64,000 bases of DNA from Microlunatus elymi (GTDB lineage: Bacteria; Actinomycetota; Actinomycetes; Propionibacteriales; Propionibacteriaceae). The notes under the pieces were generated by a model, which saw nothing but the letters and a program-made list of their open reading frames with translations, was not told the DNA's origin and searched no databases. The stretch is taken from positions 4,960,001-5,024,000 of the forward strand of contig NZ_CP041692.1 in assembly GCF_007362775.1 (NCBI RefSeq), in the 5' to 3' direction. Shown piece after piece: positions 1 to 64,000 of this stretch. How positions within the stretch are numbered: position 1 is the stretch's first letter; each line of letters starts with the position of its first letter. Made by a program: the position numbers and the translations under genes.

Positions 1-769
1 TCGCCGAACCCGAACTGTCGTGCTCGGCGATCGACGGCACGCTGACCAGGTCGAACGGCCGGGACCGGAAGCGGTAGGCGGCGCTGGTCAGCGCACCCAC
101 CGGGCAGATCTGGACCGTGTTGCCGGACCAGTAGCTGTCGAACGGCTCCTTGGCGTACAGGCTGACCTGCTGCAGCGGGCCGCGTTCGCCGAGCACGATC
201 AACGGATCGCCGGCAATCTGGTCGGCGAACCGGGTGCAGCGCGCACACAGCACACACCGCTCGCGGTCCAGCAGGATCTGCGCGGACAGGTTGATCGGCT
301 TGACGTAGAGCCGCTTGACGCCGTCGTAGCGGGACTCACCGTCGCCGTGCGACAGGGACTGATTCTGCAGCGGGCACTCGCCGCCCTTGTCGCAGATCGG
401 GCAGTCCAGCGGGTGGTTGATCAGCAGGAATTCCATGATTCCGCGCTGCGCCTTGTCGGCCCGCTCACTGGTCAGCTGGGTCTTCACCTTCATCCCCGGC
501 ATCACCGTGATGGTGCAGGATGCCTGCGGCTTGGGCATGCCCCGGCCGTTGCCCATGTCCGGGATCTCCACCATGCACTGCCGGCAGGCGCCCACCGGGT
601 CGAGCAGCGGATGGTCGCAGAAACGCGGGATGTCGATGCCGATCAACTCGGCTGCCCGGATCACCAGGGTGCCCTTCGGCACGCTCACCTCGACGTCGTC
701 GATGGTGATGGTGATCAGGTCTTCCTTCTTCTCCACCTCGGCGGCGGAGGTGTTCTGCGTGACGGTCAC
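1..769 (-). CDS. nuoG: NADH-quinone oxidoreductase subunit G, N-terminal part (cut by window edge)
   Basis: Peripheral-arm subunit of complex I carrying the iron-sulfur chain from NuoF/E toward quinone. The first 256 residues are visible. Cys51, 62, 65 and 85 form the [2Fe-2S] ferredoxin site. His119 with Cys123, 126 and 132 forms the characteristic His-ligated [4Fe-4S] site. Cys172, 175, 178 and 222 (CVLCARC then CPVGAL) form a further [4Fe-4S] site. The GTG start overlaps the nuoF stop by four bases (GTGA), the same coupling used elsewhere in this operon. The rest of the gene lies outside the window. Confidence 0.96.
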
Positions 770-2082
770 TGCGCAACTCCTGCCGGCTGGACGTAGACCA
801 CGTTTCTCTCGTACGGGAACAGCTCCCAGGCGGGCGTGTGGTAGCCGGCCTCGAACTCGTCGCGGAAGTACTTGATCGCGGAGTTGACCGGGGTGACCAG
901 GGCGTCGCCGAGCGCACAAAAGGCCTTACCGCCGATGTTGTCGGACAGGTCGAGCAACTTCTCCACGTCGCCCTCCTGCCCCTGCCCGGCCTCGATCCGC
1001 TGCATGATCTGGGCCAGCCACCAACTGCCCTCACGACACGGCGTGCACTTGCCGCAGGACTCGTGCTTGTAGAACTCGACCCACCGCGACACCGCACGAA
1101 CCACGGAGACGGTCTCGTCGAAGATCTGCAGCGATCGGGTGCCGAGCATCGATCCGGCCTTGGCCACCGAGTCGTAGTCCAGCGGCACGTCCAGATGCTC
1201 GTCGGTGAAGACCGGCGAGCTGGAACCACCGGGCGTCCAGAACTTCAGCCGGTGCCCTTCGCGGATCCCGCCGGTCAGGTCAAGAAGCTGACGCAGCGTG
1301 GTGCCCAGCGGGACCTCCACCTGGCCCGGGTTCTTGACGTGGCCGGACAGGCTGAAGATGCCCATCCCCTTGCCGTTGTCCACGCCCATCGAGGTGAACC
1401 AGTCGATGCCGTTGGCGACGATCGCCGGCACGGTGGAGATCGACTCGACGTTGTTGATCACCGTCGGCGAACCGTACAGGCCGGCCACCGCCGGGAACGG
1501 CGGCTTCAGTCGCGGTTGTCCGCGGCGGCCTTCCAGCGAGTCCAGCAGCGCTGTTTCCTCACCGCAGATGTACGCGCCCGCGCCGGCATGCACGATCAGC
1601 TCCAGGTCGAACCCGGTGCCGAGGATGTTCTTGCCCAGGTAGCCGGCGGAGTAGGCCTCCATCACGGCCTGCTGCAGCCGACGGATGACGTGCAGCACCT
1701 CGCCGCGGACGTAGATGAAGGCGTGCTTGGCGCCGAACGCGAAACAGGAGATGATCACGCCCTCGACCAGGGTGTGCGGACTCGCCATCATCAGCGGCAT
1801 GTCCTTGCAGGCACCGGGTTCGGACTCGTCGGCGTTCACCACCAGGTAGCGCGGCTTCGACTTGTCCGGATCCAGCAGCGACCACTTCACACCGGTCGGG
1901 AAGCCGGCTCCGCCACGGCCCCGCAGCTGCGAGTCCTTGATCATTCCGGCCAGCTCGTCGGGGCTCTTGTGCAACGCCGACCGCAGCGTGGCGTAGCCGC
2001 CCTGACGCTCGTAGTTGGTGAGCTTCCAGGCCCGTTCGTCGGCCCAGTTGCGGGTCAGGACCGGGGTAATCGGATCGGTCAC
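766..2082 (-). CDS. nuoF: NADH-quinone oxidoreductase subunit F
   Basis: NADH- and FMN-binding subunit of complex I; it oxidises NADH at the tip of the cytoplasmic arm. The 438-residue length is normal for the family. The glycine-rich [10 protein letters not shown] segment near residues 55-64 and the [14 protein letters not shown] segment are the family nucleotide/FMN-binding signatures. [10 protein letters not shown] in the last third, plus a downstream Cys, ligates the N3-type [4Fe-4S] cluster. It starts at GTG inside the nuoE stop (GTGA) and ends inside the nuoG start, so translation is probably coupled. Confidence 0.97.
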
Positions 2083-2948
2083 TTCGCCTCACCCTCACCG
2101 TTGGCTTCTGCTTCGGCCTTCTCCCGCTCGGCGTCGGCCTTGGCCTGCGCCGCCTCCTCGGGCGTCGGCGCCCGCCAGCCGTTCTCGCTGGCGATCCTGA
2201 CGCCCAGCTGGGACTGCGGTCCGGAGGTCGGGCCCTCGTCGGCGCGGCCGTCGGGGTAGCCGGCCAGTACGCGTTCGGACTGCCGCCAGGTGCAGATCCG
2301 GGCGCCGCGGGTGGAGGTCAGCTCCTGGCCGTCGCGCAGCTTGTCCACCAGTTCGACCGCCGAGTCGGGAGTCTGGTTGTCCATGAACTCCCAATTGACC
2401 ATCACCACCGGGGCGAAATCGCAAGCAGCGTTGCATTCCACCCGCTCCAGGGTGATCTTGCCGTCGGCGGTGGTCTCGTCGTGGCCGACGCCGAGATGCT
2501 TGCTGAGCCGGTCGTACACGTCGTCGCCGCCCATGATCGCGCACAGCGCGGTGGTGCAGACACCGACGTTGTACTCGCCGTTGGGACGGCGCTTGTACAT
2601 CGTGTAGAAGGTCGCCACCCCGGACACGTCGGCGGTGGAAAGGCCCAGAATCTCTGCACACGCTTCGATTCCGGCCGGGGTGACCCGGCCCTCGACGCTC
2701 TGCACCAGGTGCAGCATCGGCAGCAGCGCCGACCGCGACTGCGGATAGCGGGCCGCGATCTGGCGCAACTCCTCCAGCGTCTTCTCGCCGATCTCGGTCT
2801 CGGTCACGGTGGTGTCGATCGGCTCCGGACGATGCGCGTTCGGATCGGTCGGCGTCACCCCCGGCGGGACCTGACCGAACTGGTCGGTCCGCCGGCCGTC
2901 GAGCAGATTCTTCTGCTTGCTGTTGTTGTCGAGATTATCGGCGTTCAC
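2079..2948 (-). CDS. nuoE: NADH-quinone oxidoreductase subunit E
   Basis: Thioredoxin-fold [2Fe-2S] subunit (N1a) that pairs with NuoF. The four ligands are visible as VCTTALC and VECNAAC motifs in the middle of the protein. The reading frame is open further upstream, but the GTG at 2948 overlaps the nuoD stop (GTGA) and gives a 289-residue protein. A charged Ala/Glu/Lys-rich tail of about 40 residues follows the core, making it longer than the enterobacterial protein; such tails occur in actinobacterial NuoE (recollection). Cotranscribed with the rest of nuo. Confidence 0.95.
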
Positions 2949-4294
2949 CGGTCGACACCTCCCAGAACCGGGTCCAGCGTTGCGATGTTGACCACCACGT
3001 CGGCCAGGAAGCCGCCCTCGCTGAGGGCCGGCAATGCCTGCAGGTGATGGAAACTGGGGTCCCGGAAGTGCACCCGGAACGGTCGGGTCCCGCCGTCGGA
3101 GACCACGTGCGCACCGAGCTCGCCCTTGGCGCTCTCGGTCGGCACGTACGCCTGACCCGGCGGCACCCGGAAGCCCTCGGTGACCAGCTTGAAGTGATGG
3201 ATCAGCGCCTCCATCGACTGCCCCATGATGTGATTGAGGTGCTCGTTGGAGTTGCCCTGCCCGTCGGAGCCGATGGACAGCTGCGCCGGCCAGGCGATCT
3301 TGGGATCGTCGACCATCACCCGCTGCCCCAGGGTCTCCTCCAGCCGCTTCACGCACTGGTCGATGATCTTGACGCTCTCCCACATCTCGTCCACCCGGTT
3401 CAGGAAACGGGCGTAGCCGTCGGCCTCGTCGCGGACCGGGACGTCGAAGTCGTACGTCTCGTAATCGCAGTACGGCAACGCCTTGCGCAGGTCGTAGGAG
3501 TAGCCGGCCGCACGCAGCAACGGGCCGGTGACGCCGAGCGCCATGCAGGCAGCAAGATCAAGATGTCCGACCCCGATCAGCCGGCTGCGCACGATCGGGT
3601 TCATTCCTGCCAGCTTGCCGAACTCCGGCATCTGCTTCTTGATCGACTTGAGGGTGTCCTTGAGCAGCTGCAGACCATGATCAGGAAGGTCCTGGGCGAC
3701 ACCGCCGGGACGGATGTAGGCGTGGTTCATCCGCAAGCCCGTGACGGCCTCGAAGAAGTCCATGATCTTCTCGCGCTCGCGGAACGCGATGGTCATCATC
3801 GTGGTCGCGCCGAGCTCCATCCCGCCGGTGCCCAACGCCACCAGGTGGGACGCGATCCGCATCCACTCCGACATCAACACCCGGATGATCTTGGTCCGCT
3901 CGGTGATCTGATCCTCGATCTCCAGCAGCTTCTCCACGCTCAGGCAGTACGCGAGCTCGTTGTGCAACGGCATCACGTAGTCCATCCGGGTGCAGAAAGT
4001 CACGCCCTGGGTCCAGGTGCGGTACTCCATGCTCTTCTCGATGCCGGTGTGCAGGTGGCCGATGCTGGAGCGCAGCTCGGTCACCGTCTCGCCGTCGAGT
4101 TCCAAGATCACCCGGAGCACGCCGTGGGTGGACGGATGCTGCGGGCCCATGTTGACGACGATCCGTTCGTCGTCGCGTTCGGCCTGGCCGCCGGCGACCT
4201 CGTCCCAGTCGCCGCCCATCACCGTGTAGACGGTGCCCTCGGCCGCCTCCTCGCCCGGTGCGGCGAAGAGATCTTCGGTACTGCTGGCGCTCAT
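2945..4294 (-). CDS. nuoD: NADH-quinone oxidoreductase subunit D
   Basis: 49-kDa-type subunit of complex I, descended from the hydrogenase large subunit and lining the quinone site with NuoB. At 449 residues it is full length. It shows the conserved [14 protein letters not shown] motif near residue 48 (the quinone-head His region), the HIGYLHTGIEK-like segment (here [12 protein letters not shown]) and a C-terminal [12 protein letters not shown]. Its ATG overlaps the nuoC stop (ATGA), and its stop overlaps the nuoE GTG. Confidence 0.97.
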
Positions 4295-5112
4295 CAGTTG
4301 TAGCTCCTTCTGTTATCAGGAGACGGAATCGTGGCGCCCTTGTACTCGACGGGGATGCCGCCGAGCGGGTAGTCCTTGCGTTGCGGGTGACCAGGCCAGT
4401 CGTCCGGCATCAGGATCCGGGTCAGGTGCGGGTGACCGTCGAAGATCAGCCCGAACATGTCGAAGGTCTCCCGCTCGTGCCAGTCGGCACTGGGATAGAC
4501 GCTGACCACCGACGGGATGTGCGGGTCGCCGTCGGGGGCCGAGACCTCCAGCCGGATCCTCCGGTTGTGGGTCAGCGAGGCCAGGTGGTAGACGGCGTGC
4601 AACTCGCGACCGGTGTCGGTCGGATAGTGCACACCGGAGACTCCGCTGAACAGCTCGAACCGCAGGTAGGCGTCGTCGCGGAGGATCTTGGCCAGCGCCA
4701 GCAGATGATCACGATGTACGTGCAGGGTGAGATCACCGCGTTCGACCACGACCTTGGTGATCGCGTTCGGGGTGCTCGGCATCAGTTCGGCGATCCGGTC
4801 CACCGCGGCGTCGTACCAACCGCCGTAGGGACGCTGGCTCGGTGCGGGGAATTCGATCACGCGTCGCAGCCGGCCGTAGCCGGAGGTGTCCGGAGTGCCC
4901 TTGGCGCCGAACATGCCGTCGCGGACGGCGAGGATCTCCGGACCCTCGGCGCTGCCCGGGCCGCTCGGGGTCGGCTCCAGGTCGGCGCGCTCGTCCGGTC
5001 CGCCGCCGGGATGCGCGTCCGGCGGGGTCGGCGGCACCTTCTCCTTGGTCTCGGCGGCGTCCTTGCCCGGCTGCTGGGCGTTGGCGTCCTTCGGGTCTTT
5101 GTCGTCGGTCAC
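4294..5112 (-). CDS. nuoC: NADH-quinone oxidoreductase subunit C
   Basis: 30-kDa subunit of complex I that scaffolds the NuoB/NuoD junction. The frame is open beyond the gene, but the GTG at 5112 overlaps the nuoB stop (GTGA) and gives 272 residues. The first 60 or so are low-complexity and rich in Lys, Asp, Pro and Gly. The core ends with the family signature [18 protein letters not shown] and [16 protein letters not shown]. The acidic N-terminal extension is typical of actinobacterial NuoC (recollection). Confidence 0.95.
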
Positions 5113-5666
5113 CGCAGCAGGCCCTTCTGTTCGATGGTGGCCGGCTTGGCGAGGGCGAGCCGCTCGTTCTCCTGCTCGGCCCGCTCCTTGTTCGAACCCA
5201 GCGGGGCTCGCTCGACCTTCAGCTTGCGCAGCTTGAAGATGCCGTCGATCAACATCTCCGGCCGCGGCGGGCAACCGGGCACGTACACGTCGACCGGGAC
5301 GATGTGGTCAACACCCTGGACGATCGCGTAGTTGTTGAACATGCCGCCGCTGGAGGCGCAGACACCCATCGACAGGACGAACTTCGGGTCGGCCATCTGG
5401 TCGTACACCTGCCGCACGATCGGGGCCATCTTCTGGCTGACGCGGCCGGCGACGATCATCAGATCGGCCTGCCGCGGGCTGTTCCGGAAGACTTCCTGAC
5501 CCCAGCGCGCGGAGTCGAACCGCGGCGTACCCATGGTCATCATCTCGAACGAACAGCAGGCCAGGCCGAAGGTGACCGGCCAGAACGACGCGCTGCGGAC
5601 AGCGCCGGCCAGTGCCTCGACGGTGGTCAGCAGGATCCCGCTGGGGACCTTTTCCTCAAGACCCAT
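5109..5666 (-). CDS. nuoB: NADH-quinone oxidoreductase subunit B
   Basis: Carries the terminal N2 [4Fe-4S] cluster that hands electrons to menaquinone. At 185 residues it contains the tandem cysteines in [10 protein letters not shown], a Cys in the MGVCASSGG segment, and the [11 protein letters not shown] ligand motif, all family hallmarks. It starts with ATG at 5666; a 54-bp gap separates it from nuoA, the only sizeable gap between nuo genes in this window. Confidence 0.97.
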
Positions 5667-5720
5667 AGCGAATTCAGCTCCTGGTGACGTGAGTCGGATT
5701 GTGTACGTGCTGGTTCATGA

Positions 5721-6080
5721 TCAGTCCCACTCCAGACCGCCGCGGCGCAGGATGTAGAAGTACGCAACGAACACGGTGATGATGAACAGCCCCATCTCGA
5801 CCAGGGCAAAGACGCCCATCTGGTCGAAGGAAACCGCCCACGGGTAGAGGAAGACGATCTCGATGTCGAAGACGATGAACAGCATCGCGGTCAGGTAGTA
5901 CTTGACCGGGAAATGTCCACCGCCGACCGGCTGCGGAGTCGGCTCGATACCGCATTCGTAGCTGTCCAACTTGGCCCGGTTGTATCGCTTCGGACCGACC
6001 AGCATGCTGGCCGTGATGGTCAGTGCCACGAACGCGGCAGCGATGATCAGGGCGATCACGAACCCGGTGTAGAAGCTCAT
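5721..6080 (-). CDS. nuoA: NADH-quinone oxidoreductase subunit A
   Basis: Small membrane subunit of complex I at the quinone-channel entrance. The 119 residues have three hydrophobic segments (about 5-27, 62-84 and 90-112) and the conserved YECGIEP motif near residue 41 in the first loop. A GGAAGGAACC ribosome-binding site lies just upstream of the ATG. This is the first gene of the operon, so the nuo promoter should lie in 6081-6207. Confidence 0.96.
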   Translation of the reverse strand: MSFYTGFVIALIIAAAFVALTITASMLVGPKRYNRAKLDSYECGIEPTPQPVGGGHFPVKYYLTAMLFIVFDIEIVFLYPWAVSFDQMGVFALVEMGLFIITVFVAYFYILRRGGLEWD

Positions 6081-6174
6081 CGCGTGGTTCCTTCCCTCTC
6101 CGACTTCATCGGCACGGCTGTGGGGCTGTCGTTGTGCTGGTCGTTGTTGATCTTGATCGCACTCGGCTGAGGTA

Positions 6175-6219
6175 TGCTCAGGTAACCCGTGCTCAGGTCA
6201 TCCGTGCTCATGTAGCCGG
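6175..6219. repeat. Three tandem 15-bp repeats upstream of nuoA
   Basis: Units start at 6175, 6190 and 6205. The first two begin TGCTCAGGT and the third TGCTCATGT. They sit between nuoA and the upstream flavoprotein gene, and the last unit supplies that gene's stop codon. They may be regulator half-sites for nuo or simple tandem duplication. Confidence 0.55.
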
Positions 6220-7671
6220 CGCGATCTTGGACAACCCGTTGACGATCTTGTCGTAGACGTCGCCGTCACGGTGATCGGTCAGATTGGACAGCATCTTCAG
6301 GGTGAACTGCATGACCACCTTGCGCGGCAGACCGTACTTGACCGCCGCCTTCATGAACGTCGGGCGTCCGATGATCTTGGTGAACACCCGGCCCAGCGTG
6401 TAGTAACCGCCCCAGGTCTCACGCAGCATCGCCGGGTAACCGTGCAACGCCTTCTCCGCACTGGACGTACCGACGCCGCGGTAGTGGGCTTCGGCGATCG
6501 CGTTGGCCGCCATCTCGGCCGACTCCATCGCGTACGGAATGCCCTCGCCGTTGAACGGGCTGACCATGCCGCCGGCATCGCCGATCAGCAACAAGCCGCG
6601 GTTGTAGTGCGGGGTGCGATTGAAGGCCATCGGCAGCGCGGCGCCGAGCACCTTGCCGACCTGGTTCTCGTCCCGGAACCCCCACTCCTGCGGCGTGTTG
6701 TCCATCCAGACCTTGAGCATCTGCCGGTAGTCGACCTTGCCGAATGCCTTGGAGGTGTTGAGAATCCCGAGGCCGACGTTGCAGGTGCCGTCGCCGAGCG
6801 GGAAGATCCAGCCGTAGCCGGGAAGCAGGTTGGACTCCCCCGGCTTGCCGTCCCACAGCTCCGGCCAGGACTCGATGTACGGGCTGTTGTGCAGCGGGCT
6901 CTTGTAGTAGGTGCGGACCGCGACCCCCATCGGCAGGTGCTCGCGCCGGTTGATGCCCATCGCGATGCTGATCCGGGTGGAGTTGCCGTCCGCGGCGACC
7001 ACCAGCGGCGCGGTGAACCGGCGCCCGTCCTTGGTGATCACGCCGGCGATCCGGTCGGTGAGGGGGTCAATGATCGGTTCGGTCACGTTGGCCAGCTCGT
7101 ACAGCTTGGCGCCCGCGGCGACCGCGTTGTTGGCCAGCAACTGATCGAAGTCGGCACGCTGCCGGGTGACACCGAATCCCGGCCAATCGGTCAGATCGGG
7201 CCAGTCCAGATCCCAGTGCCGGCCGCCGGCCCAGAACCGCAACCCCCGCTGATGCGCCCAGCCGTTCTCGGTCGAGATGTCGATGCCGAGCTTGATCAAC
7301 TGCTTGGTGCCGCGCGGGGTCAGCCCGTCGCCGCAGACCTTCTCCCGCGGAAACTTCGTCTTCTCCAGCAGGGAGACATGCAGACCGCTCCGCGCCAGAT
7401 AGGTAGCAGCCGCCGAACCGCCCGGTCCCGCGCCGACCACGATCACGTCGCTCTCGATCGATCCCGCGGCCGATCGTCTCGAACTCGTCGAAGGACCGGC
7501 ACCCGTCCCCAGGAGTCCTGAGCTTGTCGAAGGACCGGCACTCGACACCACCTGGGAACCCGAATCCACCTCGGAGACGTTGGGCCGTTCGGAAGTGGGT
7601 GCGCCGGAGCCGGTCGCCGCGTGCACGCGATGCGACCCAACTCCCGATCTGGGAGTCGCGCTGCCGTTCAT
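6208..7671 (-). CDS. Geranylgeranyl-reductase-family FAD-dependent oxidoreductase (menaquinone side-chain reductase candidate)
   Basis: FAD-binding protein of the geranylgeranyl reductase family. The mycobacterial relative MenJ saturates one isoprene unit of menaquinone; that role fits the nuo/men context but is inferred. After about 70 low-complexity residues comes the FAD motif DVIVVGAGPGGSAAATYLARSG. Later come VCGDGLTPRG and the second FAD motif GLLLIGDAGGMVSPFNGEGI. The frame opens at 7704, but ATG 7671 has GGAGAGG four bases upstream, and the earlier start lies inside an inverted repeat. The N-terminal extension contains a repeated GPSTSS peptide encoded by two copies of a dispersed DNA repeat (7477-7541). 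Confidence 0.9.
   Translation of the reverse strand: MNGSATPRSGVGSHRVHAATGSGAPTSERPNVSEVDSGSQVVSSAGPSTSSGLLGTGAGPSTSSRRSAAGSIESDVIVVGAGPGGSAAATYLARSGLHVSLLEKTKFPREKVCGDGLTPRGTKQLIKLGIDISTENGWAHQRGLRFWAGGRHWDLDWPDLTDWPGFGVTRQRADFDQLLANNAVAAGAKLYELANVTEPIIDPLTDRIAGVITKDGRRFTAPLVVAADGNSTRISIAMGINRREHLPMGVAVRTYYKSPLHNSPYIESWPELWDGKPGESNLLPGYGWIFPLGDGTCNVGLGILNTSKAFGKVDYRQMLKVWMDNTPQEWGFRDENQVGKVLGAALPMAFNRTPHYNRGLLLIGDAGGMVSPFNGEGIPYAMESAEMAANAIAEAHYRGVGTSSAEKALHGYPAMLRETWGGYYTLGRVFTKIIGRPTFMKAAVKYGLPRKVVMQFTLKMLSNLTDHRDGDVYDKIVNGLSKIAPAT
7477..7541. repeat. Two copies of a short dispersed repeat (core GTCGAAGGACCGGCAC)
   Basis: Two adjacent copies end in the same GTCGAAGGACCGGCAC. The second is preceded by GTCCTGAGCTT. 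A third related copy lies at 23248-23271. On the coding strand they read TTCGACAAGCTCAGGAC, a motif that to my recollection recurs in many bacterial genomes. Here they are translated as part of the flavoprotein N-terminus. Confidence 0.75.
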
Positions 7672-7688
7672 GGACCTCTCCGGGGACT

Positions 7689-7706
7689 TAGTGAAACTCT
7701 TCACTA
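7689..7706. promoter_or_regulatory. Inverted repeat TAGTGAA-N4-TTCACTA, likely operator
   Basis: Perfect 7-bp arms with a 4-bp spacer lie 18 bp upstream of the ATG at 7671, between any promoter and the ribosome-binding site. A further half-site CTAGTGAA is at 7760-7767. The placement suggests repressor control of the flavoprotein gene; the regulator is unknown. Confidence 0.55.
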
Positions 7707-7831
7707 GCTAGTCGTCACTCTACGACGCAACCGCCGCCCGAGTCACGCCGGTACCTGCGCTAGTGAACCGGCCGCGGCGGATTCGGTCAACTTGAGGCGG
7801 GAAGCGGCGTTTCCCCTTGCCAACAAGGACA

Positions 7832-7857
7832 TTTACGCAACTTACATGTTGCGTAAA
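7832..7857. promoter_or_regulatory. Perfect 10-bp inverted repeat TTTACGCAAC-N6-GTTGCGTAAA
   Basis: AT-rich for this DNA and fully symmetric, about 160 bp upstream of the flavoprotein start and downstream of the phosphoesterase gene. It has no T-tract, so an operator is more likely than a terminator. Confidence 0.5.
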
Positions 7858-8100
7858 GACGGCAAGCACGGAGAGGTCGGAGCGGTTGCGGATCCCACCT
7901 CGGACACCTCGAAAGTGGGACCCGGACTCGTCCGGCCGCGATCCGATCAAATTCCAGCTCGGGTCGGGTTGTGGGCTCGCGCGATGTCGATCTCGCGGCC
8001 ACTTTCCAGCACGAGCGGGCAAATGAGCAGCCACGTGACCAGCACCACGTACGACCGCACCGGTTACCGAACGACGCCACCTTGCATGACCAAGACGCGC

Positions 8101-8853
8101 TCAGCGGCCGTCGCGGGGGCCGAAGACGGTGAGCGCTTCGAAGTCGGAGATCGCGTCGGTCAGATAACTGTCGACCCACTCCTCGACCTGGGGGTAGTCG
8201 CTGCCGGCGACCACCCTCCTCCGCAGCTCGGTCAGGTCGACCTGGGTGTGCCGCAGGGTGACGTTGCCGTTGTCCAGCAGGGCCCAGTTGCCGCCCGCAC
8301 GCCCGTACGGCATGCCGATGCTGCCCGGATTGATCACCAGCCGCCGATCGACCAGCCGAACGAACGGCATGTGCGTGTGCCCGCAGACCACGGTCCGGAT
8401 CTCCGGGTCGAGATCGGCGAACACCTCGGCCCACTTGTCCATCCGGGTGTCGACCAACACCACCTCGTCGTCGTCTCGCGGAGTGCCGTGACAGAACGCG
8501 ACCGATCCGAAGCCGTCGAGCTCCATGATCACCGGATGCGGGAGGCCGGCGAGCAGGTCGACCTGTTGATCATCGAGTTGCCGCGCTGCCCAGGCACAGA
8601 CCGGATCCGGCACAGCCAAAGAGGGATCCGAACGCAGCGCCACCAGCTCCCGGTCCGCGTTGCCGCGCACCAAGATCAACTTCTCGCCGAGCTCGGAGAA
8701 CCGTTGCAGTACGGCGGTCGGCTGCGGCCCGGACAGATGATCACCGGTGATCACGATCCGATCGCAGGACCGTACGTCGTCCTCGGCCAGCACCGCATCG
8801 AGCACCGGCAGTACGCCGTGCACGTCCGACATCACCGCAACTCTGCTGATCAC
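8101..8853 (-). CDS. Metallophosphoesterase (YfcE/MJ0936-like)
   Basis: Calcineurin-like phosphoesterase of 250 residues. The dinuclear metal motifs are in order: SDVHG (residues 9-13), GDHLSG, GNAD, a central His in FCHGTP, GHTHMP and NPGSIGMP. These proteins hydrolyse phosphodiesters or small phosphoesters; the substrate cannot be told here. The start is GTG at 8853 (a later ATG is at codon 8). It lies 75 bp downstream of menF on the same strand. Confidence 0.88.
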   Translation of the reverse strand: MISRVAVMSDVHGVLPVLDAVLAEDDVRSCDRIVITGDHLSGPQPTAVLQRFSELGEKLILVRGNADRELVALRSDPSLAVPDPVCAWAARQLDDQQVDLLAGLPHPVIMELDGFGSVAFCHGTPRDDDEVVLVDTRMDKWAEVFADLDPEIRTVVCGHTHMPFVRLVDRRLVINPGSIGMPYGRAGGNWALLDNGNVTLRHTQVDLTELRRRVVAGSDYPQVEEWVDSYLTDAISDFEALTVFGPRDGR

Positions 8854-8928
8854 CGGAGCAACGCTAGACGAGACCGGACGAGTGTTTCGAGGATCGCGGC
8901 GATGTCGCTGCTGGTCCGGCGGCGGACC

Positions 8929-10221
8929 TCAGGAGCCGAGGGCGTCACGCATCGGCACCAGCTTGGCCACCGACTCGGCCAGTTCGGCTGCCGGATCGGA
9001 CTCGGCGACGATGCCGCACCCGGCGTACAGCCGGATCTGCCGCGGATCGTCGGGGTCGATCCGGCCGCAGCGCAGCGCGATCGCCCACTCCCCGTCACCG
9101 TCGGCGTCGATCCAGCCGACCGGACCGGTGTAGCGGTTGCGATCGAGCTGTTCGAGCTCGGCGATGGTCGCCCGCGCCGCATCGGTCGGAGTGCCACAGA
9201 CGGCGGCGGACGGATGTAGCGCCGCCGCCATCGCCAGCGAGCTGGCATCGGGGCCGGCGACCGCGGTCACGTCGGTGGCCAGATGCAGCACGTTGGGCAG
9301 CTCCAACACGTACGGCGCATCGGGCACGTTCATCCCCGAGCAGTACGGAGCCAGCGCGCGAGCGACCGAGTCGACGGCGTACTCGTGCTCCTGAAGATCC
9401 TTGCTGGATTGAGAAAGCGCCGCCGCCAGAGCAAGATCATGATCGGCATCGTCGGAGCGGCGGATGGTGCCGGCGAGCACCCGCGAGGTGGCCAGACCGG
9501 ACTCGCGCCTGATCAACATCTCCGGCGTCGCACCGACCAGACCGTCCACGTGATAAGTCCAGCAGGCCGGATAATCGGCGGCCAACCGGGCGACCAACCA
9601 CCGTGGATCGATCGGGTTCGCGGCCAGCGCCAGCAGCTCCCGCGCCATCACCACCTTGCCGAGCTTCCCGGCGTTGATCCGGCGTACGGTCTCGCCGATC
9701 ATGCTCTCCCACTCCGGCCCGGACAGCTTGCCGTCGGCGAAGCTGACCGCCCCCGGCGACTGCACCGGCAGCGCGCCTGCGCCCGCGGCCGGGCCGTCCT
9801 CCGACGGCCAGTCATCCCCGCCGACGTTGCTGATCGTGGTCCGCCAGGCGCGCCCGCCCCGACGCCCGATCACCACCTGCGGGATGATCAACACCGACTC
9901 GCTCGGGGTGTTGTCGTGATCGAAGCAGAAGCTGCCGAAGGCGACGAAACCGGCGCCGGCCGGCTCGTCGCCGTCCAGTCCACGATCGACAACCACCTGC
10001 GCACTGGTCTCTCGCCACCACTGCTCGGCCTCGGCGATCGAGGTCGCCTTGTGCCGGGCCACCTCGCCGAAGGCGATCATGCCTTCGCCGCGGCGGATCC
10101 AGGCCAGCGCGCCCGGCTCGGGCAGCAGCCCCGACAGTCTGCCGGGATCGGGAATCTCTTCGGTCGCCACGTGCAGCCGCGGTCGGTCGACCGCACCGCC
10201 GGCGGAGAGATTCGTGCTCAC
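8929..10221 (-). CDS. menF: Isochorismate synthase
   Basis: Chorismate-binding enzyme converting chorismate to isochorismate, the first step to menaquinone. The 430-residue protein ends with the family core: KVVMARE, ATPEMLIRRE, AGTIRR, SSKDLQEHEY, HPSAAVCGTP and the YAGCGIVAESDPAAE metal-binding end. The frame stays open to 10407, but GTG 10221 begins sequence that looks like normal protein, so I chose it; no strong ribosome-binding site supports it. The siderophore-type alternative is less likely given menD, menC, menE and menA nearby. Confidence 0.9.
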   Translation of the reverse strand: MSTNLSAGGAVDRPRLHVATEEIPDPGRLSGLLPEPGALAWIRRGEGMIAFGEVARHKATSIAEAEQWWRETSAQVVVDRGLDGDEPAGAGFVAFGSFCFDHDNTPSESVLIIPQVVIGRRGGRAWRTTISNVGGDDWPSEDGPAAGAGALPVQSPGAVSFADGKLSGPEWESMIGETVRRINAGKLGKVVMARELLALAANPIDPRWLVARLAADYPACWTYHVDGLVGATPEMLIRRESGLATSRVLAGTIRRSDDADHDLALAAALSQSSKDLQEHEYAVDSVARALAPYCSGMNVPDAPYVLELPNVLHLATDVTAVAGPDASSLAMAAALHPSAAVCGTPTDAARATIAELEQLDRNRYTGPVGWIDADGDGEWAIALRCGRIDPDDPRQIRLYAGCGIVAESDPAAELAESVAKLVPMRDALGS

Positions 10222-10385
10222 CCGGCTCAGCGTAGCCCGGCTGCGCTCCGCGAGGACGCCGCCAGCATGTGAGATCCGCCGCTCTCGGGAACCGGTTATC
10301 GACTGGCCGCGGCACACCGCGTTCGCCATCATCGTGATCACCGCGGACCGCGACGGGCGCGTCGGCGACGAGCAGAGGAGAACCG

Positions 10386-11354
10386 GTGCATCCACCGCCG
10401 AGCACAACCGTGCCGCTCAGCGTTCCGGTCGGGCAGACGGCCCAGCGACCGGAGTGGGTCGAGCTGCCGGCCGCGGTGCGGGACTGGGTCCAAGATCAAC
10501 TCGGTGCCGCGGTGGTGGTTGGCCGTTCCCAACGTAGTGGGTACACACCCGGATTCGCCTCCCGGCTGGAGTTGGCCGACGGCCGACGCGTGTTCGTCAA
10601 GATCGCCGGCTGGGAGCGCGCCTGGCTGCTCGACTCGTACGCGAACGAGGCGATCAAACGGCGGACGCTGCCGGCCGGCGTGCCGGCGCCGAAGCTGCTG
10701 TGGGACGGCCGGGAAACCTTGCAGGGCACGGAATGGCTGGCGTTGATCTTCGAGGACATCGACGGCCGTCATCCCCGGCGACCGTGGCAACCGGCTGCGG
10801 CCGCGGCGGCAGTTGCCGCGGTGGAGCGGGCCGCACAGCTGTTGTCGCCGGCACCGGCAGGCTTCGACTGGCAGCCGTTGAGCACCGAGCTGGGCGGCAT
10901 CACTGAGGACAAGGAGGAGGGGATCCGGCAGCATTTCGGTGACCATGCCGGCGAGCTGCGCGAGCTGGTGGCCGGCTTTGCAGAGCGTTGCTCCGGGACC
11001 ACCTTGGTGCACGGCGACCTGCGCGACGACAACCTGATCATCGACGCGGGCGGTCGGGCCTGGATCTGCGACTGGAACTTCCCGATGCTGGCCAAGCCGT
11101 ACGTCGACCTGGTCACGCTGCTGCTGTCGATGCGCGGTGACGGACTGGACGCCGATGCGATCCTGGCCGCCAGTCCGCTGGTGACCGCAGACGACACTGA
11201 CGGCATCGACAGTCTGCTCGCCGATCTCGGCCTCTACTACCTGATCGCGGCCGAGGGGCCGGAGCCGGACGGTTCGCCTTATCTGCGCCGCCATCAGCGA
11301 TGGAATCGGGATGTGACCCTCGGCTGGCTGGCCGATCGCCGCGGCTGGCGCTGA
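10386..11354 (+). CDS. Aminoglycoside-phosphotransferase-family protein
   Basis: Kinase-fold protein of 322 residues. It has the catalytic loop LVHGDLRDDNLII (about 214-226) and the metal-binding ICDWNFP segment that replaces the usual DFG region, as in APH/choline-kinase-like enzymes. The N-lobe Lys is in VFVKIAGWE. It starts at GTG 10386, right after GAGGAGAACC. The substrate is unknown, and resistance should not be inferred from the fold. It runs divergently from menF. Confidence 0.85.
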   Translation: MHPPPSTTVPLSVPVGQTAQRPEWVELPAAVRDWVQDQLGAAVVVGRSQRSGYTPGFASRLELADGRRVFVKIAGWERAWLLDSYANEAIKRRTLPAGVPAPKLLWDGRETLQGTEWLALIFEDIDGRHPRRPWQPAAAAAAVAAVERAAQLLSPAPAGFDWQPLSTELGGITEDKEEGIRQHFGDHAGELRELVAGFAERCSGTTLVHGDLRDDNLIIDAGGRAWICDWNFPMLAKPYVDLVTLLLSMRGDGLDADAILAASPLVTADDTDGIDSLLADLGLYYLIAAEGPEPDGSPYLRRHQRWNRDVTLGWLADRRGWR

Positions 11355-11392
11355 CGACGGGACGCGCCGAGCGATGAATCCGGCCGGCTGAT

Positions 11393-11422
11393 TCTGCCGT
11401 CGGCGGATCTGCTCCGGGCAGA
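11393..11422. promoter_or_regulatory. Two abutting PopR-like boxes upstream of the clpP pair
   Basis: Box 1 (11393-11407) reads TCTGCC-GTC-GGCGGA and box 2 (11408-11422) reads TCTGCT-CCG-GGCAGA. Each differs by one base from TCTGCC-N3-GGCAGA, the Streptomyces PopR site as I recall it. They lie 65 bp upstream of the first clpP start. A PopR/ClgR-like regulator is encoded 4 kb downstream. Confidence 0.7.
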
Positions 11423-11486
11423 TTCGCTTCCGCAACCGACGGCAACCGAGCAGAGTTGATCATGACTTCGAAACCGAGGAGATTTC

Positions 11487-12119
11487 ATGATCAACTCCAT
11501 CGACCACCGCCGGGAAGGCGAGCCGCAATTCCGGGCCGGGCTTGATGATCAGCTCGCGCAACGTCTGCTGGAGCAGCGAATCGTGGTGCTCGGCCAGCAG
11601 GTCGACGACGCGATCGCCAACAGGTTGAGCGCGCAGTTGCTGTTGCTGTCGGCCGAGGATCCGCGCGCCGACATCAGCCTTTACATCAACTCCCCCGGCG
11701 GCTCGGTGACGGCCGGGTTGGCGATCTACGACGTGATGAAGCTGATCCCCAACGATGTCAGCACCCTGGGCATGGGGCTGGCCGCCAGCATGGGGCAGTT
11801 TCTGTTGTCCGCCGGGACCAAGGGCAAGCGCTACTGCCTGCCGCATGCCCGGGTGCTGATGCATCAGGGATCGGCCGGCATCGGCGGGACCGCCGCGGAC
11901 ATCGAGATCCAGGCCCAGAACCTCGACTACACCAACAACTTGGTCAACACGCTGATCAGCGAGCACACCGGCCAGACCAAGGCGACGATTGATGCCGACT
12001 CCGGACGAGACCGCTGGTTCACCGCCGACGAGGCCCTGCACTACGGGTTCATCGACAGTGTGGTCACCGAGTTGGCCGACGTCCGCCCGGCCGGCCGCAG
12101 CCGATCCGCCCGACTCTGA
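11487..12119 (+). CDS. clpP: ATP-dependent Clp protease proteolytic subunit (first of pair)
   Basis: Serine protease subunit that assembles with an ATPase such as ClpX or ClpC. In its 210 residues the triad is Ser101 (GLAASMG), His126 (VLMHQ) and Asp175 (GRDRW). YINSPGGSV and the LPHARVLMHQ helix are typical. The ATG follows GAGGAGATTTC. Forty-two bases separate it from the second clpP. No clpX or tig is adjacent, so this is probably the accessory, inducible pair (clpP3/P4-like) rather than the housekeeping pair. Confidence 0.95.
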   Translation: MINSIDHRREGEPQFRAGLDDQLAQRLLEQRIVVLGQQVDDAIANRLSAQLLLLSAEDPRADISLYINSPGGSVTAGLAIYDVMKLIPNDVSTLGMGLAASMGQFLLSAGTKGKRYCLPHARVLMHQGSAGIGGTAADIEIQAQNLDYTNNLVNTLISEHTGQTKATIDADSGRDRWFTADEALHYGFIDSVVTELADVRPAGRSRSARL

Positions 12120-12161
12120 AACCTCAAGCCTGCAAGGGATCCAAGATAGGAGAAGTTGATC

Positions 12162-12773
12162 ATGAGTCAGTACACGATTCCGTCGGTGTTGGAACGGACG
12201 CTGCGCGGCGAACGGGTGTCCGACATCTACTCTCGGTTGCTCAGTGATCGGGTCGTCTTCCTGGGCACGCCGATCGACGACGGCGTGGCCAACGTGATCA
12301 TCGCCCAACTGCTGCATCTGGACTCGGAGAACGCCGAGACCGAGATCGGCCTCTACATCAACTCCCCGGGCGGTGACCTGACCGCACTGATGGCCATCTA
12401 CGACACCATGCAGTTCATCAGCTCCGACGTGGCCACCGTCTGCATCGGCCAGGCCGCCTCGTCGGCCGCCGTGCTGCTGGCTGCGGGTACGGCCGGCAAG
12501 CGTTCGGTGCTGCCGCACTCCCGGGTGCTGCTGCATCAGCCCTCGGGTGGCGCCGAGGGCACGATTCCCGATCTCGCCATCCAGGCGAAGGAAGTCGCCC
12601 GGTTGCGCAGGCAGTTGAACGAGATCCTCAGCCGGCACACCGGCCAGTCGGTGGACAAGATCAAGACCGACACCGATCGCGATCTTGTGCTGACGCCCGA
12701 GGACGCCATCACGTACGGCCTCGTGGATCGGATCATGCAACCGCGGCAGGTGCCCGCGTACAAGGTCGGCTGA
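12162..12773 (+). CDS. clpP: ATP-dependent Clp protease proteolytic subunit (second of pair)
   Basis: Second ClpP of 203 residues, presumably forming a mixed tetradecamer with its neighbour as actinobacterial ClpP pairs do. Triad residues are Ser100 (GQAASSA), His125 (LLHQP) and Asp174 (DRD). ATG 12162 is preferred over TTG 12156 because AGGAGA stands at proper spacing from it. It has no propeptide-like extension. It is convergent with the marR gene, with only a few bases between the stops. Confidence 0.95.
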
Positions 12774-13358
12774 TCAGGCAGGGCTTTCGCCGAGCGCCTC
12801 TTCCAGGGCGTGCGACGTCCGTACCAGGAAGTTGATCACCACCGCCCGCTCGGCGGCGGTGAGCTCGGCGGCCGGGGCGAATCGATGGGCGTGCTGGCGT
12901 CCGACGGTCTGCTCGGCGGCCAGTGCGGTCTCGGCGGTGATCTCCACCGCGATCCCTCGTCGATCGGTCGGGTGCGCGCTGCGGACGACGTGCCCGGCCT
13001 GCTCGAGCCGATCCAGCATCTTGGTCGTCGACGCGGTCGTGATGCCGAGGTGTCGGGCCAGCAGACTCGGCGTGGTCAGCCTGCCCTGATTGCGTTGCAC
13101 GATCAGGAAGTGCAGTGCCCGCATGTCGGTCTCGTTCAGCCGCATGTAGCGGCGAGCGGCCTCGGACAGCCGGCGTTCGACGTCCCGCAGCCGGCCCATG
13201 GCGCGCATCAGTTCGCCGATCTGCGCCAACTCCTCTGGCTGCAAGCCGGCCCGATCGATCAGCCGCCCGGTCGGGTCGTTCCACTGCGGGTCGTAGACGG
13301 CGTCGGCTGCACGCACGGGGCTGTCATTGCCCTGTGCCGCTCGAGCGGTGCCCGCCAT
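12774..13358 (-). CDS. MarR-family transcriptional regulator
   Basis: Winged-helix regulator of 194 residues. The recognition part reads TTPSLLARHLGITTASTTKMLDRLEQAGHV, followed by the wing R-S-AHPTDRRGIAVEIT, as in MarR. The frame is open upstream, but ATG 13356-13358 follows GGAGGCGAGGAC. It is divergent from an MMPL exporter gene across about 107 bp containing CTAG-rich repeats, the classic repressor/efflux arrangement. Confidence 0.9.
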   Translation of the reverse strand: MAGTARAAQGNDSPVRAADAVYDPQWNDPTGRLIDRAGLQPEELAQIGELMRAMGRLRDVERRLSEAARRYMRLNETDMRALHFLIVQRNQGRLTTPSLLARHLGITTASTTKMLDRLEQAGHVVRSAHPTDRRGIAVEITAETALAAEQTVGRQHAHRFAPAAELTAAERAVVINFLVRTSHALEEALGESPA

Positions 13359-13412
13359 CTGTCCTCGCCTCCGGTGCCGGATTCGGTCAGCATCGTAGAC
13401 CCCAGCATGTTT

Positions 13413-13443
13413 CTTGCTAGGCTCATTGCTAGCCAAGCTAGCG
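13413..13443. promoter_or_regulatory. CTAG-rich operator cluster between marR and the MMPL gene
   Basis: TTGCTAG occurs twice (from 13414 and 13426), and the second runs into AAGCTAGC, giving three CTAG cores in 31 bp. CTAG is rare in high-GC DNA. The cluster sits between the divergent starts and covers the upstream TTG candidate start of the exporter, supporting use of ATG 13466. It is the probable MarR operator. Confidence 0.6.
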
Positions 13444-13465
13444 ATTGACGAAGGCGAGTCGCCCG

Positions 13466-15679
13466 ATGCCGTCCAGTTCAGCCGAATCCGCCACCGCTCC
13501 AACTGATCGACGGAGTCGAACGCCGCATCGACGGGTGCTGCGGGTCTTCGTCCCTGCCCTGCTGATCATCGGCTGGCTGGTCGCCGCGTCCATCGGCGGG
13601 CCGTACTTCGGCAAGGTCGACGAGGTGTCGTCCAACGAGGCCACCAGCTACCTGCCGGCCAGCGCCGACTCGACCCAGGTCCAGCAGCGACTGCCCGACT
13701 TTCTCGGCGGTGACACGATTCCGGCGATCGTCGTCTTCGTGTCCGATGCCGATGTTGATCAACAACAGCTCGGCGAGCTGCAGCAGGTCACCAAGAACCT
13801 CGGCGACGTGCCCGGCGTCGACAGCGTGTCACCCGCCGTACCGTCGAAGGACGGCAAGGCCGCGGAGGCCTTCGTGGCGGTCGATGCCGACGCCGACGTC
13901 GAGTCCGTGGTGAGCCAACTGCGTGATCAACTTCGCGCCCAGGCTCCGGCCGCCGTGACGGTGCACGTCACCGGACCGGCCGGCTTCACCGCAGACCTGA
14001 CGGAAGCCTTCGCCGGCATCGACGGCCTGCTGCTCGGGGTCGCGCTGGCCGCGGTGTTGATCATCCTGGTGATCGTCTACCGGTCGCTGCTGCTGCCGCT
14101 GCTGGTGTTGATCACGAGCATGTTCGCGCTCTGTACGGCGCTGCTCACCGTCTGGTGGCTGGCCAAGGCCGGCGTGCTGGTGCTCACCGGCCAGACCCAG
14201 GGCATCCTCTTCATCCTGGTCATCGGCGCGGCCACCGACTACTCGCTGCTCTACACCGCCCGCTATCGCGAGGAGTTGCGACGGCATCGGGACAAGAGCG
14301 CAGCCACCTGGGCGGCGCTGCGTGCGGCGCGGGAACCTATCATCGCCTCGGCCGGCACGGTGATCGCCGGCCTGCTCTGCCTGCTGCTCAGCGATCTCAA
14401 TTCCAACAAGTCGCTCGGACCGGTGGCCGCGATCGGGATCGGGTTCGCGCTGCTGGCGGCGCTGACCTTGTTGCCGGCCGCGCTGTTCGCGTTGGGCCGG
14501 GTTGCGTTCTGGCCTCGTACGCCCCGCTACGCAGCACATGCGATCGACGCGTCGGCCGTCGACACCGGCCTGTACGCGCGGATCGCTGCGTTGATCGGCC
14601 GCCGCGCCCGGCTGCTCTGGATCGTGATCACCGTGCTGCTGCTGGCCGCGGCCACCGGCCTCAGCCAGTTGCACGCCGATGGCGTGGCACAAAGTGAGCT
14701 GGTGACTGGACCATCCGATGCCCGGGACGGCCAGAACGCACTGTCACAGCACTTCCCCGGCGGCTCCGGCTCGCCCGTCTACATCATCGTGAAACAACAG
14801 GATCTGCAACGCGCGGCCGACATCGCCGCCGGCTTGGACGGCATTGCCTCGGTGTCGGTGACCAGTGCCGACGCCCCCGGTGGCTCGGCGCCGGTGACCG
14901 CCGACGGCATCACCCCGGTCCGAGGCAAGACACCGGCGCCGACGGTCAAGGACGGCGACGTGCTGCTGCAGGCGACCTTGAAGCCGGCTCCGGACAGCGC
15001 CGAGGCCGAACAGGTGGTGATCAACTTGCGTGATCAACTCGGCGATCTCGGCATCGTCGGCGGTGCCACCGCGACCGCGGTCGACACCAACGCCACAGCG
15101 ATCCACGACCGGAACGTGATCATCCCGGTGGTGTTGGTCGTGATCATGTTGATCTTGATGCTGCTGTTGCGGTCGGTGATCGCTCCGGTGTTGTTGATCA
15201 TCACCACGGTGCTGTCGCTCGCTGCGACGCTGGGCATCTCGGCACTGGTCTTCAACCACATCCTCGATCTGCCCGGAGCCGATCCGTCGGTTCCGCTGTA
15301 CGGGTTCGTGTTCCTGGTCGCGCTCGGCGTGGACTACAACATCTTCCTGATGACCCGGGTGCGGGAGGAGTCCCTCGAACTCGGCACCCGGGCCGGGATC
15401 GCCAAGGGGCTGGCGATCACCGGCGGAGTGATCACCTCGGCCGGGCTCGTGCTGGCCGCGACCTTTGCCGCGCTGGCCGTGATTCCGATCCTGTTCCTGC
15501 TGCAGCTGGCGTTCATCGTCGCGTTCGGGGTGCTGCTGGACACGTTCGTCGTACGCACCCTGCTGCTGCCGGCCATCGCCCACGACCTCGGCCATCGAAT
15601 CTGGTGGCCGTCCCGACTGGCCAGCGAGTCCAGCCGAACGGGCCGTCGTACGGAATCCAAGGAGCTTGCGAACCCATAG
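13466..15679 (+). CDS. MMPL-family (RND-superfamily) membrane transporter
   Basis: Exporter of about 737 residues with the MMPL plan: one N-terminal membrane helix (PALLIIGWLVAASIGG), a large extracytoplasmic domain, a block of helices, a second loop domain, and a second helix block with the LGVDYNIFLMTRVREE motif (an equivalent, GAATDYSLLYTARYREE, is in the first half). MMPL proteins export lipids or hydrophobic drugs. The start at ATG 13466 has GAAGGCGAG upstream. Control by the divergent MarR protein is likely. Confidence 0.9.
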   Translation: MPSSSAESATAPTDRRSRTPHRRVLRVFVPALLIIGWLVAASIGGPYFGKVDEVSSNEATSYLPASADSTQVQQRLPDFLGGDTIPAIVVFVSDADVDQQQLGELQQVTKNLGDVPGVDSVSPAVPSKDGKAAEAFVAVDADADVESVVSQLRDQLRAQAPAAVTVHVTGPAGFTADLTEAFAGIDGLLLGVALAAVLIILVIVYRSLLLPLLVLITSMFALCTALLTVWWLAKAGVLVLTGQTQGILFILVIGAATDYSLLYTARYREELRRHRDKSAATWAALRAAREPIIASAGTVIAGLLCLLLSDLNSNKSLGPVAAIGIGFALLAALTLLPAALFALGRVAFWPRTPRYAAHAIDASAVDTGLYARIAALIGRRARLLWIVITVLLLAAATGLSQLHADGVAQSELVTGPSDARDGQNALSQHFPGGSGSPVYIIVKQQDLQRAADIAAGLDGIASVSVTSADAPGGSAPVTADGITPVRGKTPAPTVKDGDVLLQATLKPAPDSAEAEQVVINLRDQLGDLGIVGGATATAVDTNATAIHDRNVIIPVVLVVIMLILMLLLRSVIAPVLLIITTVLSLAATLGISALVFNHILDLPGADPSVPLYGFVFLVALGVDYNIFLMTRVREESLELGTRAGIAKGLAITGGVITSAGLVLAATFAALAVIPILFLLQLAFIVAFGVLLDTFVVRTLLLPAIAHDLGHRIWWPSRLASESSRTGRRTESKELANP

Positions 15680-15857
15680 ATCGCTCGTGGACACCGCAAC
15701 CTCCTGAGATCCAAGCCTGGTGGGGCGGCCGTTCGCGGCCGGTGCCATGACCTGCTCGAATCCCGGCGTGCGCGCGGACTCAGAGAAGGCAAACAGATCG
15801 AACTGCCCCAGAACCCAGCTCGAGCTGGAAATTGATCCCACCGGCCCGAGGATTGCG
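15680..15857. other. Short convergent intergenic stretch
   Basis: Lies between the MMPL gene and the oppositely oriented XRE regulator gene. I see no gene or strong hairpin. Confidence 0.5.
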
Positions 15858-16328
15858 TTAGGCCGCCAGTGCCAGCACCTCACCGGAGCGGGACATCGCG
15901 CGCCGACGATGATCAACGGACCGCGGCGGTGCGGCAGTTGGTTGATCGACCTGCCGGCGGAGCAACTCGACGTACGTCTTCGACACCAGCTCCAGCAGGT
16001 CCAGGCCGAGCGCCCGGGTGACCGCGGCCAGCATCTCCGAGGACGGCTCCTTGCGCCCCCGCTCCATCTCGGACAGGTACGGCACCGACACCCCGGCGTC
16101 ACCGGCGACATCGGCCAGGGTGCGTTCTTGATCATGGCGTGCCTGCCGGATCACCGCGCCGAACAGGTCGCGCAACAAGGGATCCTGATCGGACGTCGGC
16201 CTGTCCAACGGAACAACCCGGTCCAACGGAACAACCCTGTCCAGCGGAACGCGCCTGTCCAGCGGAAGAACATTGTCCGGCCTTGCGTCCTGTGGCTCGG
16301 TCGGTTCGGCAACGGCAGGGTCGGTCAT
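15858..16328 (-). CDS. XRE-family regulator of the ClgR/PopR type, C-terminus LALAA
   Basis: A 156-residue DNA-binding protein. The helix-turn-helix spans about residues 55-112 (RTLADVAGDAGVSVPYLSEMERGRKEPSSEML), the pattern of ClgR and PopR, activators of clp genes in actinobacteria. Its last residues are LALAA, like the ssrA degron; Streptomyces PopR is degraded by Clp through C-terminal alanines (recollection). Residues 21-43 are an imperfect VPLDR repeat encoded by 18-bp tandem repeats. ATG 16328 follows GGGAG. The two clpP genes 4 kb away carry PopR-like boxes. Confidence 0.85.
   Translation of the reverse strand: MTDPAVAEPTEPQDARPDNVLPLDRRVPLDRVVPLDRVVPLDRPTSDQDPLLRDLFGAVIRQARHDQERTLADVAGDAGVSVPYLSEMERGRKEPSSEMLAAVTRALGLDLLELVSKTYVELLRRQVDQPTAAPPRSVDHRRRAMSRSGEVLALAA
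16200..16271. repeat. Four imperfect 18-bp tandem repeats inside the XRE gene
   Basis: Units of the form STGTCCARCGGAA plus five bases run from about 16200 to 16271. They encode PLDR-V repeats just before the helix-turn-helix. Copy number could vary between strains without breaking the frame. Confidence 0.75.
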
Positions 16329-16468
16329 CGCGGTCTCCCGGTCGGGGTCGATTTCGCCCCACGCTAACCCCGGCCGGTCCGATTGCGCGCCGGCTTTCGC
16401 TACTGGCAGAAGGCACCGTCGAATCGGTTCAGCGCGCCCGCCGGTTAGTTCGCTCCCGCATCTTCGCT

Positions 16469-16534
16469 TCCCGCGCACCTGCGGCTCTCCCGCGCAAGTT
16501 CGTACCTGCGCGGCTGCGCCGAGGGTGCGCGGGA
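16469..16534. repeat. Long-range inverted repeat upstream of the XRE gene
   Basis: Arms TCCCGCGCACC (16469-16479) and GGTGCGCGGGA (16524-16534) are perfectly complementary around a 44-base GC-rich loop. The stretch 16329-16589 has no other gene signal; a lone PopR-like half-site GGCAGA lies at 16405-16410. Confidence 0.45.
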
Positions 16535-16589
16535 GCGGCTTCGTTCGGAGGCTCCTGAAGCGCCTGCCCCAACCCCGTCCCGACACCCG

Positions 16590-17054
16590 CTACGAGACCG
16601 TGGCGTGCTGCGTCGCGCGGACGGCTCGTGTGCCGGTGACGTCCAGCCCGACGACATAACTGCCCAGCGCGACGGCGAACAAACCGGCCATGATCATCGA
16701 CGAGGCGTCGTAGTTGAAGTCGAGGAAGCTGGCCCCGTTGAAGGCTACCCCGATGATGGCGACCACGCCGACGATCGCCGTGGCCAGGGTGGCCCCGTCA
16801 TGTCGACTCAACGCGGGCACCAGAGTGACCAGGCCGCCGAGGATCAGGACCATCCCGAGACCTGCGTGGAGGACGAGCCAGCCGTTGCCGTGGCTGACGG
16901 CCCAGCCGACGCTGCTGACCGATCGGCTGAAGTAGTTCGCGGTGCCGTCGGATCCGGGGTGGACCTTGGGGATGGTGACGAAGAGATTGGTGACCATGCC
17001 GAGCACGAACTGCACCAGTAACAGTAGCGCCATCACCAGGTAGAACCGGCCCAC
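16590..17054 (-). CDS. Small integral membrane protein of unknown function
   Basis: Not recognised. The 154 residues have four hydrophobic segments (about 5-27, 60-80, 88-108 and 115-138), a short extracytoplasmic loop (IPKVHPGSDGTANYFSRSV) and a polar tail. It starts at GTG 17054, with an alternative ATG at codon 8. It lies upstream of the XRE gene on the same strand, about 260 bp apart, and need not be functionally linked. Confidence 0.7.
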   Translation of the reverse strand: MGRFYLVMALLLLVQFVLGMVTNLFVTIPKVHPGSDGTANYFSRSVSSVGWAVSHGNGWLVLHAGLGMVLILGGLVTLVPALSRHDGATLATAIVGVVAIIGVAFNGASFLDFNYDASSMIMAGLFAVALGSYVVGLDVTGTRAVRATQHATVS

Positions 17055-17196
17055 CAGCGACGCTCACTGTTGGCCGCTGAAGCTCTGCGAACCGCCGACC
17101 GTGGCCGGCTGCCGATCCAGCACCCGGCCATTGTTGTCCCGCAAATCCTCCGCCGGCGGCCGTTCTCAGCCCAGGTCGTGGTCCCGATTCAAGATG

Positions 17197-18840
17197 TCAG
17201 CGAGCAGCGTTGCGGCGGGCCTTCTCCGCGTTCACCGCCTTCTGTTGTTCTTCCGCCTGCGACTTCAGCGCGTCGAAGTCCAGCGTCAACAGCACCAGGG
17301 CGACGATGACGGCCAGCACCAGTGAGATCATCGGCGACAACCCGAGCAGCATCGGCGCGGTGATCACCAGGCACATGTCGAACCCGCGGATCATGCCGAA
17401 GATCAACCCCGGCGGGATGGCGCCGAACTGGCTGGCCATCGCGGGACCGCCGAAGTTCGGCGGCTTGCCGGTGGTCCACCGTACGGCGCCGAGGAAGCCG
17501 GCCGCGCCCGTGGCCAGAGCCATCTCGATCGCGGTCCCGATCGGCTGATGTTGGGCCGAGCCGAAGCCGAGGAAGGCCGGTACCGCCAGCGCGACCCAGA
17601 TCAGCATGATCACCGCGGGCACCGCGACCACTGCACGCTTGACGGCCTTGGTGGCGAACGGCATGCAGCGCGCCAGGCCGCTGGTGCGCGTCAGCACCCG
17701 CAGCCCGTTCAACATCGGCACCAGCGCACCGAACAGCACCAGCGCGGCGAAGATCGGCATCACCGGACCCATCCCGAGCGCGTCGGCCGCGTACGGGACG
17801 ACCAGGCTGAGGGCCACCCAGAGCAACGGCTGTGGGCTGCGGATCAGCCGTTGTGCCTCGCGCCAAATCAGCGGCTGCAGCCCGGTGCCGCGGCCCTTCT
17901 TCGGCTTGACGTGTCCGATCTCCATGGCCCGGCGGTCCACCACGATGTCGCGAATCAGACCGAAGTCGAGGGCGAAGAACGCGCCGGAGATGCCGCTGAC
18001 CAAGGCGCCACCGCTCATCAACCGGGCCCGGCGGATCCGACCGAGGCGAGCCCGAGCCAGCGTCGCGGTGATGATCAACACCAGCAGCGCCGCGGCGCCG
18101 ACGGTGAGCCCGATCTCGATGCCGCGGCGGTTGTTGACGACGAAGTCGATCCAGCCGGCGGCGACCGCGATCACCGCGAGCAGAGCCGCCAGGCCGATCA
18201 GTCCGAACAGATAGCCGAGCAGCCGGGTCAGCAGGTGCCGTTCGGCTCCCTGCTCGGCCGCGGCGAACGAGATCGCGGCGGCCGCTGCCAACCCGGTACC
18301 GACACCCCAGGCGAGGATCTCCATTCCGGGTGTCCCGGTCAACGCGGCGATCAGGGCCCCGATCGCGCCACCGAACACCAGCCCGGCCACCATCATCCCG
18401 ATCAGCCGCGGGGCCAGGATGCGGGAACGCTGCACCGGCGCGTCCAGCAGCCAGAAGCCCTCGGCAGCCGACGCCAGCACCGGCCCGAACAGCCGGCTCA
18501 GCACCAACGCCGCGGCGACGGTGATCGCGAACGCCGCCCAGGGCAGCAGTCCGCGAGCCGATCCGCAGGCGGCGGAGCTGCACTGGGAGACGGTGCCTTG
18601 GGCCTGAACCACGACGTTGGCGATCATCGCGCCGACCAGCGCGAAGCCGAAGACCGCGATGTAGCCGTCGGAGATGGCCTCACCCAGCGAACGGGTCGCC
18701 CGCCCGGTCCGCCAGTCCTTGATCATCGCCTTGAGTTCCTTGGCGGTGGCCGGCTGGTCGGCGACCAGGCCGGCGCGCTGCGGATGCTCCCCGGCCGATT
18801 GCGGCGTCGAGGCGTCGTACGGAACGTCTGCGGTGCTCAT
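17197..18840 (-). CDS. ABC-type exporter membrane subunit (DUF6297-like)
   Basis: Polytopic membrane protein of 547 residues with about a dozen hydrophobic segments and a soluble N-terminal 80 residues. It is immediately downstream of, and overlaps by ATGA, an ABC ATPase gene, which marks it as the partner permease. It resembles the actinobacterial DUF6297 family by layout (recollection). The substrate is unknown. Confidence 0.75.
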   Translation of the reverse strand: MSTADVPYDASTPQSAGEHPQRAGLVADQPATAKELKAMIKDWRTGRATRSLGEAISDGYIAVFGFALVGAMIANVVVQAQGTVSQCSSAACGSARGLLPWAAFAITVAAALVLSRLFGPVLASAAEGFWLLDAPVQRSRILAPRLIGMMVAGLVFGGAIGALIAALTGTPGMEILAWGVGTGLAAAAAISFAAAEQGAERHLLTRLLGYLFGLIGLAALLAVIAVAAGWIDFVVNNRRGIEIGLTVGAAALLVLIITATLARARLGRIRRARLMSGGALVSGISGAFFALDFGLIRDIVVDRRAMEIGHVKPKKGRGTGLQPLIWREAQRLIRSPQPLLWVALSLVVPYAADALGMGPVMPIFAALVLFGALVPMLNGLRVLTRTSGLARCMPFATKAVKRAVVAVPAVIMLIWVALAVPAFLGFGSAQHQPIGTAIEMALATGAAGFLGAVRWTTGKPPNFGGPAMASQFGAIPPGLIFGMIRGFDMCLVITAPMLLGLSPMISLVLAVIVALVLLTLDFDALKSQAEEQQKAVNAEKARRNAAR

Positions 18841-19709
18841 CGGTTACGCGTCTCCGACGGCGACTTGGGCCGGTTCTGGTTCTTCTTGCGGCCCTGGCTC
18901 GGCTGCGGCTTCTTGCGCTGCTGCTGCTGCTGTTTCTTCGGCGCGTTCTGGTCGGCGGCCAGTTCGGGTTGCGGGCCGCCGACCTGCTCGGCGGCCAGTT
19001 GCGGCACCGGCGGTTCGGCCAGGCTTTCTCCGGTACGAGGCCCGACGGCACCGTCGCGGGCCGAGCCGAGATGCAGGATCCGGGTGGCCACCGCGTTCAC
19101 CAGACTCGGTTCGTGACTGGCGAAGACGATCGCCAGCCCCTTGTCCCGCTCCTCCTTCAACCGGCCGGACAGCCAGGCGATGCCCTCGGTGTCCAGCCGG
19201 GCCTCCGGTTCGTCCAGGATCAGCAGCTTGCGCGGCCGGACGAAGGCGGTCGCCAGCGCCAACCGGCGCCGCTGGCCCGAGGACAGGGTTCCCGGCAGCT
19301 GGCCGGACTGCGGGATCAGCTGGACCTCGTTCAGGATCTCGTCCACCACCGGCTCGGGATCGCTCAGCCCGTGCGCCCGCGCCAGCAGGTCGAGGTGTTC
19401 GACCACGCTGAGGTCGGGGAAGAAGTCCAGGTCGTCGATCACGGTGGCCATGTCCCGGCGGATCTCCGGCGAGGTCTCGCTCAGCTTCGTACCGCAGACC
19501 TCGATCAGGCCGTCGTCCGGCTTGTCGGCGCCGACCAGGCAGCGCAGCAGGGTGGACTTGCCGGCGCCGTTGCGGCCGGTCAAGGCGACCGCGTCCCCCT
19601 CACGGACCTCGAGGTTGAACTTGTCCAGGATGGTCACCGGCCCGAAGGCTCGCCGGAGTCCCGACACCTTCAACACCACGTCGCCGCGTTTCGCCATAGT
19701 GCGGCCCAT
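18837..19709 (-). CDS. ABC transporter ATP-binding protein
   Basis: ABC ATPase of 290 residues with Walker A GRNGAGKST (about 43-51), signature LSSGQRRRL, Walker B LLILDEPEARLD and the switch-region SHEP. The last 60 residues form a Gln/Lys/Arg-rich low-complexity tail. A second ATG five codons in is an equally possible start. It forms a two-gene exporter operon with the downstream membrane protein. Confidence 0.9.
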   Translation of the reverse strand: MGRTMAKRGDVVLKVSGLRRAFGPVTILDKFNLEVREGDAVALTGRNGAGKSTLLRCLVGADKPDDGLIEVCGTKLSETSPEIRRDMATVIDDLDFFPDLSVVEHLDLLARAHGLSDPEPVVDEILNEVQLIPQSGQLPGTLSSGQRRRLALATAFVRPRKLLILDEPEARLDTEGIAWLSGRLKEERDKGLAIVFASHEPSLVNAVATRILHLGSARDGAVGPRTGESLAEPPVPQLAAEQVGGPQPELAADQNAPKKQQQQQRKKPQPSQGRKKNQNRPKSPSETRNR

Positions 19710-19856
19710 TCTGCTCTATCGCATCGCCGAGACCGATTTCGCCTGTCGAGATCCGGTGTTCGCCACCTGGATCCCCTGGCTGGGTCAGCGCCACGGCCAG
19801 GCGGTTCCGCGGTTCGGGAGCCGGGATGCCGTGCCGAACTGTCGGCGGTCAGTGGC

Positions 19857-21617
19857 ATGGTTGGCCCCGTGATCGTCCTGGGAGCGTACGCGGCGCGCAG
19901 TTGCGCGGTGAAGACCCACAACGCGTTCGATCCGACGAGTCCGGCGCCGGTGCGCGAGATCGACGAGGCGCTGGCCGAGATCTTCGAGGGCGCCGAGCAG
20001 TTCGAGGACGCGGTGATCTCCCGGCTGGCGGCGGCCGCTTGCGGACGCGTGATCGATCTGCGACTCGCCGACGGGCTGCCGGCCCACGTGCAGTCCGGCG
20101 CCTGTGCCGAGGCGATGGCCGGCGGTGCCGAGCTGATCGTCGGCGGGTTGCTGCCGCTGGACGGCGAGCATCATCGCTCCGGTCGGCCGGACGTGCTGGT
20201 CCGCGGCGAGGACCAGGCCGACGGCCGTCCCGGCTATCACCCGGCGTTGATCAAGATGCACAAGATTCACGAGCGGAAGAAGCCGACCCGCTCGCCACGG
20301 CCGAATGCGTCATTGCTGCTCAGTCGGTTCGACGCTCCCGCGCCGGAGCATGCCGACGAGGTGCCGGGCTACGGCTTCCGGCTCAGCTCCCGGGACAGCG
20401 ACCTGATCCAGTTGGCGCACTACCGGCGGATGCTGCAGGACCTGGGCTGGTCCGCACCCGGCCGTCCGTACGCGGGCCTGGTCGGCACCGACGACTGGAT
20501 GGGTGGCCAGGACCTGATCACCTGGATGGATCTGGCCGAGCCGCTGCTGCGGACGTTCTCCCGGACCGGCGAGTCCGGCTGGACCGCCCGCAGTGCTCTG
20601 GAGCGGTACGACCATGAGCATGCGTTTCGGGTCGACGTCGCCAAGATCGCAAGCCAGCAAGGAAAGAACGGCTCCAGCCCGAGACCGCTGGTGCAACCGA
20701 TCGTCACCGACGAGTGCAATCGCTGCCCGTGGTGGGATCACTGCCGTTCCCAGTTGGCCGACGACGATGTCAGCCTGCGGATCGGCAAGGGCGCCCTGGA
20801 TGTACGTGAGATCGCCACCCTGAGGGCGCACGGCATCTCCACCGTCAGCGACCTCGCCGGCGTCGACCTTGATCAACTCTTCGGCTGGTATCTGCCCGAG
20901 GTCACCCACCGCGCGGGCGCCGAGGAGCGGCTGCGACAGGCTGCCCACCGGGCGAAGTTGATCACCACCGGGATCGAGTTCGAACGGATCACCAGCGGGC
21001 CGATCGAGGTTCCCGGTGCCGAGGTGGAGATCGATTTCGACATCGAGACCACCGTCGACGGCTGCATCTACCTGTGGGGATTCCGCAGCCATCGCGGCAG
21101 CTCGGCCGACACCGATCACGGCCGGCCGGCAGACGGCGTCTATCACCCGTTCGCCGCGTTCGATGATCTTGATGCCGACGGCGAACGCGCGCTCGCGGTG
21201 CGGGCGCTCAGCTGGCTTCGGCAACAGGCCGAGGTGAATCCGAGCATCCGCGTCTACCACTACAGCGGCTTCGAGCCGGCCGCCCTGCGCCGGTTGGCCG
21301 ATGCGCATCCGGACGAGGAGATCCTCAGCTGGGCGGTCGATTTCGCCGAGCAGTACTTCTGCGATCTGTTGCCGTTGGTGAAGGAGAACTTCTTCGGCGT
21401 CAACGGCGTCGGGCTGAAGCCGGTGGCCACCGGCGCGGCCGGGTTCAATTGGCGTGACGACGACGCCGGTGGCCTGAATTCGACGCGGTGGTTCGTCGAT
21501 GCGGTGCACGCGGACTCCGCCGAGCAACGCGAGCTCGCCCGCGCCCGGGTGCTGAACTACAACGAGGACGATGTGATCGCCACCGCCATGGTCAGAGCGT
21601 GGCTGCGAGGGAATTGA
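19857..21617 (+). CDS. TM0106-type RecB-like nuclease with RNase H-like domain
   Basis: A 586-residue protein. The N-terminal half is Cas4/RecB-like: a Cys in the first residues (ARSCAV) and a CNRCPWWDHC cluster near residue 290 look like Fe-S ligands, and GRPDVLVR carries the nuclease-type Asp. The middle holds a helix-hairpin-like segment. The C-terminal half has the DEDD RNase H-like motifs FDIETTVDG and YNEDDV. The frame is open far upstream, but ATG 19857 (or GTG 19869) begins family-like sequence. Its 3' end overlaps menD by 26 bp, tail to tail. The cellular role of the family is not established, to my knowledge. Confidence 0.82.
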   Translation: MVGPVIVLGAYAARSCAVKTHNAFDPTSPAPVREIDEALAEIFEGAEQFEDAVISRLAAAACGRVIDLRLADGLPAHVQSGACAEAMAGGAELIVGGLLPLDGEHHRSGRPDVLVRGEDQADGRPGYHPALIKMHKIHERKKPTRSPRPNASLLLSRFDAPAPEHADEVPGYGFRLSSRDSDLIQLAHYRRMLQDLGWSAPGRPYAGLVGTDDWMGGQDLITWMDLAEPLLRTFSRTGESGWTARSALERYDHEHAFRVDVAKIASQQGKNGSSPRPLVQPIVTDECNRCPWWDHCRSQLADDDVSLRIGKGALDVREIATLRAHGISTVSDLAGVDLDQLFGWYLPEVTHRAGAEERLRQAAHRAKLITTGIEFERITSGPIEVPGAEVEIDFDIETTVDGCIYLWGFRSHRGSSADTDHGRPADGVYHPFAAFDDLDADGERALAVRALSWLRQQAEVNPSIRVYHYSGFEPAALRRLADAHPDEEILSWAVDFAEQYFCDLLPLVKENFFGVNGVGLKPVATGAAGFNWRDDDAGGLNSTRWFVDAVHADSAEQRELARARVLNYNEDDVIATAMVRAWLRGN

Positions 21618-23229
21618 GTCGCTGATCAAGAGTTCGTCGATGCCGCCGGTCCACGGCGACGTCGACGATCTCCAGCCCCGCCGGCGGTTGCCGCAGAAGT
21701 TGATCAAGGTCGGCGAGTTCGTCGATCTTGGTGTACGCCGCCCCGACCGATCCGGCGACCGCACCCAGGTCGACGCGGTGCGCCGTACCGAAGACCCGCT
21801 CGAAGGCACTCAGCTGCGCCGGATGTCCCTGCTCCAGGGTGGCGAAGATGCTGCCGCCGTTGTCGTTGGCGACCACGATCCGCAACCGCGGCTGCGGCTC
21901 GGCAGCGCCGATGATCAGACCGTTGGAGTCGTGCAGGAAGGTCAGGTCGCCGAGCAACGCGTGCGTCGGTTGATCTGCGGCCAGCGCAATGCCGACGGCG
22001 GTGGAGATCGATCCGTCGATGCCGGCCAGGCCGCGGTTGGCGTACACCGCCGGACCGTCGGCGCGGACCGGCGCAAGATCAAGATCACGGATCGGGTTGG
22101 AGGAACCGACGAACAGCAGGTCGTCGGATCCGAGACGACCGAGCAGCGTACGCGCCAGAGCCGGACCGGTGATCGACGCCGAGTCGTTGATCAACTCGTC
22201 GATCCGGCCGCTGAGCTGGCGATCCGCCTGCTGCCAGCGTTCCAGCCAGTCCCGGTTGGCCGATTGCGGATGACCGATGTTGAATCGGGCGATCACCCGA
22301 TCGGCGTTCATCGCGGGATCACGCCATTCCGGGCTGGGCTCGACGATGATCAACTCGACGTTGCTTCGGCTCATCAATGCGGTCACCGGCCGGGACAGCG
22401 TCGGATGACCGACCACGATCACCCGCTCGATCTCGTCCGCCAGGCCGGACTGCAACAACAGGCGGTAGCTGCCGATCGCGGTGGCCGCGGTACGAGCGTT
22501 GCTGGACGGTTCGGCCAGCAGCGGTACGGCCGCCCGGTCGGCGATCTCGGCAACCCGTCGACCGTCGTCGGTCGGCAGGTCGCCGGCCACGATCACGGTC
22601 AGCGGCTCGGCCGGCAGGTCGGTCGACTCGATCTCGCGGGTCAACCCGGTGATCTCGCGATACTCCTCCTCGATGCCGTCGATCGGCTCCGGCACCAGCG
22701 GTTCGGAGAAGGCGATGTTGAGATGGAACGGGCCGGCGATCATGGTCCGCTGTCCGGAGCAGGCCACCAGACCACGATGCAGCTCGAACCGCCAGGACCG
22801 CGGATCAAGATCATTTCCGGCCAGCTGGACCTCGGCCCGGACGTGCCCGGCGAACAGACCGCGCTGTCGGGTGGTCTGATTGGCGCCGGAGTTGATCATG
22901 GCCGCCGGACGATCCGCGGTGATCGCGATCAGCGGGATCCGGCTGTGCCAGGCCTCCATCACCGCGGGGTGCAGATTGCCTGCGGCGGTGCCCGAGGTGG
23001 TGATCACCGGCACCGGCAGCCCGGACGCCTTGGCGAGCCCGAGCGCCGTGAACGCCGCGCTTCGTTCGTCGATCCGGACGTGCAGCCGTAACAAGCCGAT
23101 CTTGTCCGCCTCGAAGATCTCGTAGGACAACGGCGCATTCCGAGATCCCGGCGACAGCACCACCTCTCGTACGCCGAAGGAGATCAGCTCCTCCACCACG
23201 ACCCGCGCGCACTCGGTCGACCCCGTCAC
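21592..23229 (-). CDS. menD: 2-succinyl-5-enolpyruvyl-6-hydroxy-3-cyclohexene-1-carboxylate synthase
   Basis: Thiamine-diphosphate enzyme joining isochorismate and 2-oxoglutarate in menaquinone synthesis. The 545 residues include the N-terminal SPGSRNAPLSYE motif, ITADRPA, GANQTT and the ThDP/Mg region GDLTFLHDSNGL, with VVANDNGGSIF. The GTG start overlaps the menC stop by four bases (GTGA), so menC and menD form an operon. Confidence 0.96.
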   Translation of the reverse strand: MTGSTECARVVVEELISFGVREVVLSPGSRNAPLSYEIFEADKIGLLRLHVRIDERSAAFTALGLAKASGLPVPVITTSGTAAGNLHPAVMEAWHSRIPLIAITADRPAAMINSGANQTTRQRGLFAGHVRAEVQLAGNDLDPRSWRFELHRGLVACSGQRTMIAGPFHLNIAFSEPLVPEPIDGIEEEYREITGLTREIESTDLPAEPLTVIVAGDLPTDDGRRVAEIADRAAVPLLAEPSSNARTAATAIGSYRLLLQSGLADEIERVIVVGHPTLSRPVTALMSRSNVELIIVEPSPEWRDPAMNADRVIARFNIGHPQSANRDWLERWQQADRQLSGRIDELINDSASITGPALARTLLGRLGSDDLLFVGSSNPIRDLDLAPVRADGPAVYANRGLAGIDGSISTAVGIALAADQPTHALLGDLTFLHDSNGLIIGAAEPQPRLRIVVANDNGGSIFATLEQGHPAQLSAFERVFGTAHRVDLGAVAGSVGAAYTKIDELADLDQLLRQPPAGLEIVDVAVDRRHRRTLDQRLNSLAATL

Positions 23230-24272
23230 CGCACACCCTCCCCCGAGGGTTCTGAGCCTGTCGAAGGACCGTAGCCCTCCGACGACTGCACCCCAAGATC
23301 ATCCAGCTCCAGCCCGGCCAGCCCCAACGTGTCCGCCAACCGCAGTTGCCATGCCTGATCAAGATCATCCGGTGCGACGCAGCGCTCGATCGCAGCCGGA
23401 TCAAGATCAAGATCATCGACCGGCAGCACGCCGGCATCGGCGATCAGCGGCGGCCGGCCAAGATCATCGGTGAGCAGCCGGATCGTGTTCAGCCCGCAGG
23501 CGTACGGCAGTTCGGGCAGCGCTGCCGCCAGGGCGATCCCGGCTCGGATGCCGACGCTCGTCTCGACCGCACTGGACACCACGACCGGCAGGCCGATCTT
23601 GTCCGCGATCTCCAGACAGGCCCGCACCCCGCCCAGCGGCTGCACCTTCAAGATCGCGATGTCGGCAGCTTCCAGCTCGGCCACGCGATACGGATCTTCG
23701 GCGCGACGGATCGATTCGTCGGCAGCGATCGGCACCGCGATGTCAGCCGCCCGGAGTCGCGATCGCAACGCTGCCAGGTCCTCGACCCTCGGACACGGCT
23801 GCTCGGCGTACTCCAGTCCGAAGGGGCTCAGCTCCCGCAGCGCGGCGAACGCCTCGTCGACGCCCCAGCCGCCGTTGGCATCCACCCGGATCCTCCCGTC
23901 GGGTCCGAGCGCATCCCGTACGGCGGCCACCCGAGCAAGATCATCAGCGGGTGACTGGCCCGGCTCGGCCACCTTGATCTTCGCCGTCCGGCAGCCGGAC
24001 TCGATCGCCAGCCGGTGCGCCATCTCGGGCGCGACCACCGGGATGGTTACATTCACCGGAATCTCGTCCCGCCGCGGCGCTGGCCACGGTTGCGTTGCCT
24101 GCTCGATCGCCGCTCGCAGCCAGGGCACGATCTCGGGGCCGTAGTAGTCCTCGAACGGGCTCCATTCGGCCCAGCCCGCCGGTCCCCGCCAGATCATCCC
24201 GTGTCGTTCGGTGATCTTGCGGAACCGAGTCCGCATGCCGATCGCGTACGTGGTGATGGACGGCCCGGGCAC
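23226..24272 (-). CDS. menC: o-Succinylbenzoate synthase
   Basis: Enolase-superfamily enzyme that dehydrates SHCHC to o-succinylbenzoate. In 348 residues it shows the catalytic KIKV (second Lys), metal ligands in RVDANGGW, LEYAEQPC and IAADESIR, and the ILKVQPLGG Lys. The frame opens at 25082, but GTG 24272 starts the conserved sequence. The last 20 residues (GPSTGSEPSGEGV) come from a dispersed DNA repeat (23248-23271) and are not family sequence. Divergent from menE. Confidence 0.93.
   Translation of the reverse strand: MPGPSITTYAIGMRTRFRKITERHGMIWRGPAGWAEWSPFEDYYGPEIVPWLRAAIEQATQPWPAPRRDEIPVNVTIPVVAPEMAHRLAIESGCRTAKIKVAEPGQSPADDLARVAAVRDALGPDGRIRVDANGGWGVDEAFAALRELSPFGLEYAEQPCPRVEDLAALRSRLRAADIAVPIAADESIRRAEDPYRVAELEAADIAILKVQPLGGVRACLEIADKIGLPVVVSSAVETSVGIRAGIALAAALPELPYACGLNTIRLLTDDLGRPPLIADAGVLPVDDLDLDPAAIERCVAPDDLDQAWQLRLADTLGLAGLELDDLGVQSSEGYGPSTGSEPSGEGVR
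23248..23271. repeat. Dispersed repeat copy at the 3' end of menC
   Basis: Reads GGTTCTGAGCCTGTCGAAGG followed by ACCG, matching the copies at 7477-7541. It is read in frame and adds a GPSTGSEPS peptide to MenC. Confidence 0.7.
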
Positions 24273-24344
24273 GGCCGCCAGTCTAAGAGAGTGCAGCGGT
24301 TCCCGATTCCGAGCCCGGCGGACCGGCGCGGCAGACTGTCGGCC

Positions 24345-25634
24345 GTGAGTTCGTTGCGGGTGCTGGAGTCGGACGCATCGCTGCCGCAGGTGCGCGCAGC
24401 GATCGCGGACACGTTCGCGGGTGGCCAGCCGGTCGCTCCGCTGCCGGCCGATCCGGTGACCGCACCGCGGGTGCTGGCGATGCTGCAGCCCGACGAGCCG
24501 GTGGTCGAGCCGGACGCTGCGGTGATCGTCTCGACCTCGGGTTCTACCGGGGCGCCCAAGGGAGTGGTGCTGTCGCGGGCCGCGATCAGGGCTTCGGCCG
24601 AGGCCACCCATCGGCGGCTCGGAGGCCCCGGCCGCTGGCTGCTGGCGCTGCCCACGCACTACGTCGCCGGCTTCATGGTGGTGGCCCGGGCGACCGTCGC
24701 CGAAACCCCGGTGGAAGAGGTCGGCCGAGACCTGGCCGGGCTGGCTCGCGCGGTCGCAGCAACCGACCTGCCGACCTACCTGTCGCTGGTGCCGACCCAA
24801 CTGGCCCGCGCACTGGATCAGCCCGAGTTGGTCACCGCGCTGCAGAGTGTCGGCGCCGTCCTGCTCGGCGGCGCGCCGGCACGGCCGACGCTGTTGCGGC
24901 GGAGCCGGGAGCTGGGCATCACCGTGTTGACCACGTACGGGATGAGCGAGACCTGCGGCGGCTGCGTGTACGACGGCGAGCCGCTGTCGGGCGTCGAGGT
25001 CGGGGTCGACGAGCCGGATTCGGACGGGGTGGGCCGGATCCTGCTCGGAGGCCCGGTCGCGTTCTCCGGCTACCGGTTGCAACCGAATCTGACCGCGTCC
25101 ACGTTGCTCACGGAGCCCCGGCGCGCGAACGTTCCCGGGCCGCCGCCTTGCTCAGGACCCTTGACTCCCGATTCTCGCCGCTTGCCGACCGCTGGCCAGT
25201 TTGCTGGGGCAACACCTGAGCGTCGCTGGGTGCGGACCAACGATCGGGGGCGGTTGATCGGCGCCCGGCTGGAGGTGTTGGGGCGCTTCGACGACGTGAT
25301 CGTCAGCGGTGGCCTGAAGATCGACCTGGCTGCGGTCGAGCGGACCGCTCGGGATTGGCCGGCGTTGGGATCCGGGGAGATCGTGATGCTCGGCCTGCCG
25401 GATCGAGAATGGGGCACTCGGCTGGTCGCCTTCGCCGAGACGCCGTCCGCCGGTTCCGTCGGGGCCGATGTGACAGCCGACCTGACCGCGTTGCAGGATT
25501 TCCTGTCCGGCCGGGTGGCCCGGCACGAACGTCCCAGGGAGTTGATCATGATGCCGCGATTGCCGCGTACGTCGAGCGGCAAGGTCGATCGACAGCGCCT
25601 GCTCGCCGACGCGATCGCCGAGCAGCAACGGTGA
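24345..25634 (+). CDS. menE: o-Succinylbenzoate-CoA ligase with a 38-residue insertion
   Basis: Adenylate-forming enzyme activating o-succinylbenzoate. In 429 residues it has the P-loop STSGSTGAPKGVVLS, TTYGMSETCGG, and the terminal SSGKVDR Lys motif. Where relatives run straight from the YRL segment into a (W)xRTxDxGRL motif, this protein carries an extra stretch (about 25111-25224) rich in codons unusual for this DNA (TCA, ACT, TCT, GCA, ACA). The hinge sequence RTNDRG has Asn-Asp in place of the usual Gly-Asp. GTG 24345 is chosen; its stop overlaps the menA start. Confidence 0.92.
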   Translation: MSSLRVLESDASLPQVRAAIADTFAGGQPVAPLPADPVTAPRVLAMLQPDEPVVEPDAAVIVSTSGSTGAPKGVVLSRAAIRASAEATHRRLGGPGRWLLALPTHYVAGFMVVARATVAETPVEEVGRDLAGLARAVAATDLPTYLSLVPTQLARALDQPELVTALQSVGAVLLGGAPARPTLLRRSRELGITVLTTYGMSETCGGCVYDGEPLSGVEVGVDEPDSDGVGRILLGGPVAFSGYRLQPNLTASTLLTEPRRANVPGPPPCSGPLTPDSRRLPTAGQFAGATPERRWVRTNDRGRLIGARLEVLGRFDDVIVSGGLKIDLAAVERTARDWPALGSGEIVMLGLPDREWGTRLVAFAETPSAGSVGADVTADLTALQDFLSGRVARHERPRELIMMPRLPRTSSGKVDRQRLLADAIAEQQR

Positions 25635-26548
25635 GCGCGGCCGCGATGCCGGGTGCACCGGGCATGCCGACGCCGGCCCAATGGGTCGCCGGCGCCCGGC
25701 CTCGTACCCTGCCGATCTCGATCGCACCGGTGATCGCCGGTTCGGCCACCGCGCACGCCGCAGGTGGCTTCATGATCATTCCTGCCGTGCTGGCGCTGCT
25801 GGTCAGCATCAGCCTGCAGATCGGAGTCAACTTCGCCAACGACTACTCCGACGGCATTCGCGGCACCGACGAGCAGCGGGTCGGACCGATGCGGTTGGTC
25901 GGCTCCGGCGTGGCCCGGCCGGTGCTGGTGAAGCGCGCGGCGTTCGGCTGTTTCGGGCTGGCCGCGCTGCTCGGTCTGGTCTTGATGATCTTGTCGGCCC
26001 AATGGTGGCTGCTGCCGGTCGGCGTCGCCTGCATCCTCGCGGCCTGGTACTACACCGGCGGCAAACATCCGTACGGCTACATCGGCCTCGGCGAGATCTT
26101 CGTCTTCGTCTTCTTCGGCCTGGTCGCGGTCGCCGGCACGACGCTGGTCCAGCTGGGGCGGATCGACCTGCCCACGATCCTGGTCGCGATCGGGATCGGG
26201 CTGCTGGCCGACGCGGTGCTGGTCTCCAACAACCTTCGCGACATCGGTGGCGACACGCTCTCCGGCAAACGCACCCTGGCCACCCGGATCGGCGACAAGG
26301 CGACCCGCCGACTGTTCGCCGGTCTGGCTCTCGGCGCGGCCGTCGCGTTCGTCATCGCCGCGGCGCTGACCAGCTGGTGGGCGCTGCTGGCGCTGATCGG
26401 CATCGGCTATCTGGCGCCGCAGGTGGTCACCGTGCTCCGCGGCGCCGTCGGCCCCGGCCTGATCCCCACCCTGAAGGCGGCCGGTCTGGCCGACCTGTTC
26501 TCGGCCATCGGTCTCGCCGCCGGCCTGGTCATCGCCGGCCTGATTTGA
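25631..26548 (+). CDS. menA: 1,4-dihydroxy-2-naphthoate polyprenyltransferase
   Basis: UbiA-family membrane prenyltransferase attaching the polyprenyl tail to DHNA. In 305 residues it has eight or nine hydrophobic helices, the first Asp-rich motif NFANDYSDGIRGTD and the second NNLRDIGGDTLSGKRTLA. GTG 25631 overlaps the menE stop (GTGA), so menE-menA is an operon. Its product feeds a methyltransferase that is not in this window. Confidence 0.95.
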   Translation: MSAAAMPGAPGMPTPAQWVAGARPRTLPISIAPVIAGSATAHAAGGFMIIPAVLALLVSISLQIGVNFANDYSDGIRGTDEQRVGPMRLVGSGVARPVLVKRAAFGCFGLAALLGLVLMILSAQWWLLPVGVACILAAWYYTGGKHPYGYIGLGEIFVFVFFGLVAVAGTTLVQLGRIDLPTILVAIGIGLLADAVLVSNNLRDIGGDTLSGKRTLATRIGDKATRRLFAGLALGAAVAFVIAAALTSWWALLALIGIGYLAPQVVTVLRGAVGPGLIPTLKAAGLADLFSAIGLAAGLVIAGLI

Positions 26549-26718
26549 CCGGCCCGATCTGACCGGCCCATCGGGTGGCCGACCAGATGCCCCGCGAACA
26601 CAATCACCCGCTCAATGATCGGAACCGGCGTCGGTAAGCGCTGGACTGTGCCATCGGCGGGCGATCGTGTTCGCGAGGTCCAGGGGTCGGCGCCCGACGA
26701 AGCTGGCAGAATCCCGGC

Positions 26719-27255
26719 GTGACCGATGACCGAGCGGCGCTGGCCGCCGAGATCGATTCGTTGTGCCGGCTCAACGGGCAGTTCACCCTGCGCAGCGGGC
26801 TCGTGGTCGGCGAATACTTCGACAAGTATCGGTTCGAGGCCGAACCGCAGCTGTTGCGACGGGTCGCGGAGGCGATGGTGCCGCTGCTGCCCGAGGACAC
26901 CCAGGCACTGGGCGGGTTGGAGTTGGGCGGCATCCCGATCGCGACCATGATCAGCTCGCTGACCGGTCTGCCGGCCCGGTTCATCCGCAAGGAAGCCAAG
27001 ACCTACGGGACCCGTCGGCTCGCCGAGGGTGGTGACCTGGACGGGCTTCGGGTCACCCTGATCGAGGACATCGTCACCACCGGCGGCGCCGTCCGCAACG
27101 CCGCCGTCGCCCTGCGCGGGCTCGGCGCCGAGGTCGACACCGTGGTCTGTGCGATCGACCGTTCCGAACCCTGCGCCAACCGGCTGCACGAGGTCGGGGT
27201 GGCCACCCGTTCGGTGCTGACCAAGCAGGACCTGGACGCCGTACGCGTCGGGTAG
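26719..27255 (+). CDS. pyrE: Orotate phosphoribosyltransferase
   Basis: Type I phosphoribosyltransferase of 178 residues that makes OMP from orotate and PRPP. The PRPP-binding motif VTLIEDIVTTGGAV is near residue 115, and FTLRSGLVVGEYFDKY near the N-terminus and FIRKEAKTYGT match OPRT. It starts at GTG 26719, 170 bp after menA. It stands alone rather than in a pyr operon; a related purine-type PRT cannot be wholly excluded. Confidence 0.88.
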   Translation: MTDDRAALAAEIDSLCRLNGQFTLRSGLVVGEYFDKYRFEAEPQLLRRVAEAMVPLLPEDTQALGGLELGGIPIATMISSLTGLPARFIRKEAKTYGTRRLAEGGDLDGLRVTLIEDIVTTGGAVRNAAVALRGLGAEVDTVVCAIDRSEPCANRLHEVGVATRSVLTKQDLDAVRVG

Positions 27256-27318
27256 CGCGTGGGTGTGTCTTCGCCGGTTGACGCCCGGTGACACCGCGGT
27301 GGCCGTAAGGTTAAGGCC

Positions 27319-28188
27319 ATGCAGTCGGGTCCTCGGGTCAGCATCATCGTGCTGTCCATGGGTGATCGTCCCGAGGAGCTGGATCGTTGTCTTCGTAGCG
27401 CGCTGGCTCAGCGGTACGACTCCTTCGAAGTGTTCTGTGTCGGCATGGGCTGGCAGCCCGAGAACGTGCCCGACGGCGTACGGACCGAGGGTCTGGAGGA
27501 GAATCTCGGCTCACCCGGCGGTCGCAACTACGCCGCCACCCGGGTTCACACCGACGTTTTCATGTTCCTCGACGACGACGCGTGGCTGCCCGATCCGGAC
27601 TTCCTGCACAAGGCGATGGTGATCTTCGATCGCTGGCCCAAGCTCGGCCTGCTGGCGCCGCGGCTGTCCGATCAGGACGGCACCACCCTGCGTCGCTGGG
27701 TCCCGCGCGCCCACGTCGGCGACCCGATGGATTCCGGCCCGGCCTTCACCTGCCCGGAGGGTGTGACCCTGTATCGGCGCGCCGCCTGGGAGTCGGTCGG
27801 CGGCTTCCCGGGCAACTTCTTCCACGGCCACGAGGGCGTCGACGTCTGCTGGCGGATGCGCGATCGCGGCTGGGACGCGTGGTACGAGTCCTCGCTGACC
27901 GTGCATCATCCCGCGTTGCCGCCGGGTCGCCACTCCTACTACCTGCGGCTGAACGCACGGAATCGGGTCTGGGTGGCCCGCCGGAACCTGCCGGTGCCGC
28001 TGATTCCCGTATACGTCGGCATCTGGACCGCGATCTCGCTGAGCCGCAACGCCCGCGACTGGGAATCAGTGAAGTCCTGGGTCGCCGGTTGGCGCGAGGG
28101 CTGGCGTACCTCCCCCGGCGAGCGCGACCCGATGCACTGGAAGACCGTCGCCAAACTGACCCGCCTGGGCCAACCGCCGATCATCTGA
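27319..28188 (+). CDS. Family 2 glycosyltransferase
   Basis: GT-A fold inverting glycosyltransferase of 289 residues. It starts VSIIVLSMGDRPEELDRCLRSAL, with the metal/nucleotide-sugar DDD motif in MFLDDDAWLPD near residue 85 and the acceptor-region GHEGVDVCWRMR. No membrane anchor. It is followed on the opposite strand by a CDP-alcohol phosphatidyltransferase, suggesting a cell-envelope glycan or lipid. Confidence 0.88.
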   Translation: MQSGPRVSIIVLSMGDRPEELDRCLRSALAQRYDSFEVFCVGMGWQPENVPDGVRTEGLEENLGSPGGRNYAATRVHTDVFMFLDDDAWLPDPDFLHKAMVIFDRWPKLGLLAPRLSDQDGTTLRRWVPRAHVGDPMDSGPAFTCPEGVTLYRRAAWESVGGFPGNFFHGHEGVDVCWRMRDRGWDAWYESSLTVHHPALPPGRHSYYLRLNARNRVWVARRNLPVPLIPVYVGIWTAISLSRNARDWESVKSWVAGWREGWRTSPGERDPMHWKTVAKLTRLGQPPII

Positions 28189-28387
28189 GCCGTGATCTCT
28201 GGGGCACCCCGATCCCGCGACTCCGCTCCACATCCGTCAGCCGCGCGCAAAATCCCCTCCCGCACCGGATATTTCGCGTGCGGCGGCAGATTCGGCGCGC
28301 GGCTGACGAGGAGCGACCACCACCTCGTACGTTTCCTCACCGAAGCTGGAATACGTCGCCGGGCCGGACGGCCCGCGACTCGAACGA
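28189..28387. other. Convergent intergenic stretch holding a hairpin repeat
   Basis: Mostly occupied by the 72-bp hairpin element at 28236-28307. It may end transcripts from both sides. No gene. Confidence 0.6.
28236..28307. repeat. Dispersed hairpin repeat, intact copy
   Basis: Outer arms GTCAGCCGCGCGC (28236-28248) and GCGCGCGGCTGAC (28295-28307) are perfect complements, and an inner CCGCAC/GTGCGG pair (28260-28265, 28278-28283) nests inside. A second copy lacking the right outer arm is at 53931-54000. Confidence 0.75.
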
Positions 28388-29302
28388 CTACTCCGCGGGC
28401 GGGTTGAGGCGGCTGGAGGCGAGGATCGAGATCAGGTAGCCGGCTGCGGTGAGGAAGGCCAGCGGCAGCCCGACCACCGCCCAGATCTGGAGCAGGAACT
28501 CGGCGCCCAGCGACGGCGGCGGATCGGAGTAGGCGTGCGCACCCGGCCCGTTCGGAATGAACCACTCCACACCGACCAGCCGCAGGACCAGGTCCGCAGT
28601 GGCGATCACGAGCAAGATCAACGAGTACTCGATCGCACCGAACGCCCGGAAGAACGGGAAGAACCGCAACAGCGACCGCAGCGAACGCAGGCCACCCGAA
28701 CGCGGTGCGGCGATCTCCGCATCCTCGCTCAGCTTGGGATATCCCTGGTATGCGCGAGCGACGTGAACAAGATCACCGAACGCCTTCTTCAACAGCACCA
28801 GCACCGAGGTTGCCATCCCGATCAAGGTCCAGCCACCGAGCTGGGACAGTCCCCCGTCCAGGTGAATGCCGAAGCCGATCGGCAGCGCCATCTCGGTCAC
28901 GTAATGGCAGATCCGGTCGATGTAGACCCCGGCCGCCGACCGCTGGTCACGCCAGCGAGCGATCTCGCCGTCGGTGCAGTCGATCATGATCGAGAACTGG
29001 ATCAGCACCGCACAAGCCAGGAACGGCCACCAACCGGGAAAGATCAACACCGCGGCCGCGAGCAGCCCGATGATCGCGATCCACCAGGTCACCGCGTTTG
29101 CGCTGATCCCGGTCGGCAACAGCAGCCGGGTGATGTAGATCGACCCCTTGCGCAGATAGAGCGCACCGGCCCAGTGCTCGGAATTTCGGCGGCCCAGCAC
29201 CGTCGGCGGTTGCGCCACCGCCCGCAGCTCGGCCATCGTCGGGTGGTTCGAGCGTACGGTTCCGGGCTCGCCGGAACCGGGCGGGTGGGGGTGTTCGGAC
29301 AT
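28388..29302 (-). CDS. CDP-alcohol phosphatidyltransferase family membrane protein
   Basis: Transfers a phospho-group between a CDP-alcohol and a second alcohol in the membrane. In 304 residues the motif DCTDGEIAR-x8-G-x3-D-x3 runs from Asp108 to residue 133, but the final position, normally Asp (proposed catalytic base), is His133. About six membrane segments follow. ATG 29302 is chosen; ATG 29314 is possible. The substrate is unknown; inositol- or glycerol-phosphate type lipids are typical for the family. Confidence 0.85.
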   Translation of the reverse strand: MSEHPHPPGSGEPGTVRSNHPTMAELRAVAQPPTVLGRRNSEHWAGALYLRKGSIYITRLLLPTGISANAVTWWIAIIGLLAAAVLIFPGWWPFLACAVLIQFSIMIDCTDGEIARWRDQRSAAGVYIDRICHYVTEMALPIGFGIHLDGGLSQLGGWTLIGMATSVLVLLKKAFGDLVHVARAYQGYPKLSEDAEIAAPRSGGLRSLRSLLRFFPFFRAFGAIEYSLILLVIATADLVLRLVGVEWFIPNGPGAHAYSDPPPSLGAEFLLQIWAVVGLPLAFLTAAGYLISILASSRLNPPAE

Positions 29303-29454
29303 GGCCGACAGCATAAGGTCCGGTCGACACTCCTCCGGCGCGGACCGGTCCGCCCGCACCGGGTCGATGATCGTCCGAATGACCGAGCGCACCGATCCGG
29401 TGACAGAACTGGCGGGCCGCTGCCACCGGTACAGGTCCGGACTACGCTGAGGCC

Positions 29455-29706
29455 ATGGGTCGGTATCTGCCAATCATCATGATGGTGTTGCTCGCCATCT
29501 ACTGCGTGGTTGAGGTAGCCCAGGCCCCGACGTACGCCGTTCGCCGGATGCCTCGTTGGCTATGGGCAACTGCAATCATCTGCCTGCCTCTGGTCGGGCC
29601 GATCGGCTGGCTGGTCCTCGGCCGGCCGAACCGGGAGTCCCGCAACGATTCCGTCAAGCGTCCGAAAGCACCCGACGACGACAACGATTTCCTGCGCGGC
29701 CTGTGA
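29455..29706 (+). CDS. Small membrane protein with PLDc_N-type domain
   Basis: An 83-residue protein with two hydrophobic helices (about 3-22 and 37-57) separated by RRMPRWLWA, then GPIGWLVLGRPNR. This is the PLDc_N pattern found alone or at the front of cardiolipin synthases. The charged tail is cytoplasmic by the positive-inside rule. Its stop overlaps the next gene's GTG. Confidence 0.8.
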   Translation: MGRYLPIIMMVLLAIYCVVEVAQAPTYAVRRMPRWLWATAIICLPLVGPIGWLVLGRPNRESRNDSVKRPKAPDDDNDFLRGL

Positions 29707-30335
29707 CTGCTGAATCCGACGCCGGGGATGTCCCGCGCCCGAGCGTCGTACATCCGCGCGTTGCTGCGATTGTCCTTGCGGGCGGTCGATCCCGGCGATT
29801 CGGTTCGGACAAACTCGCCGCCCACTTGGACGGCGTCGCGTTGATCGATCACGCCGTCGGTACGCTGCCGGACGACTGGCTCGTGATCATGGTCGGGCCG
29901 CCGCGAAGGCTCGATTCGGACCGCAAGATCATCACCGTACGAGAGCAGCCGCCGGGCAGCGGACCGGCCGCGGCCCTGGTGACCGGCTTCCGTACCGCCC
30001 TCGATCACGGGATCGATCGGGTGGTCACCCTGCCCGGTGACGCACCCGGAGCCGGCATCGCGGCGGTGCGCCTGGTCGACGAGCTGTCGACGCTCGGCCC
30101 GGACGCGGCCGTGGTCGGAGTCGACGCCGAAGAGGTCGAGCAGCCGCTTCAACTCGCCCTCAGCGGGTCCGTGCTGCATCGTTTGGCTGCCCGAACCGAC
30201 GTCGCCGACTTCAGCGCCCGCAATCTGCTGCCCGACCTCGGCGATTACCGCCGACTCCGGCTACCCGCCGAGCTCGTCGACGATGTCGACACCCTTGACG
30301 ATCTGGCCCGGCTGAGGCGGTCTCAGGCTCAGTAG
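29703..30335 (+). CDS. MobA-like nucleotidyltransferase
   Basis: A 210-residue protein with the nucleotidyltransferase signature VLAGGRSRRFGSDKL (about 23-37) and an LPGDAPG segment where MobA has its metal Asp. It may be molybdenum-cofactor guanylyltransferase, but a related NTP transferase is possible since no other moco gene is nearby. GTG 29703 overlaps the preceding stop (GTGA). Confidence 0.8.
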   Translation: MTAESDAGDVPRPSVVHPRVAAIVLAGGRSRRFGSDKLAAHLDGVALIDHAVGTLPDDWLVIMVGPPRRLDSDRKIITVREQPPGSGPAAALVTGFRTALDHGIDRVVTLPGDAPGAGIAAVRLVDELSTLGPDAAVVGVDAEEVEQPLQLALSGSVLHRLAARTDVADFSARNLLPDLGDYRRLRLPAELVDDVDTLDDLARLRRSQAQ

Positions 30336-30353
30336 CGGCCACGACGCGATGGC

Positions 30354-31253
30354 TCAGGCTGCTCGCTCGTCGGGGATCGGAAAGCTGACGCCCGTGACGC
30401 GTTCGGCGGCGGTCCACAGTCGGAGTCCGGACTGCGGGTCGCTCATCAGCCGACGCGGCCGCACCTTCCACGGCGTGCCCCGGCCGACCCACCGTGGACC
30501 GATGTAGTCGCCGCCGTTCACCTCCGGCGAGACTGCGGCGTGGACCTGACTGCGAGCGCCGTCGGCCGCGGTCGAACCCAACGGTGCGCCGGTTCGATGC
30601 AGCAGCCGCGGGATGAAGCCGGGGTGCTGGGCGAACAGCCCGGTGTTCGACCAGCCGGGGTGAGCAATCACCGAGCTGACCGCCGACTCGGCGGCACGCA
30701 ATCGGCGGTCCAGTTCCAGCCCGATGGCCCCACAGGCCAGCTTGCTCTGCGCATACACCAGGCTCGGGTTGTAGTGCCCGGCCAGGCCCAGACTGGGATC
30801 GATCCGCCGCGGCGCCCAGGCCACCACACTGCTCAACCAGACCACGCGGCCCGCCCGCTGCTCCAGCGCCGGCATCATCAACGCGGTAAGGCGAAAGTGG
30901 CCGAGCAGGTTGGTGGCGTGTTGCAACTCGAAGCCGTCGGAGGTCAGCGTCCGCCGCGGCACCATCGACGTGCCGGCGTTGTTGATCAAGGCATCCAGCG
31001 GCCCTCGCCGAAGTTGATCTTGGGCGAAGGCGTCCACCGACGACTGATCGGCAAGATCAAGATCAGCGATCTCGAGGGCGGCGTGCTGCACCGTCATCCG
31101 GATCCGTTGCTCTGCAGCCTTACCGCGTTCGCGATTGCGGACCGCGAGCACGATCTGAGCACCGCGTGCCGCCAGTTGTTCGGCCGAGGCGAGGCCGAGG
31201 CCGCCGCTCGCTCCGGTGATCAGGATCCGCCGTCCGGCCAGGTCGTGGGTCAT
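30354..31253 (-). CDS. Short-chain dehydrogenase/reductase
   Basis: NAD(P)-dependent oxidoreductase of 299 residues. The Rossmann motif is TGASGGLGLASA (14-25), then NNAG, catalytic Ser in WLSSVV and YxxxK in VYAQSKLA. Arg after the second strand (VRNRERG) suggests NADP. The long insert before Tyr (about 15 residues) is typical of the retinol-dehydrogenase-like branch. The substrate is unknown. Confidence 0.85.
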   Translation of the reverse strand: MTHDLAGRRILITGASGGLGLASAEQLAARGAQIVLAVRNRERGKAAEQRIRMTVQHAALEIADLDLADQSSVDAFAQDQLRRGPLDALINNAGTSMVPRRTLTSDGFELQHATNLLGHFRLTALMMPALEQRAGRVVWLSSVVAWAPRRIDPSLGLAGHYNPSLVYAQSKLACGAIGLELDRRLRAAESAVSSVIAHPGWSNTGLFAQHPGFIPRLLHRTGAPLGSTAADGARSQVHAAVSPEVNGGDYIGPRWVGRGTPWKVRPRRLMSDPQSGLRLWTAAERVTGVSFPIPDERAA

Positions 31254-31300
31254 GGCCCAACCCTAGATTTCCTCACCCGGACAGCGAAACCGCGCCCGGC

Positions 31301-31816
31301 TCAGCTGCGCAGGCCGAGTTCGCGAACGGCCTGATCGACGATTCGTTCCGGAGCTTGATCAATGTCCACCACCAGGCCCGGCTCGTCCGGTTGCAACCGT
31401 TCCAGGGTGTCCAATTGCGAGTCCAGTAGAGCCGGCGGCATGAAATGATCTTGCCGCGCCGTCATCCGCCGCCTGATCACTTCCGGGTCGCCGTCCAGAT
31501 GCAGGAACCTGACATCCGCGTCGGCTGTCTGCAGCAGATCCCGGTAGCTGCGCTTGAGTGCGGAGCAGGTGATGATCACACTGCCCGGCGCGGCACTGAT
31601 CCAATTCCGCAGGGATTCCAACCAGGGCAACCGATCCGCGTCGGTCAGCGGGATCCCGTCGTGCATCTTGGCCACGTTGGCGGCCGGATGGAAGTCGTCC
31701 GCCTCGGCCTCCTGCCAGCCGAGTCGGCGGGCCAGCAACTCGGCCACCGTCGTCTTCCCCGACCCCGAAACTCCCATCACCACCACAGCCGACGTGTCAG
31801 CCACTGGTTTGGTCAT
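31301..31816 (-). CDS. gntK: Gluconokinase
   Basis: GntK-type kinase of 171 residues phosphorylating gluconate to 6-phosphogluconate. P-loop VMGVSGSGKTTVAE at 14-27, EADDFHPAANVAKMHDGIPLTDADRLPWL (substrate region), CSALKRSYRD and the lid HFMPPALLDSQLDTLE are all present. ATG 31816 begins family sequence, 40 bp after the gnd stop. With gnd it makes a short gluconate-to-pentose-phosphate route. Confidence 0.93.
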   Translation of the reverse strand: MTKPVADTSAVVVMGVSGSGKTTVAELLARRLGWQEAEADDFHPAANVAKMHDGIPLTDADRLPWLESLRNWISAAPGSVIITCSALKRSYRDLLQTADADVRFLHLDGDPEVIRRRMTARQDHFMPPALLDSQLDTLERLQPDEPGLVVDIDQAPERIVDQAVRELGLRS

Positions 31817-31856
31817 AGCCAAACCACCGACTGACAACTCGGCGTTGAGGGAGGTG

Positions 31857-33293
31857 TCACTGCTGGGTTTCGGAGCGGTCGAGGCTCCACTCGGTGTGGA
31901 AGGTGCCTTCCTTGTCCACCCGGTGGTAGGTGTGCGCACCGAAGTAGTCGCGCTGGGCCTGGATCAACGCGGCCGGCAGCCGATCGGCGCGGATGCCGTC
32001 GTAGTAGGCCAGCGAGGACGAGAAGGCCGCCGTGGGTACGCCGTTCTGCGCGGCACCGGCGACGATCCGCCGCCAGGCCTCCAGGCCGGAGCTGACCGCC
32101 TCGGCGAAGTAGTCGTCGGCCAGCAGCAGCGGCAGCTCCGGGTCGCGCTCGTACGCCTCGGTGATCCGGTTCAGGAAGCGAGCCCGGATGATGCAGCCGC
32201 CGCGCCAGATCCGGGCCATCGCACCCCGGTCGATGTCCCAGCCGTACTCCTTGCTGGCGGCTGCGATCTGGTCGAAGCCCTGGGAGTAGGCGACCACCTT
32301 GGACGCGTACAACGCCTGCCGGACGTCCTCGATGAAGGCGTCACGATCCTTGATCTCCCAGTTCGCCGTCTTGCCGGCCAGCTTGGCCCGGGCGGCCTCA
32401 CGCTGCGGCACCGAACCGGACAGCGCCCGGTCGAAGGTCGCCTCGGCGATACCGGTGATCGGCACACCGAGATCGAGAGCGTTCTGAACCGTCCAGCGGC
32501 CGGTGCCCTTCTGCTCGGCCCGGTCCAGGATGATGTCGACGAACGGCTTGCCCGTCTCGGCGTCGACGTGCGCCAGCACCTCGGCGGTGATCTCGATCAG
32601 GAACGACTCCAGGTCGCCGGTGTTCCACTGCTTGAAGATCTCGGCGATCTCGGCCGCGGAAGCGCCCAGCCCCTGCCGCAGCAGGTCGTAGGCCTCGGCG
32701 ATCAGCTGCATGTCGGCGTACTCGATGCCGTTGTGCACCATCTTGACGAAGTGGCCGGCGCCGTCCGGGCCGATGTAGGTGCAGCAGGGCACGCCGTCGA
32801 CGTGGGCGGAGATCTTCTCCAGCATCGGACCGAGGGACTCGTACGACTTGGCCGAGCCTCCGGGCATGATCGACGGCCCGTTCAGCGCGCCCTCCTCCCC
32901 ACCGGAGACGCCCATCCCGACGAAGTGCAGATTGTGCTCGGCCAATTGCTGTTCCCGCCGGATGGTGTCCGGGAAGTGCGCGTTGCCGGCGTCGATCACG
33001 ATGTCGTCCGGCTCCAGCAGCGGAATCAGTTCGTCGATCACCGCGTCGGTGCCGGCACCCGCCTGCACCATGATCACGATCCGCCGCGGCCGCTCCAGCG
33101 ACGCCACGAAGTCCTTCATCGACTCGCTCGGGAGGAACGTGCCTTCGTCGCCGTGATCGGCGATCAGCGACTGGGTCCGCGCATAGGTGCGGTTGTGCAA
33201 GGCGACCCGGTAGCCGTTGCGGGCGAAGTTGCGCGCCAAGTTGCGCCCCATCACCGCCAGTCCGGTGACCCCGATCTGCGCGAGTTCTGACAT
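31857..33293 (-). CDS. gnd: 6-phosphogluconate dehydrogenase (decarboxylating)
   Basis: Oxidises 6-phosphogluconate to ribulose-5-phosphate with NADP. 478 residues, full length: GVTGLAVMGRNLARNFARNG (variant GxGxxG with NRT, NADP type), IDAGNAHFPDT, GMGVSGGEEGALNGPSIMPGG, KMVHNGIEYADMQ and GRGxCIIR-like RGGCIIRARFL. Transcribed toward gntK. The long open frame on the opposite strand is an antisense shadow. Confidence 0.96.
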   Translation of the reverse strand: MSELAQIGVTGLAVMGRNLARNFARNGYRVALHNRTYARTQSLIADHGDEGTFLPSESMKDFVASLERPRRIVIMVQAGAGTDAVIDELIPLLEPDDIVIDAGNAHFPDTIRREQQLAEHNLHFVGMGVSGGEEGALNGPSIMPGGSAKSYESLGPMLEKISAHVDGVPCCTYIGPDGAGHFVKMVHNGIEYADMQLIAEAYDLLRQGLGASAAEIAEIFKQWNTGDLESFLIEITAEVLAHVDAETGKPFVDIILDRAEQKGTGRWTVQNALDLGVPITGIAEATFDRALSGSVPQREAARAKLAGKTANWEIKDRDAFIEDVRQALYASKVVAYSQGFDQIAAASKEYGWDIDRGAMARIWRGGCIIRARFLNRITEAYERDPELPLLLADDYFAEAVSSGLEAWRRIVAGAAQNGVPTAAFSSSLAYYDGIRADRLPAALIQAQRDYFGAHTYHRVDKEGTFHTEWSLDRSETQQ

Positions 33294-33644
33294 CTACCGA
33301 CTCCTTCGTACGTCTGCTGTCTGGCCTCAATTGCCCGGCGTCCATCGGCCCGGCGTCCGCTCCGTCAACCTGATCCGCGGCCCGGCCAGGCTCGATCCGG
33401 CGACCCATCTTCGCATCGACCGCGCGCGGGCGCGTACAGGTCTCATTCATGCCGGCCGAGATCGTCGGCTCGGCGGCCCTGACTGATCAGCTTTGGCGTC
33501 ATCAGCTGGAATCGCCGTACCTGCCGCGCACGGTGCCGATCCGATTGCACTAGCCTGCGGATTGGACCTGCAGAACCGTAGGCAGGATCATGCCGCATCG
33601 GGAAAAAGCGCCATCGCTGCCGGCGACGTCGCGAAGGGGTCTGA
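33294..33644. other. Divergent intergenic region between gnd and the regulator gene
   Basis: About 350 bp holding the promoters of both divergent units. No gene; no strong palindrome recognised. Confidence 0.5.
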
Positions 33645-34634
33645 ATGCTCGAGATCTTCGACATCGACGAGGAGTCGGAGCGACTCTACGGACGGCTGCT
33701 GGCGGTCGGAAACGCGCCGATCGAGAAGCTCGCCGACGGACAGCCGATGGTCGAGATCGAGGAACGACTGGCGACCCTGCATGAGCGGGGGTTGGCGGTG
33801 CGCGAGGTGAGCGGCTGGTGGCTGGCCGTCCCGCTGCCGGACGCGTTGCGGGCGTTGCGGGCCAAGCGGACGGCAGAGCTGGATGCGCTGGTGGCGTCGG
33901 CGGATGCCGCCCAGACTCGGTTGATGGCGATGTCCGACGGCGGCGACAGCGGACTGCGGTCGCTGATCGGCCGGGAAGAGGTGCAGTCGGCGCTGAACGA
34001 GATCGCCGGTCGGGCTCGCTTCGAGATCTGCGGTTTCGACAAGCCCCCGTACGTGACCACCCGGGCCCCGACGCGGGAATGGCTGGAATCGAATTCGGCG
34101 GAATTCCAGGCCCTGCTGCGCGGAGTCCGGATCCGATCGATCTACCATCCGGGCTTCGATGAGAATCGGCTGGCCGAGATGGCGTTGTTCCACGAGGTCG
34201 GTGAACGTGCCCGGACCGGGGACGTACCGATGAAACTCGTGGTGGTGGATGCTGTCGTCGCCTTCACGCCGGCACCGGCCTCGTACGCGCCGGACCAGGA
34301 GACGCGGGCGACGCTGGTCCATCATCCGATCATGGTGGAGGCGTTGCAGTCGTTGTTCGAAGCGGTCTGGCATCGCTCGCTGCCGATCGACACCACCAGC
34401 AGCGGCGTGGCCGCCGATCCTCGCCGCGATCTGCTGGTTTCGTTGTTGATGAGCGGCGCGACCGACGTCGCGATTGCGAACCAACTCGGGGTCACCGAGC
34501 GATCAGTACGTCGTTGGATCGCCAGTCTGATGGACGACCTGGAAGTGCAGACACGTCTCCAACTCGGCGCCGCCCTGGCGCGGACCGAAGCACTTCGCTC
34601 CGACAACCGGCGGTTGGCCGAGGACGACGCCTAG
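33645..34634 (+). CDS. TrmB/LuxR-like transcriptional regulator
   Basis: A 329-residue protein. The N-terminal 60 residues look like a TrmB-type winged helix (EEERLATLHERGLAVRE). The middle is a PLD-like sensor fold typical of actinobacterial TrmB/LuxR regulators. The C-terminus (about 270-310) is a LuxR-type helix-turn-helix reading MSGATDVAIANQLGVTERSVRRWI. ATG has GAAGGGG six bases upstream. Its stop codon is at the edge of a MITE-like element. It neighbours the hexapeptide-repeat protein and is a candidate for binding the paired operators. Confidence 0.8.
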   Translation: MLEIFDIDEESERLYGRLLAVGNAPIEKLADGQPMVEIEERLATLHERGLAVREVSGWWLAVPLPDALRALRAKRTAELDALVASADAAQTRLMAMSDGGDSGLRSLIGREEVQSALNEIAGRARFEICGFDKPPYVTTRAPTREWLESNSAEFQALLRGVRIRSIYHPGFDENRLAEMALFHEVGERARTGDVPMKLVVVDAVVAFTPAPASYAPDQETRATLVHHPIMVEALQSLFEAVWHRSLPIDTTSSGVAADPRRDLLVSLLMSGATDVAIANQLGVTERSVRRWIASLMDDLEVQTRLQLGAALARTEALRSDNRRLAEDDA

Positions 34635-34851
34635 GAGGGTGCTGAATAAGACGCTCGTCGCGAGCGGCGTGATGTGCGTGCATGTCGTCGCAGGGCGACG
34701 CTCCACGTCGACACGGCAAGGCGCGCGAGCGAGGGCGTGCGTCAGCACGTTGAGCGAGTGCATGTCGGCGCAGGGCGACGCTCCGCGTCAACACGCCGCC
34801 GATGTACGTGCAGCGCGTTGCTCAGCAGAGCGGATTGTTCAGCACGCTCCT
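34633..34851. mobile_element. MITE-like element with 17-bp terminal inverted repeats
   Basis: The ends AGGAGGGTGCTGAATAA (34633-34649) and TTGTTCAGCACGCTCCT (34835-34851) are inverted repeats matching at 15 of 17 positions, enclosing 219 bp with no open gene. Inside is a 37-bp direct repeat (34679-34715 and 34759-34795) containing GCAGGGCGACGCTCC. The left end overlaps the last base pairs of the regulator gene. Flanks CTAG and CTGG could be a decayed target duplication. No transposase. Confidence 0.6.
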
Positions 34852-34888
34852 GGGCCAACCTGGCTGGCTCGGGACGTGACCGCTCAGC

Positions 34889-35548
34889 TCAGTTGCTGAA
34901 CAGCGAGTGAATGTCGGTCACGGACGCCTCGGCGGTCGCGGCACGCGCGCCGTTGAGGGTCGCGGCGCCGTTCAGACTGCCGGCCCCATTGAGCGAACCG
35001 GCACCGTTCAGCGAATCTGCACCGGTCAGACTACCTGCACCGTTGAGGGAACCGGCACCGTTCAAGGTGGCAGCACCGTTCAGCGAACCTGCGCCATTCA
35101 GACTGTCGGCCCCATTGAGCGATCCGGCACCGTTCAAGGTAGCAGCCCCATTCAGCGAGTCGGCACCGTTCAGACTCCCGGCGCCGTTCAAGCTGTCGGC
35201 ACCGTTCAGCGAACCGGCGCCGTTCAAGGTGGCAGCCCCGTTGAGCGAGCCAGCACCGTTCAAGCTGTCGGCCCCGTTCAGCGAACCGGCGCCGTTCAAG
35301 GTGGCAGCGCCGTTAAGCGAGTCGGCACCGTTCAGCGAACCCGCGCCGTTCAAGTTGCCGGCACCGTTCAAGCTGCCGGCACCGTTGAGCGAACCAGCGC
35401 CGTTCAGGGTGGCGGCTCCGTTGAGACTTGCGGCACCATTCAGCGCGTCCGCACTCGCGGCCTGAACACCGCAGAATCCGACCGCCAAGGCGAGCGCCGT
35501 CGCAGCCCCAGCGATTCGGCCGGCACGCCGGACAGAGACCTCAGTCAT
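34889..35548 (-). CDS. Secreted protein of 28 hexapeptide repeats (LNGA-x-S/T)
   Basis: Not a known family to me. 219 residues: an N-terminal signal peptide (RRAGRIAGAATALALAVGFCG, cleavage probably after ASA, residue 33), then 28 contiguous hexapeptides from residue 36 to 203. Units are LNGAGS, LNGADS and LNGAAT in irregular order; one has Thr for Asn. A 16-residue tail ends VTDIHSLFSN. ATG 35548 has AAAGGAAATC upstream. Synonymous codons vary between units, so the peptide pattern is probably selected. A perfect 16-bp palindrome lies 130 bp upstream. Confidence 0.85.
   Translation of the reverse strand: MTEVSVRRAGRIAGAATALALAVGFCGVQAASADALNGAASLNGAATLNGAGSLNGAGSLNGAGNLNGAGSLNGADSLNGAATLNGAGSLNGADSLNGAGSLNGAATLNGAGSLNGADSLNGAGSLNGADSLNGAATLNGAGSLNGADSLNGAGSLNGAATLNGAGSLNGAGSLTGADSLNGAGSLNGAGSLNGAATLNGARAATAEASVTDIHSLFSN
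34940..35443 (-). repeat. 18-bp tandem repeat array encoding the hexapeptides
   Basis: Twenty-eight 18-bp units, each translating to LNGA-x-S/T (one LTGADS, one LNGAGN). The DNA units differ at wobble positions while the residues stay fixed. Confidence 0.9.
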
Positions 35549-35667
35549 GGATGATTTCCTTTCCCCCAAGCGCCAGCACCCTCGACCCTGGAGGCCCGGG
35601 TGACTCGGACCGGCGCCCGTGCTGTTCAACCTACTTTTGCTCTTCGTGACGTACCCGAGACCACGAA

Positions 35668-35699
35668 CGTCCAAAACCGGACATGTCCGGTATAGGACA
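35668..35699. promoter_or_regulatory. Operator-like palindrome, copy 1 (upstream of repeat protein)
   Basis: Pattern CGTCCA-N2-ACCGGACAT-N-TCCGGTA-N2-GGACA. The core ACCGGACATGTCCGGT (35676-35691) is a perfect palindrome. It is 120-150 bp upstream of the repeat-protein ATG. The same pattern and length recur at 36416-36447. Confidence 0.75.
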
Positions 35700-36177
35700 A
35701 GACGGTCGGATCGTGCTACTGTTCCCGATACCGGCAGCGCCCGTGGCTCTGAGACATCAGAACCACGGGCGTCACCCGGGGGATGTGATCAGTGCCCGCC
35801 TCGCGGCGGTCACTCATCGGCTAGCGATGGGCCGTTCGAGCAGCGCCGACCACTCGGGCCTGTCGCCAGACTAGGAGGGTATTGACCTCATCAGAGGCCA
35901 GCTACCCGCGCTCGCATCTTACCAAGAAAACTTCCGATCAGTTGCGGTCAGTCCATCAATCTGTCCGCATGCCCAGGGAGCTCGGGGACCCTTTGGCGGA
36001 TGGGAGGTTTTCGGCAACGGTTGCGCGCCACGCGGGGCCAGACGACGTCGGGGGACGTCCCGGTCAATCCAAGCGTGGCGACGCATCCAGCCGTCCGAGT
36101 CCATGTCCAAGCTCGGCCAACCCTCTGGGCCCGGGACGGGGGTCATCATCCCGGTGCCCAACGACTGATCAACCGTC

Positions 36178-36211
36178 AAGATCGCTCCCGGGGGAATCGC
36201 TGAGCGATCTT
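36178..36211. terminator. Terminator-like hairpin
   Basis: Perfect 10-bp arms AAGATCGCTC (36178-36187) and GAGCGATCTT (36202-36211) with a 14-base loop, followed by TCGC rather than a long T-run. It may terminate a small transcript from either side. Confidence 0.45.
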
Positions 36212-36415
36212 TCGCAGCCGGCCCGTGGTGCGTCGGGTTCACCACGGCCGTACGGTCGAACGTCGGTCGAAGACTGGATGCGCCGCCCACGTCAGGAGCT
36301 CCAACGCCGATGATCAACTTCGGCCGACGGATCGCCCGCCGGAACCGGAGATCCAAGCGTTGCGGTGCAAGCACGATGCTAGTTGCCTGAGAACTGACCT
36401 CGGGTACCTTTCAGC

Positions 36416-36447
36416 CGTCCACTACCGGACATTTCCGGTAGTGGACA
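36416..36447. promoter_or_regulatory. Operator-like palindrome, copy 2 (upstream of M4 peptidase)
   Basis: Same 32-bp pattern as copy 1. The symmetric part extends to 11-bp arms CCACTACCGGA/TCCGGTAGTGG around CATT (36419-36444). It is about 155 bp upstream of the peptidase ATG. Confidence 0.75.
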
Positions 36448-36601
36448 GCGTTTGTCCTAAGCCTGGATAAGGCGGTCTGCCGACGGCCCACCGCAACCCT
36501 CGCAGCTGCCTCCGTACGCCATGGCGACGCTGATGCCGACGTTTTGTCGGACCGCCGAGCTAGCGTCAACGACGCGATCAACTACGGCGTTGGAGGCTGC
36601 C

Positions 36602-37936
36602 ATGTCCTGTCATTTCATTCCGACCTATCTCTTGCAGCACATCATCGACAACACGGCCGATGATGATCACCACGCAGCCCTGTGCCGGTCGACGCTGCAG
36701 ATCGACGACCGGGTCAGACAGCGGCGCCGACTTGTTGATCATGGACCGGCAGCCGATGCGGACGACGCACGACGTACGGTCTACACCGCAGCCAACACCG
36801 AAGACCTGCCCGGAACCGTTGCCCGCAAAGAGGATGATCCGCCGGCCGGCGATGCTGCGGTCGACGAGGCATGGGCGTCGTCGGGTCAGATCTGGGATCT
36901 GTTCGCAGACGTCTGTCAACGGCAGTCCGTGGACGGTCGCGACACCCCGATCAAGATCACGGTCCATTACGGACGGGATTACGACAACGCCTTCTGGGAC
37001 GGACAACAACTGGTTTTCGGTGATGGCGACGGGGTGATCTTCACCCGATTCACCAAGCCGATGGACGTGATGGCACACGAATTCACCCACGGCGTTACGC
37101 AATACACCGCCGCGCTCACCTACCAGGGCCAGTCCGGCGCCCTGAACGAGAGCATCTCCGACGCGTTCGCCGCGATCTGCAAGCAATGGGTCAACGGCCA
37201 AACGGCCGAGCAGGCCGATTGGCTGATCGGCGAGGGATTGTTCATGCCCGGAGTCCAGGCAAAGGCCTTGCGTTCGATGAAGGATCCCGGCACGGCCTAC
37301 GACGACCCTCGTCTGGGCAAGGACCCGCAGGTCGGATCGATGGCCGACTACGACAACACCACTGACGACAACGGCGGCGTGCACATCAATTCCGGGATCC
37401 CCAACCGGGCGTTCTATCTGACGGCCACCGCACTGGGCGGTCACAGCTGGGATCAGGCCGGCCCTGTCTGGTATCGCGCGTTGACCGGCAGCGAGGTGGG
37501 CGCCGACACCGACTTCGCCGGCTTCGCCAACGCCACCGTCGAGGCCGCCCGGCAGCTGTATCCCGACCACGCGGATGTCGCGGACAAGGTCCGTCAGGCG
37601 TGGGCGACGGTGGGGGTGCTCGACGCGGACACCGCCCCGGCCGCGGCCGGCTCCGGCGGCGCGGTCGGCGCAGCGGTTCCGACGGTCGCCATCCGCCGCA
37701 GCGGCGGCATCACCGGGGTCAGCCGAAGTGCCACCATCGATGCCGACAGTGAGCGTGGCCGCCGGCTCAGCGCCCTGCTCGACCAGACCGACTTCTCCCG
37801 TCTCGCCAGTTCCCCGCCGCGACCGGACCGGTTCGTCTACACCGTTCAGTACGCCGGCCAGGAGATCACCGTCGGTGAGCAGGACCTGCCATCCGGCCTG
37901 TCGGCCGCGTTCCGGACGGCGCTGGACGAGTCCTGA
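36602..37936 (+). CDS. M4-family (protealysin-like) metallopeptidase with C-terminal emfourin-like domain
   Basis: Thermolysin-type zinc protease of 444 residues. It begins MSCHFIPTYLL, like the short protealysin propeptide, and has no signal peptide. Zinc and catalytic residues: HEFTH (159-163), Glu183 in NESISDAFA, and the His261 loop GVHINSGI. After residue 340 an Ala/Gly linker leads to about 80 residues (VAIRRSGGITGVSRSATID ... VGEQDLP) resembling emfourin, the protealysin inhibitor normally encoded by a separate neighbouring gene. ATG 36602 has GGAGG five bases upstream. Confidence 0.87.
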   Translation: MSCHFIPTYLLQHIIDNTADDDHHAALCRSTLQIDDRVRQRRRLVDHGPAADADDARRTVYTAANTEDLPGTVARKEDDPPAGDAAVDEAWASSGQIWDLFADVCQRQSVDGRDTPIKITVHYGRDYDNAFWDGQQLVFGDGDGVIFTRFTKPMDVMAHEFTHGVTQYTAALTYQGQSGALNESISDAFAAICKQWVNGQTAEQADWLIGEGLFMPGVQAKALRSMKDPGTAYDDPRLGKDPQVGSMADYDNTTDDNGGVHINSGIPNRAFYLTATALGGHSWDQAGPVWYRALTGSEVGADTDFAGFANATVEAARQLYPDHADVADKVRQAWATVGVLDADTAPAAAGSGGAVGAAVPTVAIRRSGGITGVSRSATIDADSERGRRLSALLDQTDFSRLASSPPRPDRFVYTVQYAGQEITVGEQDLPSGLSAAFRTALDES

Positions 37937-38091
37937 CCGACCTCGGGTCGGCTGGGCGTTACCCGAGGTTGGCCGCACCACCGAGTGCGGACAGCCGGGT
38001 TGACAGCGAGCGGCGGGCAGGTCGGCCACGCGCGGGCGAGCGGCAGATGGAATGATCCGTGATCATCAACTCTCAGCGGAAGGATGCAGGC

Positions 38092-39714
38092 ATGGCCCTG
38101 CCGGCGTCACAGATCTGGTCCGGTTCACTTCCCCCTATCGAGGCCGGCGGCATCGCCCGGCCACGGATCGGGATCGGCGGCATGTCGATCGAGGCCAGCA
38201 CCTTCTCCCCGCATGTCAGCGGACCCGAGGCGTTCACGGTGCGGCGCGGGAAGGAACTGATGGACTACTACCCCTTCTTCGTCGGTCCCGGATCGACTGT
38301 CGACGACCGGCTGTCCGAGGCGCGCGCGGCCGTTGATGATCTTGGCCCGGAGGCGGACTGGGTGCCGCTGGTGCACGCCCGGTCGCTGCCGGGCGGTGCG
38401 GTTGATCCCGACTTCTACGTCGCGGTCAAGGACGAACTGATCGCTGCGGTCCGCGCCTCGATCGCCGAGGACGGTCCGTTCGACGGCTTCTACTTCGACA
38501 TCCACGGCGCGATGAGCGTGCTCGGCATGACCGACGCCGAGGGCGACCTGGCCACCGCACTGCGGGAGGCGCTCGGCCCCGACACCCTGATGTCCACCTC
38601 GATGGATCTGCACGGCAACGTGTCCCGGGAACTGCTGGACGCCACCGACCTGATCACCTGCTATCGGATGGCGCCGCACGAGGATGCGATGAACACCAAG
38701 CAGCGGGCGGTCTTCAACCTGCTGTCCCGATTGCGCGCAGGTACCGGGTCGGACCCGCAGGCTCGGCGGCCGTACAAGGCCTGGCGGCAGGTCCCGGTCC
38801 TGCTGCCGGGTGAGAAGACCAGCACCCGGCTGGAGCCGGCCAAGAGCATCTATGCCGAGGTCCCCGAGGTCGAAGCGCTCGACGGCGTCGTCGATGCGGC
38901 GATCTGGGTCGGCTACGCCTGGGCCGACGAGCCGCGCTGCCAGTGCGCGGTGGTCGTCACCGGGGACGATCAAGACGTAATTGCGCGGGAGGCCGAGCGG
39001 TTGGCCCGGCTCTACTGGGAGGCCCGGGAGGATTTCGTCTTCGTCGCCGATGCGCTACCGCTGGGCGAGGCTCTCGACGCGGCGCTGGCCGACGGCGCAC
39101 CCCGCCCGTTCGTGATCTCCGACTCCGGTGACAATCCGACCGCCGGCGGCACCGGCGATGTGTCCTGGACGCTGGGCGAACTGCTGCAGCGACCGGAACT
39201 GTCCGACTCGGATGCGTCGAGGACGGAGCTCACCGTCATCCACGCGTCGATCTTCGATCCGGTCGCGGTGGCTGCCGCCGTCGAGGCCGGCGTCGGAGCA
39301 ACCGTCCGGGTCGACGTCGGAGGCCACGTCGACGGCGGCCCGCGTGGCCCGGTGCCGATGACCGCCGAGGTGTTCTCGATCACCGCGGGGGATCCGACGG
39401 CGGGCACGCAGGTCGTGCTCCGGCAGGGTTCGGTGTACGAGATCGTGACCGAACGCCGCAAGCCGTTCCACAAACTCGCCGACTTCACCAAGCTCGGCCT
39501 CGATCCGCAGTCGGCGGACATCATCCTGGTCAAGATCGGCTACCTGGAGCCGGAGTTGTACGAGCTGGCCGCCGGCTGGAAGCTCGGCCTCACCCCCGGC
39601 GGCGTAGATCAAGATCTGCTCCGACTCGGCCACCATCGGCTGCAACCCGGCGTGTTCCCGTTCGACACCTCGGCGACCGATCCCGACCTGACGCCGGTGG
39701 TGACCCGCCGCTGA
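38092..39714 (+). CDS. M81-family metallopeptidase (MlrC-like)
   Basis: A 540-residue protein resembling MlrC, the microcystin-linear-peptide-degrading enzyme, and its many uncharacterised relatives. Typical segments: IGIGGMSIEASTFSPH, YFDIHGAMSV, STSMDLHGNVS, YRMAPHEDAMNT and ISDSGDNPTAGGTGD. ATG 38092 follows GGAAGG at good spacing; an in-frame GTG at 38059 is less likely. Cytoplasmic; substrate unknown, with no transporter adjacent. Confidence 0.88.
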   Translation: MALPASQIWSGSLPPIEAGGIARPRIGIGGMSIEASTFSPHVSGPEAFTVRRGKELMDYYPFFVGPGSTVDDRLSEARAAVDDLGPEADWVPLVHARSLPGGAVDPDFYVAVKDELIAAVRASIAEDGPFDGFYFDIHGAMSVLGMTDAEGDLATALREALGPDTLMSTSMDLHGNVSRELLDATDLITCYRMAPHEDAMNTKQRAVFNLLSRLRAGTGSDPQARRPYKAWRQVPVLLPGEKTSTRLEPAKSIYAEVPEVEALDGVVDAAIWVGYAWADEPRCQCAVVVTGDDQDVIAREAERLARLYWEAREDFVFVADALPLGEALDAALADGAPRPFVISDSGDNPTAGGTGDVSWTLGELLQRPELSDSDASRTELTVIHASIFDPVAVAAAVEAGVGATVRVDVGGHVDGGPRGPVPMTAEVFSITAGDPTAGTQVVLRQGSVYEIVTERRKPFHKLADFTKLGLDPQSADIILVKIGYLEPELYELAAGWKLGLTPGGVDQDLLRLGHHRLQPGVFPFDTSATDPDLTPVVTRR

Positions 39715-39805
39715 TCCCTTGCGCGATCATCCCGGGCCGATCGCGGCAGTGCGCCCGTGACCTCCGCGGGGTGGCCGTGCCGGGCTCGCGAGCGCGCCCG
39801 ACGCT

Positions 39806-40735
39806 TCAGCGGAGGCCGGCGGCGGTCAGCGCTGGACCGCGACGGCGCAACAGGCGCTGCATGGCCGCGGCCAGACTGGTCGGTCTGCTGTCCGGCCAGA
39901 CCGCGCCGACCTCACGCTGGGCGACCGGCCGGGCGATCGCGACCTCGACTCCGCCACTGCCGGCGGCGGCTCGATCCTGCGGCACCAAGGCCACCCCGAG
40001 TCCGGCGGCGACCAGACCCCGTACGGTGTGCAGGTCGTCGCCCTCGAAGGCGACCCGGGGCTCGAAACCGGACTCGCCGGCCAACTCGTACAGGAGCGAA
40101 TGCAGCCCGAAGCCCGGCTTCAGGCTGATGAAGCGCTCGTGGGCCGCTTCGGCCAGGTCCACTCGAGCGGCGGAGGAGAATCGGTGACCCGCCGGCACCA
40201 GCAGGACCAGCGGCTCGGTGTGCAGCGACACCGCGACCAGCTCCGGCCGGTGCTCGATCGGCGCGATCAGTGCGATCTCGGCGGCGCCCGAGTCCAGCGC
40301 GTCCAGACAGCTGCCGCGTGACCCTTGGGTGAGCTCGAACTTCGTCCGCGGATGGTCGGCCAGGAACGCCCTGATCAGGTTCGGCACCACCCGGTCGCCG
40401 AGGGTGTTCTGGAAGGCGATGCTCAACGTTCCGTACGCCTGGGAATCCCGTTCGCGGACGGCATCCGCCCCCGCCGCGGCGGCGGCCAGCGCGGCCCGGG
40501 CGTGCGGCAGCAGGGCCTCACCGGCCGGCGTCATCCGGATCCCGCGGCCGTGCTTCTCGACGATCGGTGCCCCGAGAACATCGCCCAGCCGCGCCAGTCC
40601 GCGGCTGACGGTCGGCTGCGGCAGCCCGAGCACGTCGGCCGCTGCTGTGACCTGGCCGGTGTCACCGACGGCGACCACCAGCGGGAGCAGCGGAAGCAGA
40701 CGACGCTGAACAACCTCATCCACGGCAGACCACAT
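39806..40735 (-). CDS. LysR-family transcriptional regulator
   Basis: N-terminal winged helix (about 10-68: LPLVVAVGDTGQVTAAADVLGLPQPTVSRGLARLGDVLG) and a periplasmic-binding-protein-like effector domain, 309 residues. ATG 40735 is chosen; the frame is open upstream into the divergent promoter region. Divergent from an MFS gene, the same arrangement as ynfL/ynfM of E. coli, so it likely controls that transporter. Confidence 0.9.
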   Translation of the reverse strand: MWSAVDEVVQRRLLPLLPLVVAVGDTGQVTAAADVLGLPQPTVSRGLARLGDVLGAPIVEKHGRGIRMTPAGEALLPHARAALAAAAAGADAVRERDSQAYGTLSIAFQNTLGDRVVPNLIRAFLADHPRTKFELTQGSRGSCLDALDSGAAEIALIAPIEHRPELVAVSLHTEPLVLLVPAGHRFSSAARVDLAEAAHERFISLKPGFGLHSLLYELAGESGFEPRVAFEGDDLHTVRGLVAAGLGVALVPQDRAAAGSGGVEVAIARPVAQREVGAVWPDSRPTSLAAAMQRLLRRRGPALTAAGLR

Positions 40736-40770
40736 CCATAGCAACAGCGTATTGAATGTCGAGGTGTGAT

Positions 40771-40785
40771 GCATTGGACTCATGC
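40771..40785. promoter_or_regulatory. Possible LysR box between the divergent genes
   Basis: GCAT-N7-ATGC dyad in the 75-bp gap between the regulator ATG and the transporter GTG. Size and symmetry suit a LysR-type site, but the evidence is weak. Confidence 0.35.
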
Positions 40786-40810
40786 GTTCTCGGTGCCTAC
40801 CGTCGGATCC

Positions 40811-42028
40811 GTGAGCAAGACAGCCGCCGAACCGACCGCCGCGGTACCCGTCGCCTGGCCCGGCTACGCGCGCGGCAGCAGCGGCTACCGGCGGATTCTG
40901 ATCGCCCTCGGCGCCGCCGGCGTCGCCACCTTCGCGCAGCTCTACGCGCCGCAAGGCATCCTCCCGTTGATCGGGGGATCACTGCAGGTCGACGCAGCCC
41001 GGTCGGCGATGACCGTCTCCGCCGGCACTTTCGGTCTGGCCATCTCGGTGCTGGGCTGGTCCTGGCTGGCGGACCGGATCGGCCGGGCGCCGGCGATGAA
41101 GATCGCTCTGGCGGCGGCTGCCGTCCTCGGTCTGCTGACCGTCCTGGCCCCGAACTTCGAGGCCATGCTCGGGTTGCGGATCGCCGAGGGCGTGGCTCTC
41201 GGTGGAGTTCCCGCGCTCGCCATCGCCTACCTGCACGAGGAAGTCGAGCCGGGCCAGGTGGCGATCGCTGCCGGCACGTACATCTCCGGGACGACGGTCG
41301 GCGGCCTGCTCGGCCGGCTGGTGGCCGCCCCGTTCGCCGACTGGGGCGGCTGGCGGATCGGCATGCTCAGTGTCGCGGTGATGGCGGGCATCGCCTCGGT
41401 GCTCTTCATCCTGCTGATACCGGCGGCACGTGGTTTCCGGCCGACCGGCGCGTCCGGGCGGCAGGTGACGGCCGGACTGCGGGCGAATCTGAAGAACCCG
41501 GCCATGCTGGTGCTCTACGCCCAGGCGTTCCTGCTGATGGGCGGCTTCGTGGCGATCTACAACTACCTCGGCTATCGGCTCGAGGCGGCGCCGTTCGGAC
41601 TCCCGGTCAGCTTGGCGGCGCTGATCTTCCTGGCCTACCTGGCCGGCACGGTGTCGTCTCGGATCGCCGGTGGCCTGGCCGCTCGTCGTGGCCGTCGGCC
41701 GGTGCTGCTGATCTCGACCGTGATCATGATCATCGGCGTCGCGCTCACTTTGCCCGACTGGCTGCCGACGATCTTGATCGGCTTGGTGATCTTGACCGCG
41801 GGCTTCTTCGGTGCGCACTCGATCGCCGCCGGTTGGGTCGGCGCCCGCGCGCGAACCGGAAAGGCGCAGGCGACCTCGCTCTACAACCTCTTCTACTACG
41901 GCGGATCCAGCCTGTTCGGCTGGCTCGGCGGCGTCGCCTACCTGGTCGGCTGGTTCGGTACGGCGTCGATGGTGCTCCTGCTGGCCGCGGCGGCGTTGCT
42001 GATCGCCGTTGTCGGGGCCCGCGACTGA
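40811..42028 (+). CDS. MFS transporter (YnfM-like)
   Basis: Twelve predicted membrane segments in 405 residues. FAQLYAPQGILPLI in the first helix and SWLADRIGRAPAMKIAL in the loop between helices 2 and 3 fit the YnfM/arabinose-efflux-like branch. GTG 40811 gives the usual short N-terminus; starts at 40766 and 40769 would put the putative LysR box inside the gene. Function is efflux of an unknown compound. Confidence 0.87.
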   Translation: MSKTAAEPTAAVPVAWPGYARGSSGYRRILIALGAAGVATFAQLYAPQGILPLIGGSLQVDAARSAMTVSAGTFGLAISVLGWSWLADRIGRAPAMKIALAAAAVLGLLTVLAPNFEAMLGLRIAEGVALGGVPALAIAYLHEEVEPGQVAIAAGTYISGTTVGGLLGRLVAAPFADWGGWRIGMLSVAVMAGIASVLFILLIPAARGFRPTGASGRQVTAGLRANLKNPAMLVLYAQAFLLMGGFVAIYNYLGYRLEAAPFGLPVSLAALIFLAYLAGTVSSRIAGGLAARRGRRPVLLISTVIMIIGVALTLPDWLPTILIGLVILTAGFFGAHSIAAGWVGARARTGKAQATSLYNLFYYGGSSLFGWLGGVAYLVGWFGTASMVLLLAAAALLIAVVGARD

Positions 42029-42398
42029 GACCGGATCCGGACAGCCGGCCCGGGCCCGTACTGGTTTCGGTGATCATCCTGGGGCAGTAGCCGATGATCG
42101 GCCTACAGGCTGACGACCACGGCGGGCCGATGCGGAAGAGTCTTCACCGTGAGCGTTCTGCGACGCACACATCGGCGGATGAGGTCGACGATCTTCGAGG
42201 GGTCGATCGACGATCGCGGCGCCGATCTGGTTCGAAGGTCGACCTGAGGTCTCGGGGGAACGTCCGGTCCGACCCGACGAACACGTCGAGGAGTTGGGAT
42301 GGTGGCAGTCCGCCGCCCACCATCCCAACTCCTTTCGGTGCCGCCAGGCGACCGTCCGCTACGAGATCCGCGAAGCCCGGACGGATCAGGAGCTGCGG
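42029..42398. other. Convergent intergenic region with strong hairpin
   Basis: 370 bp with no supported gene; its one clear feature is the terminator at 42289-42335. Confidence 0.6.
42289..42335. terminator. Bidirectional Rho-independent-type terminator
   Basis: Perfect 17-bp arms (42289-42305 and 42317-42333) around an 11-base loop, followed by TT on the plus strand. It sits between the convergent MFS and DinB genes and could stop both. This is the strongest hairpin in the window. Confidence 0.8.
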
Positions 42399-42902
42399 TC
42401 AGTCGAAGCCGACGACACCGTCCAACTGCTCACGGAGGATGTCCAGCTGACCCGCGTGACGGGCGATCTCCTCGATCATGTGGGCATAGATCCAGCGCAG
42501 CGAGACCACGCCCAGCCGCGGATGGGAGCCGGTGTCATCAAGATCATGTTCGGCCGCGATCAGGCGGGATCGCTGACAGGCCTGCTGAAACTCCGCGATC
42601 AAGTTGCCGAGTTGATCATCATCCTCGAGCCGGAACTGCCAGTCCGGGTCGACGTCGCGCCACTGCGGACGCGGCCGACCCTGTAGAACCTCGACGAACC
42701 AGGCTTCCTCGACCCAGCGCAGATGCTTGATCAAACCCGCCACCGTGGTCGGCGAATCGACCAGCCGACGTCGTGCCGCGGCCTCATCCAGTCCGGCGGC
42801 CTTGCGTACGGCAATGGCTCGATACTGCTCCAGGAATCCTTCCAGGACAGCACGTTCGGGGTCGGTGCCGTTCGGAGCCGGCAGCGCTTCGGGAATGATC
42901 AT
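42399..42902 (-). CDS. DinB-family (DUF664-like) protein
   Basis: Four-helix DinB-like metal-binding fold, 167 residues. His in LIKHLRWVEEAWF and the HMIEEIARHAGQLDILRE segment supply the usual three His ligands. Such proteins are often mycothiol- or bacillithiol-dependent transferases, or of unknown function. ATG 42902 has GAGGCG just upstream. Confidence 0.87.
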   Translation of the reverse strand: MIIPEALPAPNGTDPERAVLEGFLEQYRAIAVRKAAGLDEAAARRRLVDSPTTVAGLIKHLRWVEEAWFVEVLQGRPRPQWRDVDPDWQFRLEDDDQLGNLIAEFQQACQRSRLIAAEHDLDDTGSHPRLGVVSLRWIYAHMIEEIARHAGQLDILREQLDGVVGFD

Positions 42903-42951
42903 CGCCTCACTCTACGAATCGAACGACGGGCCGCTCCGCATGATCGCCTGA

Positions 42952-44703
42952 TCATGAGATCGGTACGTCGGCGCTCGCAGCCAGCCAGCGATGGACCAGC
43001 GGCACCACCGACGCACCCTCGCCGCTGGCCGCCGCCACCCGCTTCATCGAACCGGAGCGGATGTCCCCGGCGGCGAACACGCCCGGCACCGTCGTGGCCA
43101 GATCGGTCGGCGGAATCCCTTGCTGCCAAGCACTCTGCGGCACGTCTCGTCCCGTCAGCACGAATCCATGATCATCGCGGGCAATGGCGTCGGGCAACCA
43201 GTCGCAGTGTGGCTGAGCACCCAGCAGCAGGAACAAGCCGCCCGCCGGTACGGTGCTCCGTTCGCCGGTCCGGGTGTCCTCCAGGCACAGCCACTCCAGC
43301 GCATCGTGGCCGCCGCCGTCGACGACCGTCGTACACGTTTGTACGGTTATCCCTGCCGTGTAAGCGATCTCGCCGATCAGATAGGAGGACATGGTCTCCT
43401 CCAACCCGGGTCGTCTGATCACCAACCGGACCGACCGGGCGAACCGAGCCAGGTGCACCGCTGCCTGACCGGCGGAGTTTCCGCCGCCGACCACCACCAC
43501 GTCGCGGCCCTCCATCTCCCGCGCCGCAGTCAACGCGGCGCCGTAGTGGACGCCGGTGCCGACGAGTTGCTCCAGCGGTTCGACGCCGAGCTTGCGGTAG
43601 GTGACGCCGTTGGCGATCACCACCGAACGCGCACGGATCGTCCCACCCTCGGTGTGCAGCAGATGCGGTGAACCCGGCACCATCCGCTGCACCGGCCAAC
43701 CGGTGAAGAATTCCGCACCGAATCGCAGCGCCTGGTTGCGTGCGCGTTGAGCCAGCCGCATGCCGGAGATGCCACGTGGGAAACCGAGATAGTTCCTGAT
43801 CATGGAACTGGTCCCGGCCTGGCCACCGATCGCCCCGGACTCGATCACCACCGTGGACAAGCCTTCGGACGCGCCGTAGACCGCGGTGGCCAGCCCGGCC
43901 GGACCGGCGCCGACCACCGCAAGATCAACAACTCCCGGCACTCCGTCCGGCGCGCCGTAGATCGATCGGGCGACCTCGCTGACCGATTTCGGCGCCAGCG
44001 GATCCCGCACCACCGACCAGACCAGCGGATATTCCGCGTCGGCCGGGAACCGATCGCGCACCAGCCGGCCAACCTCGGAATCGGGATGGTAGAGCCCGGT
44101 CGGCATACCCATCCGGTCGAAGAAGTCACGGATCTCGGTGACCAGCGGGGTCGCCGTCGGCGCGATGATCTTGGCGGTCACCGCTTCCGGATCCGGCACG
44201 GTGGAGCCCCAGTCCGACAACAGATCGGTGATCGCGTTGTGGAATTCCTCGTCCCGCGGGCCGCGTGGCATCAGCAGGTACGCGTCGTACTTGCCCTTGG
44301 CCATGCCCTGGCGCAGCGACGGACCGTCGACCGTGAATCGCTCCATCGGCGTAACGATCGCGCGTCGCGCGGTCGGCACCGCCGCCCGCCACTTGCCGAA
44401 CGCGACCAAGATCGATTCGTCCGGCAGCCGGGAATCGGCTACCAGCAAAGCAATCTGGCGGCCTTGCTGCTGAAGTTCGTCGATCACCTCCAACGCCGCG
44501 GCGCAGGAGGTGGCAGTCTGCAGCAGGTAGTCGCGCCCGTACCGCCAGAACTCCTCCAACAGACGATCCGCGTGCTCCCCGGAGATCAGCACGATCGCCG
44601 GCTGCGGCCCGGCACCGTGACGGTCGTGGGGTACGGCAACAGAGTCTGCGGCGAGTGCGGGGTCGGCGTCGGAGACGGCGGGGAACGGAGCCGGTACGGT
44701 CAT
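42952..44703 (-). CDS. Flavoprotein: receiver-like domain fused to thioredoxin-reductase-like module lacking CxxC
   Basis: 583 residues. Residues about 30-160 resemble a response-regulator receiver (IVLISGEHADRLLEEF, VADSRLP). From about 290 comes a thioredoxin-reductase-like core with FAD motif VVGAGPAGLATAVYGASEG, NAD motif VVVVGGGNSAGQAAVHLAR and FAAGDIRSGSMKRVAAASGEG. The usual redox CxxC site is replaced by HYGAAL, so it should not reduce disulfides. ATG 44703 is preferred over the longer frame. Relatives annotated as fused response regulator/thioredoxin reductase exist. Confidence 0.85.
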   Translation of the reverse strand: MTVPAPFPAVSDADPALAADSVAVPHDRHGAGPQPAIVLISGEHADRLLEEFWRYGRDYLLQTATSCAAALEVIDELQQQGRQIALLVADSRLPDESILVAFGKWRAAVPTARRAIVTPMERFTVDGPSLRQGMAKGKYDAYLLMPRGPRDEEFHNAITDLLSDWGSTVPDPEAVTAKIIAPTATPLVTEIRDFFDRMGMPTGLYHPDSEVGRLVRDRFPADAEYPLVWSVVRDPLAPKSVSEVARSIYGAPDGVPGVVDLAVVGAGPAGLATAVYGASEGLSTVVIESGAIGGQAGTSSMIRNYLGFPRGISGMRLAQRARNQALRFGAEFFTGWPVQRMVPGSPHLLHTEGGTIRARSVVIANGVTYRKLGVEPLEQLVGTGVHYGAALTAAREMEGRDVVVVGGGNSAGQAAVHLARFARSVRLVIRRPGLEETMSSYLIGEIAYTAGITVQTCTTVVDGGGHDALEWLCLEDTRTGERSTVPAGGLFLLLGAQPHCDWLPDAIARDDHGFVLTGRDVPQSAWQQGIPPTDLATTVPGVFAAGDIRSGSMKRVAAASGEGASVVPLVHRWLAASADVPIS

Positions 44704-44961
44704 GGCGCCCAACCTACTGACCGGGAATGCCCTGCTGCGGGGCCAGGGCGACCGCGCTGGTCCGGTGGTCCACCCCCGAGGCTTGCTCGTAGCCCGCCTC
44801 GCCTGGGCCGAACCTGAGACTCTGGGAAGCGGAGAGCCCTGGCGGGCAAGATGAAAGTGGCCGCCCGGATTCCACCCGATGCGCCAGGTTTTGCTACGAA
44901 CCCGACGATGTGTGCTCTCCGGACCGCGACCGGACGATCGGTACACGTACGAGGAGGGGAC
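44704..44961. other. Divergent promoter region
   Basis: 258 bp between the flavoprotein gene and the sugar-transporter operon; it presumably holds both promoters. I see no clear operator. Confidence 0.4.
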
Positions 44962-46341
44962 GTGGCAGCGCGAAGGAGAAGGATCTGGCTCGGTGTCCTG
45001 GCGGTGGCCTCATCGCTGTCGTTGGTTGCCTGTAGCGGTTCGGGCAACAACAGCAGCGGGTCGCCGAGTTCGTCGGCGAAAAGTCCGGCAGCCTCCAGCA
45101 GTCCGAGCGCCAGCAGCCCGGACCTGAGCGGTAAGTCGTTCACGATCCTCGGACAGTGGACCGGCGGTGAGCAGAAGGCCTTCCAGGCGGTGATCGACGC
45201 CTTCGACAAGAAGACCGGCGCCAGCGGGAAGTACACCCCCGCGGCGGGCGGTGACGAGGCGACCGTCCTCGGCACCAAGGTGGCCGGCGGCAACCCGCCG
45301 GATGTGGCGATCCTGTCGCTGCCCGGCGCGATCGCCCAGTACGCCTCGTCCGGCAAGCTCCAGCCGGCTACCGCTGCGATGCAGTCCGCGACCAACGACA
45401 ACTTCAGCAAGGAGTGGGCCACCCTGGGCTCGTACAAGGGCAAGTTGTACGGGGTTCCGGTGGACGCGTCGAACAAGTCGACCATCTGGTACAACGCGAA
45501 GTTGTTCTCCAATGCGGGACTCAAGTCTGCCCCGGCGACCTGGAACGATTTGATCAAGGACGGGCACACGTTGTCCGACTCCGGGGTCGCAGTGCCGATC
45601 TCGGTCGGGGGTGGCGACGGCTGGACGTTGACCGACTGGTTCGAGAACGTCTACCTGCGTACGGCAGGTTTGAGCATGTACGACAAGCTCACCAAGCACG
45701 AGATCAAATGGACCGATCCGTCCGTCACCAAGGCCCTGGACACGCTGAAGCAGATCTGGGGCAGCAAGGCGTTGATCGGTGACCCGGCGCAGGCGGTCAA
45801 GGTGCCGTTCACCGCGTCGGTGGACAACGTGTTCAAGGCGAACCCGAAGTCGGCGCTGGTCTACGAGGCGAGCTTCGTGGCGACCACGATCACCAGCGAC
45901 AAGTTGCCGGCCAAGGTCGGCACCGACGCCAAGGTCGCTCCGTTCCCGTCCGTGGACGGTTCCAAGCCGGTGGTCGAGGCGGCCGGTGACTTCGCGGTCG
46001 GTTTCACCAAGAACGAGGCGGCCAGCCAGTTCATGGCCTATCTCGGCAGTGCCGAAGCCGCGAAACTCCTGGTCGGCACCGCCGGCAGCGGCTTCATCTC
46101 GGCGAACAAGAATCTGCAGGTCCCCGACTACAACGACCCGGTGTCCGGTCAACTGGGCAAGCAGATCGTCGATGTCGGCAACAACTTCCGCTTCGACATG
46201 TCGGACCAGGCTCCGGCCGCGTTCGGCGGCACCCCGAACAAGGGTGAATGGGCCGACCTGCAGTCCTTCCTGACCACCGGCAACGTCAAGGCCACACAGC
46301 AGCAGCTGGAGAAGGACGCCAGCGCGGTCAAGTGGCAGTGA
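44962..46341 (+). CDS. Extracellular solute-binding lipoprotein of an ABC sugar transporter
   Basis: 459 residues. The signal peptide ends with lipobox LVAC (LSLVACSGS), then a Ser/Gly/Ala linker and a family-1 binding protein fold (FTILGQWTGGEQKAFQAVIDAF; NPPDVAILSLPG; YGVPVDASNKSTIWYN). It resembles alpha-glucoside-binding proteins. GTG 44962 follows GAGGAGGGG. First of three coupled genes; the stop overlaps the next start. Confidence 0.92.
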   Translation: MAARRRRIWLGVLAVASSLSLVACSGSGNNSSGSPSSSAKSPAASSSPSASSPDLSGKSFTILGQWTGGEQKAFQAVIDAFDKKTGASGKYTPAAGGDEATVLGTKVAGGNPPDVAILSLPGAIAQYASSGKLQPATAAMQSATNDNFSKEWATLGSYKGKLYGVPVDASNKSTIWYNAKLFSNAGLKSAPATWNDLIKDGHTLSDSGVAVPISVGGGDGWTLTDWFENVYLRTAGLSMYDKLTKHEIKWTDPSVTKALDTLKQIWGSKALIGDPAQAVKVPFTASVDNVFKANPKSALVYEASFVATTITSDKLPAKVGTDAKVAPFPSVDGSKPVVEAAGDFAVGFTKNEAASQFMAYLGSAEAAKLLVGTAGSGFISANKNLQVPDYNDPVSGQLGKQIVDVGNNFRFDMSDQAPAAFGGTPNKGEWADLQSFLTTGNVKATQQQLEKDASAVKWQ

Positions 46342-47651
46342 CTGTGCGACGTCGATCGCCGGGCGAAAGCGTCTGGGTCGGCCTGATCTTCCTGTTTCCT
46401 GCTGCTGTGTTCCTGCTGGCCATCGTGTTCTACCCGATGATCTACACGCTGATCCGCAGCTTCTTTCACGACGGGCCGAGCGGGCAGGCCACCGGATTCG
46501 CCGGATTGTCCAACTACATCTCGATCTTCACCTCCAGCGACTCGTTGAAGGCGTTCGAGAACAACATTCTCTGGGTGATCATCGTGCCCGCCGTGGTCAC
46601 CGTGTTGGGCTTGTTCTTCGCCGTGCTCACCGAACGAATCCGCTGGCGGTCGGCGTTCAAGATCGTTTTGTTCATGCCGATGGCGATCTCCTTCCTGGCT
46701 TCGGGAGTCACCTGGTCGTTGATCTACGTCGACAACCCCAGCCAAGGTCTGGCCAACGCGGTTGCGACCGGCATCCACGACACCTTCCATCCGCAGCAGA
46801 CCTATCCGGAGCTGCATCCCAGCGGCACCGCGACCGCGTTGAAGGGCAATGCGAGCCAGGGCTACACCTCCACCAAGGCCTACCCCGTGCCGAGTCAGGC
46901 GTTGTTGCCGTTGACCGGGCTCGACCTGACCAGTCCGCCGCCGAACGCGCACGCCGCGGTCGCGCCGGCCCCCGGCCGCGGTCTGAACGGCGTGGTCTGG
47001 AACGATTTCAAGCTCGGTGGCGGCGGCAAGCCCGGCGTGATCAACCCCGGCGAACTCGGCATTCCGCAGCTCACCGTCGAGGCGGTACGCAACGGGTCGG
47101 TCCAAGCCACCACAAAGACTGCCGACGACGGCTCGTTCAGCTTTGCCGATCTGCCGTCCGGCAACTACCAGCTCGTCTTGCCGGCCGGCGACTTCGCGCC
47201 GGCCTACGACGGGATCTCCTGGCTGGGCAAGGATCTGATCACGCCGTCGATCATGGTCGCCTACCTGTGGATCTATGCCGGCTTCGCGATGGTGCTGCTG
47301 GCCGCGGGGATGTCACAGCTGCCGCGCGACACGTTGGAGGCAGCCCGGATCGACGGCGCCTCGGAGTGGCAGGTGTTCCGGCGGATCACCGTGCCGCTGC
47401 TGTCCCCGGTGCTGCTGGTGGTGTTCGTCACGATGTTGATCAACGTGCTGAAGATCTTCGACATCGTCTTCATCATGCAGCAGGCCGCCGGCGGGAACGC
47501 CCGTTACGCCAACGTGCTGGCGGTCCAGCTCTACACCGACTACGGCAATCAGCAGTTCGGCGCAGCCAGCGCGATCGGGATCGTCCTGGTGCTGTTGGTG
47601 ATTCCGGCGATGATCTTCCAGATTCGCCGCTTCAGAAGGGATGAGCGATGA
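46338..47651 (+). CDS. ABC sugar transporter permease with large extracytoplasmic insert
   Basis: MalF-type permease, 437 residues instead of about 300. Helices 1-3 are followed by an insert at about residues 133-298 containing a beta-rich segment (LTVEAVRNGSVQATTKTADDGSFSFADLPSGNYQLVLP) like a SdrD/CnaB-type repeat. Helices then resume and the EAA loop EAARIDGASEWQVFRRITVPLL is intact. The insert is where E. coli MalF has its P2 loop that touches the binding protein. The GTG start overlaps the previous stop. Confidence 0.92.
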   Translation: MTVRRRSPGESVWVGLIFLFPAAVFLLAIVFYPMIYTLIRSFFHDGPSGQATGFAGLSNYISIFTSSDSLKAFENNILWVIIVPAVVTVLGLFFAVLTERIRWRSAFKIVLFMPMAISFLASGVTWSLIYVDNPSQGLANAVATGIHDTFHPQQTYPELHPSGTATALKGNASQGYTSTKAYPVPSQALLPLTGLDLTSPPPNAHAAVAPAPGRGLNGVVWNDFKLGGGGKPGVINPGELGIPQLTVEAVRNGSVQATTKTADDGSFSFADLPSGNYQLVLPAGDFAPAYDGISWLGKDLITPSIMVAYLWIYAGFAMVLLAAGMSQLPRDTLEAARIDGASEWQVFRRITVPLLSPVLLVVFVTMLINVLKIFDIVFIMQQAAGGNARYANVLAVQLYTDYGNQQFGAASAIGIVLVLLVIPAMIFQIRRFRRDER

Positions 47652-48541
47652 CCGCGATCAGCAACACCGGAATCGTTACCGGTCCGGCCCGGCGCGGCTG
47701 GGCGTCGCGGCTGGCGTCGAGCGCCGGCGGTGGCGTGTTGCAGATCGTTCTCATCGTCGTCGGGTTGCTGTGGCTGCTGCCGACCTTCGGTCTGCTGGTG
47801 GAGTCGCTGCGCGATCCGGCGCAGTACGCCAACGGCGGCTGGTGGCAGGCCATCGTCCACCCGGCCCAGCTGACGGTGGCGAACTACCAGACGTTGCTGC
47901 AGAACCCGATCATGCGCAGCAGCTTGATCAACACCGTGTTGATCACGGTCCCGGCAACGATCTTGGTGGTGCTGATCGGGTCCGCGGCCGGTTACGCCTT
48001 TGCCTGGATGCGTTTCCCGGGTCGAGACGCGATCTTCCTGGTGGTGGTCGGCCTGCTGGTGATTCCGATTCAGATCGCGCTGATCCCCGTGGTCAAGCTG
48101 TACGGGTTGCTCGGCCTGACCGGTTCGCTGATCTCGGTGATCTTCTTCCACGTCGGTTTCGGGTTGCCGTTCGCGATCTTCCTGCTGCGTAACTACTTCG
48201 CCGGGATCCCGCGCGATCTGATGGAGGCGGCCCGGATCGACGGCGCCGGCGAGGGACGGATCTTCTTCAGCGTCATCCTTCCGCTGGGGATGCCGGCGAT
48301 CGCCTCGTTGGGCATCTTCCAGTTCCTGTGGGTGTGGAACGACCTGCTGGTGGCGTTGGTGTTCAGCAACAGTTCCAGTCAGCCGATCACGGTGGCGCTG
48401 GCGAGTCAGACCCGTCAGTTCGGCAGCAGCATCGACGTGCTCGCGCCGGGAGCCTTTCTGTCGTTGGTGATTCCGTTGATCGTCTTCCTCGCCTTCCAGC
48501 GCTACTTCGTCCAGGGCGTGATGGCCGGTTCGGTCAAGTAA
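47648..48541 (+). CDS. ABC sugar transporter permease (MalG type)
   Basis: 297 residues with six helices and the EAA loop MEAARIDGAGEGRIFFSVILPL. ATG overlaps the previous stop (ATGA). No ATP-binding gene follows, so the transporter probably uses a shared MsiK-type ATPase encoded elsewhere (known for Streptomyces; inferred here). It is convergent with a response-regulator gene, overlapping it by 8 bp. Confidence 0.93.
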   Translation: MTAISNTGIVTGPARRGWASRLASSAGGGVLQIVLIVVGLLWLLPTFGLLVESLRDPAQYANGGWWQAIVHPAQLTVANYQTLLQNPIMRSSLINTVLITVPATILVVLIGSAAGYAFAWMRFPGRDAIFLVVVGLLVIPIQIALIPVVKLYGLLGLTGSLISVIFFHVGFGLPFAIFLLRNYFAGIPRDLMEAARIDGAGEGRIFFSVILPLGMPAIASLGIFQFLWVWNDLLVALVFSNSSSQPITVALASQTRQFGSSIDVLAPGAFLSLVIPLIVFLAFQRYFVQGVMAGSVK

Positions 48542-49178
48542 CAGCCTCGAGGTACGTGAGGATGGCACGGACCCGGCGATTATCGGTGGCCGCGTCGTCC
48601 AGGTCGAGCTTGATCAGGATGTTGGCGATGTGGGTTTCCACGGTCCGTTCCGACAGGCACAGTCGATTGCTGATCGCCGCGTTGGAACGGCCTTCTGCCA
48701 TCAGTGCCAGCACCTCACGCTCTCGGCTGGTGAGCCGATCCAGCACAGTGCCGGAACGGTGCCGCCCGAGCAATCGCGCCACCACCTCGGGATCGAGGAC
48801 AGAGCCGCCGGCGGCAACCCGTTCCAGCGCCACCAGGAATTCGTCCACGTCCAGCACCCGATCCTTCAACAGGTAGCCGAAGCCGTCGGTCCCGGACCCG
48901 ACCAGCTCGACGGATCGCCGGACCTCGATGTGCTGGGAGAGCAGCAGCACCGGTGTGGGTGGATTCCAGGCCCGGATCTCCAACGCTGCTTGGATTCCTT
49001 CGTCACGGGCCGGCATCCGGACGTCGAGCACGACCACGTCGGGGCGATGCGCCCGGACCTGGGCCACCGCGGTCGCCGCGTCCGCGGCCCGTCCCACCAC
49101 CTCGTGTCCGGCCGAGTTCAACAGGGCGGCCAGTCCCTCCCGGAACAGTGCGGAGTCCTCGCCGATCACGACGCGCAT
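48534..49178 (-). CDS. NarL/FixJ-type response regulator
   Basis: 214 residues: receiver domain with phosphoacceptor Asp in VVVLDVRMP (about 52-60), then a LuxR-type HTH (LTSREREVLALMAEGRSNAAISNRLCLSERTVETHIANIL). ATG 49178 follows the kinase stop by one base, so it is coupled with the upstream kinase. C-terminal overlap with the permease gene is tail to tail. Confidence 0.93.
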   Translation of the reverse strand: MRVVIGEDSALFREGLAALLNSAGHEVVGRAADAATAVAQVRAHRPDVVVLDVRMPARDEGIQAALEIRAWNPPTPVLLLSQHIEVRRSVELVGSGTDGFGYLLKDRVLDVDEFLVALERVAAGGSVLDPEVVARLLGRHRSGTVLDRLTSREREVLALMAEGRSNAAISNRLCLSERTVETHIANILIKLDLDDAATDNRRVRAILTYLEAVT

Positions 49179-49179
49179 C

Positions 49180-51051
49180 TCAGGCCTCGGCTCGGACACC
49201 GGGACGTCGACCGGACCGGTCACGGGTGTCGGCCGGACGATCCCGTACCGGCTTCGGAGCGCTCGGCAGCGTGATCGAGATCGTGGTGCCACCACCGATC
49301 GGCGATCGGATGCCGAATCGTCCGCCGATCGCGAGCACCCGTTCCCGGATGCCCGCCAGACCGACCCCGATCGCCGGGTCGGCTCCGCCGCGGCCGTCGT
49401 CGGAAACGCTGACCAGCAAGGCGTTCTCGGTTCGGTTCGCGAAGATCCGGATGGTCGTGGCTCCGGCGTGCTTGAGTGCGTTCGCCACGGCTTCGGCCGC
49501 CACGTAGTAGGCCGTCGTACAGACCGCGTCCGGCAACTCGCCGGCGGTGGCCTCCACCGACACCAGCTGAGGCGCCTGCCGCGCCAACTCTGCCAAGGCC
49601 GCTTCCAGTCCGTCGTCCAGCGCGCTGGGCCTGACCCCGTGCGCCAACTGCCGCAACTCCGCGACTGCCGTGGCCAACTCCGCAACGGTCTGGTCCAAGG
49701 CGACCTCCACGTCGGCGTCGGCGATGCCGGACCGCTGCAGCACGCGCAGCCGCATCCCCAGCGCGACCAGTCGTTGCTGTGCGCCGTCATGCAGATCGCG
49801 TTCGAGGCGTCGGCGTTCCTCGTCGCCCGCGATCAGGATCCGCTGCCGTGATGCCGCGATCTCACCGAGCGCCTGAGTCAACTCCGTACGCAATCGGACG
49901 GCTTCCAGCACCGGTGCGGCCGCGACGGCAACGGCTCGCGCGGGCGGTTTGACGCGTTGCCGGGATCCGATGATGGCGCCGATCTCCTCTCCTCGGCTGC
50001 GGACCACCACAGCCCGTCGGTCCAGGTCGGCGTCGATCGCCAATTCATGATCAACTTCGTCGCCCTGCACGGTGACCGGGTGAGCGTCGCTGAGCCGGTG
50101 CAGGACGACGCGCAGCCCGGGGTCGCGCAACGCCTGCCGCAGAACGGTCTCGATCAGTTCCGGTTCGGCGGTGCCGGCATCGACCTGGCACCGCAACAGC
50201 CGGAGGGCGCGAATCGCGCGTTCTCGTTCGGGATAGACGACCCGGCCGATGGCTGGCCCGAGCAACCGGTACAGCGGGATCATCAGCAGCATCAGCACGG
50301 CCGTCGCCACGATCGTCACCGCCGGTGAGTCGGTGAGGATGTGGGGTCCGGCGGCCGAGGCGATCGCGATCAAGATCAACATCAATCCGGTCAGCGCCGT
50401 CGTTGTCGCGGTCGCCACCGTGGCCCGATCGATGTCGAACCAGGTCGGCCGCAGCAGCGCGACGGTGACCGCGGCCGGGATGACCACGTACATCACCAGC
50501 AGTCCGAAGACGACAAGATCGGGTTGTCCGCTGAGCAGGTAGCCGATCCAGCACAGCAGCAGAGTGAGCGGGAGACTGCTCCCGGCCAGCAGCATCCAGC
50601 GCAACTGCAGGCGCTGCCGTTCATCGCTGCGGCGGTAGCGAGGGATCAGCGAGGACACGGCTGCGATCAGGAGAGCGAAGAAGCCGAGCACCAACACGAC
50701 TCCGATGACCTGGAGCACACCGGCGACGTCGCGGGCAGCCCCGGTGACAGTGTGATCATCCGGATTGACGCCGACGTACCAGGATGTCGCGATCAGCAGA
50801 TTGAAGACCGCCGGCACTGCGACGACTGCGAAAGCCAGCCGTCGCCAGCCGGCCGAGCCGAACCAGCCGTCGGGCATCACCAGCACGATCAACGCGTACG
50901 GAAGGTAGAGCAGCATCCAACTGCCCGACAAGGCGCCGTTGTCGGGCAATTCGGTGACGATGGTGGCGACCGCGGCGGCGGCGAGCAACGGCCCTTGCGG
51001 CCGGCCCGGCGCCTTCCACGCCAGCAGTGTGGCCAAGATCAAATTGACCAC
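49180..51051 (-). CDS. Sensor histidine kinase (HisKA_3 type)
   Basis: 623 residues: about eight hydrophobic segments in the first 270, a GAF-like region, then the HisKA_3 box ERDLHDGAQQRLVALGMRL with phosphoacceptor His, and the ATPase motifs NALKHAG and GGADPAIGVGLAGIRERV. The GTG at 51051 lacks a ribosome-binding site and lies just inside a truncated TSUP gene, so the true N-terminus may have been lost by deletion. It pairs with the response regulator one base downstream. Confidence 0.88.
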   Translation of the reverse strand: MVNLILATLLAWKAPGRPQGPLLAAAAVATIVTELPDNGALSGSWMLLYLPYALIVLVMPDGWFGSAGWRRLAFAVVAVPAVFNLLIATSWYVGVNPDDHTVTGAARDVAGVLQVIGVVLVLGFFALLIAAVSSLIPRYRRSDERQRLQLRWMLLAGSSLPLTLLLCWIGYLLSGQPDLVVFGLLVMYVVIPAAVTVALLRPTWFDIDRATVATATTTALTGLMLILIAIASAAGPHILTDSPAVTIVATAVLMLLMIPLYRLLGPAIGRVVYPERERAIRALRLLRCQVDAGTAEPELIETVLRQALRDPGLRVVLHRLSDAHPVTVQGDEVDHELAIDADLDRRAVVVRSRGEEIGAIIGSRQRVKPPARAVAVAAAPVLEAVRLRTELTQALGEIAASRQRILIAGDEERRRLERDLHDGAQQRLVALGMRLRVLQRSGIADADVEVALDQTVAELATAVAELRQLAHGVRPSALDDGLEAALAELARQAPQLVSVEATAGELPDAVCTTAYYVAAEAVANALKHAGATTIRIFANRTENALLVSVSDDGRGGADPAIGVGLAGIRERVLAIGGRFGIRSPIGGGTTISITLPSAPKPVRDRPADTRDRSGRRPGVRAEA

Positions 51052-51422
51052 GGCGACGACCGCGGTGACCAGCAGTTGGCCGGGATCGGTCGCGGCCGGC
51101 GAGGGCGCGGGGACAGCTGCGAGTTGATCATGATCCCGAGCGGGGTCCCGATCGCGGCGGTGATCGACAGCACGACGGCGGTTCGCGCGTTCTGTGGAGT
51201 CCGAAGTTGTCCGGACCGCAGATAGGCGGCGGTGCCGAGCGCTCCGGTGGCCACATGAGTAACGATCGCCGTGCCGGCCACTTCGGCCGGAGTCAGCGTG
51301 GTCAGAGCGACCAGACCGATGGTGGGAAGGACTCCTCCGGGGCCGATCGCCGTGATGCCGATCCCGCCGGCCAGACCGAGGATTGCGAGCAGGATCATGA
51401 TCAACGGCGAGCTGCCGCCCAT
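51039..51422 (-). pseudogene. Truncated TSUP (TauE/SafE-type) permease gene
   Basis: About 103 N-terminal residues match a TSUP exporter: LLAILGLAGGIGITAIGPGGVLPTIGLVAL, then TPAEVAGTAIVTHVATGALGTAAYLRSG and TPLGIMINSQL. It then runs into 24 Arg/Pro-rich residues that overlap the kinase start. Full TSUP proteins are about 250 residues. The ATG has an excellent AAAGGAG site, and the gene follows a GntR regulator gene by about 50 bp, so it was once a normal operon member. Confidence 0.7.
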
Positions 51423-51474
51423 GGCGATTCTCCTTTACTGCAAGTCGACTCCGGCCACATCGATCGGATGGCGA

Positions 51475-52266
51475 TCACAGCGGATCGGCGCGATGATCAC
51501 GGTGGACGACGGCCTGCAGGGCAAAGCGGTCGGCCCGGATCTGCAGCACCTCGCTGTCGACGGCCATGCCGTCGTCGAGTCGAGTCAGTCGCTCGATGGT
51601 GAAGATCGCCGCGCCGTCCGGCAGGTCCAACAGTTCGGCGACGTGCGGCTCCGCGACAGCGGCGTGCACGGTGATCTCGGCCCGGCCCAACCGCGTACCG
51701 GTGGTCTGCTCGATCAACGCGAACACGTCGGAGCCGGCCAGATCCGCCGCCAGCAAGGGCTCACCGACCTCGTACGTCAAGTAGCTGACATCGTAGGACA
51801 GTGGCTCGTCGTTGATGAACCGCAGCCGCTCCAGGCGTACGCCGCCGGCCGTCGGGTCGATCTCGAGCTGGGCAGCCACCTGGTCCGGCAGCCTGGCGAT
51901 CGACTCTGCGACCAGCACCCGGTTTCGTACGGTGCCGTAGCCGGCAAGCGTCTCCGCCAGCCCGGCCAGCCGATCCAGCCCGTGGCCGTACTTCGCTGAC
52001 GCGACGGTGGTGCCGGCACCGCGTTTGCGGTCGATCAGGCCCTGCTGACTCAGCAGCTGCAGGGCTTCGCGAACGGTGTTGCGCGACGCTTCGAAGTCGC
52101 GCACCAGCACTGCCTCGTCGAGCCGGGCGCCGACTGCGAGTTTGCCGGCCAGGATCTGTCCGCGTAGTCGGTCCGCAAGGTCGTGTGCCCGGTCGGCCCG
52201 TGGGTGTGCCGAGGTCCATCCGGCCGGTATTCGTCGCGGCGTTGCACGGTGTTTGGTCGAGGGCAC
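51475..52266 (-). CDS. GntR-family regulator with UTRA domain
   Basis: 263 residues: N-terminal winged helix (DLADRLRGQILAGKLAVGARLDEAVLVRDFEASRNTVREALQLLSQQGLIDR) and a UTRA ligand domain (LERLRFINDEPLSYDVSYL). It starts at GTG 52266. It is likely the regulator of the downstream TSUP gene, which is now truncated, so its present target is unclear. Confidence 0.9.
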   Translation of the reverse strand: MPSTKHRATPRRIPAGWTSAHPRADRAHDLADRLRGQILAGKLAVGARLDEAVLVRDFEASRNTVREALQLLSQQGLIDRKRGAGTTVASAKYGHGLDRLAGLAETLAGYGTVRNRVLVAESIARLPDQVAAQLEIDPTAGGVRLERLRFINDEPLSYDVSYLTYEVGEPLLAADLAGSDVFALIEQTTGTRLGRAEITVHAAVAEPHVAELLDLPDGAAIFTIERLTRLDDGMAVDSEVLQIRADRFALQAVVHRDHRADPL

Positions 52267-52432
52267 CGAGCAACCTTAGCAACTTCCGCCAGAGTTCCGC
52301 CACATTGCTGTTCGCCGCGGTCCCGAGCCGGCAGTGGTTAGCTTCTGGTAGCGGCTCGTCACTCCTGCGCATCCGCCGAGAGCGTTCGTAACCGCTCACT
52401 TTTACGGAATTCCTGACTTTCGGGAGATGGCC

Positions 52433-52774
52433 ATGACCGCACAGGATGACCTGGTCGAACGTGTCCGCGCCGCGCTCGCGGACCACCCGTCGCTGCGGGA
52501 GGTCGCAATGTTCGGCGGCCGATCGTTCATGATCAACGACAAGATTGCCGTGGCCGCCCGCAAGGGTGGCGATCTCCTGGTCCGGGTGGCCGCGGCGGAC
52601 CACGCCGAGCTCATCAAGCGTCCCGGCGCAGGCCAGGCGACGATGGGCACAGACCGAACCATGGGGCCGGGTTGGATCTCGGTCGAAGCCGCGTCGCTCG
52701 ACACCGAAGCCGAATTGGCGTACTGGCTGGAGATCGCCGTGAACTACAACCGATCCGTCACCGACCAGGGCTGA
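52433..52774 (+). CDS. TfoX N-terminal-domain protein
   Basis: 113 residues resembling the N-terminal half of TfoX/Sxy: LREVAMFGGRSFMINDKIAVAARKGGDLLVRV, GTDRTMGPGWISVE. Stand-alone versions are common in actinobacteria; the function is unknown. ATG 52433 is preferred over 52427 because GGGAG stands six bases from it. Confidence 0.82.
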   Translation: MTAQDDLVERVRAALADHPSLREVAMFGGRSFMINDKIAVAARKGGDLLVRVAAADHAELIKRPGAGQATMGTDRTMGPGWISVEAASLDTEAELAYWLEIAVNYNRSVTDQG

Positions 52775-52805
52775 AGCCCCAAGCCTGCAAAGGAGAACTC
52801 GGGAC

Positions 52806-53030
52806 TCACGACCGGAGCGGCCCGGCCGTCGTGTGCCGACGTCGCAGCCCGAGCACCAGCAGGACCACCCCGCCGGCAGCCACCGCGGCTCCGATGTAGA
52901 TCCAGACCCGCTCCCCCGTCATCGCGCTGCCGCCGATCAGGTTCAACCCCTGACCGACCCAGAGCGCTCCGACCAGCAGAGCGAGAACACCCACCACGAT
53001 CATGGCGATACGAACCGGCCGAGAGTGCAT
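52806..53030 (-). CDS. Small two-helix membrane protein
   Basis: 74 residues: MHSRPVR, helix 1 (IAMIVVGVLALLVGALWVGQGLNLI), a short loop GGSAMTGERVW, and helix 2 (IYIGAAVAAGGVVLLVLGL), ending RRRHTTAGPLRS. ATG 53030 has AGAAGGGG upstream. Function unknown; convergent with the TfoX-like gene. Confidence 0.75.
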   Translation of the reverse strand: MHSRPVRIAMIVVGVLALLVGALWVGQGLNLIGGSAMTGERVWIYIGAAVAAGGVVLLVLGLRRRHTTAGPLRS

Positions 53031-53240
53031 CCTCAGCCCCTTCTCTCGTTGCCGACCTGCCGAGGCCGACAAGGACCCCGAAGCCGTTGGCCGCGGCCTC
53101 GACTCCAGCCTGGCACTCGGCCCGACAGCGGATAGAGGCGAAGATCCCGAGTTGCCGCAGTCGGGTTTGGGAAAATCCGAGCCCGCCGAGCTTGACCGCG
53201 TACGAGCGCCGGCGCCGCGGATCGGCGCGCCAGTTCCAGG

Positions 53241-53313
53241 TGGGCCCCGTGGGACTCGAACCCACAACCCGCGGATTAAAAGTCCGCTGCTCTGCCAATT
53301 GAGCTAGAGGCCC
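53241..53313 (-). tRNA. tRNA-Lys (TTT)
   Basis: 73 nt: acceptor GGGCCTC pairs with GGGGCCC (one G-U), discriminator A. D-loop AGCTCAATTGGCAGAGC, anticodon loop CTTTTAA giving TTT, T-arm GTGGGTTCGAGTCCCAC. CCA is not encoded. Confidence 0.96.
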
Positions 53314-53424
53314 GTCGAACGCACTCGCGATCGAGCGACGCTCAAGCGTAGCGGTCGACGACCGATTCGCGTCGGCGGGCGGTGCGCGTCATGGGGTCAC
53401 AGCGTCGCCGAGGAGGTAGCGCGA

Positions 53425-53835
53425 TCACGTGCCGCGCTGATCGCGCCACTCGCCGACCACCCGATCGGCGCTGACCGTACGCAGGAAGGAGTCCGGGCCA
53501 CGGTTGTGACCGGACGGCGGCCTCAGCCGCATCTCGCGGATCCGGCGGTTGAGTTCCTCGACGACATCTCGGACTTCCTGCTCGGTTCGCAGCTCCGACA
53601 CCGTGTCGACGATCTTCTCGGCCTCCTTGCGCAGCGCCAACTCCGGCGGCAGCACCCCGGACAGGTCCTCGCGCTGCACCCATTGGGTCACCCAGTCGCG
53701 CGCGCCGTGCCCGGTCAGGTTGGGCAGCGGCTTGCCGTATCCCGGCAGGTTGTCGAATTCGCCGCGCTCCTGCGCCTCGCGGATCAGCCGGTCCTGCATC
53801 GATTCGCCGACCCTCGGCTTCTGTTGGTCATTCAT
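53425..53835 (-). CDS. DUF1992 (DnaJC28 conserved-domain) protein
   Basis: 136 residues beginning with the family motif DRLIREAQERGEFDNLPGYGKPL, then a helical region EELNRRIREMR. The family is found in bacteria and in eukaryotic DNAJC28 without the J domain here. Function unknown. Upstream lies a degenerate hairpin repeat. Confidence 0.87.
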   Translation of the reverse strand: MNDQQKPRVGESMQDRLIREAQERGEFDNLPGYGKPLPNLTGHGARDWVTQWVQREDLSGVLPPELALRKEAEKIVDTVSELRTEQEVRDVVEELNRRIREMRLRPPSGHNRGPDSFLRTVSADRVVGEWRDQRGT

Positions 53836-53930
53836 CTCGGTCTCCCAAGGGACTATGTGAATGGCTTCACAAGCACCCTAGCGCGCCGGCCGCGATCGGT
53901 CGAGCCCCCGACGAGACCTGTCGCGCCCCA

Positions 53931-54000
53931 TCAGCCGCGCGCGAAATCTGCCTTCGCACCGGAAATTTCGAGTGCGGCGGTCGATCTCGGGTGCGGCTGG
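53931..54000. repeat. Dispersed hairpin repeat, degenerate copy
   Basis: Matches 28236-28307 through TCAGCCGCGCGC, AAATC, CGCACCGGA-ATTTCG and GTGCGGCGG, but the right outer arm is lost. It lies 70 bp upstream of the GroEL-apical-like gene. Confidence 0.7.
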
Positions 54001-54073
54001 GAGCAGTCGGACGCCGCTCGCCGATGGCTGCCGAAGCCGCGCTCGCGACCGATCGCCTGGCAGGCTGGGCGGC

Positions 54074-54760
54074 ATGGATGCTTGGTTGATCGGGTTGATC
54101 GCGCTGCTGGTGGTCGGCATCGGCGTGATCGCGTACGGAGGTTTGTCGGACCGCCGCAAGCACCAGCGCGAGGTCACCGCGCTGCTGTCACCGCCGCCGC
54201 GCACAGTGCCGCAGTTGGACCCGAGCGCCAGGACCCCGCGATACGTCACCACGTTGCAGGCGCACCGACCGCCGGCCGCCGGCGAACGCCCCCAGCTCAG
54301 CGATGATCAACGCGAAACGATCAAGCACGAGTTGAGGTCAGCTGTCACGGTCCCGATCGGGTACTCCTCCGAGGCATTCCTGACCGACCGTTCCACCGGC
54401 TGGGCCGTCCTTGATCATCCCCGGGTACTGGTCAGCGCGGAGCCGATCATGAGCGTTCGCGAGCTGATCTCGATCATCGAACACATGATCACCGACGGGG
54501 ACGGACTAGTGATCGCGGCCCCGTCGATGGCACCCGACGTGCTGGACACCCTGGAGGTCAATCACATCCAGCGCAAGATCGATCTGCTGGTCCTGCTGAC
54601 CCGGGATCCGGCACCGATGGACAAGATCATCGAGACCACCGGAGCAACCCTGATCAGCCGGATCGATCTGCAGAACGGTTCGGTTGCCGATCGCGATCTC
54701 GGGCACTGCGATCGCTGGGTGAGCGACCGGCGCAGCAGCCATTTGATCATGAACCACTGA
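54074..54760 (+). CDS. Membrane-anchored protein with a GroEL apical-domain-like module
   Basis: 228 residues. One N-terminal membrane helix (4-24), then a basic stretch DRRKHQRE (cytoplasmic side), a Pro-rich linker, and from about residue 90 a domain collinear with the GroEL apical domain: GYSSEAFLTDRSTGWAVLDHPRV, then IMSVRELISIIEHM, DGDGLVIAAPSMAPDVLDTLEVN and TTGATLIS, ending DLGHCDRW. GroEL has GYLSPYFIN, ISNIREMLPVLE, LLIIAEDVEGEALATLVVN, LTGGTVIS and EDLGQAKR at these places. Equatorial and intermediate (ATPase) domains are absent. ATG 54074. No similar annotated family is known to me. Confidence 0.75.
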   Translation: MDAWLIGLIALLVVGIGVIAYGGLSDRRKHQREVTALLSPPPRTVPQLDPSARTPRYVTTLQAHRPPAAGERPQLSDDQRETIKHELRSAVTVPIGYSSEAFLTDRSTGWAVLDHPRVLVSAEPIMSVRELISIIEHMITDGDGLVIAAPSMAPDVLDTLEVNHIQRKIDLLVLLTRDPAPMDKIIETTGATLISRIDLQNGSVADRDLGHCDRWVSDRRSSHLIMNH

Positions 54761-54877
54761 CTCTTTTCGCTCCAGCCGGAGTCCCACAAATCCGGGCCGC
54801 CAGTGCCTCCGGTGCAGTTGACTTGTCAGACCGCAATCCCTGTGTGGGCAGGGATCCAGCTCGAACGGCTGCACCGA

Positions 54878-55231
54878 TCAGCCGTATCCGAGTCTATGCA
54901 GTTGATCATCACTGATGCCGAAGTGATGCGCGATCTCATGTACGACAGTGATGTGGACCTCGTGCACCACCTCCTCCGCCGTGTTGCAGATCTGCAGGAT
55001 CGTGCCGCGGAAGATCGTGATCCGATCGGGCAGCACCCCGGCGTAGTTGTGATCCCGTTCGGTCAGCGGGACGCCGTGATACAAGCCGAGCAGGTACGGC
55101 CCGCCCGGAGGTGGCCAGTCCTCGACCATGATCACCACGTTGTCGATCAAGTCCGCCAGCGCCCGCGGCACGTCCGCCAAGGCGCGTTCGACCAGACGGT
55201 CGAAGTCGTCGGCAGGCATCGTGATCGGCAT
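54878..55231 (-). CDS. Zincin-like metallopeptidase-family protein (DUF1025-like)
   Basis: 117 residues ending with the zinc motif VVHEIAHHFGISD (HExxH). MPADDFDRLVERALADVPRAL and ITIFRGTILQICNTAEEV match the small actinobacterial metallopeptidase family. ATG 55231 or ATG 55219 may be used. No signal peptide; physiological substrate unknown. Confidence 0.85.
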   Translation of the reverse strand: MPITMPADDFDRLVERALADVPRALADLIDNVVIMVEDWPPPGGPYLLGLYHGVPLTERDHNYAGVLPDRITIFRGTILQICNTAEEVVHEVHITVVHEIAHHFGISDDQLHRLGYG

Positions 55232-55393
55232 CGGCCAAGTCTTGCCGATGATTCGCGTCGGACAACCACCAGGGCACCAGAATCACACCAGTGCAATTTG
55301 TACCCCGCGGTTCGGCGTGTCGGGTTGCGAGAGCCGTCGCAACGACACTCACCTGTTGATCTTCGTCGGGAATCGTAGTTAGTCTCCTGGGGA

Positions 55394-55411
55394 ATTTGTG
55401 ACTGCTGTTAC
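55394..55411 (-). promoter_or_regulatory. MtrA-like box upstream of the Rpf-like gene
   Basis: Minus-strand 9-bp direct repeats GTAACAGCA-GTCACAAAT, like the MtrA motif GTCACAGCG repeated at 9 bp (recollection from Mycobacterium). About 90 bp upstream of the GTG start. Nearly the same site precedes the paralogous NlpC gene. Confidence 0.5.
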
Positions 55412-55500
55412 TGACGTGATTGGGGATTCGCAGGGTGCAGCAGCGCACTGCAGAAGCCCCCACTGGCGGCCCGGGAAGGCCGCCCAAGGAGGAAGTCACA

Positions 55501-56907
55501 GTGAGTGAAGGCACGAGAAGCAAGGCATTACGCAAGGCGGGCGTCGCCACCGCCGCCATCACGGCGGGTGCGGCGCTCGCGATCGGCGGCGTTCAGTTCG
55601 CCACCGCGAAGTCGGCCACCGCAACCACCGGCGTGAACATCCGTTCCGGGCCGGGCACCTCGTACCGGATCGTCGGCGGACTGGTCCGCGGGCAATCGAT
55701 CACCACGGTCGGCAAGGCGAGCGACGGCTGGGTAAAGGTCCGCTTCAACGGCGGTGCGGCCTACATCTCCGCGCAATATCTCGACACCGCCGGCACCAGC
55801 GTGAGCACCGCACCGGTGATGATCTACACCCAGGGCGTGAAGATTTCCAGTGCACCGCTGAACGTACGCCAGCAGCCGGCCCTCAACGCCAAGGTGATCG
55901 GCTACATCTCCGCCGGCCAGCAGGTCACCCTGACCGGCAAGCAGACACAGGGGTATGCCGAAGTGCTGTACGGAGGTCAACGGGCCTGGGTGTCGGCGCG
56001 GTACTTGATCAGTTCCACCTCGGCGCTGCCCAGCACCACCGGCACCCGCTACGCCACCGCCGACCTGTTGATCAGGACCAGCACCGACGCGGACTTCAAG
56101 ATCATCACCACCGCACCGAAGGGATCCCGGCTGCAGGTGACCGGAACCACCAGCAACGGATACGCCCAGGTGATCTACAACAACGCGATCCGCTGGGTGA
56201 CCGCGAAATACCTGGCCAGCAAGGCGATCCCGGGCCACAGCGCCACATCGAGCCGCCCGTCGACCGCACGCAGCACGGCACCGAAGACGATCAGCAAACC
56301 AAGATCAACCGCCGTCCAGCAGAGCAGCCAGCGGGCCGTCAACCGAGCGCCGCGCGCGATCGGCACCCGCTTCGCCACCACCGAGCTGCTGGTCCGCAGC
56401 ACCTCGGGCAACGACTACAACACCGTGGCGACAGTGGCTCGTGGCAACACGGTCAAGATCACCGGCCGGACCAGCAACGGCCGTGCAGAGATCGTCTACA
56501 ACGGCGGTTCTCGTTGGGTAACAGCACAGTATCTGTCCACCAGCAGGCCACAGAGCGCCGCGACCAACTCGACCTCGCGCAGCGGATCAAGATCAACATC
56601 GGTCCGGGCCACGTCGACCTCCAGCGGTGGCGTCGATCCCAGCTACTCGGGCAAGAGCCGCAACGTCTCCGACAGCACCTGGGATCAGCTGGCGATGTGC
56701 GAATCCAGCGGCAACTGGAGCATCAACACCGGCAACGGCTTCTACGGCGGCCTGCAGTTCACCCTGCAGACCTGGCGCGGCTTCGGCGGCACCGGAATGC
56801 CCAACCAGGCAAGCCGTTCCGAACAGATCCGGGTCGCCGAACGCATCCTCGCGGTTCAGGGCTGGGGCGCATGGCCGGCCTGCAGCAGCAAACTCGGCCT
56901 GCGCTGA
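55501..56907 (+). CDS. Rpf-like transglycosylase with SH3b repeats
   Basis: 468-residue secreted wall hydrolase: signal-like N-terminus ([24 protein letters not shown]), four SH3b modules (near 40-98, 114-165, 180-235 and 285-345, ending in W-V-S/T-A-x-YL), a Ser/Thr/Arg linker, and a C-terminal resuscitation-promoting-factor domain ([32 protein letters not shown]; catalytic Glu in CESSGNW). GTG 55501 follows AAGGAGGAAG. Paralogue of the next gene with a different catalytic end. Confidence 0.92.
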
Positions 56908-56970
56908 TCCGGTGTCGGTGCGACCATGATCAAATCTCGGACGTAGCCGACCGACCCAGCAAGATCGATT

Positions 56971-57011
56971 CGCTTCCGCCCATCCGCACCCACTGCGGAT
57001 GGGCGGAGGCG
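56971..57011 (+). terminator. Terminator hairpin after the Rpf-like gene
   Basis: 17-bp arms with one mismatch (56971-56987 and 56995-57011) and a 7-base loop, followed by GTTTCTC. Confidence 0.75.
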
Positions 57012-57322
57012 GTTTCTCAGAAAACCCTGCCGGCAGGCAACCCTCAACCGATGATCGAGCCCACCTTGACCGCCGGTGATATTCCCGTGATTCGTTCGTG
57101 ATCGGAACGTGATCGCGCTTGCGGACGAAACGGCCCGATCGGCCGAGATCGCCGATTCCCCGCCTGATCGGGGGCTTCACCGCTGTGCCAGCCCTCTCCG
57201 AACGCCTCCGAATCACACCGTTGCAACTTAATCAAGTCGCACGGCGTGTCGATTTGCCTAGGCGCCCCAGCACGTACTCGACGGTTGCCGCAAAGCCTGA
57301 GACGTGGATAAAGTCCTGCGCA

Positions 57323-57340
57323 GTTTGTGGCTGCTGTGAC
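57323..57340 (-). promoter_or_regulatory. MtrA-like box upstream of the NlpC/P60 gene
   Basis: Minus-strand 9-bp direct repeats GTCACAGCA-GCCACAAAC, matching the site at 55394-55411 and at the same distance from the gene (about 80 bp). Confidence 0.5.
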
Positions 57341-57420
57341 TGGCGTGATTGGGGAATCACAAGGTGACAGCGGTGAGTACATCCATCCACGGTCCGGGAA
57401 GGCCGTAGAGGAGGAACACA

Positions 57421-59157
57421 GTGAGCAGCGCCATGCGTAAAGCCGGCGCCGTGACGTCGTTGCTGGCCGCGGCCGGCGCGGCGATCACGGTGGGCGGCGT
57501 ACAACTCGCCTCGGCCGATTCCGTGACGGCGACCGCCGGTGTCAACATCCGCTCCGGCCCCGGGACGAAGTACGCCATTGTCGGCGGACTGACCGCCGGG
57601 CAGCGGATCACCGCGGTCGGCAAGCCGACGAACGGCTGGATCAAGGTCCGCTTCAACGGCGACACCGCCTACGTCTCGGCGGCATACCTCGATCTCAAGA
57701 GCGGGGACACGTCGCCCGGACCGGCGAACATCTACACCAAGGGCACCAAGATCGCCACCGCGCCGCTGAATGTGCGCCAGGGCGCCAGCCTGGGCAGCAA
57801 GGTGATCGGCTACATCGCCGCCGGCCAGAACGTCACCCTCACCGGCAAGCAGTCGGCCGGCTTCGCCGAAATGCTGTACGGAGGCCAGCGGGCCTGGGTC
57901 TCGGGCCAGTACCTGGTCAGCTCGATGAACGCGCTGCCCAAGAAGACCGGCGCTCGTTACGCCACGGCCGACCTGCTGATCCGCACCAGCACGGATTCCG
58001 ACTTCAACATCATCACCACGGTCAAGAAGGGCACCCGGCTGCAGGCCACCGGGGTCACCCGCAGCGGCTACGCCCAGATCGTCTACAACAGCGCGATCCG
58101 TTGGGTGACGGCAAAGTACCTGTCCACTCAGCCGGTCAGCAGCGCGCCCGCCAGCAACTCGGGTACGTCGTCGAGCGGTCCGGCGAAGCAGACCAAACCC
58201 GCCACCTCGCACTCCAACCCGGCCAAGACGAGCGGCTCCACGTCGGGCACCTCGAAGGCCGACCCGTCGAAGACGGGCAACGCTCGACCGACGACACCGG
58301 CCGTACCGAAGGTCGTCGGCAGCCGCTACGCGACCACGGAGCTGCTGATTCGCACCACCTCCGGCAGTGATTTCAAGACCGTCGCCGAGGTGCCGCGCGG
58401 CGCTCGGCTCCAGATCACCGGCGCCACCGCCAACGGCAAGGCGCAGGTCGTCTACGGCGGCGTCGCGCGCTGGGTCACCGCGCAGTACCTGTCGACCAGC
58501 AAGCCGAAGGCGCAAACCAGCCGGCCGGTCACGCCGGCGCTACCGCGGGTGGTCGGCACCCGGTACGCGACCACGGAGTTGTTGATCCGGACCACGTCGG
58601 GCTCCAACTACAAGACCGTCGACACGGTCCCGACCAGGACCAAACTCAAGATCACCGGCACGTACGCCAACGGCCGGGCACAGATCGTCTACAACGGCGC
58701 GGTCCGTTGGGTGACGTCGCAGTATCTGGCGAAGTCCAAGCCGGCGTCGCGGTCGTCCTCCGGCGGTTCCAGCTCGGTCGGCCTGGTCGGCTCGAACACG
58801 TCCAGCAACAAGGGCAAGATCGCGCTGAACTACGCCAAGGCGCAACTGGGCAAGCCGTACGTGTGGGGTGCCGAGGGGCCGAACAGCTTCGACTGCTCCG
58901 GCCTCACGCTGCGCGCCTGGCAGGCCGCCGGGGTGAATCTGCCGCGGACCTCACAGCAGCAGTTCCTGGCCAGCCCGCGGGTCTCGATGAGCAACCTCAA
59001 GGTCGGCGACCTGGTGTTCTTCTACGGGCCGAGCCCGAGCCACGTCGGCATCTACGCCGGCAACGGCAAGGTGATCAACGCGCCGCGGCCCGGCAAGGTG
59101 GTCGAGTACACCCCGATCGCGTACATGCCGGTCGCGGGAGCCACCCGGCCGGGCTGA
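57421..59157 (+). CDS. NlpC/P60 endopeptidase with SH3b repeats
   Basis: 578-residue secreted peptidoglycan endopeptidase: signal-like N-terminus, five SH3b modules (near 35-95, 110-165, 180-235, 298-350 and 378-435) closely related to those of the preceding gene, then NlpC/P60 from about 460: KPYVWGAEGPNSFDCSGL (catalytic Cys), PSHVGIYAGNG (His) and INAPRPGK. GTG 57421 follows GAGGAGGAAC. Probably cleaves peptide stems, complementing the Rpf-like glycan-cleaving enzyme. Confidence 0.94.
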   Translation: MSSAMRKAGAVTSLLAAAGAAITVGGVQLASADSVTATAGVNIRSGPGTKYAIVGGLTAGQRITAVGKPTNGWIKVRFNGDTAYVSAAYLDLKSGDTSPGPANIYTKGTKIATAPLNVRQGASLGSKVIGYIAAGQNVTLTGKQSAGFAEMLYGGQRAWVSGQYLVSSMNALPKKTGARYATADLLIRTSTDSDFNIITTVKKGTRLQATGVTRSGYAQIVYNSAIRWVTAKYLSTQPVSSAPASNSGTSSSGPAKQTKPATSHSNPAKTSGSTSGTSKADPSKTGNARPTTPAVPKVVGSRYATTELLIRTTSGSDFKTVAEVPRGARLQITGATANGKAQVVYGGVARWVTAQYLSTSKPKAQTSRPVTPALPRVVGTRYATTELLIRTTSGSNYKTVDTVPTRTKLKITGTYANGRAQIVYNGAVRWVTSQYLAKSKPASRSSSGGSSSVGLVGSNTSSNKGKIALNYAKAQLGKPYVWGAEGPNSFDCSGLTLRAWQAAGVNLPRTSQQQFLASPRVSMSNLKVGDLVFFYGPSPSHVGIYAGNGKVINAPRPGKVVEYTPIAYMPVAGATRPG

Positions 59158-59192
59158 TCATCACGGTCGTACCCGCATGATGAGCGGCAGCA

Positions 59193-59230
59193 GCGGCGGT
59201 CCTTCCACATCTCGGCGGAAGGGCCGCTGC
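59193..59230 (+). terminator. Hairpin after the NlpC/P60 gene
   Basis: 14-bp arms with two G-U pairs (59193-59206 and 59217-59230), loop of 10, followed by CCGCCTCTG. No T-run. Confidence 0.6.
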
Positions 59231-59307
59231 CGCCTCTGCACCCGGCACAGCTCGAGCCGATCTGGTTTGGGTGATCATGCCCGGGACCCCTATAGTCATG
59301 CGGTCAG

Positions 59308-59380
59308 GTCCCCATCGTCTAGAGGCCTAGGACACCGCCCTTTCAAGGCGGCAACGCGGGTTCGAATCCCGTTGGGGACA
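59308..59380 (+). tRNA. tRNA-Glu (TTC)
   Basis: 73 nt: acceptor GTCCCCA/TGGGGAC, discriminator A, anticodon loop CTTTCAA giving TTC, T-arm GCGGGTTCGAATCCCGT. Confidence 0.96.
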
Positions 59381-59463
59381 CCCTGCCAAGCCTGCGAATC
59401 ATTGAGCTGGCCGACGGCGGCATCGGTGTCCTCTGCAACCGGCCCCTGACGAACGGCACCACC

Positions 59464-60435
59464 ATGGTCGATCCGGATCCCTTCACCGACGATGTGTACG
59501 CGATCGCTGCTCACTACGGCATTTCGGCCGGGGACGTGGCGCCCGCTCCGACTCAGGGACAGGTGAATGTGACCGTGTTCCTGGGCACGGAACTCGTCCT
59601 GCGTATCCCGCGCAACGCAAGAGCGCAGGAGCGACTTGCCAAAGAGGCCGAAGTCATTCCGCTGGTCCGCGCGGCGGGCGTGCCGACCCCCGCAATCGTC
59701 GGCTACGACGTAACCCGCCAGATCGCAGACGTACCGTACGTCGTTCTGGAGCGACTGCACGGCCTCACCTTGGCCGAGTTGGACCCTGCCAACCGCCGAC
59801 TGGCCCACGAGTCCCTGGGTGAGATCCTCGTGGTCCTTCACCGGATCCGTCGCAGCAGCGTCGGAGCTACCGACACCATTCCGCAGCCCTTCACATTCTC
59901 CGCAGCGGAGGTGGTCCAGCGCCTCCGAGAAGCGGGTGAGATCGGCACTGCCCAGTCCGATTGGCTCCTGGAGCGATTCGAACTTCTGAACAGCGAGGGT
60001 CCCTCACCAGCCGACCCCGTCCTGGTCCACCGCGACGTCGCCCCATCGAACGTGATCGTCGACCGACAAGGGCGAGCAACGGCACTGTTGGACTGGGGTT
60101 GTGCCGAGTGGGGTGCCCCGGCTCGCGACCTGGTCGGCCTGCCGCTGCCGGCGCTGCCCGCCCTCCTGTCCGGTTATCGATCAGCCCTCCGTGGCGCCGC
60201 GTCCGGAGCGCAAGACATCGACCCCGATCTGGGGCTTGAGCGCGATGCCTTGTGGTTCCATCTCTATCTGGCGCTGGCCAGACTCTTGAAAGAGCCCTCG
60301 ACCTCAGAAGATCGACACTGGGCCGCGCCGCGGCAGGCGACCCTGCTCGACATCCTTGCCTTCGTTTCCGGTGCGGTCCCGGACTCATGGCCCGCCCTCC
60401 TACGCCGCCCACATCCTCGTGAAGGTCGCTTCTGA
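59464..60435 (+). CDS. Aminoglycoside-phosphotransferase-family protein
   Basis: 323 residues with the phosphotransferase fold: ELVLRIPRNARAQERLAKEAEVI (nucleotide Lys replaced by Arg), LVHRDVAPSNVIVD catalytic loop near 190 and ATALLDWGCAEWGAP metal site. Related to macrolide/aminoglycoside kinases, but also to metabolic kinases; the substrate is unknown. ATG 59464, 83 bp after tRNA-Glu. Confidence 0.85.
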   Translation: MVDPDPFTDDVYAIAAHYGISAGDVAPAPTQGQVNVTVFLGTELVLRIPRNARAQERLAKEAEVIPLVRAAGVPTPAIVGYDVTRQIADVPYVVLERLHGLTLAELDPANRRLAHESLGEILVVLHRIRRSSVGATDTIPQPFTFSAAEVVQRLREAGEIGTAQSDWLLERFELLNSEGPSPADPVLVHRDVAPSNVIVDRQGRATALLDWGCAEWGAPARDLVGLPLPALPALLSGYRSALRGAASGAQDIDPDLGLERDALWFHLYLALARLLKEPSTSEDRHWAAPRQATLLDILAFVSGAVPDSWPALLRRPHPREGRF

Positions 60436-60488
60436 ACTCCGCGGGCCGACGGCACCGATCTCACGCTCGCGACCTGTCCGGGCGGGGC

Positions 60489-60517
60489 GTTCCCGCAAGG
60501 GATCGGTTTGCGGGAAC
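60489..60517. terminator. Hairpin between convergent genes
   Basis: Perfect 10-bp arms GTTCCCGCAA/TTGCGGGAAC with a 9-base loop, between the phosphotransferase and VOC genes. Confidence 0.65.
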
Positions 60518-60543
60518 CCGGTGGCGACGTTGTCGACCCGCTC

Positions 60544-60876
60544 TCACTCGCGGTGCAGAGCGACGTTGATCACGTGCCCGTCAGGGCTCCGGACGAAGAA
60601 CCGGCGAATGCCCCACGGTTCATCGGTCAGCGGGTGCACAATCTCGTAGCCGCGTCGTTGCGCCTCCTCGTACGCGGCATCGACGTCGTCGACCTTGATC
60701 GTCATGACCGAGTCCTCCGGCGCAGTTGCGTCCCGGGTCACGACCTGGACGTTGGCAGCGCCGTCCGGCGAGCTGAATCGGGCCACCCAGCCCTGGTTCA
60801 TGGTTTCCTCTGTCAGGCCGAGGAACCGGAAGAATTCTCTCGCCCGCTCAACATCGCCGGTGTGCAGGTTGGTCAT
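60544..60876 (-). CDS. VOC (glyoxalase-like) family protein
   Basis: 110 residues with the paired beta-alpha-beta-beta-beta pattern: TGDVERAREFFRFLGL, VARFSSPDGAANVQVV, MTIKVDDVDAAYEEAQRRG, WGIRRFFVRSPDGHVINVALH. ATG 60876 is preferred; an ATG six codons earlier exists. Metal-dependent ring-cleaving or glyoxalase-type chemistry is possible; substrate unknown. Confidence 0.82.
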   Translation of the reverse strand: MTNLHTGDVERAREFFRFLGLTEETMNQGWVARFSSPDGAANVQVVTRDATAPEDSVMTIKVDDVDAAYEEAQRRGYEIVHPLTDEPWGIRRFFVRSPDGHVINVALHRE

Positions 60877-60964
60877 CGCCTCAGTCGCCTCCATCGTCGA
60901 AGTCTGACATTCGGCTCGGACACAAACGGCATCCGGACGTACGGCTCGCAACCCTTGACGGCGC

Positions 60965-60981
60965 ACTTGCATTTTGCAAGT
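60965..60981. promoter_or_regulatory. HxlR-type operator
   Basis: ACTTGCA-TTT-TGCAAGT, perfect 7-bp arms, 10 bp before the ATG of the VOC gene that is coupled to an HxlR gene. Autoregulation is likely. Confidence 0.7.
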
Positions 60982-60990
60982 ATCAGTCGC

Positions 60991-61395
60991 ATGAGCCTCT
61001 TCATCACCTGCCCGGTCGCGAACGTCGAGCGCGCGACCGCCTTCTACACCGCGCTCGGCTGGACCCTCAACCCGGAGATGTCCGATCACAGCGTTTCCTG
61101 CTTCGCGATCGCCCCCGAGCAGTACGTGATGCTCGGCAGCCGCGAGATGTACGCGAGCGTCGGCGGCGTCGACGAGCTGACCGGCGGACCCGATACGCCC
61201 TCGAAGGTCACGGTCTCCTTCGACCTCGGCAGCCGGCAGGCGGTCGACCAGCTCATCGAGCGGGCCGGGGCCGCCGGCGGGCGGATCGGCGACACCGACG
61301 ACTACCCGTTCATGTACCAGCGCCAGTTCGACGACCCCGACGGCTACCACTACTCACCGTTCTGGAAGAAGCCCGACGCCGATCCGACCGCGTGA
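60991..61395 (+). CDS. VOC-family glyoxalase/bleomycin-resistance-like protein
   Basis: 134 residues: MSLFITCPVANVERATAFYTALGW, then FDDPDGYHYSPFWKK at the end, a lactoylglutathione-lyase-like VOC protein of the type often found beside HxlR regulators. Its stop overlaps the HxlR start (GTGA). Confidence 0.87.
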   Translation: MSLFITCPVANVERATAFYTALGWTLNPEMSDHSVSCFAIAPEQYVMLGSREMYASVGGVDELTGGPDTPSKVTVSFDLGSRQAVDQLIERAGAAGGRIGDTDDYPFMYQRQFDDPDGYHYSPFWKKPDADPTA

Positions 61396-61688
61396 GCGAC
61401 CTCGCCGCGGCCCTCGACGTTGTCGGAGCCCGCTGGGCCCTGCTGATCGTGGAGCGGCTGCTCGACGGGCCGCAGCGCTACGGCGACCTGCAGCGGGACC
61501 TCGGAGCGCCGACCAACATGCTCGCCACCCGACTGCGCGAGCTCGAAGCGGCCGGCGTGCTGTCCCGGCTGCCGCTGAGGCACAACACCCGGGCCTACGC
61601 GTTGACCGACCGCGGACTCGCTCTGCGCGCGGCAATCGTTGCGCTCGAACACTGGGGCGCCGAGAACACGTCGGACCCGTCTACCTGA
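61392..61688 (+). CDS. HxlR-family transcriptional regulator
   Basis: 98-residue winged helix: GARWALLIVERLLDGPQRYGDLQRDLGAPTNMLATRLRELEAAGVLSR followed by the wing RAYALTDRG. GTG 61392 lies in the VOC stop. The family usually has a longer N-terminus with a sensor Cys; here Cys is absent. It probably binds 60965-60981. Confidence 0.88.
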   Translation: MSDLAAALDVVGARWALLIVERLLDGPQRYGDLQRDLGAPTNMLATRLRELEAAGVLSRLPLRHNTRAYALTDRGLALRAAIVALEHWGAENTSDPST

Positions 61689-61808
61689 ACGGGCAGTGCC
61701 CCTCGGCCGGTGATCGCCTTCCGCGTCAAGACCGGCAGGATCGACAGAGCGCCCAACCAGGTCGATGCTCTCGAGTCCCGTCGGGACGTGCGGCCGCGCT
61801 CGCCGACG

Positions 61809-62639
61809 TCAATCAGCGCCGAAGAAGTCCGCTACCTCCAACTCAGCCAGCTTCGTGTTGATCTTGGTGGCGCTCCAGTCGGAGCGATCAGCCGGCTCGG
61901 TGTTGGCGGCGACCAGCCCGGCGAACGCGACCGCGGGCAATTCGTCGCGTTCGGCACGGCGACGGCCGTCTCGAGCAAGATCACCGATGATCAGGCCACG
62001 CATGAACGCGGCGCCGATCCGTGCCAGCACAGGGAAAGCGACGCGCGAGCGAAAGCCGAAGAACTCGACAAGGCGTCGGTAGTTGCCGGCGAGCCGTCCG
62101 GTCAAGCGGTCGTCGACGTCACGAACCGCGGTCGCGACGCGATCATGCAATGCTCCGTCCGGCATCGTCTGCACCGACATCACCAAGATCAAATAGGTAC
62201 GCCACCGGGCCGTCTCGGCGCGATCGAGGTCGAAGTCGTCGGCCGCGGTGATCCGAACGATCTCGTCGAGCACGTCGGCGCGTCCGTCCGCGGTTGCCAG
62301 TCGATCCGCTCGCTCGCCGATCAGCGTCCGCAGTTGCCGGGTCGCCAGCTCATTGCGGGTCGGAACCGCCGGGATCGCCTGCTCGGCCAACTCGACGGCG
62401 ACGTCGGCCAGGAACGCATCGCGCTGCGGCCAGCAGCGGTATGCGGCGGTCCGGGACACGTCGGCGTCTCGGATCGCGTCCTCGAAGTTGAGCCGGCTCA
62501 GATCCTGGCCGGCCACCCTGGCCACGCCCGCATCAAGGACCCGGCGACGCGTCGCGTCGAGGCTCAGTCGCGGCCGTCGCCCGCCCGTCGTACGGGTTCC
62601 CCCGGGTTTCGGTATTCGGGGTTCCAAACTGCCTGCCAT
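61809..62639 (-). CDS. TetR-family transcriptional regulator
   Basis: 276 residues: N-terminal HTH (ATRRRVLDAGVARVAGQDLSRLNFEDAIRDADVSRTAAYRCWPQRDAFLADV) and a helical ligand domain. The Ser-Arg-Thr-Ala-Ala-Tyr recognition helix is typical. ATG 62639 begins after the operator region. Divergent from a small membrane-protein gene. Confidence 0.87.
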   Translation of the reverse strand: MAGSLEPRIPKPGGTRTTGGRRPRLSLDATRRRVLDAGVARVAGQDLSRLNFEDAIRDADVSRTAAYRCWPQRDAFLADVAVELAEQAIPAVPTRNELATRQLRTLIGERADRLATADGRADVLDEIVRITAADDFDLDRAETARWRTYLILVMSVQTMPDGALHDRVATAVRDVDDRLTGRLAGNYRRLVEFFGFRSRVAFPVLARIGAAFMRGLIIGDLARDGRRRAERDELPAVAFAGLVAANTEPADRSDWSATKINTKLAELEVADFFGAD

Positions 62640-62665
62640 GCCCGTACGGTACTTCACGTACCAAC

Positions 62666-62684
62666 TTGGTACACGGAGTACCAA
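62666..62684. promoter_or_regulatory. TetR-type operator
   Basis: TTGGTAC-ACGGA-GTACCAA perfect dyad; a second overlapping dyad GTACC-AACTT-GGTAC starts at 62658. It ends 12 bp before the membrane-protein ATG and lies 27 bp from the tetR ATG, so it can shut both promoters. Confidence 0.75.
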
Positions 62685-62696
62685 CCGGAGGTCGTG

Positions 62697-63173
62697 ATGA
62701 ATCAACTCAATGGATCCCCACTCGTTCTGACCGCACCGCCGCCCGCAGCGCGGGTCTCGCGCGCGGCGGTCGGATTCTTCGTCGCGGGCTTGGTGATGAC
62801 GGTCGCCGCGCTCGGCTACACACTGCTGGATCAGACCGTCCTCGGCGGGCTGAATGCGCAGCTGCACGCCGTTTATGACTCGTACGGAAAGCACGTGCGG
62901 CCCGGGGCGCTCTACGGCTACCTGTACGCGCTCGGCGGGCTGGGTGTCGTCGGCTGGCTGTGCTGCCTGAACCGGATTCGCAGAAGTCCCCGCGCTGCGC
63001 GGATCTGGAGCAGCTCGGTGCTCGTCTTGTCGGCGCCGGCGATCGCACCGCTACTGCTGCAGGAGTACGGACAGTTCGTCTTTCCGGTCTCGTTCGCCGC
63101 GATCTACTCGGGCATCTGGGTGCTCGGTCTGGTCGGGACCGTGCTGCTCTTCCGCCGAACCAAGTCCGGCTGA
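62697..63173 (+). CDS. Four-helix membrane protein, TetR-regulated
   Basis: 158 residues with hydrophobic segments at about 23-44, 68-88, 98-118 and 128-150. No recognised family, though DUF4386-like or DoxX-like small proteins have similar shapes. ATG 62697 follows CCGGAGG. Probably derepressed when the divergent TetR protein binds its ligand. Confidence 0.78.
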   Translation: MNQLNGSPLVLTAPPPAARVSRAAVGFFVAGLVMTVAALGYTLLDQTVLGGLNAQLHAVYDSYGKHVRPGALYGYLYALGGLGVVGWLCCLNRIRRSPRAARIWSSSVLVLSAPAIAPLLLQEYGQFVFPVSFAAIYSGIWVLGLVGTVLLFRRTKSG

Positions 63174-63379
63174 TCCCTGACAGGTTCGGGACCGATCCGG
63201 CGCCACCGTTGCGGTGGTGTCGGACCCGGGCAAAGTGGGCGAGGCAGCGTCGCTGCCAGCTTTCGGCGCGGCAGCATCCGGGCGGCGGTGCGTCGGTCGG
63301 CGGTGGTCTGCGCCGGTTTTTCTTGGGCCCGGACCTACGCTATAGTTTCGCGGGCGCCAGCAATGGCGTACTGCAGCAA

Positions 63380-63453
63380 GGCCCAGTGGCGCAGTTGGTT
63401 AGCGCGTCGCCCTGTCACGGCGAAGGTCGCGGGTTCAAGTCCCGTCTGGGTCG
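63380..63453 (+). tRNA. tRNA-Asp (GTC)
   Basis: 74 nt: acceptor GGCCCAG/CTGGGTC with one G-U, discriminator G, anticodon loop CTGTCAC giving GTC, T-arm CGCGGGTTCAAGTCCCG. Confidence 0.95.
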
Positions 63454-63512
63454 CGGAAGCGGCGAGGTCGAAGCCTCGCCGTTTGTGGTTGTGGACAGCG
63501 TCCGCATCACTT

Positions 63513-63586
63513 GGCCAGGTAGCTCAGCCGGTAGCAGCGTTCGCCTGAAAAGCGAAAGGTCGGCGGTTCGATCCCGCCCCTGGCCA
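63513..63586 (+). tRNA. tRNA-Phe (GAA)
   Basis: 74 nt: acceptor GGCCAGG/CCTGGCC, discriminator A, anticodon loop CTGAAAA giving GAA, T-arm GGCGGTTCGATCCCGCC. Lies 59 bp after tRNA-Asp, as in many actinobacteria. Confidence 0.95.
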
Positions 63587-64000
63587 CTCATTGGCGCGGT
63601 CGAGCTGGTTGCCGCTGCCGCCGGTCTACGTTGGCGGCTCACGTCGGGGGACCGACCCCCGCACCCCGCCCCACTCGCTCCCACAAGTCACTCGCCCCGC
63701 CTCCTCCGCTTCGCTCGGAGCCGGTCTCGCGCTGGAGCGCTCCACAGGCGTGCAACCTGCCGGTCCCGAACTCGCGCTCCAGCTCGCTGCCGCTGCCGCG
63801 ATTCATGTTGGCGGCTTACGTTGGGGGTGACCGGATCTGCCGGCGAGATGCATCTGATTCGGGCACGATGACTGCCATCTGGCCGGCACATTCGTCGGCC
63901 ACTCGTTTCGCGTGAGCCGGTCGCAGTCTCCGGGGTTGGCCGGGTCGGATTGCCTTGGCTCCTTCGATTTGCTCGATCCGGGCGGCACCTATCGGCCGGC
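63587..64000. other. Non-coding stretch after tRNA-Phe with a direct repeat
   Basis: About 414 bp with no supported gene. A diverged direct repeat of about 50 bp (63603-63654 and 63781-63833), sharing GCCGCTGCCGC and GTTGGCGGCT, is present. The rest shows nothing I can name. Confidence 0.5.

Follow-up and report, generated by a model that had tools for sequence, protein, structure and literature searches.

Two nearly identical 32-bp sites in the 64,000-nucleotide stretch of the Microlunatus elymi genome analyzed here (the window; genome G000) can be described as operators forming a co-regulated set, a view that is supported by their distribution and setting across the genus. The first of them appears to serve a gene for a putatively secreted repeat protein, and the second a leftward promoter of a predicted non-coding RNA (ncRNA). 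The anatomy of this arrangement at the DNA and RNA level (operator, promoter spacing, conserved RNA structure, and synteny), established by comparison of genomes, is well supported. We lean, if modestly, toward a fuller reading, in which a TrmB/LuxR-like regulator, a pheromone-like peptide as its ligand, and a small-RNA output belong to one system; the regulator as the binder, activation, export and re-import of the peptide, its role as ligand, and the targets of the RNA are the parts of this reading that we infer.

The first-pass annotation of this DNA had reported the two sites, and both were recovered with an exact match to the pattern given for them. Operator 1 (CGTCCAAAACCGGACATGTCCGGTATAGGACA, 35668-35699) and operator 2 (CGTCCACTACCGGACATTTCCGGTAGTGGACA, 36416-36447), neither of which is assigned to a strand, share 27 of their 32 letters. 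Both are imperfect palindromes, with 26 self-complementary positions in the first and 28 in the second, a property absent from that annotation. The window indeed holds no further full copy of the motif: at up to three mismatches the only other match is the minus-strand reading of site 2, and the number of copies expected by chance is zero (100 shuffles). The CCGG that had been taken for the core of the motif varies in relatives and was rejected in that role; the letters fixed across relatives are GTCC-N6-GGACATGTCC-N6-GGAC, with GTCC-N6-GGANATNTCC-N6-GGAC (the CCGG letters dropped) as an intermediate pattern for the search of family genomes. The refined motif, TGTCC-N6-GGACATGTCC-N6-GGACA, is an extended palindrome that can be read as two side-by-side TGTCC-N6-GGACA palindromes and thus as four half-sites. 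Across the complete genome, a single contig of 5,121,194 bases, the CCGG-containing pattern matches the two sites at zero mismatches and two unrelated places at three, while the refined motif matches only these two places at up to three mismatches. An occurrence at many unrelated loci, which had been named beforehand as the outcome that would speak against a co-regulated pair, is therefore not seen in this genome.

At up to two mismatches the refined motif is present in 19 of 20 Microlunatus genomes vs. 1 of 177 other genomes of the family (0 of 197 for a reversed-pattern control), and the exception within the genus (G120) carries the shorter pattern at one mismatch. Relatives contain up to eight copies per genome, several of them preceding hairpin RNAs. 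The 41 operators found in the genus at this threshold comprise 10 linked to a peptide gene, five of the site-2 type, 13 with C-loop hairpins, and a remaining 13 with neither a peptide nor a C-loop RNA assigned. Among other settings, an operator lies just past the 3' end of a gene that by eye is helicase-like, at L139, L140, and L071:4826 (genomes G135, G144, and G018). The G074 genome has two operators (L078:5338 and L078:5580) upstream of a secreted alpha/beta-hydrolase-like gene, between the genes for an M4 peptidase and the regulator.

Promoter geometry assigns site 1 to the repeat gene, as had been proposed from its orientation. The distance from the operator to the start codon of the peptide gene is 102–120 bp in 16 of 16 genomes in which this gene was recognized, the window included (operator at 0–4 mismatches of 16 fixed letters; the count omits G074, G148, G135, and G144 of the 20 genus genomes). 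A -10-like hexamer of this gene, TAGGTT (35628-35633, minus strand), starts at the 35th nucleotide beyond operator 1, and a TANNNT hexamer starts 34–36 nt beyond the operator at all 16 loci. Likewise, the -10-like TAGCAT of the predicted ncRNA (36376-36381, minus strand) starts at the 35th nucleotide beyond operator 2, and on the RNA side TANNNT starts 33–35 nt beyond the operator in 16 of 20 cases; the 20 include two operators at three mismatches (L171, and L065 of G125) as well as that of M. kandeliicorticis (G130), where the RNA is not conserved. On the far side of the operators, TANNNT is found in 0 of 16 peptide loci within 28–48 nt and, at scattered offsets, in 6 of 20 RNA loci; its background frequency is 87 in 5000 random windows of 21 starts. 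By this spacing the center of the operator would fall some 60 bp ahead of the transcription start, which is an activator position.

Two further elements adjoin the peptide operators on their far side. In the window, a conserved hairpin to the right of operator 1 (35737-35772, plus strand) lies behind a second -10-like hexamer, TACTGT (35717-35722, spacing 18), and is possibly a second ncRNA. At loci L072, L077, L083, L084, L085, L086, and L088, which belong to several species, a conserved AAAATCGCGTTAGG-like stretch abuts the operator and may represent a second regulatory element.

The gene behind operator 1 (34889-35548, minus strand) encodes a putatively secreted repeat protein of 219 aa, a putative multi-copy peptide precursor with a signal-peptide-like N-terminus (by eye) and 28 hexapeptides of the form LNGA(G/A/D)(S/T). 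The L, G, and A residues are invariant in 28 of 28 repeats and N in 27 of 28, with variation at third codon positions. The gene order gnd – regulator – peptide gene – operator – M4-emfourin gene is largely the same in relatives, distant species included; in G074 two other genes separate the regulator from the M4 gene, and no peptide gene was recognized at that locus. The repeat unit itself changes from genome to genome: INGSGS/INGSKA in G125, INGV in G130, VNGL in M. endophyticus (G114), NSLG in G041, VNGF in G107, HNL in G156, and VNGV in G152 and G140. Other genomes have short precursors, namely 51–52 aa ending in GRGI or GRGV (G018, G098), 63–67 aa ending in VNSI or VNSL (M. parietis, G160, and M. 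speluncae, G164), and 48 aa ending in GRGY in three species (G120, M. flavus (G059), and G088), and the protein thus ranges from a 48-aa precursor to one of 28 repeats. VNGV and INGV also occur as precursor endings. The C-termini of the window, G125, and G107 proteins are other short tails and not the repeat. SEC export, which characterizes RRNPP propeptides, is suggested for the precursors by a hydrophobicity scan only, and the short repeat ORFs of G135 and G144 (endings GHTL or GHSL) have no signal peptide, which argues against a uniform export route.

The TrmB/LuxR-like regulator of 329 aa (33645-34634, plus strand) is the best candidate for the protein that binds both operators. Its nomination as the natural regulator next door is strengthened by the presence of its gene in 20 of 20 genus genomes, taken together with the 19 of 20 vs. 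1 of 177 distribution of the motif. Pfam yields only sub-threshold matches, mostly to helix-turn-helix models at the C-terminus (GerE, LuxR-type, E 0.0032, 17.5 bits vs. a cut-off of 23.5); at E up to 0.1 the TrmB model is not among the seven families matched, and no TPR domain was found. In an AlphaFold2 model (pLDDT 80.2, pTM 0.54, 17-row alignment), the best Foldseek matches are TrmBL2 (E 2.2e-12) and TrmB (E 1.6e-8), with phospholipase-D (PLD)-like folds also present and TM-scores against the TrmBL2/TrmB matches of only 0.27–0.45. The predicted fold has the winged-helix N-terminus and PLD-like effector domain of the TrmB family, and it differs from TrmB and TrmBL2 in a putative extra C-terminal LuxR-like helix-turn-helix and in its gene neighborhood. 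Where the structure of a TrmB-type effector domain has been solved, its ligand is a sugar; we know of none that binds peptides. Behind the regulator gene, the segment 34635-34860 is GC-rich with repeated GCAGGGCGACGCTCCRCGTC-like words (by eye).

In the mechanism that we favor, the regulator would occupy both sites, ~60 bp before the point where transcription begins, most likely as an activator, and two leftward outputs would follow: from site 1, the secreted precursor with its 28 copies of a short peptide and, from site 2, an RNA absent from the annotation, with C-rich loops on its hairpins. The peptide would be released outside, re-imported, and most likely serve as the ligand that sets the activity of the regulator. 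The outcome would be a self-reinforcing cell-to-cell signal with small RNAs as its output, and the M4-emfourin protein, a frequent neighbor, may process or degrade the peptide.

We consider it rather unlikely, if deserving of weight, that the regulator senses a small metabolite and simply has the repeat protein among its targets, as a secreted protein with a structural, adhesive, or matrix role, with the operators and the RNA unchanged. The TrmB-like fold is consistent with this alternative, and so are the length of the window protein with its 28 repeats and the wide occurrence of the regulator family in the class (distant relatives at E up to 1e-20 in 86 of 296 genomes). A crude scan of ~1.5-kb flanks at 28 class-level loci showed no shared small secreted gene by eye (ORFs with a hydrophobic start occur at 14 of the 28), and the association with a peptide is thus so far a feature of the genus. 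Against a structural role speaks, first of all, the 48-aa precursor, which occupies the same gene position in three species and is too short for a scaffold. Furthermore, the gene lies between the regulator and the operator in all 16 genomes where it was recognized, and most of the precursors retain short end motifs over a copy-number range of one to 28. On a tree, sister species have the regulator and the peptide type in common, a pattern that shared descent suffices to explain and that does not distinguish it from co-evolution.

On the other side of operator 2 lies a gene (36602-37936, plus strand) for a protealysin-like M4 peptidase that carries at its C-terminus a fused domain of emfourin, an M4 inhibitor. 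Its M4 catalytic and helical domains match PF01447 (8.8e-28) and PF02868 (1.6e-53), and its emfourin domain matches PF20242 at 34.7 bits, above the cut-off of 27; the protealysin propeptide (PF16485) reaches 19.2 bits vs. a cut-off of 28.1. The first-pass annotation had proposed that sites 1 and 2 co-regulate the repeat protein and this peptidase, with the former perhaps as substrate, scaffold, or target of the latter. Two elements of this proposal are supported, namely that the sites are operators of a co-regulated set and that site 1 serves the repeat gene; the control of the M4 gene by site 2 is not, and the proposal as a whole, with the repeat protein as substrate, now appears improbable. 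M4 peptidases cut before Leu, the residue with which the repeat starts, and 13 of 19 relatives have an M4 gene in the stretch surrounding the regulator (the stretches of G152 and G148 end too early). A precedent for such a role comes from PlcR-controlled NprB, which reportedly accounts for at least part of the maturation of PapR (PMC4701985). Nevertheless, no -10-like hexamer occurs at the conserved spacing on the M4/emfourin side of the site-2-type operators (0 of 5), the M4 gene's own -10 candidate lies at a variable distance from the operator (114, 151, 91, and 67 nt in G000, G125, G114, and G107, respectively), and the ncRNA promoter is on the opposite side of site 2; taken together, these observations leave site 2 without support as an M4 operator and the peptidase gene as its neighbor. 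Moreover, the stretches of G130 (emfourin only), G160, G164, and G041 retain the operator and the peptide gene with no M4 gene found, and no signal peptide was seen on the protease by eye. Conceivably the M4 enzyme acts on the repeat protein, the evidence for this being the adjacency of the two genes.

The fused arrangement invites comparison with the protealysin-emfourin operon of Serratia (PMC9505478), which likewise pairs an M4 peptidase having a protealysin-type start with an emfourin inhibitor; in the window, in contrast, the inhibitor is fused to the C-terminus of the protease. In M. kandeliicorticis, what was found next to the operator is the emfourin part alone (L061:2511-2888). In M. 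parietis (L079:6710-7258) and M. speluncae (L081:7202-7765), an rRNA-methyltransferase-like gene replaces the M4 gene beyond the operator (by eye).

Site 2 appears instead to drive the leftward transcription of an unannotated structured RNA with C-rich loops, predicted between the operators at 36125-36369 (minus strand, ends inferred) and conserved in five copies of four genomes, each beside an operator. A TANNNT hexamer at the corresponding -10 place is found also in G125 (two copies), G114, G107, and G130, and in the first three of these genomes conservation extends left of site 2 from the -10 (ACTAGCATC/ACTAATGTT) through the hairpins; G130 retains the -10 (TAGGTT) with no recognizable ncRNA. 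Hairpin 1 (36223-36247, minus strand) has a loop around GAACCCGACGC, hairpin 2 (36178-36211, minus strand) a loop with UUCCCCC, and hairpin 3, predicted in the window sequence (36131-36154, minus strand), a loop with GACCCCC, where all aligned relatives but G130 retain GATGACCCCC. Across the conserved copies the loops of the first two read GAACCCGACGC, UUCCCCC, or UUUCCCC. In an alignment of the two hairpins from five sequences, 95.6% of cells are paired, and 4 of 18 pairs are changed on both sides (equalled in 4 of 500 shuffles). A model built from the five copies finds just those five in the 20 genus genomes.

We give little credence to the view that this conserved stretch yields no independent RNA and is instead an extended leader, an array of terminators, or a DNA element of some other kind. 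The ends of the RNA are inferred, hairpins can be terminators, and the 243-nt stretch folds only slightly better than shuffled sequences (z -1.64), with better values for shorter parts (z -2.40 and -3.04). On the other side, the stretch has a -10 of its own, placed at the operator spacing, G125 contains a copy (L065, operator at three mismatches) of the ncRNA with neither the peptide nor the M4 gene alongside, and the loops are conserved while the stems covary, which a terminator does not need. Two more operators in G125 (L064:5544 and L066:5710) are followed by similar stretches with a -10-like TAGCGT at a spacing of ~18 and by hairpins whose G-rich loops (UUCGGGGGA) are of a type complementary to the C-rich ones.

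Least probable among the readings considered is the binding of the operators by some other, unlinked regulator, with the TrmB/LuxR-like gene as a bystander: strong regulator orthologues (E below 1e-70) are indeed found without the motif in 2 of 177 family genomes outside the genus, whereas the only two sites of the M. elymi genome both lie beside the regulator gene, regulator and motif co-occur across the genus, often adjoining, and much the same gene order is kept in distant species. These two outgroup genomes are probably Auraticoccus (E about 1e-108 to 1e-110, operator absent), and inspection of a named Auraticoccus locus showed neither an operator nor a peptide gene.

Beyond the site-2 type, 14 further operators precede hairpins with C-rich loops (five in G018, four in G098, two in G059, and one each in G088, G140, and G156). 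These hairpins have an invariant loop, UGAACCCCCGAGC, at 58–63 nt from the operator, with a second hairpin at 109–111 nt behind some of them, and several of the G018 and G098 sites are at corresponding places in both genomes. In a set of 38 distinct hairpins, with and without a linked operator, paired cells make up 90.6% vs. 57.2% when shuffled, and the covariation score is 0.805 vs. 0.194 for shuffled and at most 0.206 for slid alignments; pairs changed on both sides number 15 of 17, a count equalled in 39 of 500 shuffles. The exact UGAACCCCCGAGC loop occurs in 18 of 20 genus genomes, and a number of operator-free copies have a TGTGA-N6-TCACA-like box instead. One of these is the single such hairpin of the window genome (G000:C1:2367419-2367465, locus L172), with the box upstream and no operator. 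At E up to 1, the hairpin model (R1) does not match the ncRNA hairpins of the window, where its sole match is at 18948-18987 (E 0.65); the two types of RNA are thus similar and not proven relatives. Pairing of the C-rich loops with ribosome-binding sites, followed by eye, was not consistent between species.

Among known signaling systems, the closest likeness is to RRNPP/RRNPPA, especially PlcR-PapR-NprB of the Bacillus cereus group with its plcR-papR-nprB gene order: in both cases a cytoplasmic DNA-binding regulator is encoded beside the gene of a propeptide (putatively secreted in Microlunatus), an operator precedes that gene, and a metallopeptidase gene is nearby; autoregulation would be a further likeness. 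Adjacent receptor and propeptide genes, as in RRNPP systems, are found in the window and in relatives, and the 329 aa of the regulator fall within the receptor size range of 250–500 aa. The propeptide size range of 10–100 aa includes the 48–67-aa precursors of G018, G098, G160, G164, G120, G059, and G088 and excludes the 219 aa of the window protein. A TPR domain in the receptor, which is listed among the RRNPP criteria (PMC10075063), has no match in this regulator, which is TrmB/PLD-like and LuxR-like; multi-copy propeptides of up to 8 pheromone copies are reported (PMC11343458), as compared to up to 28 here, and RNA outputs form another difference. In view of the TPR domain and the size of the window precursor, we do not file the system as RRNPP.

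The proposed coupling of a cell-density signal to a small-RNA output likens the Microlunatus locus to other well-known systems. In agr/RNAIII of Staphylococcus aureus and in the Qrr RNAs of Vibrio, a cell-density signal has a small RNA as its main output. In the window, unlike in agr, neither a kinase nor a response regulator was noted next to the regulator, and the agr and Qrr RNAs were compared with those of Microlunatus in sequence through Rfam only. RNAIII targets mRNAs via C-rich loops, as cited in PMC3765725. In our reading, the anatomy of the locus resembles that of RRNPP or agr/RNAIII and would be built from other parts. We suggest tentatively, as somewhat short of an even prospect, a new class of peptide quorum sensing in Actinomycetota, with a TrmB/LuxR-like cytoplasmic receptor, a fast-evolving pheromone precursor of 1 to 28 copies, and dispersed C-rich-loop small RNAs wired to the extended-palindrome operator of the receptor. 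Signals of Actinomycetota are typically enzyme-made small molecules, according to PMC10075063. Among the literature matches listed for Microlunatus and quorum sensing, none has that subject by its title, and the locus is not described in the titles or abstract beginnings of the matches listed for TrmB/LuxR, peptide, or small-RNA signaling. If the proposal is true, the genus would use gene-encoded short peptides with an unrelated regulator fold as the sensor and small RNAs as the answer. It would also offer a compact, testable model for the divergence of peptide signals and receptors, since the motif and copy number of the precursor change between species while the operator and promoter spacing stay fixed.

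The C-rich-loop RNAs themselves resemble small RNAs of Actinobacteria (6C RNA, RF01066; Streptomyces scr5583 and scr1434) in their stable hairpins and C-rich loops. An assignment to 6C RNA was rejected, as its model matches 0 of 20 genus genomes. Rfam 15 gave no match at gathering score over the UGAACCCCCGAGC-type hairpins in 12 loci and none at E up to 1 over hairpins in five loci and the window region; a match to P10 in the window (E 0.051, below gathering) falls in an MlrC-like gene and was set aside as chance. Class-wide, the hairpin model matches 47 of 394 genomes, of which 39 belong to one genus with one match each; at two of those class loci with genes called, the hairpin lies between genes reading as thyX and dapA, by which this genus reads as Streptomyces. 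The comparison thus outlines a structured RNA family not found in Rfam 15, with a related single copy in a genus reading as Streptomyces; if the proposed mechanism is true, its inducer would be predicted in the species where the RNA is operator-linked. A Guanidine-III riboswitch, above gathering score, was noted at L070:1909-1974.
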